DNA of 64,000 bases from contig NZ_FUWJ01000001.1 of the NCBI RefSeq assembly GCF_900167455.1, positions 806,001 through 870,000 on the forward strand, in the 5' to 3' direction. Of this stretch, positions 1 through 64,000 are shown piece after piece. Below the pieces are notes generated by a model. That model was not told the DNA's origin and did not search any database. It saw nothing but the letters and a program-made list of their open reading frames with translations. The translations under genes were made by a program, and so were the position numbers. The stretch's first letter is position 1. Each line of letters starts with the position of its first letter. The DNA comes from Enhydrobacter aerosaccus. Lineage in GTDB: Bacteria; Pseudomonadota; Alphaproteobacteria; Reyranellales; Reyranellaceae.

Positions 1-1143
1 CTGGTGAAGGAGGCCACAGGCGCATTGCTGCCGCAACTATCGCTGGGCGCCAACGCCACCAATACCAAGTACGGCCCGGCGCTGTTCGGTCCGGTCAATT
101 TCAACATCCCGAGCTTCACGGCGTATACCGCCGGGCCCAGTGCCAGCTTTCCGACGGATCTGTTCGGCGGTGGCCGGCGGATGGTGGAGGAGAAGGCGGC
201 GCTGTTCGAGTATCGTCGGCAGGAACTCGAGGCAGCGCATCTCACGCTGGAAGGCAATGTCGTCGCGCAGGCTTTCGCGCTGGCCGCGTCCCAAGCGCAG
301 ATCGCGGCAGTGCAGGGCATTATCGACAGCGACAACCAGAATGTGCATCTGGTGGAAACAGCTGTGGGCGTTGGGTCGGGAACGCAGACCCAACTGGTGG
401 CGGCTCAGAGCCAACTCGCGACCGACCGTACCTTGCTGCCGGATCTGCATCAGCAGGTCTCCGTGGCCCGGCATGCCCTGGCTGTCCTCGTGGGGAAGAC
501 ACCGGCGGAGTGGTCGCCGCCGGATTTCACCCTCCGCGATTTCATTCTGCCGGTGGAAATTCCAGCGGCCTTGCCATCCGAACTCGCGCACCGCCGACCG
601 GATATCCTTGCCGCGGAAGCGCAGCTCCATGCGGCCTGTGCTGACATTGGAGTCGCGACAGCCAATCTCTATCCCAAGCTTACCCTGACCGGAGGCATGA
701 CGGCGCAGTCGCTTGCTTTGGGGGGGCCGTTCATCGCAGCTTGGAGTGTCGCGGCTGGGCTACTACAGCCGGTTTTCGACGGCGGCCAATTGAGCGCTGA
801 ACGTCGGGCGAGCATCCAGCGCTACAATGCAGCCCTTGCAACCTACAAACAGATCGTGCTGACCGCCTTCGGGGAGGTGGCCGACCGGCTGCAGGCGCTC
901 ACCAATGACGCCGATCAGTTGCATGCTCAGGAGGAGGCGGCGAGAACGGCGGCGTCTGCGCTTGATCTCGCCCGGCGGAGTTTCACCATCGGCAATACCG
1001 GAATCATCGACGTCATCGACGCGCAACGCCGATATGCGCAAGCGCAACTCGGCCTGTCGAGGGCACGGGCGCAGCGGCTTGTCGATACGGCGCGGCTTTA
1101 TCTGGCTCTTGGCGGAACGCCGCTGGCCGCGGGACGCTTATGA
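1..1143 (+). CDS. NodT-family outer membrane efflux protein, 5' truncated by window edge
   Basis: The reading frame is open from the first base, so the gene starts left of the window; about 380 residues are visible, against roughly 470-500 for the family, so the signal peptide/lipobox region is missing. NodT proteins are TolC-like outer-membrane channels of RND tripartite pumps. The two-fold TolC-like repeat can be followed: the first half carries DLFGGGRR (about residue 55), and the second carries the family hallmark PSELAHRRPDILAAEAQLHAA (about residues 190-210) followed by IGVATANLYPKLTLTGG. The inner-membrane pump and adaptor genes are presumably upstream, outside the window. Substrate cannot be inferred. 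Confidence 0.92.
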   Translation: MVKEATGALLPQLSLGANATNTKYGPALFGPVNFNIPSFTAYTAGPSASFPTDLFGGGRRMVEEKAALFEYRRQELEAAHLTLEGNVVAQAFALAASQAQIAAVQGIIDSDNQNVHLVETAVGVGSGTQTQLVAAQSQLATDRTLLPDLHQQVSVARHALAVLVGKTPAEWSPPDFTLRDFILPVEIPAALPSELAHRRPDILAAEAQLHAACADIGVATANLYPKLTLTGGMTAQSLALGGPFIAAWSVAAGLLQPVFDGGQLSAERRASIQRYNAALATYKQIVLTAFGEVADRLQALTNDADQLHAQEEAARTAASALDLARRSFTIGNTGIIDVIDAQRRYAQAQLGLSRARAQRLVDTARLYLALGGTPLAAGRL

Positions 1144-1338
1144 GCTGGACTTGCATGGCGGGTGCCGAAGCTGAAGGCGTTCGTCGGCTGTACGATCACA
1201 ATGGAGTTATCTATCTCTCGGTCGCACTGGCAGGCCGGAAACGACGGATTATCTATCCTGCCTGATGCGTCGTGATTGGGATCAAGCTCGTCAATCCGCG
1301 CTGCCCATCATGCATTGGCTGCGCTTTTCGAGGTCGGC

Positions 1339-1521
1339 ATGGTGAAGCAGATAGGCGTTATGGGTATCCTGCTTGCGGTCCTTCTGGTCGGAGGCTGCGC
1401 GCAGTGCGACTCATGCAAGGATATACCCGGTTGGGATGGTCGCTATGCCACCCATGACCGGGGCGCGCTCAACCGCGAGAACCACGGTGGTCTGCCGGTA
1501 ACGCCTTACGGCGCGCCCTGA
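1339..1521 (+). CDS. small putative lipoprotein
   Basis: A 60-residue product beginning MVKQIGVMGILLAVLLVGGC: a short basic N-terminus, a hydrophobic stretch and the lipobox LVGGC, so Cys20 would be the lipidated residue after signal peptidase II cleavage. The mature part is only about 40 residues, with two more cysteines (CAQCDSC) and a polar tail ending VTPYGAP. A GAGGT stretch lies just upstream of the chosen ATG; an in-frame start 63 bases earlier would add a non-signal-like extension. Function unknown; no partner is obvious. It could be a chance frame, but the lipobox argues for a real gene. Confidence 0.5.
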   Translation: MVKQIGVMGILLAVLLVGGCAQCDSCKDIPGWDGRYATHDRGALNRENHGGLPVTPYGAP

Positions 1522-1760
1522 CGCCTACAGCGGACATCCCGCAGAGTGGAGCAGGCCCCAGCAACTCCATTGCTGCTAGTCCGCCGCAGCACGAGGCTCG
1601 GAGGACGTCCCTGATATCCAGCGGATGACGGCACCCGCCAAGATCGGTCGGCCCTAAACAACGAAGTCCCAGGTCATTTAGGCGACCACGACTTTGCCCT
1701 GCCGAGGTGGTAAATCTTGAACGACCGTCAGCCTCACATCGATTTGCGTCAGGGTGCAGC

Positions 1761-2321
1761 ATGGAGATGGCGTATCGAGAGCGATGGCGAGCCGAGATCG
1801 CCCTGCTGCAAAGCATTCTGTCTGGGTTCGACTTACGAGAGGAGCGTAAGTGGGGAAAGCCCTGCTACACGATGGATGGCAAAAACGTCGTCATCATCCA
1901 GGGCTTCAAGGAATACTGCGCGCTGGGCTTCTTTCAGGGTGCGCTGCTGAAGGACCCGAAGAAGCTTCTGGTACAGCTTGGGCAGGTCCAGGCAGGGCGG
2001 GTGATGAAGTTCACCAGCGTCGAGGAGGTTGCGGCGAACGCGGCTACGATCAGGGCTTACGTGCGCGAGGCCGTGGCCGCAGCAAAGGCCGGAATAAAGG
2101 TCACAACGAAGTCCCGAGAGCTTCCCGTGCCCGCGGAGCTCAAGGAGAAGTTCCGCAACGATCCGCAGTTCAAGCGCGCGTTCGAGGCGCTGACGCCGGG
2201 TCGGAAAAGGGGATACCTGTTTCACTTCGCCGCCGCGAAGCGGTCTCAGACCCGGACGACGCGGATTGAAAAGGCTATGCCAGCGATCATCGAAGGACGA
2301 GGATTGCTGGAGCGGCGATAA
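1761..2321 (+). CDS. YdeI/DUF1801-family protein, possibly frameshifted at its 5' end
   Basis: The product resembles the YdeI/OmpD-associated family (DUF1801 fold): KWGKPCYTMDG, NVVIIQGFKEYCALGFFQGALLKDP and FTSVEEV are typical conserved blocks, and the C-terminal part (PVPAELKEKF... RKRGYLFHFAAAKRSQTRTTRIEKAMPAI) is the usual YdeI tail. The biochemical role of the family is not settled. The frame can start at GTG 1707 or ATG 1761; the ATG is used because the family-like sequence begins just after it. A second frame starting TTG 1717 reads MNDRQPHIDLRQGAAW, which looks like the missing family N-terminus, so a one- or two-base frameshift near 1755-1765 is possible. Monocistronic as seen here. 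Confidence 0.7.
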   Translation: MEMAYRERWRAEIALLQSILSGFDLREERKWGKPCYTMDGKNVVIIQGFKEYCALGFFQGALLKDPKKLLVQLGQVQAGRVMKFTSVEEVAANAATIRAYVREAVAAAKAGIKVTTKSRELPVPAELKEKFRNDPQFKRAFEALTPGRKRGYLFHFAAAKRSQTRTTRIEKAMPAIIEGRGLLERR

Positions 2322-2454
2322 GATTGTGAAATCGCGCTAGGTGGTCGGTTCCGGACCTACCGTCGTTCGGTCCCCTCGAAGGACTCTGGGAAGAGCCTTT
2401 CATTGGCGTCGCCGAGGAAGCCATGGACCGGGACGGCTGGCGACCGCTCTGGCG

Positions 2455-3585
2455 CTAAGCTTCCCTCACCGCTGGTTGAACGTTCCATCGGTCAATTTGG
2501 AATGCCTCAAGCGGTACATCTGAATGCCCGTCGAGGACCAGTTCAGACATGATGGCGCCAATTGCCGGGCCAAGCTGGAAGCCGTGTCCCGAGAAGCCGA
2601 ACGCATGGAAAAGGCCAGGTGTCGTGCGGCTCGGCCCAATTACGGGAATGTGATCGGGCATCTGGCCATCGATCCCGCTCCAGGAACGAATAACATGCAG
2701 ACCCGCCAGTGCAGGCACGAGTTGGAGAGCATAATTGAAGTTCTGTAGCGTCACTTCCGGCAAAGGACGCGACCATGGCACGGCTGGATCGGACTCACCG
2801 TGACCGCCGCCAACGATGACATTGCCACGCGGGATTTGCCTCAGATAGATGTTGCCGCCGACAACGCCAAGATTGGGCTTGATGAAGTAGGTTGTCGGCT
2901 CGGTCACCAGCATGTTGGGACTGAGCGGCTCGATCGGGACGGCTTCCCCGAACGCCGCGGCAACTGCGCCGCCCCAATACCCTGCCATATTGACGAGGAT
3001 CGGCGCACGGAACTCCGCACCATTCCGCGCCTTCAGAACGAACCGCCCATTGAGGCGATCGTAGCTCGTGATTTCCGTCTGTTCGTGGACTGCCGCGCCT
3101 GCGGCACGGGCGGCATGGGCGAGCGCGGGCGAGAGAAGGCGTGGATTGGCCGATCCATCGTCAGGAGCCAGAGATCCCGCCACGACGTCAGGGCCGAGCC
3201 ATGGATATTCTCGATGGATGGCGTTGCGCCCGATCATGCGGAGCGGAAGATCGTAGGCGCGCGCCGTATCGAGGTAGGCAATGAGATCTGCTTCCTCGTC
3301 CGCATTGCGTGCAAGCTTCAAATGGCCGGTAATGGAGAACTCGGCATCGCAGCCCACCAGTTCCTTGAGGCGTCCCCAGATCTCGCGTGACCGCCGCGCG
3401 ATGGGCAGCTCCGCTGGATGGCGCCCCTGCTGACGCACGCCGCCGTAGTTCACGCCGGACGCCTGGCTTCCGACCAGGCCGCGCTCCAGGAGAGTCACCT
3501 TGCTGCCGCGTCGTGCGAGATGGAGCGCCGCCGAACAGCCCGCGCCGCCCCCGCCCAGCACCAGAACGTCGCTTTCGATCGTCAT
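2455..3585 (-). CDS. FAD-dependent amine/imino acid oxidoreductase, beta subunit (HcnC/opine oxidase B-like)
   Basis: A 376-residue DAO-family flavoprotein. The N-terminus MTIESDVLVLGGGGAGCSAALHLARRG is the Rossmann FAD-binding motif; GVNYGGVRQQGRHPAELPIA and the C-terminal block ending HAFGFSGHGFQLGPAIG are typical of sarcosine oxidase beta/HcnC-type subunits. Such subunits oxidise a secondary amine or D-imino acid and pass electrons to a partner flavoprotein. Its ATG overlaps the stop of the preceding gene (ATGA), and a 2Fe-2S subunit lies one gene further up, giving the three-part hydrogen cyanide synthase/D-hydroxyproline dehydrogenase/opine oxidase arrangement. It is the last gene of the operon. 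A longer in-frame extension upstream is only read-through of the alpha-subunit gene. The substrate is not determinable by eye. Confidence 0.88.
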   Translation of the reverse strand: MTIESDVLVLGGGGAGCSAALHLARRGSKVTLLERGLVGSQASGVNYGGVRQQGRHPAELPIARRSREIWGRLKELVGCDAEFSITGHLKLARNADEEADLIAYLDTARAYDLPLRMIGRNAIHREYPWLGPDVVAGSLAPDDGSANPRLLSPALAHAARAAGAAVHEQTEITSYDRLNGRFVLKARNGAEFRAPILVNMAGYWGGAVAAAFGEAVPIEPLSPNMLVTEPTTYFIKPNLGVVGGNIYLRQIPRGNVIVGGGHGESDPAVPWSRPLPEVTLQNFNYALQLVPALAGLHVIRSWSGIDGQMPDHIPVIGPSRTTPGLFHAFGFSGHGFQLGPAIGAIMSELVLDGHSDVPLEAFQIDRWNVQPAVREA

Positions 3586-4949
3586 GCTGCATGCTCCCGT
3601 GCCGGCAGAGAAGTGACCGGCATGGGCTTGACTGGCGGCTGGCCGCGCAGGCGGCCCAGCGTCGCCGTTTCCTGGTTGACCGCCGCCGCCAGCACCTCGC
3701 TCGCCGCGACACCGCAGATGCGCCCCTGGCAGCGGCCCATGCCGGTGCGTGTGAGCGCCTTGGTCCGATTGAGATCGGAGACTGCCGCAGCGCGCAGTTC
3801 TCCCGCCCGCAAGCCCTCGCACCTGCAAAGGATGATGTCGTCCGCGAGATCGGCCGCGAGTCGCACCGGAAACGGAAACGCCCGCTCCAGGGCGGCTCGT
3901 ATCTTGCGTTGCCTCGCAAGCGCACGATCGAGGCGCCGAACGGCAGCAGTATCGATAGCCCGGCCGGCGTCCTGTAGAATCGCCCAGGCTGCGCGCGCGC
4001 CCGCGAGTTCGGCGACGGCTGCACCACCGATACTGGCTCCGTCGCCGGCCAGATAATGGCTGGCTACGGGTGTACGGCCTGTGGCGTCGCGTTCCGGCAG
4101 CCAGTTGTGCTGCAACGGATCGAAGTCGAATGGGATGCCGGCGAGGTCCGCAAGCTGCGACTCGGGCTTCAGGCCCCAGCCCATGCCCACGGCGTCGCAT
4201 GCTACCCGTTGCTCGCGCCCCCGGGCATCACGAAACCGCACGCCGGTGACGGCCGTCTCGTCATGCTCGATCGCAAGCGGTATGGCTCCGTGTACCGTAG
4301 GGATGCCGCGCGCTTTGACTGAGCCCATGTAGTAGAGGCCTTTGGCGAACGTGATGCTGTCGCGCAGCAGCCCGGGCGCCGCCGCGGCCAGGCTGGCCAA
4401 GGATGTGGTATCGATCACTACTGCCACCTGCGCCCCGGCCTTGGCGTATTGGTGGGCAACAAGCCAGAGAAGCGGGCCCGTTCCCACCAATGCCACGCGA
4501 TGCCCTATGGCGCAGCCCTGCGCCTTGACCGCGATTTGCGCGGCGCCCAGCGTGGTGACGCCGGGCTGCGTCCATCCTTGCAGGGGAATGACGCGATCCA
4601 TCGCACCGGTACAGAGCAGAACGGCATCGTATGCCGCCGTCGCCTGCATGCCGCCATTCAGCATGTAGAGAGTCTTGCGGCCGGGATGGATGTGCCAGAC
4701 CAGCGTTTCAGGCCGCCAGTCGACGAGCGGTTTCAAGCGATCGAGACAGCCGTGCAACGCCGCAGCCTTCGTACTCTCGAAACCGTAGAGCTCCCTGGCG
4801 TTGCGACGGAGGGCAGCGGGCGGCCGCTGGTAAATGCGTCCGCCGCCGTCCGGTGCTTCATCGATCCATATCGGGCGGTGGCCCGCCGCAACCAGAACTT
4901 CGACGGCGCGCACGCCTGCAGGACCTGCGCCAACCACGGCGATCTTCAT
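3582..4949 (-). CDS. FAD/NAD(P)-dependent oxidoreductase, alpha subunit (HcnB/opine oxidase A-like)
   Basis: A 455-residue two-dinucleotide-binding flavoprotein. Starting at MKIAVVGAGPAGVRAVEVL it has an FAD-binding GxGxxG motif, a second dinucleotide site (RVALVGTGPLLWLVAHQ, near residue 150) and the FAD-contacting LAGDGASIGGA block. The C-terminal part carries a BFD-like [2Fe-2S] cysteine set, CRCEG and CQGRIC, as in HcnB and OoxA. This subunit normally bridges the catalytic beta subunit and the small ferredoxin-like subunit. It overlaps both neighbours by four bases, so the three subunits should be made in similar amounts. The start was chosen because the Rossmann motif begins at residue 4 and the upstream extension overlaps the 2Fe-2S gene. 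Confidence 0.88.
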   Translation of the reverse strand: MKIAVVGAGPAGVRAVEVLVAAGHRPIWIDEAPDGGGRIYQRPPAALRRNARELYGFESTKAAALHGCLDRLKPLVDWRPETLVWHIHPGRKTLYMLNGGMQATAAYDAVLLCTGAMDRVIPLQGWTQPGVTTLGAAQIAVKAQGCAIGHRVALVGTGPLLWLVAHQYAKAGAQVAVVIDTTSLASLAAAAPGLLRDSITFAKGLYYMGSVKARGIPTVHGAIPLAIEHDETAVTGVRFRDARGREQRVACDAVGMGWGLKPESQLADLAGIPFDFDPLQHNWLPERDATGRTPVASHYLAGDGASIGGAAVAELAGARAAWAILQDAGRAIDTAAVRRLDRALARQRKIRAALERAFPFPVRLAADLADDIILCRCEGLRAGELRAAAVSDLNRTKALTRTGMGRCQGRICGVAASEVLAAAVNQETATLGRLRGQPPVKPMPVTSLPAREHAA

Positions 4950-5221
4950 CCGCGCCTCACTTTCATACCGTCGACGGCCAGGGTGACGCACGCACGTACG
5001 CGACCGGTTCCCTCGACCTCGACCCAGCAGTCCTGGCAAGCGCCCATCAGGCAGAACCCTGCCCGCGGGCCGTCGCCGAATTCGCTTCGCCGCAGAAAGA
5101 CCGCATCGGCGGCCAGCAGGGCGGTCAGGAGCGTATCCCCGTCGAGCGCTTCGATAGGCTTGCCGTCGAGCGTCAGAGCGAGGCGTGGGCGATCGGTGTC
5201 GCGCAGCCGCAGCAGTTTCAT
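4946..5221 (-). CDS. small (2Fe-2S)-binding subunit (HcnA-like gamma subunit)
   Basis: A 91-residue ferredoxin-fold protein. The 2Fe-2S ligands are visible as Cys57, Cys62, Cys65 and Cys78 (FCLMGACQDC then RACVT), the pattern of HcnA and of the small subunit of D-hydroxyproline dehydrogenase. It should shuttle electrons within the three-subunit oxidoreductase formed with the next two genes. Its ATG overlaps the stop of the upstream SDR gene and its stop overlaps the alpha-subunit start, both as ATGA. The size fits the free-standing gamma subunit rather than the fused version in heterotetrameric sarcosine oxidases. Confidence 0.88.
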   Translation of the reverse strand: MKLLRLRDTDRPRLALTLDGKPIEALDGDTLLTALLAADAVFLRRSEFGDGPRAGFCLMGACQDCWVEVEGTGRVRACVTLAVDGMKVRRG

Positions 5222-5913
5222 AGCGTATCCTCGTGACGGCAGTTGATCAGCAGCTCCGCCACGCTGGCTGTGTTGGGCAAGTGCAGGACGACCTCGGCAA
5301 GGACGGCGATATCCGCGGGTCGCGACATGCGATCGCGCGGCCATTTCGTAACGTGCGCCGTCATGTCGGTATCGACGAAGCCGGGGCAAAGTGCCGTTGC
5401 CCGGATGCCGTGATCGAAGCCAAGGCGGCGCACCTCCTGGGTGAGCGCCATCACCGCGAACTTGCTCATCGCATAGCCGAGATTATCGTTACGCACGCGT
5501 TTGCCGGACAGCGAGGCGATATTGATGACGCGCCCTGTTCCGCTGGCTACGAGATAGGGCCAGGCGCTGCGGATGACGCGCATCGGGCCCTTGGCATTGA
5601 CCTCCCACATCGAGTCGAAAGGTGTTTCATCGGGCTCGAGCAAGGTACCGCGCGGATTGATGCCGGCGGCATTCACCAAGGCGTCGATGCGTCCATGGGC
5701 GGCCGCCGTCGCCTCGACCCACGCTTCGGCGCTGCCAATTCGGGTCGCCTCATAGGGATGACCGGTGAGATTAGGGTGGCGAGGCAAGCGAGACGGATCC
5801 CGCACGCCCGCGCTCACGGCGCAGCCGGCATCGAGCAGACGCTGCAGGATCGCGCGGCCGATGCCGCGCGTGGCACCGGAAATCATGACCACTCTGCCAG
5901 GGGGCGATAGCAT
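5218..5913 (-). CDS. short-chain dehydrogenase/reductase in the catabolic operon
   Basis: A 231-residue classical SDR. The cofactor motif is SGATRGIG (Gly13, Gly17, Gly19), NAAG follows at about 81, and the catalytic tetrad reads Asn106, Ser134, Tyr147 and Lys151 (YAMSK). The start was taken at MLSPPGRVVM because this puts the glycine motif at the usual distance; the open frame runs upstream through the ATPase gene in another frame. It sits between the dipeptide-type transporter genes and the amine-oxidising complex, so it probably oxidises or reduces a hydroxyl/keto intermediate of the same pathway. NAD versus NADP preference is not clear. Confidence 0.88.
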   Translation of the reverse strand: MLSPPGRVVMISGATRGIGRAILQRLLDAGCAVSAGVRDPSRLPRHPNLTGHPYEATRIGSAEAWVEATAAAHGRIDALVNAAGINPRGTLLEPDETPFDSMWEVNAKGPMRVIRSAWPYLVASGTGRVINIASLSGKRVRNDNLGYAMSKFAVMALTQEVRRLGFDHGIRATALCPGFVDTDMTAHVTKWPRDRMSRPADIAVLAEVVLHLPNTASVAELLINCRHEDTL

Positions 5914-5935
5914 CGGTACTTCTCCAGTCTGCCGT

Positions 5936-6919
5936 TCAGGCGGTGGGCTCGCCGTTTCGCCAGCATGCGACTTGTCGAGTCCCATCGCCGGACGCCGGCT
6001 CCAGTTGTGGCACTGCATCGGCGCAGCGCGGCCGTGCGTCCGGACAGCGCGTGCGGAAGACGCAGCCGGAGGGCGGCTTGGAAGCACTGGGAAGCTCGCC
6101 CGCGAGCGGCGCTGTGCGAACGCGGCGATGCAGGGACGGCGTCGCCGCCAACAGGGCGCGGGTGTAGGGATGCGCCGGGGCGTCGAACACTGCTCTCGCC
6201 GGTCCTTGCTCGACGATGCGCCCCAGATACATGACGACGATGCGGTCGCAGAGATGGCGCACGACATGAAGGTCGTGGCTGATGAAGACGAGGGCAAGGC
6301 CGAGTTCGCTTCGAAGGTCGGCGAGCAGGTTGACGATCTGCGCCTGCACCGACACATCGAGTGCCGACACCGGTTCGTCGGCGACAACGAAGTCCGGCTG
6401 AGTCGCCAGCGCGCGGGCGATCGCCACACGCTGGCGCTGGCCGCCCGAGAACTGGTGCGGCAGGCGAGCCGCATAGCTGGGATCGAGCTGGACCTGGCGC
6501 AGCAGAGCCGCGACCCGATCGGCGGCATCTTTGGGCGCCACGAGGCGGTGGACGGTCAGGCCGTCGGCAATCTGGGCCCCCACGCTGCGGCGCGGGTCGA
6601 GGCTGGCATAGGGATCCTGAAACACCATCTGCATACGCCGTCGCAGCCGCCGCAGCTTGGCGTGGGAAAGGGTTGCCAGATCGGCGTCCTCGAACAGCAC
6701 GCGACCGTTGCTGGGGGGCAGCAACCGCAACAGCAGGCGTCCCAGGGTGCTCTTGCCGCAGCCTGACTCGCCGACAACGCCGACAGCCTCCCCGCGCCTG
6801 ATGGCGAAGTCTATGTTCTGGACGGCCAGCAGGGGCACGCCACGCCCCAGAAGGCGACCGCCGCGCGTGAAGCTGCGGCTCAGTCCCTCCGCACGCACGA
6901 GGGGCGCCCCGACGGTCAT
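5936..6919 (-). CDS. dipeptide/oligopeptide-type ABC transporter ATPase (DppF-like)
   Basis: A 327-residue ATPase with Walker A GESGCGKST, Q-loop VFQDPYASLDPR, signature FSGGQRQR, Walker B VVADEPVSALD and the switch ISHDLHVV. The C-terminal oligopeptide/dipeptide-type region contains GCVFRTRCPDARPRC, a Cys-rich motif associated with an Fe-S cluster or structural cysteines in DppD/F and OppD/F. The ATG at 6919 overlaps the stop of the preceding fused permease-ATPase by four bases; a longer in-frame start is possible but would overlap it more. It pairs with the second ATPase, which here is fused to the DppC-like permease. Confidence 0.9.
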   Translation of the reverse strand: MTVGAPLVRAEGLSRSFTRGGRLLGRGVPLLAVQNIDFAIRRGEAVGVVGESGCGKSTLGRLLLRLLPPSNGRVLFEDADLATLSHAKLRRLRRRMQMVFQDPYASLDPRRSVGAQIADGLTVHRLVAPKDAADRVAALLRQVQLDPSYAARLPHQFSGGQRQRVAIARALATQPDFVVADEPVSALDVSVQAQIVNLLADLRSELGLALVFISHDLHVVRHLCDRIVVMYLGRIVEQGPARAVFDAPAHPYTRALLAATPSLHRRVRTAPLAGELPSASKPPSGCVFRTRCPDARPRCADAVPQLEPASGDGTRQVACWRNGEPTA

Positions 6920-8748
6920 GCAAACTCCCTCCAGCGCAAGCAGCGCGCGGCTCGTCGCTCGCCATGCCTGAACAGTTCGGGCGCCTGACTCTCGCAACCG
7001 GGTGTCGCATGTCCGCAGCGGGGGGCGAACGAGCAGCCCTGGGGCAGAGCCCAGGGTTGAGGCACGGCTCCGGCGATCGTGGCCAGACGGTCGATATCGT
7101 CTTCGGGCGTGCTCGCGATCAGCGCCGCGGTGTAGGGATGGTGGGGATGTGCGAAGACCTCGGCGGCCGGTCCCTGCTCGACGACCTGTCCCGCGTACAT
7201 CACCACGACGCGGTCGGCGATCTCGGACACCACCGCAAGATTGTGGCTGACGAAGATCATCCCCATGCCCTGGTCGGAGCGCTTCAGGTCAGACAGCAGA
7301 TCGAGGATCTGCGCCTGGACCGTGACGTCGAGCGCCGTCGTGGGCTCATCGGCCACCAGCAGCCGCGGATGGTTGGCGATGGCGGTTGCGATCATGACGC
7401 GCTGGCGCTGACCGCCGGACAGTTCGTGCGGATAAGCGCGAGCCGCGCGGGAAGGATCGGGCAGCCCGACCCGACGGAGCAGCTCCGTGACGCGGTGACC
7501 GGGATTGCCGTGCGCCCTCAGGCTCTCGGCTATTGGGGAGCCGGTACGGTGCAGGGGATTCAGGCTGCTTGACGGGTCTTGGAAAACCATCGCGATGTCG
7601 CCGCCGCGCAGGGCGCGAATTTCGCGCTCGCGGAGCCGCAGGATATCGAGCTGCTGGCCGCTGCGGCTGCTCAGGACGATTTCGCCGGAGACGACGCTTA
7701 TTGCAGGCGGGAGCAACCCCATGATCGCGAGGCCGGTCAGGGTCTTGCCGGAGCCGCTTTCGCCAACGATTGCCACGGTCTCGCCGGGCGCCACATCGAA
7801 TTCGACACCGCGAACCACCGGGATGGGGCCGTGTGGGCCCGGCGCTTCGAGCGTCAGTCCTCGCACGGAAAGAAGTCCGCTGGCTGTCGGCATCGACGTC
7901 GCACGCTTTGACGGCAGTGCTGCGAGTGTGCGCAGGAAACCCGGGCGCGCACGGCTGCCGCGCGGGTCGAGGACATCTCGTAGCCGGTCGCACAGGAGAT
8001 TCAGGATGAGGACCGTGCCGCTCAGCGCCAAGCACGGCCAGACCAGCAGCAACGGTGCCTGCTCCATGGTGGCGCGCGCACTGCGAATCATCAGACCCCA
8101 CGAAGGTGCCGGCGGCACGACACCAAGGCCAAGGAAGGAGAGTCCGCTCTCCAGCAGCAAGGCGGCGGCAATGGTAAGCGAGAACTGCACGATCAGCGGC
8201 GCGGCGATATTGGGCAGCAGCGTGCGCATCAGGATCCGAACCGTCGGTGTCCCGAGCGATGTCTGCGCCGTTACGTAGTCGAGGTTGCGGGTGGCAAGGG
8301 TCTCGGCGTAGGCCACGCGTGCGAAGCCGGGCGCGAAGAGGATGGCGAGGCAGAAGATCAGCGTATCGGCGCCTGGACCGAGAAGCGTGACGACCAGCAG
8401 GGCGAGCAGGAGCGGCGGGAAGCAGAGCACCACTTCCGCGGCACGTACGGTGGCAAGCTCGACGAGGCCTCGGAAGTAACCGCCCAGCACACCCAGGAAC
8501 ATGCCGGCGATGGCGGCAAGGAAGGAGGCGGCGAAGGCGACGGAAAGCGATACCCGTGCCCCCCAGACCAGGCGTGCGAGGACGTCGCGGCCATATTCGT
8601 CCTGGCCCGCCCAGTGCGCCAGCGACGGGCCGGCGAGGCGCGCACCGACGTCCTGCCGCACAGGGTCGGGCAGCGGCAGGACCGGTGCCAGCAGAGCGGC
8701 CGCGACGATCACTGTCAGGAGCAGGCCGGGCATCAGCAGCTTCTGCAT
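6916..8748 (-). CDS. fused ABC transporter permease (DppC-like) and ATPase (DppD-like)
   Basis: A single 610-residue reading frame joins two normally separate transporter parts. Residues 1-275 are a DppC-type inner-membrane permease: one N-terminal membrane segment, then GQDEYGRDVLARLVWGARVS and the EAA loop around DYVTAQTSLGTPTVRILMR, ending LCDRLRDVLDPR. After a linker of about 20 residues, residues 295-610 form a DppD-type ATPase: GESGSGKT, VFQDPSSSLNPLHR, LSGGQRQR, VADEPTTALD, FVSHNLAVV and the C-terminal CSFAPRCGHATPGC. Such fusions occur in alphaproteobacterial dipeptide-type systems. Its start shares one base with the stop of the DppB gene. Confidence 0.92.
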   Translation of the reverse strand: MQKLLMPGLLLTVIVAAALLAPVLPLPDPVRQDVGARLAGPSLAHWAGQDEYGRDVLARLVWGARVSLSVAFAASFLAAIAGMFLGVLGGYFRGLVELATVRAAEVVLCFPPLLLALLVVTLLGPGADTLIFCLAILFAPGFARVAYAETLATRNLDYVTAQTSLGTPTVRILMRTLLPNIAAPLIVQFSLTIAAALLLESGLSFLGLGVVPPAPSWGLMIRSARATMEQAPLLLVWPCLALSGTVLILNLLCDRLRDVLDPRGSRARPGFLRTLAALPSKRATSMPTASGLLSVRGLTLEAPGPHGPIPVVRGVEFDVAPGETVAIVGESGSGKTLTGLAIMGLLPPAISVVSGEIVLSSRSGQQLDILRLREREIRALRGGDIAMVFQDPSSSLNPLHRTGSPIAESLRAHGNPGHRVTELLRRVGLPDPSRAARAYPHELSGGQRQRVMIATAIANHPRLLVADEPTTALDVTVQAQILDLLSDLKRSDQGMGMIFVSHNLAVVSEIADRVVVMYAGQVVEQGPAAEVFAHPHHPYTAALIASTPEDDIDRLATIAGAVPQPWALPQGCSFAPRCGHATPGCESQAPELFRHGERRAARCLRWREFA

Positions 8749-9701
8749 CAGCCGTGTCTCACACGCGGATCGATCAGGACGTAGCAGAGATCGATCAGGA
8801 GGTTGAGCAACACGAAGAGGGCTGAGATCACCAGGACGATAGCCGTCACCTCGGGATAGTCGCGCGCTTCGACGGCGCGCACGAGGTAGCCGGAAAGGCC
8901 GGGATAGTTGAATACGAACTCGACCAGCACCGTGCCGCCCAACAGCGATCCGAGATGCAGCGCCAGCACTGTCACGACGGGCATCAGGGCATTGCGCAGG
9001 ACGTGACGGCGCACGATTGTGACCGGCGGCAACCCGCGCGCCTGGGCCGCGCGCACATGGTCGCGCTCGAGCACTTCGAGCACTGCCGAGCGCGTGACGC
9101 GCAGTACGGCTGCGGCGAGACCCAACGCAATCGTCGCGGCAGGCATCAGCACGAGAATGAAGTGACGCAGCGGATCCTTGGCGAGAGGGACGTAGCCACC
9201 GGCCGGCACCCAGTGCAGTTGCTGCGCCAGTACGAGCACGGCCAGCGTGCCAACCACAAATACCGGCACGGAAAGGGCCAGCCCGGCAGCGGCCGACAGG
9301 ATGCGATCGGGTAGGCGGCCGATGGTGAGCGCGGCGAGGATGCCCAAGGGCAGGCCGATCAAGGTGGCAAGCAGCCCGGCAAGGCCCACGAGCTCAAGAG
9401 TGCGCGGCAGGCGCAGCGCGATTTCCGCCCCGATCGGATGTTCGTCCACCATCGATAGGCCGAAGTCGGCGTGCAGCAGGCTGGCCAGATGGTCGCGATA
9501 CTGCACCCAGAGAGGCTGATCGAGACCGAGCTTCTCGCGCAATGCTGCGACCGAGTCGGGGTCCGGCGCCACGCCACCCTGTGCCAGCAACAGCTCCGCT
9601 GGGTCGCCAGGAATCAGGTGGATCACCAGAAAGACCAGCGAGGCGACTGCCCAGACCAGAAGCGCCGCGACCGCCAGACGACGCGCTGCGAAGCTCAACA
9701 T
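8748..9701 (-). CDS. dipeptide-type ABC transporter permease (DppB-like)
   Basis: A 317-residue inner-membrane permease with six predicted membrane segments. The N-terminal LVFLVIHLIPGDPAELLL is a DppB hallmark, and the EAA coupling loop appears near DHVRAAQARGLPPVTIVRRHVLRNALMPV. The C-terminal FNYPGLSGYLVRAVEARDYP is also typical. The ATG at 9701 follows the substrate-binding protein stop by four bases; an earlier in-frame start exists but lies inside that gene. It forms the heterodimeric channel with the permease half of the next, fused gene. Confidence 0.9.
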   Translation of the reverse strand: MLSFAARRLAVAALLVWAVASLVFLVIHLIPGDPAELLLAQGGVAPDPDSVAALREKLGLDQPLWVQYRDHLASLLHADFGLSMVDEHPIGAEIALRLPRTLELVGLAGLLATLIGLPLGILAALTIGRLPDRILSAAAGLALSVPVFVVGTLAVLVLAQQLHWVPAGGYVPLAKDPLRHFILVLMPAATIALGLAAAVLRVTRSAVLEVLERDHVRAAQARGLPPVTIVRRHVLRNALMPVVTVLALHLGSLLGGTVLVEFVFNYPGLSGYLVRAVEARDYPEVTAIVLVISALFVLLNLLIDLCYVLIDPRVRHG

Positions 9702-9705
9702 TCCA

Positions 9706-11229
9706 TCACGCCGTGGTGGTGGTCTCGAAGGTTTCGCCGGAATAGAAAGTGAGGGCACCCGGGAAGTTGCTGAAGCCCGCGACGTCCTTGCGCATCGCGT
9801 AGCCCTGGCTGCGCCAGGTCAGGCCGACGATCGGCGCCTGGTCGATCGCAACCTGTTCGAGATTGCGGTAGATCGTGCGCCGCTTTGCCTCGTCGAAGCT
9901 TGTACGACCAGCCTCCATCAGTTCGATGATCGAGTCGATCTTCAGGCCGAAGCTTCGCACGTAGGATGCTGCCAGGCTGCCGTCGAGCACGGCAGCGAGG
10001 CCGTCAGGATCGTTGCTCTCGGCCGTATTGCCCATGATGCCGATCTCGTATTGGCCTCGGTTGCCGAGGTTCACGCGTGTCGCCCAGTCGGGCAGGTTCA
10101 ACGTGGCGTTGATGCCGACGGCGGCGAGATGCTGCTGCACGATCTCGGCGCTGTCCTTGTGCATGCCGTATTGCGCAGTCGACAGGAGTGAACAGGAAAG
10201 GCCGCCACCGTGGCCGGCCTCGGCCAGCAGCCGCTTGGAGAGGTCCGGATCGTAATGCCAGCCGTTCTTGAAATCGGCGTTGTAGAAGCTGCTCGATTCG
10301 GAGATGGGAAGGTGCTCCAGGGGCGAGCCGCGACCAAAGAAGGCGGCCTTCACCAGCTCTTCGCGCTTGATGGCATGCGCCACCGCCCGTCGCACGCGCG
10401 CGTCGTTGAAGGGAGGACGGCTGCCGTTGAAGACGAGATACATGAACGGCCCGTCGACGGCGTCGAGCTTGAGCGCCGGATCGCCGGCGATGGCATCCAT
10501 TGCCTGCCAGGGCACGTACTCGATGAGATCCACATCGCCCGAGCGCAGGGCCGCTAGCCGAAGGTTTTCGTCGGCATAGGCGATCGCCCGGATCGCCTTC
10601 AATTTCGGGAGTCCGGGCTTGTAGTAGGCGTCGAAGCGCTCGAGATCGATCGACACACCGCGCTCCTGGCCTTTCGGCACGAATGGCCCCGCACCGATGG
10701 GGCTCCCCTTCGGCGAACTGCGCGAAACGATCGGCATGTGGAAGTTGGCCAGCCAATTGGGCACCGTGACCAGCGGCTGCTTGGTGACGAGGCGCACCGT
10801 GCGCGCGTCAGGTGCCTCGACCTTGGCGATACGCTGCATCTCGGCGCGGAAATAGGCCGTCGACTTTTCATCGGCGATCTGGTCGAACGTCCACTGTACG
10901 TCGGCCGCCGTCACCTTCTCGCCGTTATGGAAGCGTGCGTCGCGCAGTTTGAAGACCCAGGTCTTCTCGTCATCGCGCGACCATGATTCGGCCAGCTCCG
11001 GTTGCGGATTGCCGTCCCGGCTGAACGATGTGAGCCCACGGTGGATCATGAGCTTGATGGTCGACGAGGCCGTGCCGCCGTTGGCCCACGGCTGCAGTGT
11101 CGGAGGATAGCTCGAAAGGCCGAACGTCAGGAGGCCAGGCGTTGCGGCTCGCACCGCAGGGATGCGCAGGAAGGGCAGGGTGGCGGAAGCTGCCAGCAGG
11201 GCGCGACGGTTGAGGGCGGCTGCGGTCAT
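9706..11229 (-). CDS. ABC transporter substrate-binding protein, family 5 (dipeptide-type)
   Basis: A 507-residue extracytoplasmic solute receptor. The N-terminus has NRRALLAASATLPFL, a twin-arginine-like signal, with a likely cleavage after AVRA. The mature protein shows the family-5 features: LAESWSRDDEKTWVFKLRDARFHNGEKVTAADVQWTF, DARVRRAVAHAIKREELV and a domain-closing C-terminal lobe. A strong AGGAGG ribosome-binding site precedes the ATG. This is the dedicated receptor of the DppB/CD/F-like transporter that follows. Given the enzymes around it, its ligand need not be a peptide; family-5 receptors also bind opines, imino acids, nickel chelates and glutathione. Confidence 0.9.
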   Translation of the reverse strand: MTAAALNRRALLAASATLPFLRIPAVRAATPGLLTFGLSSYPPTLQPWANGGTASSTIKLMIHRGLTSFSRDGNPQPELAESWSRDDEKTWVFKLRDARFHNGEKVTAADVQWTFDQIADEKSTAYFRAEMQRIAKVEAPDARTVRLVTKQPLVTVPNWLANFHMPIVSRSSPKGSPIGAGPFVPKGQERGVSIDLERFDAYYKPGLPKLKAIRAIAYADENLRLAALRSGDVDLIEYVPWQAMDAIAGDPALKLDAVDGPFMYLVFNGSRPPFNDARVRRAVAHAIKREELVKAAFFGRGSPLEHLPISESSSFYNADFKNGWHYDPDLSKRLLAEAGHGGGLSCSLLSTAQYGMHKDSAEIVQQHLAAVGINATLNLPDWATRVNLGNRGQYEIGIMGNTAESNDPDGLAAVLDGSLAASYVRSFGLKIDSIIELMEAGRTSFDEAKRRTIYRNLEQVAIDQAPIVGLTWRSQGYAMRKDVAGFSNFPGALTFYSGETFETTTTA

Positions 11230-11262
11230 GGATGCTGTCCTCCTGGCATCACCGGGTCTTTG

Positions 11263-12915
11263 TCACTTAGGGTAGCCATAGACGTCGCGTGCGACCTGTG
11301 CGCTGATCGCGCCCTGGGCAAGATCGCGCGCCACCGCATCGAGCTCGCGCTTTTCGGGCATCCCGAAGCCGCCGGCACCGGGCGTGACGACAGCGAACCA
11401 CTGGCCTGCCTTCAAGACGGCGGTATCCCGGTTGAACGTTACGCCGGGGCCCGGCTCGATACCGCCATGCGCGCCGGGCCCGCCGCCGAACAAGCCCCAA
11501 CTGCGCGAGCGCTGGCGCGAGACGTCCACACGAACGCGACAGTCGCGATCGGCACGATAAACCCGGCGCAGCCCCATGCCGCCGCGGTACTGGCCGATCC
11601 CGCCTGAGTCCGCGACCAGCTCGTAGCGCAATACGGTCAGCGGATATTCTATCTCCAGGGCCTCGACGGGCAGGTTCGAGGTATTCGTCGTGTGCACATG
11701 CACGCCGTCGAGGCCGTCCTTATGGGCGCGTGCGCCGTTGCCGCCACCCATGGTCTCCAAATAGACCCACAACGATCCATCCTCCGGCCGCTGCCCTATG
11801 AACGACGCCACGGAACAGGCGGAGTTGGAGCAGGCCGTTACGCGGTCCGGCACGGCCTGCGCCAGCGCGCCGAGGATCAGGTCGGAGACGCGCTGGCAGG
11901 TCTGTACGCGGCCATTCACCGCCGCTGGATGCGTGCAGTTGAGGATGCTGCCTTCGCGCGCGGTAATGGCGAGAGGACGCGCAAGGCCAGCGTTCGGCGG
12001 GATGCTGGGATCCAGCACTGACTTGACGATGTAGTAGGCTGTGGCCAGCAGCGCGGTGTAGGTCATGTTGATGCCGGCGCGCAACTGGTCGGGGGCGTCG
12101 AAAGCCAGACTCATGCTGTCGCCCTTGACGGTCACTTCGACGGAGAGGGGCAAGGTCTCGGCGACTTCCTCGTTGTCGAACACGTCCTCGAAGCGCCACG
12201 TGCCATCCGGCATGGCGGCAATGCCGGCGCGCATCTTGCGTTCGGCGTAGTCCATCAGTGCCTCTCCGGCGGCGAGCACCGTGGTGATGCCGTATTTGGC
12301 GCATAGCGCCTGGAAACGCTGCACGCCGACGCGATTGGCCGCCATCTGCGCACGCAAGTCCGAGAGCCGCTCGCGCGGCACCTGGCAGTTGAGCAGGATC
12401 AGGTCGAGGACGTCCTTCTGAAGCTCGCCCCCGCGATAGAGCCGTACCGGCGGGATGCGCAGCCCTTCCTGGTAGATATGCGCATGGCCACGGTCAGCGA
12501 AGTCGGCATGATGGGCGAGATTTACCGTCCAGGCGACGATGCGGCCATCGACGAAGATCGGCTCGGCCAGCACGATGTCGGGCAGATGGGTGCCACCGCC
12601 CTCGTAGGCGTCGTTACCGATGAAAGCATCGCCGGGCCGCATGTCCTCGATTCGGAAGCGCTTCATGATGTGCGGCACCAGGCCGATGAAGCTGCCCAGA
12701 TGGATGGGGATGTGCTCGGCTTGGCACAGCGTCTCGCCCTTGGCGTTGAATAGTGCCGTCGAGCAGTCGCGTCGCTCCTTGATATTGGTGGAGTAGGAAG
12801 CACGGATCAGCGCTTCGCCAGTCTCCTCGACGATCGAAGCCATGGCGGCGCCGATCACCTCGACGGTGATGGGATCGAGATTGGGTGCCGATGCGACTTT
12901 GACGGCCTGGCTCAT
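11263..12915 (-). CDS. hyuB: hydantoinase/oxoprolinase family protein, B subunit
   Basis: A 550-residue HyuB-type subunit, the usual length. Recognisable blocks include DPITVEVIGAAMASIVEETGEALIR at the start, DCSTALFNAKGE, GDAFIGNDAYEGGGTHLPDI, HHADFADRGH and the C-terminal PGAGGFGMPEKR. With HyuA it forms the ATP-dependent ring-opening enzymes (5-oxoprolinase, N-methylhydantoinase) and the related acetone and acetophenone carboxylases. Its ATG overlaps the hyuA stop (ATGA), so the subunits are translationally coupled. There is no third acetone-carboxylase-type subunit nearby, which favours a hydantoinase/oxoprolinase-like reaction over carboxylation. Exact substrate unknown. Confidence 0.9.
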   Translation of the reverse strand: MSQAVKVASAPNLDPITVEVIGAAMASIVEETGEALIRASYSTNIKERRDCSTALFNAKGETLCQAEHIPIHLGSFIGLVPHIMKRFRIEDMRPGDAFIGNDAYEGGGTHLPDIVLAEPIFVDGRIVAWTVNLAHHADFADRGHAHIYQEGLRIPPVRLYRGGELQKDVLDLILLNCQVPRERLSDLRAQMAANRVGVQRFQALCAKYGITTVLAAGEALMDYAERKMRAGIAAMPDGTWRFEDVFDNEEVAETLPLSVEVTVKGDSMSLAFDAPDQLRAGINMTYTALLATAYYIVKSVLDPSIPPNAGLARPLAITAREGSILNCTHPAAVNGRVQTCQRVSDLILGALAQAVPDRVTACSNSACSVASFIGQRPEDGSLWVYLETMGGGNGARAHKDGLDGVHVHTTNTSNLPVEALEIEYPLTVLRYELVADSGGIGQYRGGMGLRRVYRADRDCRVRVDVSRQRSRSWGLFGGGPGAHGGIEPGPGVTFNRDTAVLKAGQWFAVVTPGAGGFGMPEKRELDAVARDLAQGAISAQVARDVYGYPK

Positions 12916-14981
12916 TGGGCCTCCAGGATCAGGTTGAGGTAGGCATCGACGCGTGCCGATGTGCCGGGTGGCACGACGGTCGTAGCATCCATCTGTTCGA
13001 CGATGGCCGGTCCCGAAAAGCGGTTGCCGGGCTTCAGTGCGTCGCGCGCATAGATCGGCGTGGAGACGAAATCGCGTGCTTCGGGCAACCAGACCGGCCG
13101 TTGTCCGATGATCGCGCCCGATGCATCGGGTCCGGCCTCGGGATGCGCCCGCAACTCGGCTTTGCGCACGAGCCCCGTGGCTTCCAGCCGAAGTGTCACG
13201 ATCTGGATCGGCTCGCCTTCGGCGACGAAGCCGTAGCGCAGGCGATGCGCCTCGGCAAAGCCCTTGGTCAAGGCTTCAATGGTGGCGGCCGTGATCGGAC
13301 CCTCGGGTAGCGGCACGGCAAGCTCATAGTTCTGACCGTGGTAGCGCATGTCGGCCGTGCGATTGAGTTGTCGAGCGGCGGAAGCTATCTCCTCATGATC
13401 GAACCACTGTTCCGCACGCTCGGCGAGCGTGGCGAAGCTCCGGGCAACGTCGGGCACCGCGGCATCTGTCGCAGGCATCAGCTTGGTGGCGGCAAAGTCG
13501 GCCCGCAGGTCGGTGAGCAAGAGCCCCATTGCGCAAAGGATGCCGGGATTGCGCGGTACCAGGACGCGCTTCATGTCGAGTTCCTTGGCGAGCCGTGCGG
13601 CATGCAGGGGACCCGCGCCACCGAACGCCATCAGTGTGTAGTCGCGGGGATCGTGGCCGCGCTGGATGGAAATGACACGGATGGCGCGCGCCATGTTGGC
13701 TGTGACCACCGACAGGATTCCCTGCGCTGTTTCCATCACGCCTAGGCCCAGCCGGTCAGCGAGGCGGCCGATCGCGGCCTTGGCAAGATCCTGGCGGATC
13801 TTCATCCGTCCACCCAGGAGATATTCCGGATTCAGCGTCTGCAGCACGACGTTGGCATCGGTGGTCGCAGGCTCGGAATTGCCGCGGTCGTAGCAGACCG
13901 GGCCTGGATCGGCGCCGCAGGAGCGCGGCCCGACCTTCAGGAGCCCGCCTGCATCGATATAGGCGATCGAGCCGCCGCCTGCTCCGACGGTGTGGATGTC
14001 AAGCATGGGCGCCTTGATCGGATAGCCGTGTACGGTCGCTTCGGTTGCGAGCTTGCACCGTCCACCCCGCAGGAGAGCGACGTCGGTCGACGTGCCGCCC
14101 ATGTCGAACGTGATCAGGTCTTCGAAGCCCGCCAGCATCCCGATTGCCTGGGCGCCGACGACACCCGTCGACGGGCCCGACAATACGGTGCGCACCGGCA
14201 TCTCGGCCGCTGTCGCGAAGCCGATGACGCCGCCGTTCGATTGCGTCAGATGCGGCGTTGCCGTCATGCCGAGCGCCTCCAGCCGGGGGCTGAGCCGCTG
14301 GATGTAGTTTTTCATGACGGGGCCCAGATAGGCGTTCAATACCACTGTCGAGAGGCGCTCGAATTCGCGGAACTCCGGGGCGATCTCATGGCCCGCGGAA
14401 ACGAAGGCATCCGGCATCTCCTCGCGCAGGATTTCGACGGCGCGCCGTTCATGCTCGGGACGGATGAAGCCATAGAGAAACGACACGGCGATGGCCTTCA
14501 CCCCGGCGGAGGCGAGCGCCCTGGCGGCGGCTCGCATCTTCGTCTCGTCGAGCGGGATGTCGATGTCGCCCGTGTGCCGTACGCGTTCGGGCACTTCGAG
14601 TCGCAAGTCGCGCGACACCAGCGTCGGCGGCTTGTCGGCCTGCATGTCATAGAGATCCGGCCGCTTCTGCCGGCCGATCTCCAGCAGATCGCGAAAGCCG
14701 TCGGTGGTGACCAGTCCCGTCTTCACACCGCGATGCTGGATCAGCGCGTTGGTCGCGACCGTCGTGCCGTGGCCGAAATAGGCGACGGGCGCCCCGGGGC
14801 GGTCGCCCGCATCCGGGGCGACACGGCGCATGCCTTCCTCTACGCCCTGCGCGATGCCGCGCGACGGATCGTCGGGTGTCGATGGGACCTTCCAGACTTC
14901 AACCTGGCCCCGCTCTTCGTCGAACAGGCAGACATCGGTGAACGTCCCACCGGAATCCACGCCCACGCGCCATTTCGACAT
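12912..14981 (-). CDS. hyuA: hydantoinase/oxoprolinase family protein, A subunit
   Basis: A 689-residue HyuA-type, actin-like ATP-binding subunit. The N-terminus WRVGVDSGGTFTDVCLFD is the phosphate-binding motif; GHGTTVATNALIQHRG, SNGGVIGFATAAEMPVRTVLSGPSTG, FDMGGTSTDVAL and GAGGGSIAYID follow in family order. HyuA phosphorylates the ring carbonyl of lactam/imide substrates so that HyuB can complete hydrolysis. This is the first gene of the operon, with AAGGAG about eight bases before the ATG. It is divergent from an IclR-type regulator whose product probably controls it. Confidence 0.92.
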   Translation of the reverse strand: MSKWRVGVDSGGTFTDVCLFDEERGQVEVWKVPSTPDDPSRGIAQGVEEGMRRVAPDAGDRPGAPVAYFGHGTTVATNALIQHRGVKTGLVTTDGFRDLLEIGRQKRPDLYDMQADKPPTLVSRDLRLEVPERVRHTGDIDIPLDETKMRAAARALASAGVKAIAVSFLYGFIRPEHERRAVEILREEMPDAFVSAGHEIAPEFREFERLSTVVLNAYLGPVMKNYIQRLSPRLEALGMTATPHLTQSNGGVIGFATAAEMPVRTVLSGPSTGVVGAQAIGMLAGFEDLITFDMGGTSTDVALLRGGRCKLATEATVHGYPIKAPMLDIHTVGAGGGSIAYIDAGGLLKVGPRSCGADPGPVCYDRGNSEPATTDANVVLQTLNPEYLLGGRMKIRQDLAKAAIGRLADRLGLGVMETAQGILSVVTANMARAIRVISIQRGHDPRDYTLMAFGGAGPLHAARLAKELDMKRVLVPRNPGILCAMGLLLTDLRADFAATKLMPATDAAVPDVARSFATLAERAEQWFDHEEIASAARQLNRTADMRYHGQNYELAVPLPEGPITAATIEALTKGFAEAHRLRYGFVAEGEPIQIVTLRLEATGLVRKAELRAHPEAGPDASGAIIGQRPVWLPEARDFVSTPIYARDALKPGNRFSGPAIVEQMDATTVVPPGTSARVDAYLNLILEAQ

Positions 14982-15064
14982 CCAGAAGCTCCTTGAAGAG
15001 TCCGTGACGAATTCAGTGTTGCTCTGGCTGGTGAGGCAAGCAAAATCTCTGCCTTAGAACTTTT

Positions 15065-15088
15065 TCGCTAAAATTTATCATTCAGCGA
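15065..15088. promoter_or_regulatory. candidate IclR-family operator in the hyuA/iclR divergent region
   Basis: An AT-rich inverted repeat, TCGCTAAA (15065-15072) and TTCAGCGA (15081-15088), matches in seven of eight positions around an 8-base spacer. It lies between the divergent hyuA operon and the regulator gene, about 47 bases before the regulator ATG. IclR proteins commonly bind such palindromes in their own divergent promoter. The dip in GC content here, against GC-rich flanks, also marks a promoter region. The binding role is inferred. Confidence 0.45.
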
Positions 15089-15134
15089 TAACAATGCAGG
15101 CTGAACAGAGTTCAGATCGCGAGGAAATGGAAGC

Positions 15135-15944
15135 ATGGTGACCAGAGACCCGGACGGGCTGCTGCCGCGTGTCGTGCGCCTGCTGCATCTTTTGGCAGAA
15201 CAGGGAACGCGCGGTGCGCGGCTCACCGCGATCGCCGAATTGGCGGGGATGCCTCGTCCCAGCGTGCATCGACTGCTGCGCGCAATGACGGAGGAGAAGC
15301 TCGTCTCCTTCGATCCCATGACCAAGCGCTACGGATTGGGCATCGACCTCTTTCTGCTGGCGGCCAAGGCTGGCAACCCCATGGGACTGCGCGAGATCTG
15401 TCGGCCGGTATTGCTACGTCTGACGGCAAGCCTGGGCGAGACGCTCTTTCTCCTGGTGCGCAGCGGCTACGATGCAGTCTGCATCGATCGCAGTGCTGGG
15501 CCGTTGCCGATACGCTCCTTTACCGGCGACATAGGCGGGCGCGTGCCGTTGGGGCTGGGGCAGGGTGCCACGGCGATCTTGGCGTTTCTGCCGGACGATG
15601 AGCAGGACGAGGTCATTCGCCACAATTCGGCACGATTGCGTGAGAGTGGCGGGGCCGATGAAGCCTCGCTGCGCGCCGAACTCGCGCGGGTGCGCAACGC
15701 AGGCTATTGCGACGGGGCAAAAGGCCTGATCCCCGGCATGAGCGGCTTGGGTGTTCCCATCCTCGACCATGACGGTCGGGCCGTGGCAGCCCTCAGCGTC
15801 GGCAGCACGATCGACCGGCTGACGCCCGAACGGTCGGTGGTGATCGCTTCCCTGTTGAAGCGTGAAGCCATAACGATCGGCGCCCGGCTCAACCCGTTCG
15901 ATCCGGTACTCAGACGGCCGGCAGCGGCAATGGAAGTGGCTTAG
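15135..15944 (+). CDS. IclR-family transcriptional regulator
   Basis: A 269-residue regulator. Residues about 10-70 form the N-terminal winged helix-turn-helix (LLAEQGTRGARLTAIAELAG then PRPSVHRLLRAMTEEKLV), and residues about 85-255 the GAF-like effector domain, with GETLFLLVRSG, GLGQGATAIL and the C-terminal GLGVPILDHDGRAVAALSVGS. IclR proteins sense small carboxylates or pathway intermediates. Divergent placement next to the ten-gene catabolic operon, with a palindrome between them, suggests local control of that operon. The ATG at 15135 is followed by GTG; the ATG keeps the family spacing. Confidence 0.92.
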   Translation: MVTRDPDGLLPRVVRLLHLLAEQGTRGARLTAIAELAGMPRPSVHRLLRAMTEEKLVSFDPMTKRYGLGIDLFLLAAKAGNPMGLREICRPVLLRLTASLGETLFLLVRSGYDAVCIDRSAGPLPIRSFTGDIGGRVPLGLGQGATAILAFLPDDEQDEVIRHNSARLRESGGADEASLRAELARVRNAGYCDGAKGLIPGMSGLGVPILDHDGRAVAALSVGSTIDRLTPERSVVIASLLKREAITIGARLNPFDPVLRRPAAAMEVA

Positions 15945-16375
15945 TGAAAATGCTGAGCCCCGACTGTACGGTCCTTGATGGAGGCAGGAAGGATTTCCAC
16001 CATTCTCGAAGTGAGTTGAGTCGGAGCATTCCTGGCGCCGTAACCTGCTGGCGGGTTCAGGCCAATCTCGAGTCGAATCAGACAGTCCGTGGTGCCGCCC
16101 CTGTCGCTAGCGCTCGGCGCTGGCGTCGGCATAGCTGCCCATCTGGGCAGCGACCTCGAAGATGCGCAAAGCGTTCAAGGGAGGGAGGCGGCGCATGTGA
16201 ACCCGTGAGAGAAACGAACGATACTCGAAATCATTGATAGGTGCTGACGCTCCGTCCCCATCTGCGCGTCTCGATGGCGGGCGCGTGACCATCACCTGGA
16301 CCGGCCAAAGCTGCCGCATGCAACAGTCAGTCCCAGCCTGATCGAAATCTCACCATTACATGAAAGGTTCACCCG
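15945..16375. other. gene-poor interval with a LysR remnant
   Basis: Apart from a 30-codon LysR-type fragment on the minus strand (16107-16196), this 430-base stretch holds no convincing gene. The longest other open frames (up to 97 codons) have no recognisable features. It separates the IclR regulator from the next SDR gene and looks like a decayed or rearranged junction. The last part before 16376 should contain the SDR promoter, but no clear -35/-10 pair was seen. Confidence 0.5.
16107..16196 (-). pseudogene. remnant of a LysR-type (GcvA-like) regulator N-terminus
   Basis: On the minus strand an ATG at 16196 opens MRRLPPLNALRIFEVAAQMG, followed by SYADASAER and a stop. RRLPPLNALR.FE.AA is the highly characteristic start of GcvA-like LysR regulators, where the helix-turn-helix should continue for another 35 residues and the protein for about 300. 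Nothing downstream in any frame resumes the family. A deletion or rearrangement therefore removed the rest of the gene, leaving 29 codons. Confidence 0.7.
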
Positions 16376-17137
16376 ATGGATACTGTCTCTCGAACGCCGC
16401 TCATTCTGATAACGGGTGGAAGTCGTGGCGTAGGCGCAGCGACCGCTCGGCTCGCAGCGGCTAGAGGCTATGATGTCGCAATCAGCTTCGCCTCTAATGA
16501 GTCTGCGGCGCGTGCGGTGGTGGACGATGTCGAAGCGACCGGGCGCCGGGCTCTGGCCGTGTGTGCGGACAGCGCCGATCCAAAACAGGTCGCTCAACTC
16601 TTCGCCGAGATCGATCGGGAGTTCGGCCGGATCGACGTGCTGGTGAACAACGCGGCGATCATCGCAAAGCAATCCCGGATAGAGAATCTCGAGTTCGAGC
16701 GGATGCAGCGCATCTTCGCGATCAATGCCATCGGGCCGATCCTCTGCGCCCAGCAGGCCGTGAAGCGCATGTCGTATCGGCACAACGGGCAAGGCGGCGT
16801 CGTGATCAATATCTCGTCAGCATCGGCCCGGCTCGGCAGTCCGAATGAGTATGTGGACTACGCCGCGTCGAAGGGCGCTCTCGAAACATTCACGACCGGG
16901 TTGGCGAAAGAGGTTGCGCGGGACGGGATTCGCGTCTGCTGCATTCGCCCCGGGCACATCTACACCGAGATGCATGCCAGCGGCGGAGAGCCGGGACGGG
17001 TAGACCGCGTTAAGGATTCGATTCCCATGGGGAGGGGCGGTCAACCGGAGGAGGTCGCGCGGGCGATACTGTGGCTGGCAAGCGCCGAGGCGTCCTTCAT
17101 CACCGGCACGTTCCTTGACGTCACCGGCGGCAAATGA
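16376..17137 (+). CDS. short-chain dehydrogenase/reductase (FabG-like)
   Basis: A 253-residue classical SDR: cofactor motif TGGSRGVG (Gly14, Gly18, Gly20), NNAA at 91-94, Asn117, Ser147/148 in NISSAS, and Tyr162-Lys166 in YAASK. The C-terminus FITGTFLDVTGGK is typical of 3-oxoacyl-ACP reductase/glucose dehydrogenase-like SDRs. It is transcribed alone, convergent with the Sua5-like gene, and preceded by the gap holding the LysR remnant. That remnant may once have been its divergent regulator. Substrate unknown. Confidence 0.9.
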   Translation: MDTVSRTPLILITGGSRGVGAATARLAAARGYDVAISFASNESAARAVVDDVEATGRRALAVCADSADPKQVAQLFAEIDREFGRIDVLVNNAAIIAKQSRIENLEFERMQRIFAINAIGPILCAQQAVKRMSYRHNGQGGVVINISSASARLGSPNEYVDYAASKGALETFTTGLAKEVARDGIRVCCIRPGHIYTEMHASGGEPGRVDRVKDSIPMGRGGQPEEVARAILWLASAEASFITGTFLDVTGGK

Positions 17138-17272
17138 GCGTGGGCCGGATCGGCCGTCGGTCGCCTCCGGCATGCCAAGTTCAACTTAGCACCGAACCAT
17201 CGTTCGAGAGTGCGATAACGCTTCAGTGCCAAGCAGAATGACACATTGTGGTCGTTAAGGCCGTAGTTTCCA

Positions 17273-18007
17273 CTACGTGGTCGCCATGAGCTCGAACTCG
17301 CGTAGATGCCCGGACGGTAGCGTGTCGCGGCCGGGATCGGCAGGAAGTCCGATTTGAAAATGGCGCTTCAAGGCATCCGAAATCAGCTCGTAGCAGGAGC
17401 CGATCCGGATGACCTCGACCTGGGGGAAACGGATGATGGTGGCAGAGCGGTTGTAGTGATGGTACTTGCGCAAGCCATAGTCGACGATGATGTCGGCGAT
17501 GGCCTTGATCTCAGGCTGGATGTCCTCGATCCGGAATTTCGGACCGGTGCCGCTCAGGTTTGCCGACGATCCGAAGATCGGCTGCATCGCCTCGCGGCTC
17601 AGCCGGCAGAGCTCGGCATAGAGCCGCCCCGCATTGAGCAGCATGCCGATTGTGCCGTTCGCCGTGCTGGCCTGTAGGAGCTCCGGCGCGACGCGCTGCA
17701 GTAGCGGATGGTCGGTCGCGTAGGGCGCGACGGCTCCGAACGGCAGGTCGTAGTCCACCGTGATCGCGTCGATGATGTCGCGTGAGCGACTATCGAGGAC
17801 ATGGATCTCGCGCTGCGTTTCCAGGCTGCACAGCATGGCATGGCGCTTGTGGCTGCCGCGCCGCTTGGTGTCGAAGATCTTCTGCAGCGCCTGCGGCGAC
17901 CCGCCCATGATCGCGTAGCCGGCATCGTTGGGAAAAATGGCGATACCGCCCGCCTTGAGAACATCGAAGACCCGCCGTGCGTCGCCGGCGATGTCGAAAA
18001 CTGTCAT
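17273..18007 (-). CDS. Sua5/YciO/YrdC-domain protein (threonylcarbamoyl-AMP synthase-like paralog)
   Basis: A 244-residue protein of the YrdC fold. LKAGGIAIFPNDAGYAIMG corresponds to the usual GGIvavPTdTvYGL block, TKRRGSHKRHAMLCS to the K-R-P-nucleotide region, and GTIGMLLNA and PIFGSSANLSGTG are the substrate-binding motifs. True TsaC makes threonylcarbamoyl-AMP for tRNA t6A. Here the gene closes a catabolic operon and diverges in conserved spots (PNDAGYAIMG; SHKRHAM instead of a K-RP context), so it may be a specialised paralog rather than the housekeeping enzyme. A strong AAGGAGG precedes the start, and the gap to the MFS gene is 19 bases. Confidence 0.8.
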   Translation of the reverse strand: MTVFDIAGDARRVFDVLKAGGIAIFPNDAGYAIMGGSPQALQKIFDTKRRGSHKRHAMLCSLETQREIHVLDSRSRDIIDAITVDYDLPFGAVAPYATDHPLLQRVAPELLQASTANGTIGMLLNAGRLYAELCRLSREAMQPIFGSSANLSGTGPKFRIEDIQPEIKAIADIIVDYGLRKYHHYNRSATIIRFPQVEVIRIGSCYELISDALKRHFQIGLPADPGRDTLPSGHLREFELMATT

Positions 18008-18026
18008 GCTTTCCTCCTTGCTGGGG

Positions 18027-19241
18027 TCATATGCTCGAGTTGGGCGCCGGGACGCCAAGCGGCTTGCTGGCAGGTGAAAGCGGCACGAGCGCCAGCGCAC
18101 ACAGGGCGGCAATGCAGAGGGCGCTGACCATGAAGATGAAGCCGCTCGCGAACGTGCCGCTCGCAGTCACCAGGTAGCCGATGACGCTGGGAGCGACGAC
18201 GCTGCCGATCTGGCCGATGGCGCTCACGATACCGGAATAGGCGGCGCGCGCTTTCTCAGGCGCCAAGTCGAGCACGATCGCACCATACATGCTGAGCGCC
18301 GAATAGATGAATAGGGCCGCCGCCGAGAGACCGGCAAGTGACCCTGCGAGCGTCCCGGCCGCATAGGCGCAATAGAGCGAGGCGCAGGCAAGCAGATAGA
18401 GTGCTGCCAGGAACTGCGGCCGATGGCGGTGCAACGGCCCGCTGCCGAGCCAGCCGGTCAGCACGAGGCCGACAAGCGCGAACACATAAGGGATTCCGCC
18501 GAGCATTCCGGTGGCCTTGATGTCGATGTGCCGCTCGAGCGCGAGGTAGCTCGGCATCCAGCCGAGGAAGCCCCAGAAGGCGATGTTCCACAACGAGAAG
18601 GCCGACCCGATCAGCCAGAGTGATGGCAGGCGAAGCAGCTCGCGGAACGATGCCGTATCCTTTGCCATGGAAACACGCGGCGTGACAGAGGCGGCCGGAA
18701 GGAGCACGCGGTTCGCGAACGCGACGAGGATGGCCGGGACCGCAAGCATGATGAACACGGACTGCCAGGGGAAGGAGGCCAGCAGCAGGCCCACGAGCGG
18801 CCCCGTGAAGGCGGGTGCCACGGCAAAAGCCGTCACCCAGATGGCGGCCGCTTTTGCCCGCTCCTTGACGTCGAAGTTGTCGCCAATCGCCTTGTAGGTA
18901 GCGGCGTTCGACAGGCCTTCGGCGAGACCGAAGCACAGCCGTACGGCGACGATGGCCCCCACAGTCGAGACGAGACCGGTGATGCCCGTGAAAAGCGCCC
19001 AGAACAGTGGCCCTATGATGAGCACCCGCCGCGCGCCCCAGCGATCGGCGATCAGACCGCCCGGGATCTGCGCCAGGAAATAGCCAAGCGCGAAGGAAGA
19101 CAGGACGATGCCGAAGGTCTTGGGCTCGATGTGGAGGGAGTGCATGATCGACGGGCCGGCGAAGCCAATGACCACGCGTTCCATGTAGTTCACGACCGTA
19201 AGCAGCCATACCGCGAAGACTACGTGATATCGTCCGGCCAT
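18027..19241 (-). CDS. MFS transporter, anion:cation symporter-like
   Basis: A 404-residue, twelve-segment major facilitator. The first helix contains NYMERVVIGFAGP, a motif position typical of the anion:cation symporter (ACS) group that imports organic acids such as tartrate, phthalate and glucarate. LIADRWGARRVLIIGPL is the A-loop signature between helices 2 and 3. It lies in the operon after the MmgE/PrpD gene and before the Sua5-like gene, so it probably imports the acid processed by the LeuCD-like, PrpB-like and MmgE/PrpD enzymes. The start at MAGRYHVVF has a GGGAG upstream. Confidence 0.88.
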   Translation of the reverse strand: MAGRYHVVFAVWLLTVVNYMERVVIGFAGPSIMHSLHIEPKTFGIVLSSFALGYFLAQIPGGLIADRWGARRVLIIGPLFWALFTGITGLVSTVGAIVAVRLCFGLAEGLSNAATYKAIGDNFDVKERAKAAAIWVTAFAVAPAFTGPLVGLLLASFPWQSVFIMLAVPAILVAFANRVLLPAASVTPRVSMAKDTASFRELLRLPSLWLIGSAFSLWNIAFWGFLGWMPSYLALERHIDIKATGMLGGIPYVFALVGLVLTGWLGSGPLHRHRPQFLAALYLLACASLYCAYAAGTLAGSLAGLSAAALFIYSALSMYGAIVLDLAPEKARAAYSGIVSAIGQIGSVVAPSVIGYLVTASGTFASGFIFMVSALCIAALCALALVPLSPASKPLGVPAPNSSI

Positions 19242-19294
19242 TTCCGTCTCCCGATTTGCGCCCGTTTTTCTTGTCGGCTGGCTTGGATGCCGCC

Positions 19295-20740
19295 TTAATC
19301 GGCCTGTGCGCCCAGCGCCGGCCGCGTCTCTTCTGCTAGCAACGGAAAGAGATCCGAGATGTCTCCGGCCCGCTCGAGGCCGAGTACTGCTGCCTCGATT
19401 CGGTCGCGCCGGTCGGCCGAAATGACCGGCTCGCATAGCGTCCTGAACTTAGAGGCGATTTCCTCGTTCGAAATCTCGTCCGACATGCGCAGGCTCCGCT
19501 CTGCCTCGCGCACGCTCCCGTCGGTGAAGGTGATGCGCAGCCGGCTGCGCAGCTTCAAGTGCGGCGCCCCCTGGAAACGGGTTTCCTCGTGCATACGCAC
19601 CTTGGGAATCATCTCCCACACATCGTCCGCGGCGATTCGTTCGGCTGTGTACTGGTGGATCATCGCCGCGTCATCGAGGACGGCGACCGCGACCGCATAG
19701 GCAAGGCTCATCTGCGCGCCCACGGATGTGAGCGGCCGTTCGACGGGGAATGCGCCGTGATGGAAGACGGCCTTGCCGACCCAGACGTCGATGTTGGCGA
19801 TATCCTCCACCCGGAACGGTCGCTCCGCGCGCATCGCCCGTATCGTGTCGATTGCCGAATGCAGTCCGCCCATGGCGGCATAGGGCTTGACGACGATCCG
19901 TTCCGTCTCCCATCGCTCACCGAGGTCCTTGGCGACTTCGCTTGCCTCGGGCGCGTGTCCTTCGCCGAAGGTGGCGAGATATCCGCCATAGTCCCGCTCG
20001 AAGGAACGCTTGATCCCAGTATAGCCGTCGGCCGCCAGCCAGGCGGCGTAAAGCCCGGCGCGGGCGGAGAAGCCGTGATGCATACGCTTGGACATGGCTT
20101 CGAACTGCGCGGCCATCAGTCCAGCGGACTGCGTCCCAGCGAGGCCGAGCGCGTCCTCGAAGGCGGCGGCATCGAGGCCGATCAGCGTGCCTGCCGCGGC
20201 GGCTGCAGCATGCGTGCCGAACACCGCGCCCGAATGCCAGCCGCGCGAGAGCATTTCGATGCCGTGCAATGCCAGACCAATCCGCGGTCCGACTTCGAAA
20301 CCGGCGATCGCTCCTTTGAGGAATGTGGCCCCGGTCACTGGACCGCGGAGCTGGGCACAGGCGAGCAGGGCCGGCAGGACCAACGAGGCGCTGTGCAGCG
20401 GCGCGAAGGGATGGAAGTCGTCGAGCTCGAAGCCCTGGATGAAGGTTCCGTTGAGTAGCGCCGCCGCAGGCGCCGGCACGCCTCGGTTCCAACCGATCAG
20501 CGACGCCGGCCCGCTACCCTCGAGCCGGCAGACGGATGCGACGGCGCGGCGTGACCATGGTAGCCGCGCACCGACAAGCGCACAGCCGATGCCATCGAGA
20601 ACGAGGTAAGCGGCGCGACGCCGGACCGCCTCAGGGACATCTTCGAGCCGAAAGCTGGCGAGCCAGCTCGCGAGCCGGCCGGTCGGTCCCGAAGGGTCCG
20701 TAGCGTCCCGACGGCCTTGGATGAAGCCAGGCGCGTTCAT
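19295..20740 (-). CDS. MmgE/PrpD family protein
   Basis: A 481-residue member of the family that includes 2-methylcitrate dehydratase (PrpD), cis-aconitate decarboxylase and iminodisuccinate epimerase. Family features are the helical N-terminal domain with VLDGIGCALVGA, NGTFIQGFELDDFHPFAPLHSASLVLPALL and GWHSGAVFGTHAAAAAA, then KRMHHGFSARAG and the YAAMGGLHSAID block. Within this operon it could dehydrate, isomerise or decarboxylate a branched di- or tricarboxylate. No methylcitrate synthase gene is nearby, so a classical 2-methylcitrate cycle is not supported. Its ATG overlaps the LeuD-like stop by four bases. Confidence 0.9.
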   Translation of the reverse strand: MNAPGFIQGRRDATDPSGPTGRLASWLASFRLEDVPEAVRRRAAYLVLDGIGCALVGARLPWSRRAVASVCRLEGSGPASLIGWNRGVPAPAAALLNGTFIQGFELDDFHPFAPLHSASLVLPALLACAQLRGPVTGATFLKGAIAGFEVGPRIGLALHGIEMLSRGWHSGAVFGTHAAAAAAGTLIGLDAAAFEDALGLAGTQSAGLMAAQFEAMSKRMHHGFSARAGLYAAWLAADGYTGIKRSFERDYGGYLATFGEGHAPEASEVAKDLGERWETERIVVKPYAAMGGLHSAIDTIRAMRAERPFRVEDIANIDVWVGKAVFHHGAFPVERPLTSVGAQMSLAYAVAVAVLDDAAMIHQYTAERIAADDVWEMIPKVRMHEETRFQGAPHLKLRSRLRITFTDGSVREAERSLRMSDEISNEEIASKFRTLCEPVISADRRDRIEAAVLGLERAGDISDLFPLLAEETRPALGAQAD

Positions 20741-21342
20741 CGCACATGTCCTTGCTTGTTCGGCGCGCACCAAGGGCGCCGCACGGCATCGGCTTGCTGC
20801 CAAGCGGCGATCTCCGCCAAGCGCCGCAGTGTCAGGCCGAGCTCGTCGACGCCTTCCAGCAGAAGCTCGCGGCGGAGCGAATCGATGGCGAACGGATGGG
20901 CGGCGCCGTCGGGCGCGATCACGCGGCATTGCCGCAGGTCGACGGTGACGGGCGCGCCGTGGGCTGCCTGCGCCGCAAGCGAAGCCACAGCCGCCTCCGG
21001 CAGGACGACCGGCAGCATGCCATTATGGAAGCAGTTCGCGAAGAAGATGTCGCCGAACGACGGCGCAATGATCGAGCGCAAGCCTGTTTCCTGCAGGGCC
21101 CAGACCGCACCTTCGCGCGACGATCCGCAGCCGAAATTGGCGCCCGCCAGCAGGATCGGCGCGCCACGGAACGGCGGCCGATCGAGAACGAAGTCCAGCC
21201 CACGCAGCGCCTCGAGCGCATAGCGGCCGAGTTCACGGCGCGGCAACTGGGTCAGCCGCTCGATGCGGATGATCACGTCGGTGTCGATGTCCCGCCGCAA
21301 CAACGGCGCTGCCGGCCCGGTGATAATCGTGAACGGCTCCAT
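20737..21342 (-). CDS. LeuD-like small subunit of an aconitase-superfamily hydro-lyase
   Basis: A 201-residue swivelling-domain subunit, the length of IPM isomerase small subunits. RRDIDTDVIIRIERLT and GANFGCGSSREGAVWALQETG are the substrate-binding motifs, followed by SFGDIFFANCFHNGMLPV. It pairs with the LeuC-like gene just upstream (three-base gap). The pair is embedded with a PrpB-type lyase rather than with leuA or leuB, so leucine synthesis is unlikely; dimethylmaleate hydratase (DmdAB) or a related catabolic hydratase is a better model. Confidence 0.88.
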   Translation of the reverse strand: MEPFTIITGPAAPLLRRDIDTDVIIRIERLTQLPRRELGRYALEALRGLDFVLDRPPFRGAPILLAGANFGCGSSREGAVWALQETGLRSIIAPSFGDIFFANCFHNGMLPVVLPEAAVASLAAQAAHGAPVTVDLRQCRVIAPDGAAHPFAIDSLRRELLLEGVDELGLTLRRLAEIAAWQQADAVRRPWCAPNKQGHVR

Positions 21343-21345
21343 CGC

Positions 21346-22743
21346 TCAGATCTCCCGGATGTCGGCGATGGCGCCGGCGATTGCGGCCGCGGCAGCGCTC
21401 GCCGGGCTCGCGAGATGGGTGCGGGCGCCGGGCCCCTGGCGGCCGACGAAGTTGCGGTTCGAGGTGCTGACGGCGCGACGGCCGGGCGGCACGACCTCGC
21501 CATTGGCGGCGACGCACATCGAGCAGCCGGGCTCGCGCCATTCGAAGCCGGCGGCGCGGAAGATCTCGTCGAGCCCTTCCGCTTCGGCAGCGTCCTTGAC
21601 CTCGACCGAACCGGGGACGACCCACGCCTTCACGGCCGCTGCCACGCGCCGACCGCGGACAACCCGAGCCGCATCGCGCAGGTCAGTGAGCCGGGCATTC
21701 GCGCAGGAGCCGATGAAGACCCAGTCGACTGGCGTACCGCAGAGCTTCTGTCCCGGCGTCAGCCCCATGTAGTCGAGTGCCGCCTGCCAGGCCTCGCGGC
21801 GCGCGGCGTCCGGCGCCGCGCAGGGATCCGGAGCCGTGCCGTCGATGGCGATGGCATGCTCGGGCGAGGTGCCCCAGGTGATCGTGGGGGGCACGCAGCC
21901 GAGGTTGAAAAGCGCTTCCCGGTCGAAGCGTGCCCCGTCGTCGGTGCGCAACTCGCTCCAGTCGGCGATCGCTGCATCGAAGTCCGCGCCGGCCGGCGCA
22001 AAGGGCTTCCCGCGCAGATAGTCGACCGTGGCCTGATCGGGCGCGCAGAGGGCGATCTTGCTGCCGAGCTCCACAGACATGTTGCAGAGCGTGAGCCGCG
22101 CCTCGATCGGCAGAGCTGCAATGCCGGGCCCGGCATGCTCGATCGCATGACCCGTGCCGGCGGCGGCACCGAGCGTACCGATGACGTGCAAGGCAAGATC
22201 TTTCGCCGTTACGCCAGGCTTGAGTGCGCCTTCATAGACGATCCTCATCTGGCGCGGCTTCTTCTGGCGCAATGTCTGGGTTGCGAGCACATGCACGAGC
22301 TCGGACGAACCGATGCCGAAGGCAAGCGCGCCCAGCCCACCATGGGTGCAGGTGTGGCTGTCGCCGCAGACGAGTGTCGTGCCCGGCAATGTGATGCCAA
22401 GTTCGGGGGCCATCACGTGGACGATGCCCTGCCCGCGCTGGCCGATATCGAAGAAAGGTATGCCAACCTTCTGCGATTGCTCGCGCAGTACCCGGTAGAG
22501 CGGCGCACCCTGGTCGTAAGTCTCTCCGGTTCTGCCGGGCGCGCTGCTGACGGCGTGATCTGCCGTGGCAAAGGTGAGGTCGGGGCGGTTGAGCGGAAGC
22601 CCGCGTTCGGCGAGCGTGGCGAGTCCGCCCGACCCCGACAGGTCGTGCAGCAGGTGGCGATCGATGTGTAGGAGCGCCCAGCCGCCGCCGAGCTCGGCCA
22701 CGACATGCGCCTCCCAGAGGCGGTCGAAGAGTGTACTGGGCAT
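21346..22743 (-). CDS. LeuC-like large subunit of an aconitase-superfamily hydro-lyase
   Basis: A 465-residue subunit. LFDRLWEAHVV, LLHIDRHLLHDLSG, VCGDSHTCTHGGLGALAFGIG and WGTSPEHA are conserved, and the [4Fe-4S] cysteines appear in FIGSCANARLTDLRDAA and in GCSMCVAANGE. With the LeuD-like subunit it should add or remove water across a branched carboxylate. The start MPSTLFDRLW is four bases after the PrpB-like stop. The gene order lyase-LeuC-LeuD-MmgE differs from leucine operons. The reaction is an inference; the fold and the iron-sulfur site are clear. Confidence 0.9.
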   Translation of the reverse strand: MPSTLFDRLWEAHVVAELGGGWALLHIDRHLLHDLSGSGGLATLAERGLPLNRPDLTFATADHAVSSAPGRTGETYDQGAPLYRVLREQSQKVGIPFFDIGQRGQGIVHVMAPELGITLPGTTLVCGDSHTCTHGGLGALAFGIGSSELVHVLATQTLRQKKPRQMRIVYEGALKPGVTAKDLALHVIGTLGAAAGTGHAIEHAGPGIAALPIEARLTLCNMSVELGSKIALCAPDQATVDYLRGKPFAPAGADFDAAIADWSELRTDDGARFDREALFNLGCVPPTITWGTSPEHAIAIDGTAPDPCAAPDAARREAWQAALDYMGLTPGQKLCGTPVDWVFIGSCANARLTDLRDAARVVRGRRVAAAVKAWVVPGSVEVKDAAEAEGLDEIFRAAGFEWREPGCSMCVAANGEVVPPGRRAVSTSNRNFVGRQGPGARTHLASPASAAAAAIAGAIADIREI

Positions 22744-22747
22744 GGGC

Positions 22748-23614
22748 TTACGCCGCCGCCCGGGGCGCTTGCCGCCGTAGCGCGTCCCATTCCTCCGCGC
22801 CGAGCCGGCGGAATCGTTCGCCGATCGTCCGGCCTGCAGCGCCGGCAGGCGCGGCGCCGCTGCTTCGCAGATCGGCGAGGGCGGCATCGCAGGCATCGAG
22901 GACGGCGGTCAGCAGCAGGCCCGGCAGAATGGCGATGCGGTACCCCATCTCTGCGATCGCCTTCAGCGGCATGTCGGGCGTCTTGCCGCCGGAGACGACA
23001 TTGAGCAGGCACGGGCCATGAACGAAACGCGGAATGGCGGCGATCTCATCGACGCTTCGCGGCGCTTCGATGAAGGCGATGTCGGCGCCGGCGTCGAGCG
23101 CCATGTTCACTCGCACGACCGCTTCGTCGAGACCGTCCATTGCGCGGGCATCGGTTCGCGCGATGAGCACGAAGGCGTGATCGCAGCGCGCGGCCGCCGC
23201 CGCCGCGATCTTTGCCGCGAATTCCTCACGCGGCACGATCTCCTTGCCGTCGAGGTGCCCGCAGCGCTTAGGTGCAACCTGATCCTCGATCTGGATCGCG
23301 GCGATGCCGCGCATCTCGTACTCGCGCACGGTGCGGGTCGCGTTGAGCTCGTTGCCGTAACCGGTGTCTGCATCGGCAATGACGGGGACGTCGACCGAGC
23401 GCGCCAGGATGCCGGCCGCCGCGGCCATCTCGCTCAGTGTTAGCAGGCCATAGTCGGGGAAGCCGTGCGCCGCCGAGACGCCGGCGCCGGTCATGTAGAC
23501 GGCGTCGAAACCGGCCTGGGCGGACAGGCGCGCCGTGATGCCGTCATAGGCGCCAGGGGCAGTGAGCAAGCCTCCCTCGCTCAGCTTCGTGCGGAGCCGA
23601 TGCGCAGCCTTCAT
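22748..23614 (-). CDS. isocitrate lyase/PEP mutase family lyase (PrpB- or dimethylmalate lyase-like)
   Basis: A 288-residue member of the ICL/PEPM superfamily. VPVIADADTGYGNELNATRTVREYE binds Mg, and IEDQVAPKRCGH contains the catalytic cysteine of C-C lyases (KRCGH); LLNVVSGGKTPDMP also matches. Superfamily lyases with this motif cleave 2-methylisocitrate, 2,3-dimethylmalate or oxaloacetate-type substrates to pyruvate or succinate fragments. As first gene of the operon it probably performs the final cleavage after hydration by the LeuCD-like enzyme. The start was chosen at MKAAHRLRTK; a longer frame reaches into the regulatory region. Confidence 0.88.
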   Translation of the reverse strand: MKAAHRLRTKLSEGGLLTAPGAYDGITARLSAQAGFDAVYMTGAGVSAAHGFPDYGLLTLSEMAAAAGILARSVDVPVIADADTGYGNELNATRTVREYEMRGIAAIQIEDQVAPKRCGHLDGKEIVPREEFAAKIAAAAAARCDHAFVLIARTDARAMDGLDEAVVRVNMALDAGADIAFIEAPRSVDEIAAIPRFVHGPCLLNVVSGGKTPDMPLKAIAEMGYRIAILPGLLLTAVLDACDAALADLRSSGAAPAGAAGRTIGERFRRLGAEEWDALRRQAPRAAA

Positions 23615-23647
23615 CGTGTTATCCTCCCTTATGCCAAGAGCATGAAA

Positions 23648-23684
23648 CATAGTATATCAAGTTGTCAATACATAGCATACCAAG
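23648..23684. promoter_or_regulatory. paired direct repeats between prpB-like gene and GntR gene, candidate operators
   Basis: CATAGTATATCAAG (23648-23661) and CATAGCATACCAAG (23671-23684) match in 12 of 14 positions, with 23 bases from start to start. They fill the short AT-rich gap between the divergent operon start (23614) and the GntR ATG (23693). A TTGACA hexamer read on the minus strand overlaps this region. These are good candidates for autoregulatory GntR/HutC-type binding sites controlling both directions. Confidence 0.45.
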
Positions 23685-23692
23685 AGTGCACA

Positions 23693-24496
23693 ATGTCGAC
23701 TTCGGACGATCCCGCTCCTCTTTATTCGCGGGTACATGCCGCCATTCGAGAAGCCATTCGGGAGGGGCGGCTAGCTGCCGGTGCGCTGCTGCCCAGTGAA
23801 AAGGAACTCGAGGCAGCACACGGGGTAAGCCGCATTACTGTCCGCCGTGCTTTGGACGAACTGGAGCGCGAGGGGCTGATCACACGCGGCCGCGGTCGTC
23901 AGGCGAAGGTGGTCGAGCCGCTAGTCTCGCGGATCCGGACTGAGATCGAGGAAGACCTCGCGGCCATGCTCGATCTCGTGCGCGGGACGGAGGCCAAGGT
24001 GCTCAGCGCCAGCTGGCGGCTGGTCGACGCGCCGATGCGCGCGACGCTGCAAGCCGGCGAGGGGGAGCCGGTGCTGCAGGTGGATCGGCTGCGCAGCAAG
24101 GACGGCAAGCCGATCATGCATACCCGTGCCCATGTGCCGGCCTGGATCGGCGCCAAGCTCGACCGCGAGGCCTTGGCGGGAACGACCATGCTCGAATTGC
24201 TGGCGAGGGCCGGGGTGAGGATCGCCGGCGCCGAGCAAGCCATGCGTGCCGCGCCGTGTCCGAAAGAAGTTGCGCCGCTGATCGGCCTGTCGGCGGGCGA
24301 CCCGGTCTTCATCGTCGAGCGGCTGGTGCGAGATGACCGGGACCGGCCGATCCAGCACCTGTTAGCGACGTTTCGGTGGGATAGCTTCAGCTATCGGATT
24401 CGCTCGACACGTTCGGCAGCCGGGCGGGTCGTGGAGATTTCCGGAGCTGGGCACGTCGGGGCCCCAGCTGAAGGCGCCTCGATCACTCGACGGTAG
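23693..24496 (+). CDS. GntR-family transcriptional regulator with UTRA domain (HutC subfamily)
   Basis: A 267-residue regulator. Residues about 10-75 are the GntR winged helix (REAIREGRLAAGALLPSEKELEAAHGVSRITVRRALDELEREGLI); residues about 95-240 are a UTRA ligand-binding domain with PMRATLQAGEGEPVLQVDRLR and DPVFIVERLVRDDRDRPIQ. It is divergent from the PrpB/LeuCD/MmgE operon, which it probably controls in response to a carboxylate. The ATG at 23693 was chosen over the long upstream frame because the helix-turn-helix begins right after it and the intergenic repeats lie before it. A C-terminal tail beyond UTRA is short and non-conserved. Confidence 0.9.
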   Translation: MSTSDDPAPLYSRVHAAIREAIREGRLAAGALLPSEKELEAAHGVSRITVRRALDELEREGLITRGRGRQAKVVEPLVSRIRTEIEEDLAAMLDLVRGTEAKVLSASWRLVDAPMRATLQAGEGEPVLQVDRLRSKDGKPIMHTRAHVPAWIGAKLDREALAGTTMLELLARAGVRIAGAEQAMRAAPCPKEVAPLIGLSAGDPVFIVERLVRDDRDRPIQHLLATFRWDSFSYRIRSTRSAAGRVVEISGAGHVGAPAEGASITRR

Positions 24497-24505
24497 TTGG
24501 GCGAT

Positions 24506-24581
24506 TGGCGCTCCCTACGGGATTCGAACCCGTGTTTCAGCCTTGAGAGGGCCGCGTCCTAGGCCTCTAGACGAAGGGAGC
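24506..24581 (-). tRNA. tRNA-Glu (anticodon CTC)
   Basis: Read on the minus strand, a full cloverleaf can be drawn: acceptor GCTCCCT pairing with AGGGAGC, D-arm region TCGTCTAGAGGCCTAGGAC, anticodon loop CTCTCAA giving anticodon CTC for GAG codons, and T-loop GGTTCGAATCC. The 3' CCA is encoded (TGG at 24506-24508 on the plus strand). It lies between the GntR gene and a methyltransferase gene. No duplicated 3' end suggesting an integration site was seen in the window. Confidence 0.95.
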
Positions 24582-24650
24582 GAGGCCGGGAGCCGGGTTG
24601 ATAGTCGAAGCGGGAGCGGGGCGCAACCCCAACTGCGGCGACCGGAGCCG

Positions 24651-25703
24651 TCAGGCCGGTTTTCGGCCAGCGACGCGGGACAGGACGCCGGGGACAAACG
24701 GATGGACCGCCACACCGCGGAAGCCGGCCTCCTCGAGGTAGCCTTTTACTTCAGCCTCGGTGTGGGCGAGACCAGTACTTCCGAACACCCCTTCATTCAG
24801 GCCCCACAGCGCCGCCGATAGGGGGCCGCGCCGGTCGTCATTCAAGGTCTCGCCGATGAGATGCATCTCGCCACCGGGCACCAGGGCGGCGAAGGCCTTG
24901 CCGACCACGAGGCGGATCAGTGCCGGCTCGTATTGCGGCAGGTTGCTCGCCATGACGACGACATCGACTCCTTGCGGAAAGTCGGTGACGGTGAAGTCTC
25001 CGGCCAGCGTCGTAACCCGGTCGCTGGCCTTGTTGGCCTCGATATATTCTTTCGCCACCACGGTGACGGGCGGCAGGTCGAGCACAATCGCCTTCAGGCC
25101 GGGAAAGGTCTGGGTGGCGACGATGCTATAGGCGCCCGAGCCGCCGCCCAGATCCAGCATCAGCTTGCGCCCGGAAAGATCGACGCTGCGGCTGAAAAGC
25201 CGCGCGGCGCCCATCCCGATCGAGTAGGTGGCGGCGTGATAGCGGCGGGCATCCTCGATCGTGAATTGATCGTACGCGCCGAGCTTCTTCACAACCGGAT
25301 TGCGCAGCCGTTCGCTCAATTCGCCATAGGCGGCCCAACGCGGTTTTGTGAACAGGATCCACGGGCCGGCATACCGATCGCTGTCCTTGACCAGAAAGCG
25401 CTGCACGTCAGGCGCGTTGGCGAAGCGGCTGTCCTTGCTGGCGCTTTCGCGCGTCAGCAAGGCCATGGCGACCAGCGCCGTCAACAGGCGCTCGGCATTG
25501 CGCTCGCTGATCCCGACCGTCTTCGCGACCGCTGCGGTCGTATCGTGGCCGCGGGCGATGGCGGTAAAGACCTCGAGTTCGACCGCTGCCATCAGCGCCG
25601 CGCTCTCCCAATAGGCCTGCGCCATTTTCTGCAGGCGTGTCGTGTCGAGACGAGACTTGGCCGTCATCGTGAGAGAGGCGGGGGCTTGGGCAGCATCGGA
25701 CAT
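24651..25703 (-). CDS. SAM-dependent O-methyltransferase, family 2 (caffeate/hydroxyneurosporene type)
   Basis: A 350-residue protein. The N-terminal third is a winged-helix dimerisation domain (YWESAALMAAVELEVFTAI, GISERNAERLLTALVAMALL); the C-terminal part is a Rossmann methyltransferase with the SAM loop LDLGGGSGAYSI, the acidic ribose-binding strand VLDLPPV and DVVVMASNLPQYEP. Plant-type O-methyltransferases and bacterial CrtF share this architecture. No pigment or phenolic gene cluster surrounds it, so the acceptor is unknown. It is divergent from the class II aldolase gene. Confidence 0.85.
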   Translation of the reverse strand: MSDAAQAPASLTMTAKSRLDTTRLQKMAQAYWESAALMAAVELEVFTAIARGHDTTAAVAKTVGISERNAERLLTALVAMALLTRESASKDSRFANAPDVQRFLVKDSDRYAGPWILFTKPRWAAYGELSERLRNPVVKKLGAYDQFTIEDARRYHAATYSIGMGAARLFSRSVDLSGRKLMLDLGGGSGAYSIVATQTFPGLKAIVLDLPPVTVVAKEYIEANKASDRVTTLAGDFTVTDFPQGVDVVVMASNLPQYEPALIRLVVGKAFAALVPGGEMHLIGETLNDDRRGPLSAALWGLNEGVFGSTGLAHTEAEVKGYLEEAGFRGVAVHPFVPGVLSRVAGRKPA

Positions 25704-25779
25704 TGGCGTTTCCTCTTTGATTGCCGCATCCTAGCGCGAGAGCCTAGGATTCACCGATTCCGCCGGGAGGAACGCCGCC

Positions 25780-26583
25780 ATGGACATGCCTATCGCCCAG
25801 GATCTGCCGATCACCGGTATCGATGTCTATTCTCTGCCGTCCGAACAAGGCGAGGCGGTGCTGCGCCGCCAGCTCGCGGCCGCCTACCGCCTTGTTGATC
25901 ACTTCGGCTGGACCGAACTGATCTACGGGCATCTGACGGCGCGCGTGCCGGGAGATGCCCCGCACTTCCTGATCAATCCCTATGGCCTGAACTACGACGA
26001 GGTCACGGCCTCGAACCTGGTGAAGATCGATCTCGACGGGAACATCGTCGAGCCCAGCCCCTATCCGGTAAATTACGCCGGCTTCATCATCCATTCGGCC
26101 ATCCATATGGCGCACGCGGCGCGGCACAAGGTGGTGATGCATACCCATACCCGTGCCGGCATGGCGGTCTGCGCGCTCAAGGATGGGCTGCTGCCGATCT
26201 CGATGGTGTCGACCGCCTTCCACGGCAAGCTGGCCTATCACGATTACGAAGGGCCCAGCCTCGATCTCGATGAGCGCGGGCGGCTCTTGAAGAATCTCGG
26301 CGACCATCAGGCGATGCTGCTGCGCAATCACGGCCTGCTGACGACCGGCCGCTCCGTGCCCGAGGCCTTCCTGCGGCTCTATCGGTTGGAGCGCGCCTGC
26401 CAGATCCAGATCGATGCCGCGGCGGCGGGCACGCTCAATGTCATGGGCGACAATCTCGCCGCCAAGTCGGGGGCGGACATGGACCGCTTCTCAGAGATGG
26501 AGTCCGATGTCGGCATCGGCGACCTCGAATTCGCGGCGCTGGTGCGCAAGCTCGACAAGACCGATCCGAGCTGGCGCCACTAA
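25780..26583 (+). CDS. class II aldolase/adducin family protein
   Basis: A 267-residue zinc-dependent aldolase-fold protein. YRLVDHFGWTELIYGHLTARVPG and HKVVMHTHTRAGMAVCAL supply the HxH metal ligands, and MLLRNHGLLTTGRSVPEAF the third histidine. This subgroup includes fuculose-phosphate aldolase relatives and many uncharacterised decarboxylase- or aldolase-like proteins. A GGGAGGAACG ribosome-binding region precedes the ATG. It is monocistronic, overlapping the convergent DUF3828 gene by four bases. Substrate unknown. Confidence 0.88.
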   Translation: MDMPIAQDLPITGIDVYSLPSEQGEAVLRRQLAAAYRLVDHFGWTELIYGHLTARVPGDAPHFLINPYGLNYDEVTASNLVKIDLDGNIVEPSPYPVNYAGFIIHSAIHMAHAARHKVVMHTHTRAGMAVCALKDGLLPISMVSTAFHGKLAYHDYEGPSLDLDERGRLLKNLGDHQAMLLRNHGLLTTGRSVPEAFLRLYRLERACQIQIDAAAAGTLNVMGDNLAAKSGADMDRFSEMESDVGIGDLEFAALVRKLDKTDPSWRH

Positions 26584-27047
26584 GGCAACTTGTAGAGCTT
26601 TCGAAGCGATCCGTTCGGGCTGACGATATCGGCGATGCGCCAGCCCTTTGGCGTCTGAACCAGGAACACCGTCACCGTCTTCGGCTGACCAGCGTTCTTG
26701 AAGGAGATGGCGCCCTTTGCGCTGCCACCATCGACCGAGCTCGCCACGGTGAGATCGGTGATCTCCCAGTCTTGTGCATCGATGAAGGGATCGCCGTCGA
26801 GCAGCGGCACCTCGTTGCGTTTGCTCGCCGCCGCCATGTCCTTGTCGATCTCGGCGGCGAGGTCTGGCGCGAAGTAGCGGCTCGTCTCCCAATAGGGCTG
26901 ACCTTTGAAATCCTTCTGGCGATAAGGCCGGTAGAGCTCCTCCAGAAAGGCCTGCGGCGTTTGTCCCTGCGCGTTCGCCGACAGCGGCGCGACGAGCAGG
27001 AGCGTCACCATCAGGCGCCGCCCGAGAACGAGAGCCGATACCGACAT
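26580..27047 (-). CDS. small exported DUF3828-like protein
   Basis: A 155-residue protein with an N-terminal signal peptide (GRRLMVTLLLVAPLSANAQG, cleavage probably after NAQ). The mature part looks like the DUF3828 fold: QAFLEELYRPYRQKD, then SRYFAPDLAAEIDKD, GDPFIDAQDWEI and a C-terminal GWRIADIV sheet. Function unknown. It directly follows the BisC-like molybdoenzyme gene (five-base gap with this start; an alternative ATG at 27065 would overlap that gene by 14 bases). Neither start has a good ribosome-binding site, so translational coupling is likely. Confidence 0.7.
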   Translation of the reverse strand: MSVSALVLGRRLMVTLLLVAPLSANAQGQTPQAFLEELYRPYRQKDFKGQPYWETSRYFAPDLAAEIDKDMAAASKRNEVPLLDGDPFIDAQDWEITDLTVASSVDGGSAKGAISFKNAGQPKTVTVFLVQTPKGWRIADIVSPNGSLRKLYKLP

Positions 27048-27051
27048 TGAT

Positions 27052-29373
27052 TCAGCGTCGGACATCGAAGGCGGGTGGCTGATGTGCCGTTACCGGCGGC
27101 GCCGGGCCATCGAACCGTTCGACCTCGACCAGGCAAGTCTGCGCGATGCAGCCCTGGCTCAGCTTGGAGGCGCCGACATCGAGCGTGAGGGCATTGGGAT
27201 TTCCGTGCTTCTCCAGCGGCCTGTTCGAGCCGGCGTCGGCAGGATCGAACCAGGCGCCGGTCGACAGGCGCACGACCCCGCGACGGATACGGTCGCTCAG
27301 GCGCGCGGCCGCCAGGCAGGCGCCACGGTCGTTGTAGACACGCAGGATATCGCCGTCCGCGATGCCACGGGCCGCAGCGTCCTCGGGGTGGATCGTGATC
27401 GGTTGGCGCCCCTTGATCTTGGTCGCCTTGGCATAGGGACTGTGGTCGAGCTGGCTGTGCAGCTTGTCGGCGGGCTGATCCGACAGCATGTGCAGCGGAT
27501 AGCGCTCGGCCGTCCTGGAACCCAGCCATTCGATCGGCTCCATCCAGGTCGGGTGCGGCGGGCAGTCGTCGAGGGCGAAGGAGGCGATGCGCTCCGAATA
27601 GATCTCGATCTTTCCCGATGGGGTTTTCAGCGCATGCTTGGCCGGGTCGGTTCGGAAGGCAGCCAGCATGACCGGATCGCGCTTCTCGCCCTTGGCCTCC
27701 GCCAGTCCGGCCTCCCAGAACTGCGCAAACGGCGGCAGGGTGACGCCGGCCTTGGCCGATTTCACGCGCGCTTCCTCGTAGAGATGCTCCAGCCAATCGC
27801 CGCTCGACGCGTGGCCCTGCGAATGTGCCTCGGCCACGCCAAGTCGCTGCGCCAGCGCCTGGAAGATGTCGTAATCGTCGCGTGCCTCGCCCAGCGGCTC
27901 GCGCGCTTTCTTCATGGCGATGACGAAGGGCTCACGGCTGCCATAGCCGATATCGTCCCTTTCGAGGCTGGTCGTGGCGGGCAGTACGATATCGGCCATC
28001 TTGGCGGCCGGCGTCCAGAATTGCTCGTGGAAGATGATCGTGTCGGGCTTGGACCAGGCCTGCCGCAGCCGGTTGAGGTCCTGGTGGTGATGATAGGGAT
28101 TGCCACCCGCCCAATAGACAAGATGGATGTCGGGATAGGTGTGGCGTTCGCCGTTGTAGTCGAAGCTGGCGCCTGGATGCAGCAGCATGTCGGTGAAGCG
28201 TGCAACGGGAATGAAACTCTTCACCGGGTTGGTTCCCTGCGGCAAAGTCGGCCCGGAATACTTGGGATATCCGCTGCCCATCAAATTCACGGGACCATAG
28301 CCGACGCCAAAGCCGCCACCTGGCAGGCCGATCTGGCCCAGCATGCAGGCCAGCGTCACCAGCGCCCAGAACGGCTGCTCGCCATGGTGGCTGCGTTGCA
28401 GCGACCAGCCGATGCTGACCGTGGTGCGGGTTGCCGCCATCTCGCGGGCGAGCGATGCGATCCGCGCAGCCGAGATGCCGCAGATGCGTTCCGCCCAGGC
28501 CGGCGTCTTGGGCTGGCCGTCGCTCTCACCGACGAGATAGGGCACGAATTTCTCGAAGCCGACGGTGCAGCGATCCAGGAAGGAGCGATCGTACAGCTTC
28601 TCGGTATAAAGGACGTGGCATAGCGCCAGGATCAGGGCCGTGTCGGTGTTGGGCCGCACAGCGAGCCATTCGACCTCGCTGCCATTGTCGAGATCCTCGG
28701 CGGTCGGCGTGACATTGACGAAGCGGACGCCCTTCGCGGCCATGCCGTAGAGCCCGCGCTTGACGTGATGCAGCGTCGCGCCGCCGGCATTGATCTGGGC
28801 GTTCTTGCGCGGCACGCCGCCGAAGGTGACGAACAGCTTGCAATGCTCGGCCAGCACGTCCCAGCTGGTGTGCATGGCCATCAGCTCTTCCATGCTGGCA
28901 ACGATGTGCGGCATCAGCACGCGCGCCGCACCCAGGCTGTAGGAATCCTGGTGGCGCACGAAGCCGCCATAGCAGTTCAGGAACCGCTTCACTTGGCTTT
29001 GCGCGTGATGGAACCGGCCGGCGCTCGACCAGCCATAGGAGCCGCCGAAGACGGCCTCGTTGCCCCAGCTCGTCTGCACGCGTTTGAGCTCGGCCGCAAC
29101 CAGGTCCAGCGCCTCGTCCCACGGCACTTCCACGAAGGGTTCCTGGCCACGCTTGTCGCTCGCCGCACCGGGTCCTTTTTCGAGCCAGCTCTTGCGGACC
29201 GCCGGACGACCGACGCGCAGACGGGCGACCTCGTCCGACAGCATGTGCAGCCCGATCGGCGATGGATCAGGGTCTTGCGAGAAGGGGTGCAGACGCGAGG
29301 CCTTGCCTTGCTCGTCGTACTCGACCTCGTAAACACCCCAGTGAGCGGCGGTGAGCGTACGCTGATGCGTCAT
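27052..29373 (-). CDS. molybdopterin-dependent oxidoreductase, DMSO reductase family (BisC/TorZ-like)
   Basis: A 773-residue catalytic subunit binding bis-molybdopterin guanine dinucleotide. GGSYGWSSAGRFHHAQSQVKRFLN is the type III DMSO reductase motif around the serine molybdenum ligand. VWRGGNPYHHHQD-like sequence (YWAGGNPYHHHQD), FTDMLLHPG and WTPAAKMADIVLPATTSLERDD are also typical. There is no N-terminal [4Fe-4S] motif and no Tat signal, so it should be cytoplasmic, as biotin sulfoxide reductase is. Candidate substrates are biotin or methionine sulfoxides and other S- or N-oxides. It is in an operon with a threonine aldolase-like gene upstream. Confidence 0.9.
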   Translation of the reverse strand: MTHQRTLTAAHWGVYEVEYDEQGKASRLHPFSQDPDPSPIGLHMLSDEVARLRVGRPAVRKSWLEKGPGAASDKRGQEPFVEVPWDEALDLVAAELKRVQTSWGNEAVFGGSYGWSSAGRFHHAQSQVKRFLNCYGGFVRHQDSYSLGAARVLMPHIVASMEELMAMHTSWDVLAEHCKLFVTFGGVPRKNAQINAGGATLHHVKRGLYGMAAKGVRFVNVTPTAEDLDNGSEVEWLAVRPNTDTALILALCHVLYTEKLYDRSFLDRCTVGFEKFVPYLVGESDGQPKTPAWAERICGISAARIASLAREMAATRTTVSIGWSLQRSHHGEQPFWALVTLACMLGQIGLPGGGFGVGYGPVNLMGSGYPKYSGPTLPQGTNPVKSFIPVARFTDMLLHPGASFDYNGERHTYPDIHLVYWAGGNPYHHHQDLNRLRQAWSKPDTIIFHEQFWTPAAKMADIVLPATTSLERDDIGYGSREPFVIAMKKAREPLGEARDDYDIFQALAQRLGVAEAHSQGHASSGDWLEHLYEEARVKSAKAGVTLPPFAQFWEAGLAEAKGEKRDPVMLAAFRTDPAKHALKTPSGKIEIYSERIASFALDDCPPHPTWMEPIEWLGSRTAERYPLHMLSDQPADKLHSQLDHSPYAKATKIKGRQPITIHPEDAAARGIADGDILRVYNDRGACLAAARLSDRIRRGVVRLSTGAWFDPADAGSNRPLEKHGNPNALTLDVGASKLSQGCIAQTCLVEVERFDGPAPPVTAHQPPAFDVRR

Positions 29374-29396
29374 GTCCTTACCCTGATGCGGCAGTA

Positions 29397-30440
29397 TTAT
29401 TCGGCTGTCTTTGCGATGGAGAGAAAACGATCGACCATGGTCGGGTCGGTGTCAAAGGCCGTCACCAGCCGGAAGGCACGCTCGCCCGGGCGGTCCGACG
29501 GCCAGGGATGATACTGCGCTCCCGCTTCCTCCAGCGCATCGTGGATATGCGCGGGCAAGGCGATGAAGATCTCGTTGGCATGGACCGGGTAGAGCAGCGA
29601 CGTGCCCTTCAAAGCCGTCAGTCCGGCCACGAGGCGGCGAGCCATGGCATTGGCGTGACGGGCATTGGCCAGCCACAGTCCATCGGCGAAGTAGGCGTCG
29701 AGCTGGGCCGAGAGCAGGCGCATCTTGGAGAACAGATGGCCGCCGCGCTTGCGCCGAAACTCGAATTCGCGCGCCAGTTCGCGGTCGAAGAACACCACGA
29801 CTTCGGCTGCCATGGCGCCGTTCTTCGTCGCGCCCAGGCTGAGGACGTCGACGCCCGCCCGCCAGGTCAGTTCCGAGGGTGCGCAGCCGATATAGGAAAG
29901 GGCGTTGGCGAAGCGCGCACCGTCCATGTGCAACTTGAGCCCGTGGCGGCGGGCCGAGGTCGAGAGGCCGGCGATTTCCTCCGGTGAATAGGCAGTACCG
30001 CATTCGGTGGCCTGTGTGATGCTGACGGCCGCCGGCTGGGGATGATGGACCACGCCATAGACCGGTTGCGCCAGCATGTCGGCGAGACGGCGCGGATCTA
30101 TCTTGCCGTCCTTGCCATCGACATGAACGAGCTGTGAGCCAGAGGTATAGAATTGCGGCGCATTGGCTTCGTCGACGGCAATATGCGAGGCGGGGTGGCA
30201 AAAGATGGCGCCCCAGGGCGGTGTGCAGCAGGAAAGGGCCAGCACGTTAGCGGCGGTTCCTGTGGCGACGGGATAGGCCACCAGACCTGGATGATCGAAG
30301 ATCTCCCGCAGGCGTCGTTCGACCTTGTGGGTCCATTCGTCGTCGCCATAGGAGTGAGCCGTACCGGCGGTGAAGGCCCGTCGCACCGCTTCGAGGATCA
30401 GGGGATGGGCGCCGGCTTCGTTGTCGCTGCGGAAGTTCAT
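29397..30440 (-). CDS. low-specificity threonine aldolase-like PLP enzyme
   Basis: A 347-residue fold-type I PLP enzyme of the threonine aldolase/beta-eliminating lyase group. RSDNEAGAHPLILEAVRRA opens the protein, GTAANVLAL binds phosphate, HMDGARFANAL contains Asp173, and the Schiff-base lysine is Lys206 in SLGATKNGAM. Such enzymes cleave L-threonine or other beta-hydroxy amino acids to glycine and an aldehyde. It overlaps the VOC gene by four bases and precedes the BisC-like gene by 23. The start at MNFRSDNEAG matches family N-termini. Confidence 0.9.
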   Translation of the reverse strand: MNFRSDNEAGAHPLILEAVRRAFTAGTAHSYGDDEWTHKVERRLREIFDHPGLVAYPVATGTAANVLALSCCTPPWGAIFCHPASHIAVDEANAPQFYTSGSQLVHVDGKDGKIDPRRLADMLAQPVYGVVHHPQPAAVSITQATECGTAYSPEEIAGLSTSARRHGLKLHMDGARFANALSYIGCAPSELTWRAGVDVLSLGATKNGAMAAEVVVFFDRELAREFEFRRKRGGHLFSKMRLLSAQLDAYFADGLWLANARHANAMARRLVAGLTALKGTSLLYPVHANEIFIALPAHIHDALEEAGAQYHPWPSDRPGERAFRLVTAFDTDPTMVDRFLSIAKTAE

Positions 30441-30829
30441 TCTTGCTCCTCGGGACGGCGCGTCAGCGCCTCGAGACGGTTGCCGTCCGGATCGCGGACG
30501 AAGGCGGCGTAGTAGTCGGGGCCGTATCTTTCGCGCAGGCCAGGAGGCCCATCGTCGCTGCCGCCATGCTCCAGCGCCGCGGCGTGGAAAGTGCGCACGG
30601 CGGCCCGGCTCGGGGCGCGGAAGCACCAGTGGCGGTTATCGGGGACAACGTGGTCGCTGAGATAGACCGAGATGTAACAAGGCGCTCCCTCTCGACCGGC
30701 TCGTTCGCCATAGCCGATGGCCCGTTCGCGCCGATTGACCCGCGGGACCCCCAATGGCGCCAGGACGGCGTCATAGAACCGCTGTGCCCGATCGAGGTCG
30801 GTCACCGTGATCGAAAGGTGGTCGAACAT
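30437..30829 (-). CDS. VOC (glyoxalase/bleomycin resistance) superfamily protein
   Basis: A 130-residue single VOC module: MFDHLSITVTDLDRAQRFYDAVLAPLG at the start with metal-ligand His4, a central HWCFRAPSRAAVRTFHAAALEHGG, and the terminal YYAAFVRDPDGNRLEAL carrying the usual Glu. The family covers lactoylglutathione lyase-like, dioxygenase and antibiotic-binding proteins, and the reaction here is not known. ATGA overlap with the threonine aldolase-like gene and a one-base gap from the small membrane protein gene show that it is in the middle of an operon. Confidence 0.88.
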   Translation of the reverse strand: MFDHLSITVTDLDRAQRFYDAVLAPLGVPRVNRRERAIGYGERAGREGAPCYISVYLSDHVVPDNRHWCFRAPSRAAVRTFHAAALEHGGSDDGPPGLRERYGPDYYAAFVRDPDGNRLEALTRRPEEQE

Positions 30830-30830
30830 G

Positions 30831-31166
30831 CTAGCGCGCCGCACCGGGCGGGAAGGCAATGGTGCCGAGCAGGGCGCCGGTGCGGGGGTCGATGACATAG
30901 GCGGTCGGCAGCCCGTCCGGCCCCTCGACATGGACGACCAGTCGATCGCCGACCGCGGTCATGGACAGGACCTGGGCGCCCGACGGCAGGGCGATCCGCT
31001 GGGCGAAGGGTGCTCCGCCTGCTGGCGATTGCGAACTGCCGGAGGTAGACATGCGCCGGATGGTTTCGGCCGTTACGACAATGAACCCGGTGACGATCAC
31101 CGCGCCCATCACGATCACGAGCACCTTCAGCCAACGCGGTGCATGGGCCTGAGCAGAGGGGGCCAA
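30831..31166 (-). CDS. small single-pass membrane protein, DUF6476-like
   Basis: With a TTG start at 31166 the product has 111 residues: a basic N-terminus, one membrane helix (LKVLVIVMGAVIVTGFIVV, residues 13-31), then a periplasmic domain of short beta strands (RIALPSGAQVLSMTAVGDRLVVHVEG). GGAG lies five bases before the TTG. It resembles small DUF6476-type proteins seen next to rluD and rpoH in Rhodospirillales; that label is from memory. Its start is only nine bases from the divergent rluD start, so the two 5' ends must overlap; a later start is possible. Confidence 0.6.
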   Translation of the reverse strand: MAPSAQAHAPRWLKVLVIVMGAVIVTGFIVVTAETIRRMSTSGSSQSPAGGAPFAQRIALPSGAQVLSMTAVGDRLVVHVEGPDGLPTAYVIDPRTGALLGTIAFPPGAAR

Positions 31167-31175
31167 GACAACTCC

Positions 31176-32165
31176 ATGGACGAAACCGGTCGCCACATCG
31201 TGACCTTCGACGCTGCCGCCGCCGGCGAACGGCTCGACCGCGCGCTGGCGGCTGCTTTGCCGATCCTCACGCGCAGCCGCGTGAAGGCGTTGATCGAAGG
31301 CCGCCGGGTGGCGCTGGCGGGCGGCGGGACGATAGAAGAGCCGTCCCGCAAGGTCAAAACGGGCGAGTGTTTCATTGTCGACATTCCGGAGCCCGAACCG
31401 GCCGAGCCGCTCCCTCAGGCGCGCGATCTCGATATCCTCTACGAGGACGACGACCTGCTGGTGCTCGACAAGCCGGCAGGCTTGGTCGTCCATCCCGCGC
31501 CGGGCAATCCGGACAATACCCTGGTCAATGCGCTGCTGGCTCATTGCGGCGAGAGTCTGTCGGGGATCGGCGGCGTGCGGCGGCCCGGTATCGTCCACCG
31601 TCTCGACAAGGATACGTCCGGCGTCATGGTGGTGGCCAAGAACGACGCCGCTCACCACGCTCTTTCCAAGCTGTTCGCCGCCCATGACCTGACCCGGGTC
31701 TACCATGCCCTTGTCTGGGGCGTTCCCAGCCCGCGGCAGGGGACAATCGAGGCCGCCATCGGGCGTCATCCGGTCGATCGCAAGCGCATGGCCGTGCGCC
31801 GGACCAGCGGCAAGCGGGCGCTCACGGACTATTGGGTCGAGAAGAGCTTCGGGCCGCCGCTCGCGCCGTGGGCGAGCCTGGTAGCGGCCAAACTGCATAC
31901 CGGCCGGACCCATCAGGTCAGGGTGCATTTCTCCCATATCGGCTGCCCGGTGGTCGGCGATCCGGTCTATGGCCGCAGCCGCAGCGGTGCTCGGAACACC
32001 TCACTGCCGGCATCGTTGAAAAGCTTTGGACGGCAGGCGTTGCATGCCGCCCTCCTGGAATTCCGCCATCCGAGGACCGGGCGGGAGATGACCTTCGCCA
32101 CAGAATTGCCGCAAGACATGCGGAAGCTGGTCGCGGAAATGAACGGCGTTAAGTTACCGGACTGA
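31176..32165 (+). CDS. rluD: RluA-family 23S rRNA pseudouridine synthase (RluD-like)
   Basis: A 329-residue enzyme. An N-terminal S4 RNA-binding domain (GERLDRALAAALPILTRSRVKALIEGRRV, residues about 13-65) is followed by the catalytic domain. The signature HRLDKDTSGVMVVAKN holds the catalytic aspartate, Asp144; LHTGRTHQVRVHFSHIGCPVVGDPVYG is the second hallmark. RluD makes the pseudouridines of helix 69 in 23S rRNA. It is located directly before rpoH, an order common in alphaproteobacteria. The ATG was chosen because the longer frame runs through the antisense side of neighbouring genes. Confidence 0.92.
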   Translation: MDETGRHIVTFDAAAAGERLDRALAAALPILTRSRVKALIEGRRVALAGGGTIEEPSRKVKTGECFIVDIPEPEPAEPLPQARDLDILYEDDDLLVLDKPAGLVVHPAPGNPDNTLVNALLAHCGESLSGIGGVRRPGIVHRLDKDTSGVMVVAKNDAAHHALSKLFAAHDLTRVYHALVWGVPSPRQGTIEAAIGRHPVDRKRMAVRRTSGKRALTDYWVEKSFGPPLAPWASLVAAKLHTGRTHQVRVHFSHIGCPVVGDPVYGRSRSGARNTSLPASLKSFGRQALHAALLEFRHPRTGREMTFATELPQDMRKLVAEMNGVKLPD

Positions 32166-32176
32166 TTGTTGAGGGG

Positions 32177-32219
32177 ATTAGTCGGAAATAGGGGTTGACC
32201 CAACCGCTATCCGACTAAT
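32177..32219. repeat. long inverted repeat (hairpin) between rluD and rpoH
   Basis: ATTAGTCGGA (32177-32186) and TCCGACTAAT (32210-32219) are perfect 10-base arms. After a two-base bulge the stem continues with TAGGGGTTG against CAACCGCTA (8 of 9 pairs), leaving only a three-base loop. It begins 12 bases after the rluD stop and lacks a following T-run, so it is not a standard terminator for either strand. A TTGACC hexamer (32195-32200) that could be the rpoH -35 box lies at the apex. It may be an mRNA structure, a terminator without a tract, or an operator. Confidence 0.6.
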
Positions 32220-32229
32220 AGACTCAGGT

Positions 32230-32256
32230 TTAGCAGTCGACGGGCGAGAGTGCTAA
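32230..32256 (+). promoter_or_regulatory. CIRCE element (HrcA operator) upstream of rpoH
   Basis: TTAGCAGTC, nine bases, then GAGTGCTAA: this matches the CIRCE consensus (TTAGCACTC-N9-GAGTGCTAA) at 17 of 18 positions, with exactly the canonical spacer. The palindrome extends to 11-base arms (GTTTAGCAGTC and GAGTGCTAAAC, 32228-32258). It ends 32 bases before the rpoH start codon, where HrcA binding would block transcription initiation or early elongation. CIRCE is normally found before groESL, dnaK or hrcA itself; its position before the sigma-32 gene is notable. Confidence 0.88.
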
Positions 32257-32288
32257 ACGCCCGTTCAGGCAGAAAGGGGGAGTCCCCA

Positions 32289-33239
32289 ATGAGTACTGTA
32301 TCCGCAAACCTTCCCGCCCTGCCGTCGGCCTTGTCGCCGGAGGGTAACCTTTCGCGCTATCTGCAGGAGATCCGCAAGTTTCCCCTGCTGGAGCCGCAGG
32401 AAGAATTCATGCTCGCCAAGCGCTGGCGGGAACATGGTGATTCCCAGGCTGCGCACAAGCTCGTGACCAGCCATTTGCGCCTCGTGGCCAAGATCGCCAT
32501 GGGTTACCGGGGCTATGGGCTGCCGGTGGCCGAGCTGATCTCGGAGGGCAATGTCGGCATGATGCAGGCGGTCAAGCGGTTCGACCCGGACCGCGGCTTC
32601 CGCCTGGCCACCTACGCCATGTGGTGGATTCGTGCCTCGATCCAGGAATACATCCTGCACAGCTGGTCGCTCGTGAAGATGGGCACCACCGCCGCGCAGA
32701 AGAAGCTGTTCTTCAACCTGCGCAAGCTCAAGGGCCAGATGCAGGCCATCGAGGAGGGCGACCTGTCGCCCGAGCAGGTATCCAAGATCGCCACCCGCCT
32801 CGGCGTTCCCGAGGAGGAGGTGGTGAACATGAACCGCCGCCTGGCGGCTCCGGACAGTTCGCTCAACGCCGCGGTGAAAGCCGAGGGCGACATGGAGTGG
32901 CAGGACTGGCTGGTCGACGATTCTCCTAACCAGGAGGCGCGGCTGGCCGACAACCAGGAGCTGGGCCAGCGCAAGCACATGCTGGCGCTGGCGCTGAAGC
33001 AGCTTACGGACCGCGAGCGGCACATCATCATCGAGCGCCGACTGGTGGACGAGCCGCAGACGCTCGAGGACCTGTCCGCTAAATACGGCATCAGCCGCGA
33101 GCGTGTGCGCCAGATCGAGGTGCGGGCCTTCGACAAGCTGCAGAAGGCGATGAAGAACATGGTGGTCGAGGCCGCCGCCGAGTCGTCACGCAAGGCCGAA
33201 GCCCATTCCAAGGCCGAGGCGCAGGCTGGGACGCGTTAG
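32289..33239 (+). CDS. rpoH: RNA polymerase sigma-32 factor (heat shock) RpoH
   Basis: A 316-residue sigma factor. Region 2 reads AHKLVTSHLRLVAKIAMGYRGYGLP.AELISEGNVGMMQAVKRFDP, with the -10-binding FRLATYAMWWIRASIQEYILHSWSLVK. The RpoH-specific box QKKLFFNLRKLK is present, and region 4.2 (LEDLSAKYGISRERVRQIEVRAFDKLQKAM) binds the -35. It directs heat-shock transcription. The ATG at 32289 follows a G-rich ribosome-binding stretch, and a CIRCE element precedes it, suggesting HrcA control. The Ala/Lys/Glu-rich C-terminal tail (AESSRKAEAHSKAEAQAG) extends past region 4. Confidence 0.95.
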   Translation: MSTVSANLPALPSALSPEGNLSRYLQEIRKFPLLEPQEEFMLAKRWREHGDSQAAHKLVTSHLRLVAKIAMGYRGYGLPVAELISEGNVGMMQAVKRFDPDRGFRLATYAMWWIRASIQEYILHSWSLVKMGTTAAQKKLFFNLRKLKGQMQAIEEGDLSPEQVSKIATRLGVPEEEVVNMNRRLAAPDSSLNAAVKAEGDMEWQDWLVDDSPNQEARLADNQELGQRKHMLALALKQLTDRERHIIIERRLVDEPQTLEDLSAKYGISRERVRQIEVRAFDKLQKAMKNMVVEAAAESSRKAEAHSKAEAQAGTR

Positions 33240-33305
33240 GGACCATCTGCGGGCCGTGCCGATCGGCGCGGCGCAGGTGCGAACGCCGTATGAGATGAAT
33301 GCAAA

Positions 33306-33337
33306 GGCCCCGCGCTTTCGGCTCGGGGCCTTTTGTT
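33306..33337 (+). terminator. rho-independent terminator after rpoH, probably bidirectional
   Basis: GGCCCCG (33306-33312) pairs with CGGGGCC (33324-33330) around an 11-base loop, followed by TTTTGTT. It lies 66 bases after the rpoH stop. A short A-run before the left arm means the same hairpin could also end the convergent NiCoT transporter transcript. Confidence 0.85.
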
Positions 33338-33380
33338 GTCCAGATTCCAGCAATGAGATTTCATGGTCCGCGACATCTCT

Positions 33381-34445
33381 CTAGGAAGCCGAACGTTCGA
33401 CCTCGATTTCGTCGAGGCCGTGGTAGCGGTAGACGATCAGAGAGCCGATCCAGGCGAGGATGAACACGGCGATGATCAGGAAGCCGAGATTGTTGAAATT
33501 GTCGTTCAGTGCCGTGATCGCCTCCCAGAACCAGCCCGAGAGGCCGAATTGCTCGGCGAGCAGGCCCAGCGTCTCGATGCCGCCGATCAGCAGCGCGATG
33601 ACCACCGACACGAAGGTGATGGTGAGGTTGTAGTAGAGCTTGCGCATGGGCTTCACGAACGCCCAGTTGTAAGCGCCCAGCATCAGCACGCCGTCGGTCG
33701 TGTCGATCAGCGACATACCGGCGGCGAACAGCGCCGGGAAGACCATGATGGCCCAGATCGACACGCCGTTGGCCACCTCGGTCGCCGAGAGGCCGAGCAG
33801 GGTGACCTCCGTTGCGGTGCCGAATCCCAATCCGAACAGGAAGCCGAGCGGGAACATGTGCCAGCTGCGATGGACCAGCCGGAACATTGGCCGGAACAGT
33901 CGCGCCAGCAGGCCGCGATTGTTCAGCAGCAGGTCGAAATCCTCGTCGATGTAGTGACCACCGGCACGTAGCTGCCGGAAGGTCCGCCAGATGCCGCGCA
34001 GGATGACGATGTTGGCGAAGGCGATCACGAACAGGAACAGCGCCGAGATCAGCGTGCCGACGATGCTGCCCACGTTCTTGAAAGCCTCGAAGCGGTCGGT
34101 CAGCAGGGTGGTCGTGCCGGCGATGGCGGCTGCCGCCAGCGCCACCACGGCCGAGTGGCCGGTGGCGAAGAAGAAGCCAATGCTCACCGGCCGCTTGCCT
34201 TCCTGCATCAGCTTGCGGGTGACGTTGTCGATGGCGGCGATGTGGTCGGCATCAACGGCGTGCCGCACCCCGAGCGTGTAGGCGAGCAGAGCCGTGCTCA
34301 TTAGCAACGGCCGGTGGCCGAACACTATCCAGGCCCAGATCCACGCGCCTAGGTTGGCGGCGATCAGCAGGCTGTAGAGGCCGATCAGCGGCAGGCGCAG
34401 CCCGCTGGCCCGGTCGTCAAAGGTAATGCGAAGAAGCCTCAGCAT
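33381..34445 (-). CDS. nickel/cobalt transporter, NiCoT family (HoxN/NixA-like)
   Basis: A 354-residue, eight-segment inner-membrane permease. The signature HX4DH is RHAVDADHIAAIDN (residues about 61-75), followed by GFFFATGHSAVVAL and FLFGLGFGTATEV, the other two family motifs. NiCoT proteins import Ni2+ and/or Co2+. A cobalamin riboswitch immediately upstream implies repression by vitamin B12, so cobalt for B12 synthesis is the likely cargo. The start was taken at MLRLLRITF rather than an upstream ATG close by (34469); either is plausible. Confidence 0.92.
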   Translation of the reverse strand: MLRLLRITFDDRASGLRLPLIGLYSLLIAANLGAWIWAWIVFGHRPLLMSTALLAYTLGVRHAVDADHIAAIDNVTRKLMQEGKRPVSIGFFFATGHSAVVALAAAAIAGTTTLLTDRFEAFKNVGSIVGTLISALFLFVIAFANIVILRGIWRTFRQLRAGGHYIDEDFDLLLNNRGLLARLFRPMFRLVHRSWHMFPLGFLFGLGFGTATEVTLLGLSATEVANGVSIWAIMVFPALFAAGMSLIDTTDGVLMLGAYNWAFVKPMRKLYYNLTITFVSVVIALLIGGIETLGLLAEQFGLSGWFWEAITALNDNFNNLGFLIIAVFILAWIGSLIVYRYHGLDEIEVERSAS

Positions 34446-34539
34446 CGGACGGTCTCCCGGCAAAGTCACACGCTACGCGCGTCACCTCTCGGTTTGACCG
34501 TTCCGCTGGATCGTCCCGTCCATCGGAAGAGCGACGCTC

Positions 34540-34720
34540 TCATCGGCAGGTCTTCTGGCTCGCGGGTCGTCGCCCGTGTCCGCCTTCCCGGATCGAGATC
34601 CAGTGGCACTCCGGACACGCGCTCGCCGCTTACAGCTGCGGGTACAGCCGCCGATTGGCCCCTGGCTTTCGCCCCGGGCACCACGGCGTTCCCTCTTCGC
34701 CTCCCGTTCGGGAGGACCGA
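34540..34720 (-). promoter_or_regulatory. cobalamin (adenosylcobalamin) riboswitch
   Basis: On the minus strand the leader of the NiCoT gene reads, in order, GGGAA, CGCAGCTGTAAGCGGCGAGC, GCCACTGG, GGGAAGGCG and finally the B12 box AGCCAGAAGACCTGCC (34545-34560). These are the conserved blocks of the cobalamin riboswitch in the correct order and spacing. The 3' end lies about 95 bases before the transporter start, leaving room for an expression platform. This element fills most of the otherwise gene-free interval between the transporter and the AraC-type gene. Confidence 0.93.
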
Positions 34721-34768
34721 CGATCAGCGAGGAGTAGGGGGCGCCGGTAGCACGGTCAAGAGCAGGCG

Positions 34769-35737
34769 TCACGTGGACGCAAAGCGCTTGCGGTATTCGG
34801 CGGGCGTCACACCGACATGGCGTGCGAAGGTCCGGCGCAGCGTGTCGGCATTGGCGAAGCCGCATAACCCGGCCACCTGCTTGGGCGTTTTGGTCCCTGT
34901 CTCGAGATGACGCCGTGCGGCGCCAATGCGCACCTCTTCGACCCAGGCGGCCGGCGTCGTGCCGACCTCGTGCAGGAAGAGGCGGGCAAAGTGACGGCTG
35001 CTCAGGCCAGCGCGCTTGGCCAGGTTGCCGACCGACAGATCGGCGGCGGGATGAGCCGCAGCCCAGCGCTGGATTTCCTGGAGAATGGATCGACCGGCGG
35101 GAGCGATATCGCCCCGCTGGCTGAACTGAAGCTGTCCGCCGGGCCGCTTGAAGAACATCACCAGCTGGGCGGCCACTTTCATCGCCAGCTCGCGACCGAA
35201 ATCCTCCTCCACCAGCGCCAGGGCCAGGTCGAGCCCGGCCGTGACCCCCGCAGCCGTGCGCAGTTTGCCGTCGCGGACATGGATCGCGTCCGCATCGACC
35301 TGCACCTCTGGATAGCGTTCGGCCAGGCGTTGAGCGCCACTCCAGTGCGTGGTGATGCGCTTGCCGTCGAGCAAGCCCGCAGCTGCCAGGACGAAGGCGC
35401 CAGTGCACACCGAGCCGTAGCGACGCGCGGCCCGGGCCTGCTGCCGCAACCAGTCGAGCAAAGCGGGCGGCGGCACCCGGTCGGCCGCGGTCGGTCCACC
35501 GGCCACGAGCAGCGTGTGGGATGGCGTGCCATCCTTGTCGCCAATGACCGTATCGGCCAGCAGGCGCAGGCCGGATGAGCTTGTGATCTCCCGTGGACCG
35601 TGCGTGACGATACGCAGTCGATAGAGCTCCGCAGCGGCCTCGACATTGGCCTGGGCGAACACGTCCAACGGGCCCGAGACATCGAGGAGCTGCACGCCGG
35701 GCAGGGCAAGGATCGTCACGGTCCGGGGCTTGGTCAT
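34769..35737 (-). CDS. GlxA-family transcriptional regulator (DJ-1/PfpI domain plus AraC HTH)
   Basis: A 322-residue protein. Residues about 5-190 are a class I amidotransferase-like (DJ-1/PfpI) sensor: VTILALPGVQLLDVSGPLDVFAQAN, GSVCTGAFVLAAAGLLDGKRITTHW. Residues about 215-322 hold the two AraC helix-turn-helices, DLSVGNLAKRAGLSSRHFARLFLHEVGTTPAAWVEEVR and TPKQVAGLCGFANADTLRRTFARHVGVTPAEYR. It is divergent from the HD-domain hydrolase gene, which it probably regulates. The start was chosen at MTKPRTVTIL, just before the first strand of the sensor domain. Confidence 0.92.
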   Translation of the reverse strand: MTKPRTVTILALPGVQLLDVSGPLDVFAQANVEAAAELYRLRIVTHGPREITSSSGLRLLADTVIGDKDGTPSHTLLVAGGPTAADRVPPPALLDWLRQQARAARRYGSVCTGAFVLAAAGLLDGKRITTHWSGAQRLAERYPEVQVDADAIHVRDGKLRTAAGVTAGLDLALALVEEDFGRELAMKVAAQLVMFFKRPGGQLQFSQRGDIAPAGRSILQEIQRWAAAHPAADLSVGNLAKRAGLSSRHFARLFLHEVGTTPAAWVEEVRIGAARRHLETGTKTPKQVAGLCGFANADTLRRTFARHVGVTPAEYRKRFAST

Positions 35738-35801
35738 GCGTTGCTCGGTGTGTCGCGATCGGACGGAATATGGCCGAAATGGACGTATCCAGTCAATTGA
35801 A

Positions 35802-35811
35802 GCCATATGGC
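35802..35811. promoter_or_regulatory. short palindrome in the GlxA-type/HD divergent region
   Basis: GCCATATGGC is a perfect 10-base palindrome, and ATATGGC occurs again at 35768-35774. Both sit in the 116-base gap between the divergent regulator and HD-domain genes, a location expected for regulator-binding half-sites. Short repeats of this size can arise by chance, so the role is tentative. Confidence 0.3.
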
Positions 35812-35853
35812 GACGGGATCATCTCTGGATCGCATTCATCCGAGGAGACCGAC

Positions 35854-36498
35854 ATGACGACCTTGGCTATCGACGGGGTGAGCGTTCCCGACAGCAGGCT
35901 GGCGTGCGAGATCACCGCGTTCGTGCGCGATACCGAGACGCCGCTGCTATTCCATCATTCGAGCCGCGTGTTCTACTTCGCAGCGCTGACCGGCCGGCGA
36001 GAGGCGATCGGTTTCGACCCCGAACTGCTCTATGCCGGTGCGATGTTCCACGATGTCGGTCTCATGCCATCGCACAGCAGCAGGACGGAGCGCTTCGAGG
36101 TCGATGGCGCCAATGCTGCTCGCGACTTCCTGCGCAGTCACGGCATCGCGCAGCAGGACATCGACACGGTGTGGACAGCGATCGCCCTGCACACGACGCC
36201 GGGCATCCCGCAGCACATGCATCCGGTCGTCGCCCTCGTCACGGCGGGCGTCGAGATGGATGTCCTGGGGCTCGCCTACGACGATTTCGGCGAGGCACAG
36301 CGTGAGGCTGTCGTCCGGGCCCATCCGCGCACGCCGCATTTCAAGGAAGACATCATTCAGGCCTTCCATGACGGCATAAGGCACAAGCCCGAAACCACGT
36401 TCGGCAACGTCAAGGCCGACGTGCTTGCCGACAAGGAGCCGCACTTCCATCGCACCAATTTCTGCAGCGTCATTCGCATGTCGGCCTGGCGTGGTTGA
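35854..36498 (+). CDS. HD-domain hydrolase, cyanamide hydratase-like
   Basis: A 214-residue HD phosphohydrolase-fold protein. The metal-binding histidines and aspartate are His34/His35 (LFHHSSRVFYFA), His66-Asp67 (FHDVGLM) and a histidine in IALHTTPGI. The pattern HDxGL...F.VDGANAARDFLR is that of the cyanamide hydratase (Ddi2)-like group, whose bacterial members have few known functions. GAGGAG lies six bases before the ATG. It is divergent from a GlxA-type regulator, suggesting induction by a small nitrogenous or aldehyde compound, but this is inference. Confidence 0.85.
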   Translation: MTTLAIDGVSVPDSRLACEITAFVRDTETPLLFHHSSRVFYFAALTGRREAIGFDPELLYAGAMFHDVGLMPSHSSRTERFEVDGANAARDFLRSHGIAQQDIDTVWTAIALHTTPGIPQHMHPVVALVTAGVEMDVLGLAYDDFGEAQREAVVRAHPRTPHFKEDIIQAFHDGIRHKPETTFGNVKADVLADKEPHFHRTNFCSVIRMSAWRG

Positions 36499-36561
36499 GG
36501 CCGGCGAGCCTGGGCGTCGCTCCTGCCCCTGCGGCGACGCCCAGGCCATCGCCTTGCAGCC

Positions 36562-37452
36562 CTACGGTCGGACATAGCCGATGCGGCGGAAGAAGCGGTC
36601 GATCTCGGCCGCGGCGGCATCCGGCGTCTCGTAATGAACGAAGTGGCCGGCCTCCTCGGCGATGCTGGCTTCCACATCCTCGAAGTATTCGCCGACGACA
36701 TCGATCCAGGCGCTGCGTAGCACCGGGTCATGACGACCCCAGAAGATGCGGGTTGGATGCTTGATCGTAGGCGGCTTGGGCGCGGCGCCAGCCATCACGG
36801 CAAGGCGAGCGGCATTCTGGGAGATGTACCAGTTGAAGCCGCCTTGCAGGTTGCCCGGCCGCATGAAGTTGTCGATCCAGCGCTCCAGCACGGCGTCGAA
36901 AGTGTCCTTGCGATAGGACCAGTGCCGCAGGAAGTGACCGAAGTAGGCACGGCAGGCATCCCGGTTGGCGCCGACCAGCGCCGGCGCGAAGGGCATCTGG
37001 TGAAAGGTCTGGTACCAGATCTCGTTGATCTGTTCAGGTTCGCGCCATCGTGCGCCGACGCCGTGCGTAGCGCAGTTGAAGAAGAACAGCCCCGCCACCT
37101 TGCCCGGATGATTGAGCGCCAGACGCTGCATGGCGAAGGCGCCGACATCGTGACCGACGAAACCCGCACGTTCGATATCGAGAGTGTCCATGATGGCGGC
37201 GATGTCGTCCGCGAGTACATCGGGGCCGGCCTTGTCGGAACGACCCGGGTCGGGATTGCCGCTCTCACCGAAGCCACGAAAGTCGGGCGCGATCAGCCGA
37301 TAGCGATCTCCCAGGCGGGCAAGCATCGGTTCCCAGGTCGCCCAGAATTCCGGCCAGCCATGCAGCAGGAACAGCGGCGGTCCGTCGCCCACCTGTGCGA
37401 CGTGCGTGGTGAATCCGCGCGTGTCGAGGAAGGTGTGCTTCACGGCGGGCAT
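36562..37452 (-). CDS. alpha/beta hydrolase (haloacetate dehalogenase/epoxide hydrolase-like)
   Basis: A 296-residue alpha/beta hydrolase. HGWPEFW (residues 31-37) forms the oxyanion hole seen in epoxide hydrolases and haloacetate dehalogenases, and the nucleophile is an aspartate, Asp102 in GHDVGAF, not serine. The base histidine is in EEAGHFVHYE near the C-terminus. An aspartate nucleophile means cleavage of C-halogen or epoxide C-O bonds via an alkyl-enzyme ester. It is divergent from, and 31 bases away from, the enoyl-CoA hydratase gene. The start at MPAVKHTF was chosen to avoid overlap with that promoter. Confidence 0.88.
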   Translation of the reverse strand: MPAVKHTFLDTRGFTTHVAQVGDGPPLFLLHGWPEFWATWEPMLARLGDRYRLIAPDFRGFGESGNPDPGRSDKAGPDVLADDIAAIMDTLDIERAGFVGHDVGAFAMQRLALNHPGKVAGLFFFNCATHGVGARWREPEQINEIWYQTFHQMPFAPALVGANRDACRAYFGHFLRHWSYRKDTFDAVLERWIDNFMRPGNLQGGFNWYISQNAARLAVMAGAAPKPPTIKHPTRIFWGRHDPVLRSAWIDVVGEYFEDVEASIAEEAGHFVHYETPDAAAAEIDRFFRRIGYVRP

Positions 37453-37483
37453 GGCTAAGCTCCGGGAAATTTCGGGAGGAAAC

Positions 37484-38335
37484 ATGACCAGCCAGCCCAT
37501 CCTCTATGACACGCCGGTGCCGGCCATCGCCCACATCGTGCTGAATCGCCCCGAGGCGCGCAATGCACAGGACACGGCGTTTCTTTATGCGCTCAACGAG
37601 GCTTTCGATCGTGCGGCCCACGACGACCAGGTCAAGGTGATCGTCCTGTCGGCCAACGGTCCGCATTTCTCATCCGGGCACGACCTGCGCGAGGTCGATG
37701 GCCACGGCAACATGCGCAGGCACGATACGGTCGGCACCTGGGGCGGGTTCGGAGAGCCCGGTGCGGAAGCGCAGTATGCGCGCGAGCAGGAGATCTATCT
37801 CGGCTTCTGCGAGCGTTGGCGCAACATCCCCAAACCCACGATCGCATTGGTGCACGGCAAGGTGATGGCGGGCGGCCTGATGCTGATGTGGCCGTGCGAT
37901 CTGATCGTCTGCGCCGACGATGCCGCCTTCCTCGATCATACGGTGGCGATGGGAGTCGGCGGCGCGGAGTTCTTCGCCCATCCCTGGGAGATGGGCGTGC
38001 GCAAGGCCAAGGAGTTCCTGTTCACCGCCGACTGGATCACGGCGCAGGAGGCGCATCGGCTGGGGATGGTGAACCATGTCGTGCCCCGCAGCGAACTCGA
38101 GCGCTTCGGCCTGGCTCTCGCCGAGAAGATCGCCCAGAAGCCGCTCTTCGCGCTGCGGCTGGTGAAGCAGGCGGTGAACGCGGCGCAGGACGCACAAGGC
38201 CGGGTCAATGCCATGCAGACCGCTTTTGCGCTCCACCATCTGGCGCACGCTCACAACATGATCGTCCACGGCAAGCTCGTGGATCCGGCCGGCCTGATGC
38301 CAGCAGTCAAGAAGCACGAGACGGCGGCCGATTGA
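37484..38335 (+). CDS. enoyl-CoA hydratase/isomerase family protein
   Basis: A 283-residue crotonase-fold protein. IAHIVLNRPEARNAQD is the N-terminal core, FSSGHDLREVDG forms the first oxyanion-hole peptide, and KPTIALVHGKVMAGGLMLMWPCDLIVCADDAAFLD the second with its helix. The usual second catalytic glutamate position reads AMGVGGAEFF, so the exact reaction (hydration, isomerisation or hydrolysis) is uncertain. GGGAGGAAAC gives a strong ribosome-binding site at the chosen ATG; the in-frame extension upstream lies in the promoter region. Confidence 0.9.
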   Translation: MTSQPILYDTPVPAIAHIVLNRPEARNAQDTAFLYALNEAFDRAAHDDQVKVIVLSANGPHFSSGHDLREVDGHGNMRRHDTVGTWGGFGEPGAEAQYAREQEIYLGFCERWRNIPKPTIALVHGKVMAGGLMLMWPCDLIVCADDAAFLDHTVAMGVGGAEFFAHPWEMGVRKAKEFLFTADWITAQEAHRLGMVNHVVPRSELERFGLALAEKIAQKPLFALRLVKQAVNAAQDAQGRVNAMQTAFALHHLAHAHNMIVHGKLVDPAGLMPAVKKHETAAD

Positions 38336-38375
38336 TCGAGGCGTGCCGCCCGTGCCACGGACGGGCGAAGGATCG

Positions 38376-39605
38376 TCAGACGAGCAACAGCAGCCAGGCG
38401 GCGCCGATGAGCATCGTCAGCAGGGTGACGGGAATGCCGGCCTTGGAGAATTCGGCAAGGGAGATTGGCATGCCATGCTTTTCGGCGGCCTCCACGACGA
38501 TGATGCCTGCCAGGCTCCCGAACACGACGACGTTGCTGGCGAAGGCCGACCCCAGCGCCATGGCCGCGCCAGATACCTCAGGATTGCCGGCCTTCACGTA
38601 CGGTACCAGCAGCAGCGCCGCGGGATTGTTGCCGACGATGTCGCTCAGCACGCTGATGCTGACATAAAGCGTCAGGGGATGCTGGAAGTCGAAGCCGTGC
38701 GCATGCAGGTCGGTGATGATCTGCTGCGGCAAGCCCGTTGTCGCGAGCGCCGCATTCACGACGAACAGGCCGCCCAGGAGAATGAACAGGTTGCCGTCGA
38801 CATGCTTCAGCATGTCGGCGGAAGTGATGGTGCGGTTGACCAGGAGGATCGCGGCACCCGCGAGCGCGATCTCGCCGCGCGGCCAGGAGGTAAGAACGAA
38901 GGCCGCGATGACGAGAACGGTGACCAGTGTGGCCTTGGCGACCTCGAGGCGGTTGAGCGGCGGCGGCCCGGGCAAGGCCTGTAATGGCTTCGCCGGCGCG
39001 ACCAGGGTCCAGCGGTTCCGGTAGAGGAAGCTCAGCACGCCCCAGATCGGCACGAGGGACAGGAGCGAGGGCAGGAGGGCCGCGATCATGAACCCGGTGA
39101 AGGACAGGTTCATGCCCTGGGCGATGATCATGTTCTGCGGGCTGCCGATGATGGTGCCGGCCGCGCCGGCGTTGGAGGCGAAGCAGAAGCCCAGCAGGAA
39201 CGGGATGGGGTTGAGGCGGCGCGCCATGCAGAGCTGGATGATCACCGGCACCATGGCGACCACGACCACGTCGTTGGTCAGGATCGAGGACAGCACCGCC
39301 GACGTGGCGATCATGACCGCCAGCAGCCCGCGCGGACCGATCGACAGCGAGGTCGCGCGTGCGGCGACCCAGTCGTAGAAGCCGGACACCATGAAGGCCG
39401 CCGACACGATCATCAGCCCGAACAGCAGCGAGATGGTCGGGAAACTGACGGCGGCCCAGGCCGCGTCGGGTGTGATCTTCTGGAACACCAGCAGGGCGAT
39501 GGCGCCCAGCAGGGCGACGCCAGTTCGGTCCACCTGCAGGCCCGGAATCCGCCCAACCGCCATGACGGCGTAGGTGAGCAGGAAGATGATGACCGTCACA
39601 TACAC
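38376..39605 (-). CDS. ion transporter superfamily permease (ArsB/NhaD/SLC13-like)
   Basis: A 409-residue membrane protein with about eleven hydrophobic segments. LSSILTNDVVVVAMVPVII and the re-entrant region FCFASNAGAAGTIIGSPQNMIIA are the hallmarks of the IT superfamily, with a second inverted half around LSDIVGNNPAALLLVPYV. Members carry arsenite, Na+/H+ or dicarboxylates. No arsenic-resistance gene is near. Its neighbours are polyphosphate kinase 2 and a proton-pumping ATPase, so an ion-homeostasis role is plausible. Confidence 0.85.
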   Translation of the reverse strand: MYVTVIIFLLTYAVMAVGRIPGLQVDRTGVALLGAIALLVFQKITPDAAWAAVSFPTISLLFGLMIVSAAFMVSGFYDWVAARATSLSIGPRGLLAVMIATSAVLSSILTNDVVVVAMVPVIIQLCMARRLNPIPFLLGFCFASNAGAAGTIIGSPQNMIIAQGMNLSFTGFMIAALLPSLLSLVPIWGVLSFLYRNRWTLVAPAKPLQALPGPPPLNRLEVAKATLVTVLVIAAFVLTSWPRGEIALAGAAILLVNRTITSADMLKHVDGNLFILLGGLFVVNAALATTGLPQQIITDLHAHGFDFQHPLTLYVSISVLSDIVGNNPAALLLVPYVKAGNPEVSGAAMALGSAFASNVVVFGSLAGIIVVEAAEKHGMPISLAEFSKAGIPVTLLTMLIGAAWLLLLV

Positions 39606-39663
39606 GAGGCCACGCTCCGCAATTCTTCAATCGGTTCCCGACGTCGCGGATGCGACGCGGGTC

Positions 39664-40494
39664 TCATTCCTTCTCGGCCTTATGATAGGCCTTGCGGATA
39701 TGGGCAAGGTCGACGGTGGGCTTGGGCATCTTCATGTCCATCTTCTCCATCGCCTCACTCATGATCTGCGATACGGCGAGATTGCGGAACCATTTGTGGT
39801 TGGACGGAATCACGTACCACGGCGCCTTCTCGGTCGAGCAGCGCTCCAGCATGTCCTCATAGGCCGAGATATAGTCGTCCCAGTATGCGCGTTCCGTGTA
39901 GTCGCTCTCGCTGATCTTCCATTGCCGGGACGGGTCGTCGAGACGCTGCTTGAAGCGCGCCAGCTGCTCGTCCTTGGAGATGTAAAGAAAGAACTTCAGG
40001 ATCGTCGTGTTGTTGTGGGTCAGGAGCGATTCGAAGGCATTGATCTGCTCGTAGTGCTTCGACCATACAGGCTCCGGCGCGAGCTTGTGCACGCGCACGA
40101 CCAGAACGTCCTCGTAATGGGAGCGGTTGAAGATCGCCGTGCGGCCGCGAGCCGGCGTGTGCGGGTGGATGCGCCACAGGAAATCGTGCGCTTGTTCTTC
40201 GGCCGACGGCTGCTTGAAGCCGACGACCGAACAACCCTGCGGGTTCATGGCATCGATCACGTGGCGACAGACGCCGTCCTTGCCGGCGGCATCGATACCC
40301 TGCAGGACGATCAGCAGCGAATGGCCGCGCTCGGCATACATCGTATATTGCAGGGCCTTGATCTTCTCCATGTAGTGCTGGAGATCGGGCAGGGCCTTGT
40401 CGCTCGATTCGTGTGTGCCGTGGTAGCCGGGGTCGATGTCCTTGAGCTTGACCTTCTTGCCGGGCGGGACGATCAGATCCTTGGCGTAGCTCAT
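39664..40494 (-). CDS. ppk2: polyphosphate kinase 2 family protein
   Basis: A 276-residue PPK2. Walker A is GIDAAGKDGVCRHV, followed by NPQGCSVVGFKQPSAEE, FNRSHYEDVLVVRVH (lid and Walker B region) and KFFLYISKDEQLARFKQRLDDPSRQWKIS. PPK2 enzymes transfer phosphate between polyphosphate and nucleotides. The single-domain length and the sequence around LHYMEK.KALQ fit the class that phosphorylates nucleoside mono- or diphosphates. It is preceded 53 bases upstream by a P-type proton ATPase gene on the same strand, so the two are probably cotranscribed. Confidence 0.9.
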   Translation of the reverse strand: MSYAKDLIVPPGKKVKLKDIDPGYHGTHESSDKALPDLQHYMEKIKALQYTMYAERGHSLLIVLQGIDAAGKDGVCRHVIDAMNPQGCSVVGFKQPSAEEQAHDFLWRIHPHTPARGRTAIFNRSHYEDVLVVRVHKLAPEPVWSKHYEQINAFESLLTHNNTTILKFFLYISKDEQLARFKQRLDDPSRQWKISESDYTERAYWDDYISAYEDMLERCSTEKAPWYVIPSNHKWFRNLAVSQIMSEAMEKMDMKMPKPTVDLAHIRKAYHKAEKE

Positions 40495-40547
40495 ATTTTT
40501 CCTCTCCGAATGGCGGCCCCGAAGGGGGCGCCTGTGTCTGGCTGCGG

Positions 40548-43127
40548 TTACGGGGCGGTGCGCAGGGGCTGATTGACCATCTGCGTACTGGCAAGGTGAC
40601 GGTCGGTCCGATAGTCCGCGAACCGTTCCGTTGCCAGGCGTGCCGCGCCCATGACGAACAGCCAGGCGATGTTGTAGGCCCAGATGGCGCCAATGAGACG
40701 CCACGAAATCGGTTCGACCAGCCATCCGGCAGCGCACATCACGACGGCTACGATCTGGGTCGCAACGATCGCCCAGAACAGGGTGGCCGCGGGGAAGGGC
40801 GGCAGGAAGAACCAGCGCTCGGTGCGCGTGACGAACAGCAGCAGATGGCCACCGGCGACCAGTTGCAGGAACATGACCGTCTGAAGCTGATGCGTGGTGC
40901 CGAGGCCAAGCGCGGCGCCGTGTGCGGGGTGTCCGATGATTTCCATTCCGATCAGCAGCAATCCGAATGACTGCACGATCGAGAAGAAGCCGAGCGTTGC
41001 CGACACGCCCAGCAGCCGGGGCAGCTTCCAGCGGATGGGCTTTTCGCTCACGCGCGTGTTGTCATAGGCGATGGCCATGATCGGCAGATCGTCGAGCAGC
41101 GACATGACGACGATCATCACCGCCGTGAGCGGCTGGAAGCCGAGGAAGATCGAGGACAGCACCACCAGGAACATGATGTCCATGGTCAGCGTCACGCGGT
41201 AGATCGTGTAGCTGGTGATGCGGGCGAAGATCCGCCGTGCCTCGTCGATGGCGCTGTTGATGACCGACAGGCCCGGTGCCGTCAGGATCAACGCCGCCGC
41301 GCCACGCGCAGCATCGGTCGCTCCCGAGACGGCGGTACCGCAATCGGCCTGCTTCAGCGCCGGCGCATCGTTCACGCCGTCGCCCGTCATCGCAACGATG
41401 TGGCCGCGCGACTGCAGAGCCTTGACGATGGCGTACTTGTGCTCCGGGAAGACGCGGGCAAATCCATCGGCGCGCTCGATGGCATCGACGATCTGCGGCG
41501 GGACGTTGTTCGGATCCATGTCCTTTGGGAAGGCGTCGGCCGCAGGGATGATGTTGGTTCCCATGCCGAGCTGGCGAGCGGTCTCAATGGCGATGGCGGT
41601 GTCGTCGCCTGTTACCATCTTGACGCTGACACCCTTGGCATTGGCGCGCTCGATCGTTGCCTTGGAGTCGTCGCGCGGCGGATCGAACATTGGCAGGATG
41701 CCGAGCACGGTCCAGCTCTGCCCCTCGTCGGTCGAGCGCGCAACACCCAGCGCCCGCGACCCCTTGGCCGCCAGGGCGGCAACGGTCTGCGTGACCCTGT
41801 CGGCAATGTCCTTCGACGGCCTGGCGAGATCGACGATGGCCTGAGGCGCGCCCTTGGCGACGACGATCTTGTGGCCAGACGCGTCGGCAACGGTCGCCTC
41901 GGTTCGCTTCGTGACCGGATCGAACGGCACGAACTTGAGCTGTTTCCAGGGCTGCAGCGCGTCTCGGTCGGCGAGGGCGTCGATGACCGCCGTATCGATC
42001 GCGTCCCGGTCCTCGGCGCGTGAGGCCAACGCGCCGGCAAGGATACAGTCCTGAGCATCTGCGGCCGCGAGCAGGATCGGCTCACCGAGCTTGAGCTGAT
42101 TCTTGGTCAGTGTGCCGGTCTTGTCCGAGCAGAGAATGGAGACTCCGGCCATCTCCTCGATCGCCGACAGTTTGGACACGATCGCCTTCTCGCGCGACAG
42201 CGCCAACGCCCCCAGCGCCATGGTGATCGAGAACACGGTCGGCATCGCCACCGGGATCGAGGCCACGAGCAGGACGAGCACGAACTGCAGGATGCCCAAT
42301 GCATCCTTGAGGCCCCACGTGTCGGCGATCACGATGTCATGGTAGACTTTAACAGCCACCATGATGGCCGCCAGGACCACTGCGATGGCGATCAGGAAGT
42401 TGCCGATCTGGAACATCGCTTGCTGGGCATGGCTGACCGCGCCAGCCCCGGCGACCAGCTTGGCGGTGCGGCCGAAGAAGGTACTGGAGCCGGTGGCGAT
42501 GACGACGGCTTCCATCTCGCCTTGCTTGACGACACTGCCAGAGTAGGCGGCATCACCCACCTTCTTGGCCACAGGAAGCGACTCGCCGGTGAGCGCCGCT
42601 TGGTCGATCGAGGCGTAGTCGCCACTCACCATGCGCAGATCGGCGGGCACGATGACGCCGAGTCGGATCTTGACGATGTCGCCGGGCACGAGGACCGCCG
42701 CATCGATCGTCTGCCATTTGCCGTCTCGCAAGGCCGTGGCCTCGGGCGCCAATCCCTTCTTCAGGGCGGCCAAGGCATTGGAGGCCTTGCGATCCTGCCA
42801 AAGCTCCAGCGCGACGTTGAACAGGAGCAGCCCGAGGATGATGGCGAAATCCTCCCAATGGCCGATGACTGCCGAGACCAGCGCCGCCGCCTCGATCATG
42901 TAGGCGATCGGTCCCATGAAATGCCGGATGAGCTTGAGCGCGAAGCTCTCAGTTTTCTCGGCCAGCGCATTGGGGCCGTAATGGTCCAGTCGCTTCTGCG
43001 CCTCGGCGGCGGTCAAGCCTTGCGTCGGATCGACCGTGAGTTTCGCCAGGACGTCGCGGAGCGGCAGCTTTTCGAGATCGGCATCGGATGTTTTCGTCTT
43101 GTCGCCGGCAATGGAGGAGGCAGCCAT
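40548..43127 (-). CDS. plasma-membrane-type proton-translocating P-type ATPase
   Basis: An 859-residue type IIIA P-type ATPase. The N-terminal cation-ATPase domain (residues about 20-90) is followed by GDYASIDQAALTGESLPV in the actuator domain, CSDKTGTLTKNQL with the phosphorylated aspartate near residue 336, KGAPQAIVDLA for nucleotide binding, and MTGDGVNDAPALKQADCGTAVSGATDAARGAA at the hinge. The transmembrane core resembles fungal and plant H+-ATPases. In bacteria these pumps support pH homeostasis at the expense of ATP. Downstream genes are ppk2 and an IT-superfamily permease. Confidence 0.93.
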   Translation of the reverse strand: MAASSIAGDKTKTSDADLEKLPLRDVLAKLTVDPTQGLTAAEAQKRLDHYGPNALAEKTESFALKLIRHFMGPIAYMIEAAALVSAVIGHWEDFAIILGLLLFNVALELWQDRKASNALAALKKGLAPEATALRDGKWQTIDAAVLVPGDIVKIRLGVIVPADLRMVSGDYASIDQAALTGESLPVAKKVGDAAYSGSVVKQGEMEAVVIATGSSTFFGRTAKLVAGAGAVSHAQQAMFQIGNFLIAIAVVLAAIMVAVKVYHDIVIADTWGLKDALGILQFVLVLLVASIPVAMPTVFSITMALGALALSREKAIVSKLSAIEEMAGVSILCSDKTGTLTKNQLKLGEPILLAAADAQDCILAGALASRAEDRDAIDTAVIDALADRDALQPWKQLKFVPFDPVTKRTEATVADASGHKIVVAKGAPQAIVDLARPSKDIADRVTQTVAALAAKGSRALGVARSTDEGQSWTVLGILPMFDPPRDDSKATIERANAKGVSVKMVTGDDTAIAIETARQLGMGTNIIPAADAFPKDMDPNNVPPQIVDAIERADGFARVFPEHKYAIVKALQSRGHIVAMTGDGVNDAPALKQADCGTAVSGATDAARGAAALILTAPGLSVINSAIDEARRIFARITSYTIYRVTLTMDIMFLVVLSSIFLGFQPLTAVMIVVMSLLDDLPIMAIAYDNTRVSEKPIRWKLPRLLGVSATLGFFSIVQSFGLLLIGMEIIGHPAHGAALGLGTTHQLQTVMFLQLVAGGHLLLFVTRTERWFFLPPFPAATLFWAIVATQIVAVVMCAAGWLVEPISWRLIGAIWAYNIAWLFVMGAARLATERFADYRTDRHLASTQMVNQPLRTAP

Positions 43128-43162
43128 GGATCAGCTCCTGCCTCTGCCGCAGGACTCAGGGG

Positions 43163-43185
43163 CCATTATGGCAGTGCCACAATGG
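43163..43185. promoter_or_regulatory. 23-base palindrome upstream of the proton ATPase gene
   Basis: CCATTATGGCA, one base, TGCCACAATGG: arms match in 10 of 11 positions. It overlaps a second palindrome, GTGCCA-CAA-TGGCAC (43174-43188). The element lies 36 bases before the ATPase start on the minus strand, in a 265-base gap otherwise without genes. It looks like an operator for a dimeric regulator; which one is unknown. Confidence 0.45.
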
Positions 43186-43392
43186 CACGAGTGGCAGCCG
43201 CGCCCGTTGCCGACGTGGCTGCGGCTGGTTGTTCCGGCGATCCGCATGTTCTCTCCCCCGAGGTCGCACGTGCAACGATACAGCAGAAGCGCTGCACGTA
43301 AAGCGAGAGAGATATGGCGCGACTCGCATTCGCAGATGCGGGACGCACGTGGCCGAGAGGGAACGTGACCCCGCGAGCCTATGGATCGGGCC

Positions 43393-45072
43393 CTAACCCG
43401 CCTTTTTCACCATGACTTCGATCAGTGTCGGCCCCGTGCTGGTCGCCAGCGACTTGTGCAACGCAGCGGAGAAGCCTTCCGCTGTATCGACGCGCTCGGC
43501 CGCGACGCCGAAGCCCTGTGCGATCTTGGTCGCATCGATCGGTGGATCGACGAAATCCATGCCGATCGGCGTATCGTTACCGTGGAAGAGCTTCAGCCGG
43601 TTCTTGAGGATCTGGTAGCCGCCGTTGTTGCAGATGAGGAAGGTCATCGGCAGCTTGAGGTTGGCGGCGCTCCACAGCGCCTGGATGGAATACATGGCGC
43701 TGCCGTCGCCGATCACGGCCACCACGCGGCGCTTGGGCTCGGCGATCGCCACGCCGACAGCGGCCGCGATGCCCCAGCCGATGCCGCCACTCACATTGCC
43801 GAAGAAGCTGTTGCGGTCGCGGTAGGCAAAGTAGTTCGGAAGCGTTGTGGCGGTCGTCAGTCCTTCCTCGACGATGATGGCGTTCTTCGGCAGCCGCTCG
43901 GTAAGCTCGGCCATGACCCATTCGCCCGGCAAGGGCTCGCCCGTAACCGGCTTGGGCAGCGCCTTCAGGCGCTGGGCTCGCTGGGCGCTCCAGTTCCTGG
44001 ATGCCAACGCCGTGAGATTGGCCTTGGCTTTGGCGGCGAGGGCGTCGCCGCCCAGCTTCTTCAGGAGCGGCACCAATGCCTTCAGCGTCTCCTTCACATC
44101 GGCGCGCAGCGCCATCTCGGCCGGGAAATTCTTGCCCATCTCCCAGTCGCGCAGCCCCAACATGGCCACCTTGGTCGTTTCCGGCAGCGGCTCGACCTCG
44201 CTCCACACAGACATTTTCAGGACGTCGGAGCCGACGCAGAACATGAGATCGTATTCGGACAGGATCTGACGCACGCGCTTCTGGTCGCGATTGAGCGCGC
44301 CGATGTAAGCCGGATGTTCGCTCGGGAAGTGCGCGCCGTAGCCGACCGTCTGATGAAGCACCGGCGCGCCCAGCGTCTCCGCCAGCGCCGCCGCCTCGGC
44401 GAAGGCGTCGGCCGAGGCGATCTCGGGGCCGGCGACGATCACGAGGTTCTTCGCGGTCAGCAGGCGCCTGGCCAGATGTTCGAGCGCATCGTCGGAGGGC
44501 CGCACCGCCGTATCGACGCGAGTCGCTGCGCCGAGATCGATGGCCGCCTCGTTGTTGAGGATGTCGCCGGGCAGGGAGATGAAGACCGGGCCGGTCGGCG
44601 CCGTGGTCGCCACCTTGGCGGCGCGGCGCAGGATGCGCGGCAGGTCCTCGATGCGGTTCACCTCCGTTGCCCATTTCACCACGGGCTGGGCGATCGGAAC
44701 GAGCGGGGCATAGAGCAGCGGTTCGGTCAGGCCGTGACCCTGCTCCTGCTGGCCCGCGGTGACGATCATCGGCGTGCCCGACATGAAGGACGTGTAGATC
44801 GAGCCGATGGCATTGCCGAGGCCCGGCGCGACATGGACATTGCAGGAGACCAGCTTGCCCGAGGCACGGGCATAGCCGTCGGCCATGGCGATGACGATGG
44901 CCTCCTGCAGCGCCAGCACGTAGCCCATCTCCGGGGCCGAGGAGAGGGCGTGCATGATCGGCAGCTCGGTGGTGCCGGGATTACCGAACATCTTGACCAC
45001 GCCTTCGTCGCTCAGGACGCGCAGAAAGGCGTCGCGGCCGGTAATGGTATTGGTCACGCGCGCATCGGGCAT
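43393..45072 (-). CDS. thiamine diphosphate-dependent decarboxylase (benzoylformate decarboxylase-like)
   Basis: A 559-residue enzyme of the acetolactate synthase/benzoylformate decarboxylase group. FGNPGTTELPIMHAL and LALQEAIVIAMADGYARASG supply the cofactor-activating glutamate, GPVFISLPGDIL ends the N-terminal domain, and GDGSAMYSIQALWSAANLKLPMTFLICNNGGY is the ThDP/Mg motif. It lacks a regulatory acetolactate synthase partner gene, and NPGTTELP fits the MdlC-like subgroup, so decarboxylation of a 2-oxo acid is favoured. AAGGAGG precedes the ATG. It is divergent from a solute-binding protein gene. Confidence 0.9.
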   Translation of the reverse strand: MPDARVTNTITGRDAFLRVLSDEGVVKMFGNPGTTELPIMHALSSAPEMGYVLALQEAIVIAMADGYARASGKLVSCNVHVAPGLGNAIGSIYTSFMSGTPMIVTAGQQEQGHGLTEPLLYAPLVPIAQPVVKWATEVNRIEDLPRILRRAAKVATTAPTGPVFISLPGDILNNEAAIDLGAATRVDTAVRPSDDALEHLARRLLTAKNLVIVAGPEIASADAFAEAAALAETLGAPVLHQTVGYGAHFPSEHPAYIGALNRDQKRVRQILSEYDLMFCVGSDVLKMSVWSEVEPLPETTKVAMLGLRDWEMGKNFPAEMALRADVKETLKALVPLLKKLGGDALAAKAKANLTALASRNWSAQRAQRLKALPKPVTGEPLPGEWVMAELTERLPKNAIIVEEGLTTATTLPNYFAYRDRNSFFGNVSGGIGWGIAAAVGVAIAEPKRRVVAVIGDGSAMYSIQALWSAANLKLPMTFLICNNGGYQILKNRLKLFHGNDTPIGMDFVDPPIDATKIAQGFGVAAERVDTAEGFSAALHKSLATSTGPTLIEVMVKKAG

Positions 45073-45235
45073 TGCTTCCTCCTTGGAGGCGGGAAGGTAG
45101 CGCGCGGGGCGACCTGCCGGAATGGGTCCACCACCCCGAATGCGACAGGTTCGCCGCGATGCGAAAACCAGCCGCGCAGAGATCGGCCCGCCTCTTGCAT
45201 GGAGGCGGTCGTCGAGGCCTTAACAGGAAATCTTC

Positions 45236-46837
45236 ATGCGCCGTTTCCGTCTATCCCTCTTGTCCGTAATGGCGGCGTCGATGCTCGCTGCGCCGGCAGC
45301 CTATGCCGACAGCACGCTGCGCATCGCCATGACGGCGTCGGACATTCCGACCACGACAGGCATGCCCAACAACGGCTTCGAGGGCATGCGCTTTCTGGGT
45401 TTCCCGATCTTCGAGGGCCTCATTGCCTTCGATCTCACCACGACCGGACCGGTCAAGCTGGTGCCGGGGCTGGCGGAGAGCTGGGAGCAATCGCCGGATG
45501 ACAAGAAGACCTGGATCTTTCATCTGCGCAAGGGCGTGAAGTTCCATGACGGCGTCGACTTCAATGCCGATGCGGTGATCTGGAATCTCGAGCGCATCTT
45601 CAACAAGGACAGCCCGCAGTTCGAGGCCAATGCCTCGGGCATCATGCGGTCGCGTATTCCGATCGTGGCGAGCTACAAGAAGATCGACGACTACACCGTC
45701 GCCATCAGCACCACGATCGTGGCCTCATTCTTCCAGTGGATGATGCCCTACATGATCTTCTCCTCGCCGGCGACGTTCGAGAAGAACGGCAAGGACTGGG
45801 GCAAGGTCGCGGCCATCGGCGGAGCCGGCACCGGCCCGTTCAAGATCACCAAGGTGGTGCAGCGCCAGTCGGTGACGCTGGCCAAGAACGCCGATTACTG
45901 GGACCCCAAGCGCATGGCGAAGGTCGACCAGGTCGTCCTGATGCCGATCCCCGAGGCCAATACCCGATTGGCCGCGCTGCGCTCGGGTCAGGTCGATTGG
46001 GTCGAGGTGCCGCCGCCGGACGGCATCCCCTCGCTCAAGCAGGCCGGCTTCGTGATCACCACCGGCTCGTATCCGCACGTCTGGCCGTGGTTCTACAATA
46101 TCGGTGCCAAGGACAGCCCGCTGAAGGACGTTCGCGTGCGCCAGGGGCTGAACTACTGCGTCGATCGCAACGCCATCGTCGGCCTCCTGAACGGCACGGC
46201 AGAGCCCAGCGTCGGCTGGCTGAAGCCGAACGACGTCGCCTTCGGCAAGCCCGAGAACCGCTACAGTTTCGATCCGGCCAAGGGCAAGAAGCTTCTCGCC
46301 GAGGCCGGCTTCGACGACAAGCATCCGCTGTCCTTCAAGGTCATGATCTCGACCTCGGGCTCGGGCCAGATGCTGCCGTTGCCGATGAACGAGGCGCTGC
46401 AGGAGAATCTCAAGCAGGCCTGCAATGTCGACGTGAAGATCGACGCCGTGGAATGGCAGGTGCTGCTGAATGCCAGCCGCGCCGCGCCGGATGCGCCGAT
46501 GTTGAACGGCGCGATGGGGCTCAATGTCAGCTCGCCCTCGAGCGATGCGGGCGCCATGTATCGCTACTTCGCGGCCGCCAACTTTTCGCCCAATGGCTCG
46601 AACTTCGAGCAGTGGAAGGACGACAAGTTCGAGGACGCCATGGCCAAGCTCTCCGAGGCCACCGACGAGGCGACGTACAACAAGTATTACGCGCTCGCCC
46701 ATGAGCGGCTGGTCGACAATCCGCCCTGGCTCTACATCGTCCACGACCTCAACCCCCGCGCCATGAGCAAGAAGGTGAAGGGCTTCGTCTCGCCGCAGTC
46801 CTGGTTCGTGGACCTCTCGCTGGTGAGCGTGGAGTAG
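45236..46837 (+). CDS. ABC transporter substrate-binding protein, family 5, stand-alone
   Basis: A 533-residue exported receptor. Residues 1-24 form a Sec signal peptide (LLSVMAASMLAAPAAYA). LAESWEQSPDDKKTWIFHLRKGVKFHDGVDFNADAVIWNLERIF and VRQGLNYCVDRNAIVGLLNG are family-5 motifs. No permease or ATPase genes are linked; it may serve a transporter encoded elsewhere. It is divergent from the ThDP decarboxylase and followed by a hairpin and a phytanoyl-CoA dioxygenase-like gene. The ligand could be a peptide or another small compound. Confidence 0.88.
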   Translation: MRRFRLSLLSVMAASMLAAPAAYADSTLRIAMTASDIPTTTGMPNNGFEGMRFLGFPIFEGLIAFDLTTTGPVKLVPGLAESWEQSPDDKKTWIFHLRKGVKFHDGVDFNADAVIWNLERIFNKDSPQFEANASGIMRSRIPIVASYKKIDDYTVAISTTIVASFFQWMMPYMIFSSPATFEKNGKDWGKVAAIGGAGTGPFKITKVVQRQSVTLAKNADYWDPKRMAKVDQVVLMPIPEANTRLAALRSGQVDWVEVPPPDGIPSLKQAGFVITTGSYPHVWPWFYNIGAKDSPLKDVRVRQGLNYCVDRNAIVGLLNGTAEPSVGWLKPNDVAFGKPENRYSFDPAKGKKLLAEAGFDDKHPLSFKVMISTSGSGQMLPLPMNEALQENLKQACNVDVKIDAVEWQVLLNASRAAPDAPMLNGAMGLNVSSPSSDAGAMYRYFAAANFSPNGSNFEQWKDDKFEDAMAKLSEATDEATYNKYYALAHERLVDNPPWLYIVHDLNPRAMSKKVKGFVSPQSWFVDLSLVSVE

Positions 46838-46844
46838 GCTTAGT

Positions 46845-46879
46845 GCCTTCCCCTTGGCGGAATGCGCCAAGGGGAAGGC
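46845..46879 (+). terminator. 15-base-pair hairpin after the solute-binding protein gene
   Basis: GCCTTCCCCTTGGCG (46845-46859) pairs perfectly with CGCCAAGGGGAAGGC (46865-46879) around a GAATG loop, eight bases after the stop codon. A weaker second hairpin (AAGGC/GCCTT) follows. There is no clear T-run, so it may act as a terminator, an mRNA 3' stabiliser, or both. It separates this gene from the dioxygenase gene 73 bases further on. Confidence 0.55.
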
Positions 46880-46951
46880 CAAGAAGGCTTTGTCAGCCTT
46901 CGCTGCCGGGCGTTATCCTTCGGGAAAGAAGAACATCCCGGAGGAAATGCC

Positions 46952-48094
46952 ATGGACGGCATCGGTTACGGATCCGAAGAAGCGGCCATGCAGGCCTATC
47001 TGCGGGAGGGCGAGAAGCGCGCTCTTGCGCTGGGCAATCGCGGCCCCATCCGGTTCACAGCCTCGGGCGAACTCCACCCCGACATCGTTGAGGCCTATTG
47101 GCGTTGCGGCTTCTATGTCTTCGAGGGCGTGCTGAAGGCAGACGAACTCGCCGACATCGAGCGCGACGTCAAGGATATTCTCGACCGGCTGCCGGTGGAG
47201 CGCGGCGCCAAAGTCGATGCCAAGGGGTGGCCGGCGCTGGCAAGCGACTGCGCTGCGCCGACCCTGCTCTGGTCCAAGCCGTTGGGCGATCCCTTCGGCG
47301 GTACCGATCTCGCCAACGGCCGGCATCCGGTGAAGATGTTCGAACCGCAGGCGGCGAAGGACGCTCCCAAGGAAGTGGTCTACCTGATCCTGGGTTCGCT
47401 GCAGTTCTCGGAAGCGGCGCTGCGCGTCTACGGTCATCCGCAGCTCCTCGCCGTCGCCGCTGCCTTCAACGGGCCGGACTTCGCTCCCTTCAACGAGGCG
47501 CTGTTCATCAAGGAGCCTGGGCGAGGGGCGTCGGTCGCGTGGCACCAGGATGGCACCACGCACTGGGACAGTCCGGAGTGGGACGAGGGCACGCACGGCT
47601 TCAACTTCATGGCCCAGCTCTATGGCTGCACGGCCGCCAACGGCGTCTGGGTCGTGCCGGGTTCGCACAAGCTCGGCAGGATCGACATCAAGGCCAAGGT
47701 CGCCGCGGCGGGCAGCGAGCGTTTGCCTGACGCCGTGCCGATCATCGCCGCGCCCGGCGATGTCGCTATTACCAACCGCCAATCCCTGCACGGCTCCTTT
47801 GCCAATACCAGCAAGGACTGGCGCGTGACGGTGAACTTCGGATTCCATCGTCGCGGGTCGGTGTTGGGCGTGAAGGCCGGTGGTGTCCACAACAAGGAAG
47901 CCGTGTACGATGCCGATCGCATCCGTGAGCGCGCCCGTCTGATCGGCTATGCCATCGATGCCCGCCGGCAACGTTTTCCCGGCGAGACCCCTTATGTCTA
48001 CAAGCCGCACCTCGACGAAGGCCTGACCTATCGCTGGGATACGGCTGCCAAAGCCGGCATCAGGGACTATAATCTCCTTGATTTGAGCATCTGA
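46952..48094 (+). CDS. phytanoyl-CoA dioxygenase (PhyH) family protein
   Basis: A 380-residue Fe(II)/2-oxoglutarate oxygenase-fold protein. The metal triad can be assigned as His198 and Asp200 (AWHQDGTTHW) and His280 (SLHGSFAN); GVWVVPGSHKLG lies between them. These enzymes hydroxylate unactivated carbons of acyl or small-molecule substrates. The start MDGIGYGSEE has GGAGGAAATG as ribosome-binding site; the in-frame extension upstream would run through the preceding hairpin. It is flanked by a solute-binding protein gene, so the imported ligand may be the oxygenase substrate, but this is only proximity. Confidence 0.88.
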   Translation: MDGIGYGSEEAAMQAYLREGEKRALALGNRGPIRFTASGELHPDIVEAYWRCGFYVFEGVLKADELADIERDVKDILDRLPVERGAKVDAKGWPALASDCAAPTLLWSKPLGDPFGGTDLANGRHPVKMFEPQAAKDAPKEVVYLILGSLQFSEAALRVYGHPQLLAVAAAFNGPDFAPFNEALFIKEPGRGASVAWHQDGTTHWDSPEWDEGTHGFNFMAQLYGCTAANGVWVVPGSHKLGRIDIKAKVAAAGSERLPDAVPIIAAPGDVAITNRQSLHGSFANTSKDWRVTVNFGFHRRGSVLGVKAGGVHNKEAVYDADRIRERARLIGYAIDARRQRFPGETPYVYKPHLDEGLTYRWDTAAKAGIRDYNLLDLSI

Positions 48095-48124
48095 GTTTCA
48101 TTGTTCCGACGATCAGGCAAAGCC

Positions 48125-48709
48125 ATGTTCCGCTTTCTATCCGCGCTGACAGTCTTGTTGGCTGCGGCTGCCCTGCCAGCCGCGGCGCAGACTGGATCGA
48201 ACCAGGCCAAGCCGGTCCCCTTGGGCGACTCGAAGCCGGACAGTGCCTTGCCGTCGCTGGCCGGCCCGGGCGGGCCCGAAAAGCCATGGGTGACGACGCC
48301 TCCACCCGACCAGTGGAACGCGTTCGCGACGATGGAATCGACTTTGGCCGTGCAGCGGCCTGGCGGCGGAGGTGTGGCGCCGCCGAGGAATACCTTGGCC
48401 GAGCGTTGGGCGGAATCGCTTGCCTTCAAGCCGCAGTCGGGCTTGCTGCCGGCGCGCAGCTTCTCGCCCGGCCGCACCTTTGCGTCCTCCCTTGGCACGC
48501 AGGCGAGGTCCTTCGCACAGCAGCCAGGATTAGGGTCCAGTACAGGCTTCCGGCCGGCGCGTAGCTTCGGCCCTGTTGGTGTGGAAACAGCGGCGGCGAA
48601 GCCCGCCCCGGATCCCGGTAGTGTCAGCAGGCCCGCCGATGACGCGCCTGCCGCTGATTCGTCCGACCAGCCGCCGCCGCGCCGCCGGCGGCCGCCGGTT
48701 CAGCAGTGA
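48125..48709 (+). CDS. secreted Pro/Ala-rich protein of unknown function
   Basis: A 194-residue protein with a clear Sec signal peptide (MFRFLSALTVLLAAAALPAAAQ, cleavage near residue 21). The mature part is low-complexity and rich in Pro, Ala, Ser and Gly. A short motif recurs at irregular spacing: PARSFSPGRTF, QARSFAQQPG and PARSFGPVG. The C-terminus is a polyproline/arginine tail (PPPRRRRPPVQQ). No domain was recognised. It ends ten bases from the convergent HlyD-type gene. Base composition is like its neighbours. Confidence 0.6.
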   Translation: MFRFLSALTVLLAAAALPAAAQTGSNQAKPVPLGDSKPDSALPSLAGPGGPEKPWVTTPPPDQWNAFATMESTLAVQRPGGGGVAPPRNTLAERWAESLAFKPQSGLLPARSFSPGRTFASSLGTQARSFAQQPGLGSSTGFRPARSFGPVGVETAAAKPAPDPGSVSRPADDAPAADSSDQPPPRRRRPPVQQ

Positions 48710-48719
48710 GGGCGCGCCG

Positions 48720-50012
48720 CTACCGTTCCTTGAAGGCGCGCGCGATCTGGTCGCGCATCGGCTTCACGAGATAGGAGAGGGCGGTGCGGGAGCCGGTGCC
48801 GATGAAGGCTTCCGCCGGCATGCCCGCGATCAGCGCCACGCTGCCCAATCGTCCGACCTCGTCGTCGGACAGGGTGATGCGCACCGAATAGTACGATTCG
48901 TTCTTCTTGTCGTCCTGAGTCACGTCGGCCCCGATGCGGACGACTTCGCCCTCGATCTCCGGCGTGGTGCGCTGGTCGAAGGCGGGAAAGCGCAAGGTCG
49001 CACGCTGGCCGAGATGGACCTGGTCGATATTGTGCGGCGGCAGCTTGGCGTCGATGACCAGCCTGTCGCTATTGGGCACGATGAGCATGACCGTCTCGCC
49101 CGGCTGAATGACACCGCCGACCGTATGCACCGTAGCCTGGAAGACCTTGCCGTCTTGCGGCGCCAGGAGATCGACGCGCTTCAGCTGATCCTCCGCCGCG
49201 ACGCGCTTCTCGCTCAGTTCCGATTTCTTGGCCCGGATTTCCGACAGATCCTTGCCGACCTCGGTGCGCAGATCGTCGTCGATCTGGAGGATCTTGAGCT
49301 GGATCTCGGCGATGCGGCCCTTGGCCTGGGCGACGGTGGCAATCAGTGCGCCGCGCTCGCCCAGCAGCCGCGCCGCATCACGTTGCAGGGTGGTGACCTT
49401 GCTGAAGGGGATCAGATTCTTCGTCCACAGTTCGTTGACGCCCTTGAGCTCCTGCTGGACCCAGTCGATCTCCTTGGTCTTGGCGGTGGTCTGTTCGACG
49501 TTGCCGGCGATCTGCTGCTCGAGCTGCGCGATTTGCTCGCGCAGCTGGGCCTTTTGTCCTTCGCGCGCGGCATGTCGGATCTCGAACAACCTTTGCTCGC
49601 CGGCCATGGTCTTGTCGATCTCGCGATCGCCCTGGCGTGCGACAAGCTCGGCGGGGAATGTCACCTTGTCCGACCCGTCCCGCTCGGCCTCGTCGCGCGC
49701 CTGGCGGGCCGCGAGCTCGTCGAGCGCCTTGGTCAGAACCGCGAGATTGGCGCGGGTCTGCGTATCGTCGAGCCGCACCAGGATGTCGCCCGCCTTGACC
49801 TGGTCGCCGTCCTTTACCCGCAGGTCGGCCACCACGCCGCCGGTCGGATGCTGGACCTTCTTGGCGCTCGAATCGACGACCAGTTGGCCGGGCGCAATGA
49901 CCGCCCCGGCCAGTTCGGTGACCGCGGCCCAGCCGCCGATGCCGCCGACGATCAGCAGGACCGTGGCTACGCCGCCGGCCAGATGACGCCGTATCGACTG
50001 CCGCGCTGTCAT
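48720..50012 (-). CDS. HlyD-family periplasmic adaptor of a type I secretion system (PrtE/AprE-like)
   Basis: A 430-residue membrane-fusion protein. One N-terminal membrane helix (ATVLLIVGGIGGWAAVTELAGAVIAPGQLVV) leads into a lipoyl half-domain (VQHPTGGVVADLRVKDGDQVKAGDILVRLD), a long coiled coil (residues about 100-290), the second lipoyl half (LLAPQDGKVFQATVHTVGGVIQPGETVMLIVP) and a beta-barrel. It links the inner-membrane ABC exporter to an outer-membrane channel. The ATG overlaps the exporter stop by four bases. No TolC-like gene is adjacent, so a shared channel is probably recruited. Confidence 0.92.
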   Translation of the reverse strand: MTARQSIRRHLAGGVATVLLIVGGIGGWAAVTELAGAVIAPGQLVVDSSAKKVQHPTGGVVADLRVKDGDQVKAGDILVRLDDTQTRANLAVLTKALDELAARQARDEAERDGSDKVTFPAELVARQGDREIDKTMAGEQRLFEIRHAAREGQKAQLREQIAQLEQQIAGNVEQTTAKTKEIDWVQQELKGVNELWTKNLIPFSKVTTLQRDAARLLGERGALIATVAQAKGRIAEIQLKILQIDDDLRTEVGKDLSEIRAKKSELSEKRVAAEDQLKRVDLLAPQDGKVFQATVHTVGGVIQPGETVMLIVPNSDRLVIDAKLPPHNIDQVHLGQRATLRFPAFDQRTTPEIEGEVVRIGADVTQDDKKNESYYSVRITLSDDEVGRLGSVALIAGMPAEAFIGTGSRTALSYLVKPMRDQIARAFKER

Positions 50013-51730
50013 GCGATGGCTCCGCTGGTTCGCAGCGGGGTCGGTGCCGTGGTGTGGCCCTGGGCAACCTCGAGCGGGCCGAACGCCTGCTGGCGGCCGA
50101 CGCGCATCACCAGCACCGTGTCGACTCCGGCAAGCGCGCTCGGACGATGGGCGATCACGATGACGATGCCGCCACGTTTGCGTACGCCGAGGATTGCCTG
50201 CGTCAGGGCCTCGTCGCCTTCCTTGTCGAGGTTGGAGTTGGGCTCGTCGAGCACCACCAGAAACGGATCGCCATAGAGGGCGCGGGCGAGGCCGATCCTC
50301 TGGCGCTGCCCGGTCGAGAGATTCGTGCCGCCGTCTCCGATCTGCGTCTCGTATCCGTCGGGCAGGCCGAGGATCAGCTCGTGGACGCCGGCGGCCTTGG
50401 CCGCGGCAATGACGGATTCGGCATCGGGCCGTGGGTCGAAGCGGGCGATGTTCTGCGCCACGCTGCCGGCGAACAGCTCCATATCCTGGGGCAGGTAGCC
50501 GATATGCTGCCCCAGCGCCTCCGGTGCCCACTGGTCCAGCGCCGCGCCATCGAGCCGGATCTTTCCGGCTGCAGGCACCCACACACCCACGATCGCACGG
50601 GCCAGGGACGACTTGCCGGAAGCGCTGGGGCCCACGATGCCGAGCCCATGCCCGGCCGTGAGCTGGAACGTTACCTCGTGGGCGGCGACGCGGCCCGAGC
50701 CCGGCGGCACCACCGTCACGGCCTCGAGCACCACGGAGTGCGACGGCTTGGGCAGCGGCAGGGGCTCACGGTCAGCCGGGATCTTGTTCAGGAGATCGGC
50801 CAGCCGGTGCCAGCTCTGGCGAGCGGCAACGAAGCCGCGCCACTGCGAGATGGCGAGTTCGACGGGAGCGAGGGCGCGGGCCGTCAGGATCGAGCTGGCG
50901 ATGATGATGCCCGCTGTCGCCTGTTGATTGATCACGAGATAGGCGCCGATGCCGAGAACGGCCGATTGCAGCACCATGCGCAGCACTTTCGAGATCGAGC
51001 CCAGACCGATGGCGATGTCGGCGGCGCGCTGCTGCGTATCGAGATAGCGCTGGTTGATCTCGTTCCAGCGCGTCCCGAGCCGGCCGGCCATGCCCATCGC
51101 CTGCACGGCCTCCGCGTTGCGTCGGCTGGAATCCGCGAGGCCGCTCCGGCGGCTTGCCAGGGCGCCTGCCTCGCGCGCCGGCGCCCGTGTCATGAATTCG
51201 GTGAGAAGGGTGATGCCGACCAGCAGCAGGCCGCCGACGGTCGCGGCGGCGCCGATCAGCGGATGGAACAGGAAGCAGATTGCCAGATAGAGCGGGATCC
51301 ATGGCAGGTCGAACAGCGCCGCCGGTCCGACCGTCGCCATGAAGGAGCGGATGTTATCCAGCTCCTGGAGTGGCTGCACGCCACGTGCCGCGGGAGCCAG
51401 CAGCGGCAGTCTGACGACGATGCGGTAGATCCTTAGGCTCACGGTGTCGTCGACGAATCGGGCGACACGTTGCAGCGTGCGGCCGCGGATGATGTCGAGC
51501 AGGCCCTGGAAGGCGTAGAGGAGCAGGGCGAGGGCGGCGAGGCCGACCAACGTCGGGACGCTGCGGCTGGGCAGCACCCGATCGTAGACCTCGAGCATGA
51601 AGAACGACCCTGTGAGATACAGGATGTTCAGGACGCCGCTGAACACGCCGATGCCCACGAAGGCCCCACGGCATGAGGCGAGGGCCTTCGCAAGTTCCGA
51701 TGATGCGGGACGCAGTGCAGCCTCCGTCAC
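50009..51730 (-). CDS. type I secretion system ABC exporter (PrtD-like)
   Basis: A 573-residue half-transporter with an N-terminal six-helix membrane domain (SGVLNILYLTGSFFMLEVYDRVLPSRS is typical of PrtD) and a C-terminal ATPase: Walker A GPSASGKSSLARAI, signature LSTGQRQRIGLARAL, Walker B VVLDEPNSNLD and H-loop VIAHRPSAL. There is no N-terminal C39 peptidase, so the substrate carries a C-terminal uncleaved signal. It starts with GTG, seven bases after the chitinase-like gene, which is therefore the obvious cargo. The HlyD-type adaptor follows with an ATGA overlap. Confidence 0.92.
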   Translation of the reverse strand: MTEAALRPASSELAKALASCRGAFVGIGVFSGVLNILYLTGSFFMLEVYDRVLPSRSVPTLVGLAALALLLYAFQGLLDIIRGRTLQRVARFVDDTVSLRIYRIVVRLPLLAPAARGVQPLQELDNIRSFMATVGPAALFDLPWIPLYLAICFLFHPLIGAAATVGGLLLVGITLLTEFMTRAPAREAGALASRRSGLADSSRRNAEAVQAMGMAGRLGTRWNEINQRYLDTQQRAADIAIGLGSISKVLRMVLQSAVLGIGAYLVINQQATAGIIIASSILTARALAPVELAISQWRGFVAARQSWHRLADLLNKIPADREPLPLPKPSHSVVLEAVTVVPPGSGRVAAHEVTFQLTAGHGLGIVGPSASGKSSLARAIVGVWVPAAGKIRLDGAALDQWAPEALGQHIGYLPQDMELFAGSVAQNIARFDPRPDAESVIAAAKAAGVHELILGLPDGYETQIGDGGTNLSTGQRQRIGLARALYGDPFLVVLDEPNSNLDKEGDEALTQAILGVRKRGGIVIVIAHRPSALAGVDTVLVMRVGRQQAFGPLEVAQGHTTAPTPLRTSGAIA

Positions 51731-51737
51731 GAGCCGG

Positions 51738-53699
51738 TCAGCTCGTCACCTCGAACTGGTGCAGGATCGACGAGTACTGGTACTGCGTCTGGGCCACGCC
51801 GCTGCTGTCCGGCGAGGCGTAATGGGCGCCGGCCGTGTTGCCGTTGTCGCGCGCCATCGACCACATCGACAGCTCGACCACATGGGAGTCGGTCTTGGCG
51901 TAGTTGACCAGGGACTGGGCGTCGGCGAGCGTGAAGGTCTCGCCCGCGACATCATTCACGCCGATCATCACGGTGACGCCGATCTTTGCCGCCAGCCCGA
52001 TGCTGGCGAGCTGCTTCTCGGTGGCGATCACGGCGTTGATGGCGTCCTGCCCCATCTGGCCGCCATTGTCGACCGCGGGGCCGTAATCCATCGCCATGAT
52101 GTTCACGACGTTGACCTTGACGCCATCCTTGACCGCATTCTGGAGCACGTTCAGGCCGTTGGCATCGAGGCCGGTCGGCAGGACGGGCAGGGTATAGGTG
52201 ACCTTGAGATTGGGATTGGCCGCTTCGAGCCCGACCAGCGCGGCGTCACGCAGCGTGATCGAATGTTGATCGGACACTGCTGCTCCCTCGATGTCGAAGT
52301 CGATCGAGTTCACGTGGTAGCGATCGATCACCGACTGGTACTCGGCCTGCAGCTGCGAGGCGCTGGTCGCGGTGAGTGCCGGCTCCTGGCCATTGGCGCC
52401 GCCGAACGAGATGGTGATGTTGCCGCCTGCCGCCTGGATGGCTTCGACCTGATGCTGGATGGTCGTGCCGTTGGACAGCGTGTCGTTGGTGATCGAGCCG
52501 GTTCCGCCCCAGCCAATGCCTTCCGACGAACTGAGCACGAAGGCGAGGGTGAAGTTCTCGACGCCGGAAGCCTTCGAGATCGCGCTCAGGTCGGCATCGA
52601 CACCCATCGACATGTCGATATAGGGCGAGAACTCATGGGCGATGGTCGTGGTTCCCCCGGTGCTCGTCGCCACCGCGGTGTGAACGGTGATGGCGCTCGA
52701 CTGGGCGGACGATCCCGCAAGGTCGATCGCCGCCACGCTGAACTGGTAGTCGGTATTGGCGGTCAGGCCGGTGACAGTATAGCTAGTGCCGGTCGTGGTG
52801 CCGACCTGATGGCCGTTCTCGTAGACGGCGTAGTTCGTGACGGTTCCCCCACCAGGCACGGTGGATGCATCCCAGCTCAGCACCGCAGCGCTGGCGGTCG
52901 TGGCGGTGGAAGCGAGATGCACCGGCACGGTCGGAACGGACTCGCTGCTCGATCCCGTCGCTCCGACCACCGTCCAGGGCTGACCCGACCCGGTGTGGGT
53001 CGCGGGATCGGAGCCTTCCGTCCACCAGTTCGCCTTGTAGATCACGCCGTTCTCGACCACTTCCTGGCCGGCCGTGTAGACGCTGGTCGCAGACCACGCC
53101 GCCGGCTGGGTGCTGCCGCCGGAGACGATGGTCCAGGGCACGCCGCTCGCACCCGCGATGCCGCTGTTCGCTGCCGGATCGGTGCCCTTGTTCCACCAGT
53201 TGGCGACGTAGGTCACGCCGTTCTCGGTGACTTCCATGCCCGCCGTATAGGCGATAGTCGAGGACCAGGCCGGGATTGAACCACCGGTCATCCCACCTGT
53301 CGTGGTGCCACCTGTCGTCGTCCCGCCCGTTGTCGTTCCGCCCGTCGTCGTGCCGCCAGTGGTTCCGCCCGTCGTCGTGCCGCCCGTTGTCGTTCCGCCC
53401 GTCGTCGTACCACCAGTCGTCGTGCCGCCGCTGCTCGCGCCGTTGAGGACCGTCGTCCACTCGCTGATCGCCGTCGAGTCGTTGGCAACGATATTGGAGA
53501 GATGCAGCTGGCTCAGCGTTACATTCTCGAGCGTGTAGGTCTGGTTGTTCGACGGGATCGAGATCACCACCGAGCCGTTGACTTCAGCCACTGTGAATTG
53601 GCCGCCCTGGAACCAGCCGAAGTTCAGCGTGTCGGTTGCCGGGTTGAAGTTGAGCTGCGTGTTGGTTCCCCAAGCCCAGGTGATCGCGGTCGTCGTCAT
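51738..53699 (-). CDS. modular secreted GH18 chitinase-like protein, type I secretion substrate
   Basis: A 653-residue multidomain protein with no Sec or Tat signal. Order: a novel-looking N-terminal beta-rich domain (residues 1-85; TWAWGTNTQLNFNPATDTLNFGWF), a Gly-Thr repeat linker (about 90-138), two chitin-binding CBM5/12 modules (AWSSTIAYTAGMEV...WWNKGTDP and AWSATSVYTAGQEV...WWTEGSDP), a fibronectin type III domain (about 250-340) and a GH18 barrel (about 345-653). The catalytic motif DxDxE is present as SIDFDIE near residue 466, so it is probably active on chitin or a related GlcNAc polymer. RTX repeats are absent. It is the first gene of the operon with the type I exporter, which should secrete it. 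Confidence 0.9.
   Translation of the reverse strand: MTTTAITWAWGTNTQLNFNPATDTLNFGWFQGGQFTVAEVNGSVVISIPSNNQTYTLENVTLSQLHLSNIVANDSTAISEWTTVLNGASSGGTTTGGTTTGGTTTGGTTTGGTTGGTTTGGTTTGGTTTGGTTTGGMTGGSIPAWSSTIAYTAGMEVTENGVTYVANWWNKGTDPAANSGIAGASGVPWTIVSGGSTQPAAWSATSVYTAGQEVVENGVIYKANWWTEGSDPATHTGSGQPWTVVGATGSSSESVPTVPVHLASTATTASAAVLSWDASTVPGGGTVTNYAVYENGHQVGTTTGTSYTVTGLTANTDYQFSVAAIDLAGSSAQSSAITVHTAVATSTGGTTTIAHEFSPYIDMSMGVDADLSAISKASGVENFTLAFVLSSSEGIGWGGTGSITNDTLSNGTTIQHQVEAIQAAGGNITISFGGANGQEPALTATSASQLQAEYQSVIDRYHVNSIDFDIEGAAVSDQHSITLRDAALVGLEAANPNLKVTYTLPVLPTGLDANGLNVLQNAVKDGVKVNVVNIMAMDYGPAVDNGGQMGQDAINAVIATEKQLASIGLAAKIGVTVMIGVNDVAGETFTLADAQSLVNYAKTDSHVVELSMWSMARDNGNTAGAHYASPDSSGVAQTQYQYSSILHQFEVTS
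53285..53429 (-). repeat. tandem 15-base repeats encoding a GGTTT linker
   Basis: Eight copies of a 15-base unit encode GGTTT, with one shortened GGTT unit in the middle and a final GGMT. They link the N-terminal domain of the chitinase-like protein to its carbohydrate-binding modules. Such threonine/glycine linkers are flexible. The near-identical units can expand or contract by slippage, so linker length may vary between strains. Confidence 0.9.
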
Positions 53700-53773
53700 C
53701 AAGCTCCTCGTCGCGGCGGATGCGCCGACGAACCATATCAACACTGGTTTAGCGAAGATGGGGGTGCCGCCGG

Positions 53774-53809
53774 CAACTCGGTGAAGCGGGCAAACAACTC
53801 GGTGAAGCG
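53774..53809. promoter_or_regulatory. two 15-base direct repeats with 21-base period, candidate LytTR sites
   Basis: CAACTCGGTGAAGCG occurs at 53774-53788 and again, perfectly, at 53795-53809: a start-to-start distance of 21 bases, two turns of the helix. LytTR-domain regulators typically bind two direct repeats with this periodicity. The repeats sit in the 254-base gap between the divergent chitinase/type I secretion operon and the LytS/LytTR genes. No other gene occupies the gap. The binding role is inferred from spacing and neighbours. Confidence 0.55.
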
Positions 53810-53953
53810 ACAGTTGCATCCTGCGTCGCAAAGCTATTTGCGAGCGACTCGCGTCGATGAGCGCAGGCATTGCGGTGGGCCGGGGGAAGACGATAGGTAT
53901 AGGCGCAGGGTCGAAGCCGGAAACCGATGTCTCCGGCTGCGAGGGGCGACAAC

Positions 53954-55069
53954 GTGTTGGATACGGCAATCGAGTCGATCGAAGCCTGGTGGAAGCGCCT
54001 GCCGCGCTTCTGGAAGGCGCAGAGTCTGGGATGGGGCGCCTTCGTCCTGATGGATCTGGCCGACCGCCAGCTGATCGACCGGCATTTGACCCACGACACC
54101 TTCCTGTTTTCGCTGCTGGCGACGCTGGTGATCGCGCCGGCGCTGGTCGCCTTGTCCATGGGGTTGCGGGCGATCTATGCCGCGCAGGCCCAGAAGCCTG
54201 AACTGACGCTTCGCCTCCTGGTCATCGTCGTTCTGTCCTCGGTGGCCGCCTCGGCGGTCATGGTCGTGCTGCTCTTCTTCATCCATGCCGCATCCGGAAC
54301 CGCGGAGCTGGGAAAGGATCCTCTGGTGATCCCGGCGGTGCGCTATTTCCTCGCCTTCGCCGCGTGGAGCCTTTGCTACTTCTGGGCCCACGCCGAGACG
54401 GCCCGGCAGGACGAGCATCGGCGCGCCTTGGCGGCGGAGGCAGTTGCGCTCCGGGCCGAACTCGAGGAGCTGCGGCTGCAGCTCGATCCGCATTTCCTGT
54501 TCAATGCCTTGAACGGCGTCGCGGCGGAAATTCCGCGCGAGCCGGTCGCCGCGCTGGCGATGCTGCGCGATCTCACGGCCTATCTGCGCCATTCGCTGGC
54601 GGGAATTCACCAGACCGTGGTGACCGTGGCGGCCGAGGTCGAGGGATTGTCGGCCTATCTGCGCGTCCAGCGCGCGCGCTTCGGTCGGCGGCTGCAGGCC
54701 GAGGTCGATGTGGATCCGGCCGCGACATCGCATCGGATCGCCAGCTTCCTTCTCCAGCCGCTGGTCGAGAATGCCGTCAAGTACGGCAATCGCGATACGG
54801 TGCGGCGGGTCAGGATCGAGATCCGTCTGGCCGGCAATGCCCTGAAGATAGAGATCGAGAACTCGGGCACGCTGGCGCCGAGCGTCGACCGCCTCCGCCA
54901 CCGGGCACCGCTCGGTCTCGAGAATGTGCGGCGCCGGCTCGCCCTGCATTACCCGGGGCGTCACCAGTTCAGCTTGCGTCAGCTTCACCGTGACGGCGAG
55001 GTGAAACCCGAGGACAATAGCGTGATCGCGACGCTGGTTCTGGAAGGCGAGCCGTGCTCCGGACACTGA
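53954..55069 (+). CDS. LytS/YehU-type sensor histidine kinase
   Basis: A 371-residue kinase. The N-terminal part has about four membrane helices (GWGAFVLMDLADRQ, TFLFSLLATLVIAPALVALSMGL, LLVIVVLSSVAASAVMVVLLFF, FLAFAAWSLCYFW). The His_kinase domain carries the phosphorylated histidine His180 in LDPHFLFNALN, and the C-terminal ATPase N-box is FLLQPLVENAVKYGN. The GTG at 53954 was chosen because GAGGGG lies about eight bases before it; ATG 53927 would add nine residues. The 3' end overlaps the response-regulator gene by 16 bases, so the pair is cotranslated. Confidence 0.9.
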   Translation: MLDTAIESIEAWWKRLPRFWKAQSLGWGAFVLMDLADRQLIDRHLTHDTFLFSLLATLVIAPALVALSMGLRAIYAAQAQKPELTLRLLVIVVLSSVAASAVMVVLLFFIHAASGTAELGKDPLVIPAVRYFLAFAAWSLCYFWAHAETARQDEHRRALAAEAVALRAELEELRLQLDPHFLFNALNGVAAEIPREPVAALAMLRDLTAYLRHSLAGIHQTVVTVAAEVEGLSAYLRVQRARFGRRLQAEVDVDPAATSHRIASFLLQPLVENAVKYGNRDTVRRVRIEIRLAGNALKIEIENSGTLAPSVDRLRHRAPLGLENVRRRLALHYPGRHQFSLRQLHRDGEVKPEDNSVIATLVLEGEPCSGH

Positions 55070-55785
55070 TCGTCGACGACGAGCCGCTCGCCCGGCAGGA
55101 GATGCGTCGCCTGCTGTCGGCCCATCCCGACCTCGAGATCGTCGGCGAGGCCGAGACTGCCGCCGAAGCGGTGAGTGCGATCGAGCGGCTGCATCCGCAG
55201 CTCGTCTTTCTCGACATCGATCTCGGGTTCGGCAACGGCTTCGATGTCCTCGCCGCCTTGCCGGAGCCGCCGGTCGTCGTGTTCGTGACGGCCTATGCCG
55301 AATATGCGGTGGAAGCCTTTGCCGTCGATGCCGTCGACTATCTGCTGAAGCCGGTCGATCCGGCGCGCCTGGCCGAGTCGCTGACCCGGGTGCGGCGCCA
55401 GCTCGCTGTGGCCGAATCGGCGCGCAACGGCGCGACAGTCATCGAGCTCAAGACTCCGAAGCGCTCGTTGCTGGTACCGCCGGACGAGATCGTCGCCTTG
55501 CGCGCCGAAGACGATTTCACCCGTGTCTTCGTTGCCGATCAGTCATCGGTCCTGATCTGGCGCACGTTAGGGCATTTCGAGAGCCGCCTGCCGTCGCCGC
55601 CGTTTCAGCGCCTGAGCCGCTCCCTGATCATCAACCGGGACCGGCTCAAGGATATCGAGTCGGTCTCGCGCTCCGCGACACGCATCAGGCTCGAGGGACT
55701 GGTCGAGCCTTTGCTGCTGGGGCGAACGGCGGCAACGCGTCTGCGCGACGTCCTGGCGAACGAGGGACGACCGGTCAGTCCCTGA
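55054..55785 (+). CDS. LytTR-family response regulator
   Basis: A 243-residue regulator starting at GTG 55054, inside the kinase gene. The receiver domain (residues 1-120) has the acidic pair Asp8-Asp9, phosphoacceptor Asp54 (FLDIDLGFG), a [11 protein letters not shown] switch and the conserved lysine in DYLLKPVD. Residues about 145-240 are a LytTR DNA-binding domain ([36 protein letters not shown]). It is the partner of the preceding kinase. The nearby 21-base-period direct repeats suggest that it controls the divergent chitinase secretion operon. It overlaps purA, convergent, by 11 bases. Confidence 0.92.
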
Positions 55786-57067
55786 ACGGGTCCGTCACCA
55801 GGATCGTGTCCTCGCGCTCGGGCGAGGTGCTCAGCAGCGCGACCGGGCAGCCGACCAGCTCCTCGATGCGGCGCACATACTTGATGCAGGTGGCCGGCAG
55901 TTCGGCAAAGGAACGCGCGCCCCTGGTGCTCTCCTCCCAGCCTTCGAACTCCTCCCAGATGGGCTTGATCTTGGCCTGTGCGCCCATGGTGAAGGGAAAA
56001 CGCTCGATGCGCTTGCCGTCGAGCTCGTAGCCGACGCAGACCTTGATCTCCTTGAGGCCGTCGAGCACGTCCAGCTTGGTCAGCGCGATGCCGTCGATGC
56101 CATTGAGCTTCACAGCCTGGCGCACCATCACCGCGTCGAACCAGCCGCAGCGACGGCGGCGGCCGGTGTTGGTGCCGAACTCGTTGCCGCGATCGCCCAG
56201 GAGCTGGCCGATCTCGTCCTTGAGCTCGGTCGGGAAGGGGCCGTCGCCGACTCGCGTGGTGTAGGCCTTGGCGATGCCGAGCACGTAGCCGACGGCGCCG
56301 TTGCCCATGCCGGAACCGATCATGGCCTGCGCCGCCACCGTGTTGGAGGAGGTGACGAAGGGATAGGTGCCGTGATCGATGTCGAGCATGGTGGCCTGCG
56401 CGCCCTCGAACAGGATGCGCTTGCCGGCGGCGCGCAGGGCATCGAGGCGCTCCCACACATCCTCGGCGAAGGGCAGGATCTTCGGAGCAAGCTCCAGCAG
56501 CTCGGAAAACAGCGCTTCCGCATCGACGGTTGGTCTGCCGAGGCCCTGGCGCAAGGCATTATGGTGCGCCAGCAGCGTGTCGATCTTCTTGCGCAGCTGT
56601 TCGGGTTCGGCGAGATCGCCGACGCGGATGGCGCGCCGGCCCACCTTGTCTTCGTAGGCCGGGCCGATGCCGCGGCGGGTCGTGCCGATCTTGATCGTAC
56701 CGGGCACGTCCTCGCGCCAGCCGTCGAGATCGCGGTGCAGCGGCAGGATCAGCACGGCGTGATTGGCGATCTTGAGGGTCTCCGGCGTCACCGACACGCC
56801 CTGAGCGGAGATCTTCTTCACCTCTTCGAGGAAGTGCCAGGGATCGACGACGACGCCGTTGCCGACGATGGACAGCTTGCCCTTGCGCACCACGCCCGAC
56901 GGCAGCAGGGCGAGCTTGTAGGTCTGGTTGCCGATGACCAGCGTATGGCCGGCATTGTGGCCGCCCTGGAAACGCACCACGACCTCGGCGCGCTCGCTCA
57001 GCCAGTCCACGATCTTGCCCTTGCCTTCGTCGCCCCACTGGGCGCCGATCACTGCCACGTTGGCCAT
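55775..57067 (-). CDS. purA: adenylosuccinate synthetase
   Basis: A 430-residue enzyme, the usual length, joining IMP and aspartate with GTP in AMP synthesis. [18 protein letters not shown] is the phosphate-binding loop with catalytic Asp and Lys, GGHNAGHTL supplies the catalytic histidine, and [48 protein letters not shown] and the C-terminal [31 protein letters not shown] are family blocks. A terminator-like hairpin lies in its leader. It is monocistronic as seen here. Confidence 0.97.
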
Positions 57068-57404
57068 TGTCTTTTCCTTCGGCGGTTCCCATCACACACG
57101 AAAACGCCTCCCCGGGCCGGTTCCGGAGAGGCGTGACGCTGGATAGCACTTTGGTCGGGTCGGGGCTAAGGGAAAAGCCCGCAGGCGGTGCGGCAGAAAT
57201 GATCGGTTGTCAGGGCGCGCGTGCGGCGCACCGAGACGGACCAAAGCCCCTATCCCAAGTGTGTTCAATCCGCGTCAAAGCATCCCTTCGAGGGCAATTC
57301 CGCGAAGTAATGATTGTCTTCCGTCTAGCAATGCATATCGTTCGCAAAGCGGGACGCGGGCACAAGCCTAAGCGGGACCTGCATTAGCCTTAGGGAGGCA
57401 AACG
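57068..57404. other. purA/livK intergenic region (337 bases)
   Basis: This divergent gap contains no open frame worth calling. Its left part is the purA leader with a hairpin/T-run (57101-57135, minus strand). Its right part should hold the livK promoter: a weak TTGTCT (57314-57319) and TATCGT (57336-57341), 16 bases apart, are the best pair seen, and GGGAGG precedes the livK ATG. Confidence 0.5.
57101..57135 (-). terminator. terminator-like hairpin in the purA leader
   Basis: On the minus strand ACGCCTC, then CCGG, a seven-base loop, CCGG and GAGGCGT, followed by TTTTCGTG: a GC-rich stem with a T-run, as in intrinsic terminators. It ends 33 bases before the purA ATG, and no minus-strand gene lies upstream of it within the window. 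It may therefore attenuate purA transcription, or be a leftover terminator from a gene lost upstream. Confidence 0.6.
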
Positions 57405-58661
57405 ATGTCTGACGGGATCAGGCTAACGGCGGGTCGTCGCAAATTTCTGGCCGCCACGGCGGCTGTGGGCGGCCTTCAACTCAGCAGTCCATTCATCATC
57501 AAGGCGCGCGGCGACGTGCCAGTGAAGATCGGCTTCATCGATCCGATCACCGGCAGCCTCTCGGCCCTCGCGGTCAGCGAGGTCGAGGGCGCCAAATGGA
57601 CGGTCGACCAGATGAACAAGAAGGGCGGCATTCTCGGCCGGCCGGTCCAGCTTCTGGTCGAGGACAGTGCCAACGACACCGGTACCGGCGTCCAGAAGGC
57701 CCATAAGCTGATCGAGCGCGACAAGGTCGACGTCATCATGGGCGACGTGAACTCCGGTATCGCCTACGCGATCATGGGAGTGACGTCCGACAAGAAGGTG
57801 CTGCACATCGTGCCGGGTGGCCATACCGACCCGATCACCGGCAAGGACTGCAAGTGGAATACCTTCCGCACCTGCAACACCACGGCCATGGACGCCGCTG
57901 CGGTGACGGGAGAACTGGTCAAGCGCTTCGGCAAGAAATGGTTCTTCGTCACGCCGGATTACGCCTACGGCCAGACGCTGCAGGCCAACTTCGTCAAGAA
58001 CCTCGAGAAGCTGGGCGGCACATGGCAGGGCGACATGCTTCCGATCGCCAACGCCGATTTCTCGGCGACCCTGATCAAGGCCAAGGCCTTCAAGCCGGAT
58101 GTGCTGCTGAACAATATGGGCGGCGCGGCCCAGATCAACTGCATGAAGCAGTTCGTGCAGTTCGGCATGGCCAAGGAGATGGCGCTGGGCGGGGCGCTGT
58201 TCGAGATCGAGGCGATCCGGTCGGTACCGAAGGAGGCGCAGACCGGCTGGTGGGTCATGGAATGGTACTGGAACCAGCCCAATGTTCCGCAGGTGAAGGA
58301 ATTCGTCGATGCGATCTCACCCTCGATCGGGAACAGGAAGCCGACGGCGCGCCACTGGATGGCCTATGTCTCGCTGCAAGCGGTGAAGCTTGCGGCTGAA
58401 AAGGCCAAGACCCTCGAGGCGGTGAAGATGGCCCAGGCGCTGTCCGACCTCGAACTGCCGCCCGATGTCTCGCTGTCGCCCAACAAGATCAAGTACCGGG
58501 CCGGCGACCACCAGCTGATGAGCGACATCTTCGTGGGCCAGGTCCATCCGCCCGGGCCGGACGGACCGGACGACCTGTTCAAGGTGGAAGAGATCGTGAC
58601 AGGCGAGAAGGCGGCAGGCCCAGCGGAGGAGACGGGCTGCAAGCTCGTCTGGCCCTCCTAG
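57405..58661 (+). CDS. livK: branched-chain amino acid/amide-type ABC substrate-binding protein
   Basis: A 418-residue family-4 periplasmic receptor. The N-terminus contains AGRRKFLAATAAVGGLQL, a twin-arginine (RRKFL) export signal. The mature part begins VKIGFIDPITGSLSALAVSEVEGAKWTVDQMNKKGGILGRPVQLLVEDS, the usual Leu/Ile/Val-binding protein opening, with the Peripla_BP_6 fold throughout. It is followed by an intrinsic terminator and then livHMGF, an order that usually gives surplus receptor over transporter. The ligand may be an amino acid, amide or aromatic acid; the liv name indicates the family. Confidence 0.9.
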   Translation: MSDGIRLTAGRRKFLAATAAVGGLQLSSPFIIKARGDVPVKIGFIDPITGSLSALAVSEVEGAKWTVDQMNKKGGILGRPVQLLVEDSANDTGTGVQKAHKLIERDKVDVIMGDVNSGIAYAIMGVTSDKKVLHIVPGGHTDPITGKDCKWNTFRTCNTTAMDAAAVTGELVKRFGKKWFFVTPDYAYGQTLQANFVKNLEKLGGTWQGDMLPIANADFSATLIKAKAFKPDVLLNNMGGAAQINCMKQFVQFGMAKEMALGGALFEIEAIRSVPKEAQTGWWVMEWYWNQPNVPQVKEFVDAISPSIGNRKPTARHWMAYVSLQAVKLAAEKAKTLEAVKMAQALSDLELPPDVSLSPNKIKYRAGDHQLMSDIFVGQVHPPGPDGPDDLFKVEEIVTGEKAAGPAEETGCKLVWPS

Positions 58662-58673
58662 GCTGGCCGCAAG

Positions 58674-58704
58674 CGCCGCCGGATTTTCCCGGCGGCGTTT
58701 TTTT
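58674..58704 (+). terminator. intrinsic terminator between livK and livH
   Basis: CGCCGCCGG (58674-58682) pairs with CCGGCGGCG (58689-58697) around ATTTTC, followed by seven T residues. It lies 12 bases after livK and 24 bases before livH. Partial readthrough would give more receptor than membrane components, a common arrangement in ABC importer operons. Confidence 0.9.
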
Positions 58705-58728
58705 CGCACTTCCGTCCGGAGTCGGCTG

Positions 58729-59598
58729 ATGCTGCAACTCGTCCTGTTTAATCTGACCAACGGGCTGATCGTGGGCGCCTTTTACGTCCTGATGGCGCTT
58801 GGGCTGTCGCTGATCATCAATCTCAGCAACGTCGTGAACTTCGCCCATGGGAATTTCCTCGCCATCGGCGGATACCTTGCCTACACGCTCACGCCCTATC
58901 TCGGCTTCTGGGGAGCGCTCCTCGTTTCGCCGTTCCTGACGGCTGTCTTCGGCTACGTGATCGAGAAGCTGCTGATCCGCCACGTCTATGCGCGCAACCA
59001 CATCTACAGCCTGCTGCTGACTTTCGGCCTCGGCTTCATCCTGCAGGACGCTTGTCGCTATCTCTGGGGCCCCAGTCCGCTGCCCCTGGGAATTCCCGAT
59101 ATCCTGTCGATTCCGGTCACGGCGGACCTGTTCTTCGTCACCTGGTATCGCGTGTTCATGGTCGCCATCGTGATCGCCGCCGTCGGCGGCCTGTTCGCCC
59201 TTCTGCGCTACACGCGGGTCGGCATGCGCATCCGGGCCGGCACGCTCGACCTCGACACCGTGTCGGCGCTCGGGGTCAATGTCGCGGCGCTGCGCTCCTA
59301 CAACTTCGCCGTCGGTAGTTTCCTGGCTGGCCTCGCCGGCGTCCTGGCCGCCGGGCAGATCGGGCTCAATCCCAATATGGGCGACGACCTGATCATGCCG
59401 AGCTTCATCGCCATCATCGTCGGTGGCGTCGGCAGCCTGACCGGCACGCTGCTGGGCGGCCTGCTGATCGGCGTCGCGGCGGCGCTCACGACGGTGTTCT
59501 ATCCGGCCGGCGCCGAAGCGGTCATCTACATCATCATGGCGATCGTCCTGCTGATCCGCCCGCGCGGATTGCTGGGCGAGGAGGGCATGCTGACATGA
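58729..59598 (+). CDS. livH: branched-chain amino acid-type ABC transporter permease LivH
   Basis: A 289-residue inner-membrane permease with about eight helices. NGLIVGAFYVLMALGLSLIINLSNVVNFAHGNFLAIGGYLAYTL is the LivH opening; the cytoplasmic coupling segment GMRIRAGTLDLDTVSALGVNVAALRSYNFAVGSFLAGLAGVLAA and the C-terminal IVGGVGSLTGTLLGGLLIG are also typical. It forms the heterodimeric channel with LivM. Its stop overlaps the livM start (ATGA). Confidence 0.92.
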   Translation: MLQLVLFNLTNGLIVGAFYVLMALGLSLIINLSNVVNFAHGNFLAIGGYLAYTLTPYLGFWGALLVSPFLTAVFGYVIEKLLIRHVYARNHIYSLLLTFGLGFILQDACRYLWGPSPLPLGIPDILSIPVTADLFFVTWYRVFMVAIVIAAVGGLFALLRYTRVGMRIRAGTLDLDTVSALGVNVAALRSYNFAVGSFLAGLAGVLAAGQIGLNPNMGDDLIMPSFIAIIVGGVGSLTGTLLGGLLIGVAAALTTVFYPAGAEAVIYIIMAIVLLIRPRGLLGEEGMLT

Positions 59599-60572
59599 GC
59601 ACCGCCATGACTACCGGCCGGCCGGCCGGGACGCGCACCTACCTGCAGCTCGGCATCATCTGGGCCCTGCTGCTGACGGTGCCGCTGTGGCTGCCGATGC
59701 TGGGCGGCTACACCGCGATCGCCGGTCGCGTGCTGGTCTTCGCCCTGGCGGCGATGGGCTTCAACATGTTGCTGGGCTTCACTGGCGTCATGAGCTTCGG
59801 CCATGCGGCCTATTTCGGGCTCGGCGCCTACGGTGCCGGCCTGACGCTGAAATACGTTGCGGCCTCGACGCCGCTGGCCATGCTGGCCGGAACGCTGCTG
59901 GGCGGCATCGCCGGCACGCTGTTCGGCCTGCTGCTGGTGCGGCGTCGCGGCGTCTATTTCGCCATGGTGACGATCGCCTTCGGCCAGGTCTGCTTCTACA
60001 TCGCCTACAAGTGGGACAGTTTCACGGGCGGCTATGACGGCTTGCGCGGTTTCCTGCGGGCGCCGATCGATCTCGGCTTCACCCGCATCGATATCGCGGG
60101 CAACGAGACGCTTTTCTACTTCTTCGTCCTGTTCGTATTCGGCCTCGCTGTCGGCCTGCAGGCGCTGATCCTTGCTTCGCCGTTCGGGCGAACGCTTCTG
60201 GCGATCCGTGAGAACGAACGTCGGGCGCGCTTTCTCGGCCTGCCGGTGGAGCGCCATATCTGGCTGTCCTTCTCCATCTCCTGCTTCTTCACGGCGCTGG
60301 CCGGCACGCTCTATGCGCTGTTGAACAACTTCGCCGATCCGCTCGGCCTCAACTACATCATGTCGGGCAACATCGTGATGATCACCGTCATGGGCGGCAT
60401 GCGCACCTTCTGGGGGCCGCTGGTCGGCGCCGTGCTGTTCGTGATGCTGCAGGACTATGTCTCGTCGATGACCACCAACTGGATGTTCTTCGTCGGCATG
60501 GCGTTCGTGCTCGTCGTGCTATTCTTCCCACGCGGACTCATGGGCATGCTGCAGAAGAGGTCCGCCGCATGA
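59595..60572 (+). CDS. livM: branched-chain amino acid-type ABC transporter permease LivM
   Basis: A 325-residue permease. ALAAMGFNMLLGFTGVMSFGHAAYFGLGAYGAGL, GVYFAMVTIAFGQVCFYIAYKWDSFTGGYDGLRGF and the coupling region GRTLLAIRENERRARFLGLPVERHIW are LivM features. It overlaps livH and livG by four bases each. An earlier ATG pair (MSTAMT) at the start gives two possible initiation codons five residues apart; the first overlaps livH in the usual ATGA manner. Confidence 0.92.
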   Translation: MSTAMTTGRPAGTRTYLQLGIIWALLLTVPLWLPMLGGYTAIAGRVLVFALAAMGFNMLLGFTGVMSFGHAAYFGLGAYGAGLTLKYVAASTPLAMLAGTLLGGIAGTLFGLLLVRRRGVYFAMVTIAFGQVCFYIAYKWDSFTGGYDGLRGFLRAPIDLGFTRIDIAGNETLFYFFVLFVFGLAVGLQALILASPFGRTLLAIRENERRARFLGLPVERHIWLSFSISCFFTALAGTLYALLNNFADPLGLNYIMSGNIVMITVMGGMRTFWGPLVGAVLFVMLQDYVSSMTTNWMFFVGMAFVLVVLFFPRGLMGMLQKRSAA

Positions 60573-61330
60573 GCGGGACGGTGCCGAAGCTGGAGGTCCG
60601 CAACGTTTCCAAGAACTTCGGTAACCTCAAGGCCGTTTCGGGCGTGTCCATGCGCGTCGAGAACGGCGAGTTGCGGGCGATCATCGGCCCGAACGGGGCC
60701 GGGAAGACGACGTTCTTCAACCTGATCACCGGCTTCTTTCCGCCGTCATCGGGCGAGATCCTGCTCGACGGCCATGACATCAGCCGCGTTCCGGCCGCGA
60801 CCCGGGTCAAGATGGGCATGGGCCGCACCTTCCAGATCACCGAGATCTTTCCCGAGCTCACGGTGAAGGAGAACACGCGCATCGCCGTCGAGACCGGCCT
60901 CGGCTTCAGCCTGCGCCCGTGGCTCGGGGCCGCCGACAAGAAGCGCGTCACCGACGCTTCCGAGGAGGTGATGGCGATGGCCAACCTGACAGCCAAGGCC
61001 GATCGCCTGGTGGGGGAGCTGTCGCATGGCGACCAGCGCTCGGCGGAAATCGCCATGGCGCTTGCCCTCAAGCCCAGCCTGCTGCTCCTGGACGAACCCA
61101 CCGCCGGCATGGGGGACGAGGAGACCTATCAGGTGACGGGCCTGATCCGGCGCCTCCATCGCGATTCGAAATACACCATCGTGCTGATCGAGCATGACAT
61201 GCGCGTGGTGTTCCATCTGGCCGATCACATCTCGGTGCTGGCCGAGGGCAAGTTGCTGGCCGAAGGCACGCCGCAGGAGATCAGCGCCAACGAGCACGTT
61301 CAGAACGCCTACCTGGGAAAAGCCGAATGA
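60569..61330 (+). CDS. livG: branched-chain amino acid-type ABC transporter ATPase LivG
   Basis: A 253-residue ATPase: Walker A GPNGAGKTTFFN, the LivG-specific GRTFQITEIFPELTVKEN block after the Q-loop, a degenerate signature LSHGDQRSAEIAMAL, Walker B LLLDEPTAGMGDEE and the switch IEHDMRVVFHLAD. It drives import together with LivF. The His-Gly-Asp variant of the signature (HGDQR in place of GGQQR) occurs in amide and aromatic-acid-type subgroups. ATGA overlaps on both sides. Confidence 0.92.
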   Translation: MSGTVPKLEVRNVSKNFGNLKAVSGVSMRVENGELRAIIGPNGAGKTTFFNLITGFFPPSSGEILLDGHDISRVPAATRVKMGMGRTFQITEIFPELTVKENTRIAVETGLGFSLRPWLGAADKKRVTDASEEVMAMANLTAKADRLVGELSHGDQRSAEIAMALALKPSLLLLDEPTAGMGDEETYQVTGLIRRLHRDSKYTIVLIEHDMRVVFHLADHISVLAEGKLLAEGTPQEISANEHVQNAYLGKAE

Positions 61331-62052
61331 ACGCGATCGAGGTCAGCGGGCTCAACACCTTCTACGGCAAGAGCCACATCCTGCACGATGTCTCCCTCGT
61401 GGCCGAGGAGGGCAGCGTCACGACGCTGTTGGGGCGCAACGGTGCCGGCAAGACGACGATGATGCGAAGCATCATGGGGCTTACGCCGTCGCGGTCGGGC
61501 TCGATCAAGGTGTTCGGCACCGAAGCAGCGAAGCTGGCGCCTTATCGCGTGGCGCGCCTGCGCGTCGGCTACGTGCCCGAGGGGCGGCGCGTCTTTCCCA
61601 ACCTCACCGTCGAGGACAATCTCAAGGTGCCGCAAGGCCATGCCGGGCCGTTCGACATCCCGCGCATCTATCAGCTGTTTCCACGGCTGGAGGAGCGGCG
61701 GCTCAATCGCGGGCGGCAGCTCTCGGGCGGCGAGCAGGAGATGCTGTCCATCGCCCGCGCGCTGCTGTTGAATCCGAAGGTGCTGATCCTGGACGAGCCA
61801 TCGCAGGGACTGGCGCCGCTGATCGTCAAGGACGTGTTCCGCATCGTCACCAGCATGAGGCGGGAGGGCATGACCGTGCTGCTCGTCGAACAGAACGTGC
61901 GCATGGCATTGGAGATCGCCGACACCGCCTACGTGCTGGATCACGGTGTCGTCGTGCATCACGGGCCTGCCGCGGCCCTGGCCGGTGACGAGGGTCTGAT
62001 CCAGTCGCTGGCCGGCGCCTCCGCGGAGGAGTGGGATCTCGACAAGATCTGA
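61327..62052 (+). CDS. livF: branched-chain amino acid-type ABC transporter ATPase LivF
   Basis: A 241-residue ATPase: Walker A GRNGAGKTTMMRSIMGL, GYVPEGRRVFPNLTVEDNLKV (the LivF Q-loop block), signature LSGGEQEMLSIARALLLNPKVLILDEPSQGLAP and VLLVEQNVRMALEIAD. It is the last gene of the transporter operon and ends four bases before the convergent thioesterase gene, with no terminator visible between them. Confidence 0.92.
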   Translation: MNAIEVSGLNTFYGKSHILHDVSLVAEEGSVTTLLGRNGAGKTTMMRSIMGLTPSRSGSIKVFGTEAAKLAPYRVARLRVGYVPEGRRVFPNLTVEDNLKVPQGHAGPFDIPRIYQLFPRLEERRLNRGRQLSGGEQEMLSIARALLLNPKVLILDEPSQGLAPLIVKDVFRIVTSMRREGMTVLLVEQNVRMALEIADTAYVLDHGVVVHHGPAAALAGDEGLIQSLAGASAEEWDLDKI

Positions 62053-62055
62053 CGC

Positions 62056-62538
62056 TCAGCCGCTGCGCGCCAGGCGTTCGGCCTCTTCGGACGGCGGCAT
62101 CTCGACGACGTCGGCGATGGGCCGCGGGCGGCCGGTGTCGTCGATGGCGACAAAAGTGAAGACGGCGTCCGTCACCTTCACGCGCGTGCCCTGGCCCTGG
62201 CGCATGGCCCAGACCTCGATCGAGAGCGTGATCGACGTCCGGCCGGTACGAAGCAGGTCGGTGTAGCAGCAGACCACGTCGCCGACGTTCACCGGCTGGC
62301 GGAACACGATGCGATCGACGGCCACCGTCACGACCCGGCCGTTGGCCACGGTGGTAGCGGACATCTTCCCGGCCATGTCCATGAGGGACATGATCCAGCC
62401 GCCGAAGATATCGCCCTTGGGATTGGTGTCGCTGGGCATGGCCAGGATGCGCGAGGCCAACTGGCCCCGCGGCTCCAGCGCCTCGATATCCTGCGGGCGC
62501 TCCTGTCCATCGTCGCTGACATATCCGGTATCCGGCAT
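62056..62538 (-). CDS. acyl-CoA thioesterase, YciA-like hotdog fold
   Basis: A 160-residue single hotdog domain. RILAMPSDTNPKGDIFGGWIMSLMDMAGKMSA contains the catalytic aspartate and the helix of the YciA/BACH group; DRIVFRQPVNVGDVVCCYTDLLRTGRTSITLSIEVWA is the following sheet. It hydrolyses acyl-CoAs of undefined chain length. GGAGGAG precedes the chosen ATG; the longer in-frame extension lacks conserved sequence. It is divergent from the PadR-type gene. Confidence 0.88.
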   Translation of the reverse strand: MPDTGYVSDDGQERPQDIEALEPRGQLASRILAMPSDTNPKGDIFGGWIMSLMDMAGKMSATTVANGRVVTVAVDRIVFRQPVNVGDVVCCYTDLLRTGRTSITLSIEVWAMRQGQGTRVKVTDAVFTFVAIDDTGRPRPIADVVEMPPSEEAERLARSG

Positions 62539-62702
62539 CGGCTCCTCCGCACCATACGCTACAGGGGCGGGCGTCCTCCCGGACGGCGCCGTCCATGTTG
62601 CGGCGCACCTAAGAGTCCTATCGACAGTGTAAGGCAAATCCAAGACGAATTCCGCACTGCACAATGGCAGTCGGAGGAAAAATCAAGCGCCGCTCTTGAA
62701 TC

Positions 62703-62726
62703 TGAGATGTGTTAAGATATATCTCA
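62703..62726. promoter_or_regulatory. palindrome upstream of the PadR-type gene, candidate autoregulatory site
   Basis: TGAGATGTGT and ATATATCTCA (62703-62712 and 62717-62726) form arms matching in 8 of 10 positions, and AGATATATCT (62715-62724) is itself a perfect 10-base palindrome. It lies 31 bases before the GTG start of the His-rich PadR gene, in an AT-rich dip. PadR/YqjI-type regulators usually repress their own promoter through such sites. Confidence 0.5.
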
Positions 62727-62756
62727 GTCATGTCTAAACATAGAGGAGCACATCAA

Positions 62757-63386
62757 GTGCGTCATTCCCATCATTATGGCCATCACCGGTTCCAGAGCCC
62801 GCAGGGCGAAGGCCGGTTTGGCGACAAGATCGGCCGGCTCGCGGCGCGGTTCGGGCGGCACGGATTCGGCCACCATGGCCGGGGCCCGTGGGGCGAAGAG
62901 GCGGACGAGGGCCGCGGCGGCCGCCGTCGGCGTGTCTTCGATTCCGGTGAGCTCAGGCTGGTCCTGCTCAAGCTGATCGCCGACCAGCCGCGTCACGGCT
63001 ACGAGCTGATCCGCGCGATCGAGGAACTGACCGGCGGCGCGTATGTGCCGAGCCCCGGCGTCATCTATCCGACCCTGACCATGCTGCAGGAGATGGGCCA
63101 GATTGCCGAGGCGGATGCGGAAGGGGCACGCAAGCCCTTCGCCGTGACGCCGGAGGGCACCGCCCATCTGGCCGAAAAGAAGGAGGAGGTCGAGGCGCTA
63201 TTCGCCCGCCTGGCCGAACTGGCCTCGATCCGCGAGCGCACCGACGTCGCCTCGGTTCGCCGTGCCATGCGCAACCTCAAGACGGCGTTGCTCTATCGTC
63301 TCGAGCGCGGCGACGTGAAGGCGGAGACCCAGCACGACATCGCGGCGATCCTCGACGAGGCCGCGCGCAAGATCGAGCGCCTCTGA
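62757..63386 (+). CDS. PadR-family regulator with His-rich N-terminus (YqjI-like)
   Basis: A 209-residue regulator. The N-terminal 45 residues are rich in histidine and glycine (RHSHHYGHHRFQ, GRHGFGHHGRGPWG). RVFDSGELRLVLLKLIADQPRHGYELIRAIEELTGGAYVPSPGVIYPTLTMLQEMG is the PadR winged helix, closely resembling E. coli YqjI, a nickel/iron-responsive repressor. The C-terminal helices should mediate dimerisation. The GTG at 62757 was preferred because AGAGGAG sits eight bases before it and the candidate operator lies upstream; earlier starts (GTG 62709, ATG 62730) overlap or abut the palindrome. A DUF2218 gene follows in the same operon. Confidence 0.88.
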   Translation: MRHSHHYGHHRFQSPQGEGRFGDKIGRLAARFGRHGFGHHGRGPWGEEADEGRGGRRRRVFDSGELRLVLLKLIADQPRHGYELIRAIEELTGGAYVPSPGVIYPTLTMLQEMGQIAEADAEGARKPFAVTPEGTAHLAEKKEEVEALFARLAELASIRERTDVASVRRAMRNLKTALLYRLERGDVKAETQHDIAAILDEAARKIERL

Positions 63387-63397
63387 GGAGGCGCTCG

Positions 63398-63790
63398 ATG
63401 CGGCAGACCTATGTCGACGTGCTGCGCAAGCGGTACCGCATCATCGATCCCCTCAGCCAAGGACGACCTTCAATGTTCATCGCCACCGTCCGCGTGCCGA
63501 CCGCGCACGCCAGCCGTTACCTCCAGCAGCTCTGCAAGCACTGGAGCCACAACCTCGCCGTCACCTTCACCGAGACCGAAGGCACGGTGACATTCCCGCG
63601 CAACGCCCGCGGTGCAGACTGGCCGGGCGACGCCACGCTGGCCCTCAAGGCGCAGCCCGACGGTCTCGACTGCCGGCTGGAAGCGAGCGCGGCGGAGCAG
63701 CGCGAGGCCCTGAAGGGCGCCGTCGCCCGACATCTCGACCGTTTCGCCTTCCGCGAGGCGCCGCTCGCCTTCGACTGGCGCGACGCCTGA
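63398..63790 (+). CDS. DUF2218 family protein
   Basis: A 130-residue protein (105 if ATG 63473 is used). The conserved part starts MFIATVRVPTAHASRYLQQLCKHWSHNLAVTF and continues with GTVTFPRNARGADW and ALKGAVARHLDRFAFREAPLAFDW, typical of DUF2218, which is often found with siderophore-interacting ferric reductases (YqjH type). GAGGAGG gives a strong site for the first ATG, while the family-like sequence begins at the second; both are possible. Its place right after a YqjI-like regulator supports a metal-homeostasis role. Confidence 0.85.
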   Translation: MRQTYVDVLRKRYRIIDPLSQGRPSMFIATVRVPTAHASRYLQQLCKHWSHNLAVTFTETEGTVTFPRNARGADWPGDATLALKAQPDGLDCRLEASAAEQREALKGAVARHLDRFAFREAPLAFDWRDA

Positions 63791-63834
63791 CGACCGACAG
63801 CAAATCGACCACAGCGTACCAGAGGAGCTTGCAA

Positions 63835-64000
63835 ATGGATGACAGGATGAAGGCCGTTCTCGCGCTCTATCACCAGCGCATGGAGAAGGAGCGCGAGGCG
63901 ATGCGCGCGGGACCGCCGCCGCACACCCTCTCCAATGCCGAGCTCGACCGCAACCTGCTGGCGGTGGGACCGGATACCGGCCGGCTGATCAACATCCTGG
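63835..64000 (+). CDS. 5' end of a gene, probable O-methyltransferase (truncated by window edge)
   Basis: An ATG at 63835, with AGAGGAG before it, opens a frame that remains open to the last base. The 55 visible residues begin MDDRMKAVLALYHQRMEKER and include NLLAVGPDTGRLINIL. This resembles the N-terminal helices and the VGP(D/E)TGR motif of small SAM-dependent O-methyltransferases. The SAM-binding core is beyond the window, so the call is tentative. It follows the DUF2218 gene by 44 bases and may share its operon. Confidence 0.55.
   Translation, partial: MDDRMKAVLALYHQRMEKEREAMRAGPPPHTLSNAELDRNLLAVGPDTGRLINIL

Follow-up and report, generated by a model that had tools for sequence, protein, structure and literature searches.

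A conserved CIRCE operator before the sigma-32 gene rpoH in Reyranella and its probable control by HrcA

Is the gene for the heat-shock sigma factor itself a target of the heat-shock repressor HrcA in some Alphaproteobacteria? The question is raised by a stretch of 64,000 nucleotides from Enhydrobacter aerosaccus (hereafter the window), in which a CIRCE element, the HrcA operator, lies upstream of rpoH. The original prediction described this element as matching CIRCE at 17 of 18 positions with a nine-base spacer, 32 bases before rpoH, and a pattern search confirmed the description.

The rpoH locus and its CIRCE site

We searched with the consensus TTAGCACTC-N9-GAGTGCTAA, requiring a spacer of exactly 9 bases and using the reversed pattern as a control. 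The site at 32230-32256 reads TTAGCAGTC-GACGGGCGA-GAGTGCTAA and departs from the consensus only by a C7-to-G change in the left arm (CACTC to CAGTC); 32 bases separate its end from the rpoH ATG at 32289. It is the only match in the window when up to 3 mismatches are allowed, and 100 dinucleotide shuffles of the window gave none. The features of the locus are as follows.

32195..32200, + strand: -35 hexamer TTGACC of the predicted rpoH promoter (consensus scan; pairwise identity 0.973 in 24 Reyranella sequences)
32219..32224, + strand: -10 hexamer TAGACT of the predicted promoter, after an 18-base spacer (consensus scan; pairwise identity 0.825)
32230..32238, + strand: CIRCE left arm TTAGCAGTC, with C7 to G (from the sequence; same arm in 24/24 genomes and 28/28 aligned sequences)
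32239..32247, + strand: nine-base CIRCE spacer, variable (pattern search; pairwise identity 0.668)
32248..32256, + strand: CIRCE right arm GAGTGCTAA, perfect consensus (identical in 27/28 sequences; pairwise identity 0.991)
32257..32267, + strand: conserved stretch ACGCCCGTTCA directly after CIRCE (pairwise identity 0.852)
32271..32282, + strand: likely ribosome-binding site AGAAAGGGGGAG (read from the sequence; purine runs at a similar place in relatives)
32289..33239, + strand: rpoH, heat-shock sigma factor sigma-32, 316 aa (TIGR02392)

The identity of the gene is clear: its product (P0001) scores 370.5 bits against the TIGR02392 equivalog model, above the cut-off of 323.1, and it is the only rpoH in the genome, the sole other protein match being 30% identical. 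Ranked by RpoH sequence, the six closest named loci are 89 to 93% identical; three are labelled Reyranella and the others Proteobacteria, Enhydrobacter and Rhodospirillales. G023, of the same genus, shares its operator leader with Reyranella sp. L036, and we assign our genome to Reyranella. The preceding gene encodes a pseudouridine synthase domain (PF00849), and the following gene, on the opposite strand, a NicO nickel transporter.

The predicted promoter is of sigma-70 type, and only 0.1 sites of the form TTGACC-18-TAGACT are expected in shuffles. Its -10 hexamer reads TAGAGT in 13 of the 24 Reyranella sequences (which include our genome), and the spacer between the two hexamers has a pairwise identity of only 0.542. 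CIRCE begins 6 bases past the predicted -10, so transcription would be expected to start just inside the left arm, and the operator thus lies at or just after the predicted promoter of its gene. Separately, a 17-base inverted repeat (82%), with arms at 32170-32186 and 32210-32226, flanks the -35 hexamer and overlaps the -10. Copies of AGTCGGA/TCCGACT recur at these places in many, though not all, relatives, and the repeat at 32170-32226 is possibly a second operator. We make no claim for a second operator built of AGTCGGA repeats at the promoter, because three copies are present in 3 of the 24 sequences and none in another 3.

Conservation in Reyranella and distribution across the class

The original prediction proposed scanning relatives for CIRCE before rpoH, and the element turned out to be present in every Reyranella genome in which we found rpoH (24 of 24). 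The set comprised 25 genomes including our own; the remaining one, G016, which is 77% complete, gave no rpoH match at E 1e-40. Among the 24 sequences the left arm has a pairwise identity of 1.00 and the right arm is almost as invariant, making the arms the most conserved part of the region that we measured. Identity is high in the 11 bases after CIRCE and drops to 0.328 in the next 11. This alignment was anchored on the left arm; in an unanchored scan, too, the best CIRCE match before each of the 24 rpoH genes carries the identical left arm. Arms that are kept while the spacer and later leader are free to vary are the pattern of a selected operator. Similarly, the CAGTC departure is retained in all 28 aligned sequences (the 24 genomes and four further named contigs), so we regard it as a kept feature and not as noise. 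With invariant arms beside drifting flanks across 24 genomes, and no match in 100 shuffles, it is scarcely credible that the element is a chance match or an unselected relic. The stretch at 32257-32267 is complementary to the CIRCE spacer in RNA, with covariation that is at most weak.

Outside the genus the arrangement is sparse. Among 80 named loci, the six from the Reyranella clade carry CIRCE at one mismatch before rpoH, and among the other 74 only L066 has the element (3 mismatches to the strict consensus), the next best having 6; the reversed control never fell below 4 mismatches at the 80 loci. We also drew 144 genomes from the class, found RpoH in 134, and for 121 of these (G000, G015, G031 and G035 included) examined the DNA upstream of the best copy, leaving out the other 13. 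Second rpoH copies were read in G076, G106 and G132, most others being left out, and the regions from G047, G082 and G123 were shorter than the rest. CIRCE at 3 or fewer mismatches precedes rpoH in 8 of the 121 genomes, from seven families. In G000, G015, G035, G049, G104, G130 and G133 the site has a single mismatch; in G108 it has three and a poor left arm, which makes it borderline. None of 120 regions matched the reversed control at this threshold (best, 4 mismatches). All of the CIRCE-bearing genomes in this draw have hrcA. Counting only non-Reyranella genomes, 6 of the 119 read have the site (including the borderline G108), in six families. In G025, the one genome from a sister family, hrcA is present and rpoH has no CIRCE before it (best, 7 mismatches). 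The low count of 6 in 119, together with the absence in G025, indicates that rpoH can in general be controlled without CIRCE.

By eye, a -10-like hexamer lies at CIRCE or within 5 bases of it in 5 of the 7 other lineages (the six genomes of the class draw and L066), and is less clear in G104 and G133. A quick RpoH tree of 91 rows, built to count the origins of CIRCE at rpoH and containing a very long L254 branch, requires at least 8 changes of label, of which well-supported branches force only 2.

HrcA, its other predicted targets and the CAGTC arm

The original prediction would have failed in a genome without hrcA. Our genome (6.77 Mb) has one hrcA gene, scoring 299.5 bits against TIGR00331 (cut-off 197.2), and hrcA was found in all 31 other genomes tested. 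A search of the whole genome at up to 3 mismatches gave 4 CIRCE sites, versus 1 match to the reversed control. The rpoH site is the closest of the four to the strict consensus. Two of the others precede groESL (2 mismatches) and a second groESL operon (3 mismatches, 116 bases before groES; L115:1384-1527); the last, with 3 mismatches, lies between the genes for a DUF1178 protein and a methyltransferase. No CIRCE precedes hrcA itself: across 800 bases covering its start and the DNA upstream, the best match has 8 mismatches.

The DUF1178 site is conserved, with intact cores, in all seven loci read (L116:1501-1527 in our genome, and L289-L294 at 701-727), and in four of these a divergently oriented methyltransferase gene flanks it on the opposite side. 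The DUF1178 gene is a probable further HrcA target in Reyranella. The operators of the first groESL operon (groESL1) have intact cores in all 15 Reyranella loci fetched, a count biased by the 2-mismatch search from which these loci came. The same 15 loci share, by eye, a CCTTGAC motif upstream of CIRCE and a -10 reading CCTAAAT in 12, and CCTACAT, CTTACAT and CTTAAAT in one each. By comparison with the alphaproteobacterial consensus, and judging by eye, we take this promoter to be sigma-32-like.

Some further sites are recorded here as observations. In G016 a groESL operon whose GroES is 58% like that of our genome has a CAGTC-type CIRCE (L120:1544-1570); the assembly has 6% contamination, and this divergent operon is perhaps foreign DNA. 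CIRCE-like sites at L271:1574-1600 (G049) and L002:1501-1527 (G031) have no groES or groEL match in the surrounding DNA fetched, and are either other HrcA targets or chance matches.

The CAGTC arm is not confined to rpoH. Among 72 CIRCE sites listed from the class, with rpoH sites excluded, 10 show C7 to G in a single arm, and two of these arms carry a second, neighbouring change as well. Nine of the ten lie before groESL; the DNA fetched around the tenth (G049) gave no groESL. With groESL operators from 9 further alphaproteobacterial genomes sharing the change, it is an operator form in use, and judging from these sequences HrcA probably accepts an arm of this kind. We considered whether broken cores are commoner at rpoH operators, and found them in 4 of 7 rpoH lineages versus 18 of the 72 other class sites listed, a difference that is not significant (one-sided Fisher p 0.09, with the three-mismatch site of G108 left out).

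A proposed link between HrcA and sigma-32

The best explanation of these observations, and one that we consider very likely, is that HrcA represses rpoH through an operator placed on its predicted transcription start, so that the HrcA and sigma-32 heat-shock systems are probably wired together in Reyranella. In the unstressed cell, HrcA folded by GroESL would bind the rpoH CIRCE and hold down the sigma-70-type promoter. On heating, unfolded proteins would draw off GroESL, HrcA would become inactive and rpoH would be derepressed; the extra sigma-32 would then activate its genes, probably including groESL1 with its sigma-32-like promoter and CIRCE, and the new GroESL would refold HrcA and close the loop. 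HrcA binding, repression, heat induction and the sigma-32 type of the groESL1 promoter are all steps that we infer, and the GroESL-HrcA loop is carried over by analogy from Caulobacter and Bacillus, GroESL being described as keeping HrcA active in Caulobacter (PMC8119881) and B. subtilis (PMC10212131). With groESL under HrcA both directly and via sigma-32, the arrangement would be a feed-forward loop. The original prediction had the two systems wired in series; its link from HrcA to rpoH has gained genomic support, but a series is an incomplete picture, since groESL has both a CIRCE and a sigma-32-like promoter. Several observations weigh against HrcA repression: the core mismatch in the left arm of every Reyranella sequence, which could weaken the action of HrcA, the scarcity of the site in the 119 non-Reyranella genomes read, its absence in G025, and the published behaviour of RpoH in E. 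coli and Sinorhizobium meliloti described below.

The first of these leads to the alternative that HrcA binds the rpoH site only weakly and has a mild restraining effect, sigma-32 responding to heat mainly through control of its translation, its stability and its binding by chaperones, as in E. coli, where, in the account of PMC5745026, sigma-32 synthesis is modulated mainly at translation. We regard this as a real possibility, if a doubtful one; it overlaps with the explanation that we prefer and denies only the size of the effect. It is favoured by the off-consensus left-arm core in all 28 sequences, set beside the intact groESL1 cores from their biased search, while the use of the same change in groESL operators elsewhere and the exceptional conservation of the arms argue against it. 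Heat responses of RpoH differ within the class: PMC5745026 describes transcriptional up-regulation upon heat shock in several alphaproteobacteria, in favour of repression by HrcA, and an RpoH1 that stays constant on heating in S. meliloti, which speaks against it.

A quite improbable alternative is that the element works mainly at the RNA level, with a structure in the 5' leader that affects stability or serves as a thermometer, formed through pairing of the CIRCE arms or through a stem between the spacer and the bases downstream. Single sequences do fold into either the CIRCE hairpin or such a stem, and the 11 bases after CIRCE are conserved. We counted pairing for the stem in two registers over 28 sequences (25 distinct). 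In the first register 91.0% of cells pair, with slid controls at 33 to 50.5%; of 500 shuffles, 20 pair as fully and 47 match the covariation score. In the second register 79.5% pair and nothing exceeds the shuffles. In neither register are pairs changed on both sides more often than in shuffles, and the same holds for the types of pair so changed; we keep the stem as a minor rival. RNAalifold returns the CIRCE hairpin as its consensus structure, in which covariation contributes a term of only 0.04, and the conserved arm mismatch would weaken that hairpin in RNA. A search of 31900-32600 against Rfam gave no match at E up to 1.

Returning to repression by HrcA, a broader scheme can be imagined, which we think rather unlikely: that in Alphaproteobacteria rpoH came under HrcA on several separate occasions, each time through an operator at the start point and often one in which a single arm is imperfect, giving graded operators that are weaker at rpoH and stronger at groESL and DUF1178. 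If so, sigma-32 would be the first to be released as free GroESL falls, and GroESL would serve as a single thermometer for both heat-shock systems. The conserved asymmetric arm raises the question of whether genes are released in an order fixed by operator strength.

As a kind, CIRCE before rpoH is already known, and the wiring is not new in bacteria: a 2004 study predicted a site of this type in Geobacter sulfurreducens, located at -51 relative to the rpoH start codon (PMC545781). As in Reyranella, a TTAGCACTC-N9-GAGTGCTAA-type operator precedes the sigma-32 gene in a genome with hrcA. Unlike Reyranella, G. sulfurreducens is treated there as a deltaproteobacterium and its CIRCE arms are printed as perfect consensus; it is the only genome for which the CIRCE table of that paper lists rpoH. 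In the titles and abstract openings listed by searches of the open-access literature we found no report of CIRCE before rpoH in Alphaproteobacteria, and our claim of novelty is limited to that class and that literature.

Within the class, Caulobacter crescentus shares with Reyranella the repressor family, the operator type and the folding of HrcA by GroESL, whereas the HrcA/CIRCE target described in PMC8119881 is groESL, not rpoH; the seven rpoH upstream regions from the Caulobacter clade among the named loci (L096, L103, L104, L106, L107, L111 and L113) have no CIRCE (best, 7 mismatches). In rhizobia, HrcA/CIRCE and sigma-32 overlap on groESL as they appear to do in Reyranella, but the excerpt of PMC3989490 does not describe rpoH as an HrcA target. 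Both systems, with CIRCE at groESL, agree with the remark in the original prediction that HrcA/CIRCE usually represses groESL or dnaK. Where these published accounts describe HrcA and sigma-32 as separate inputs to groESL in Alphaproteobacteria, Reyranella offers a simple case, open to testing, in which the negative system, HrcA, would be linked at transcription to the positive one, sigma-32, and because the site is genus-wide there and sparse elsewhere, relatives with and without the link can be compared.
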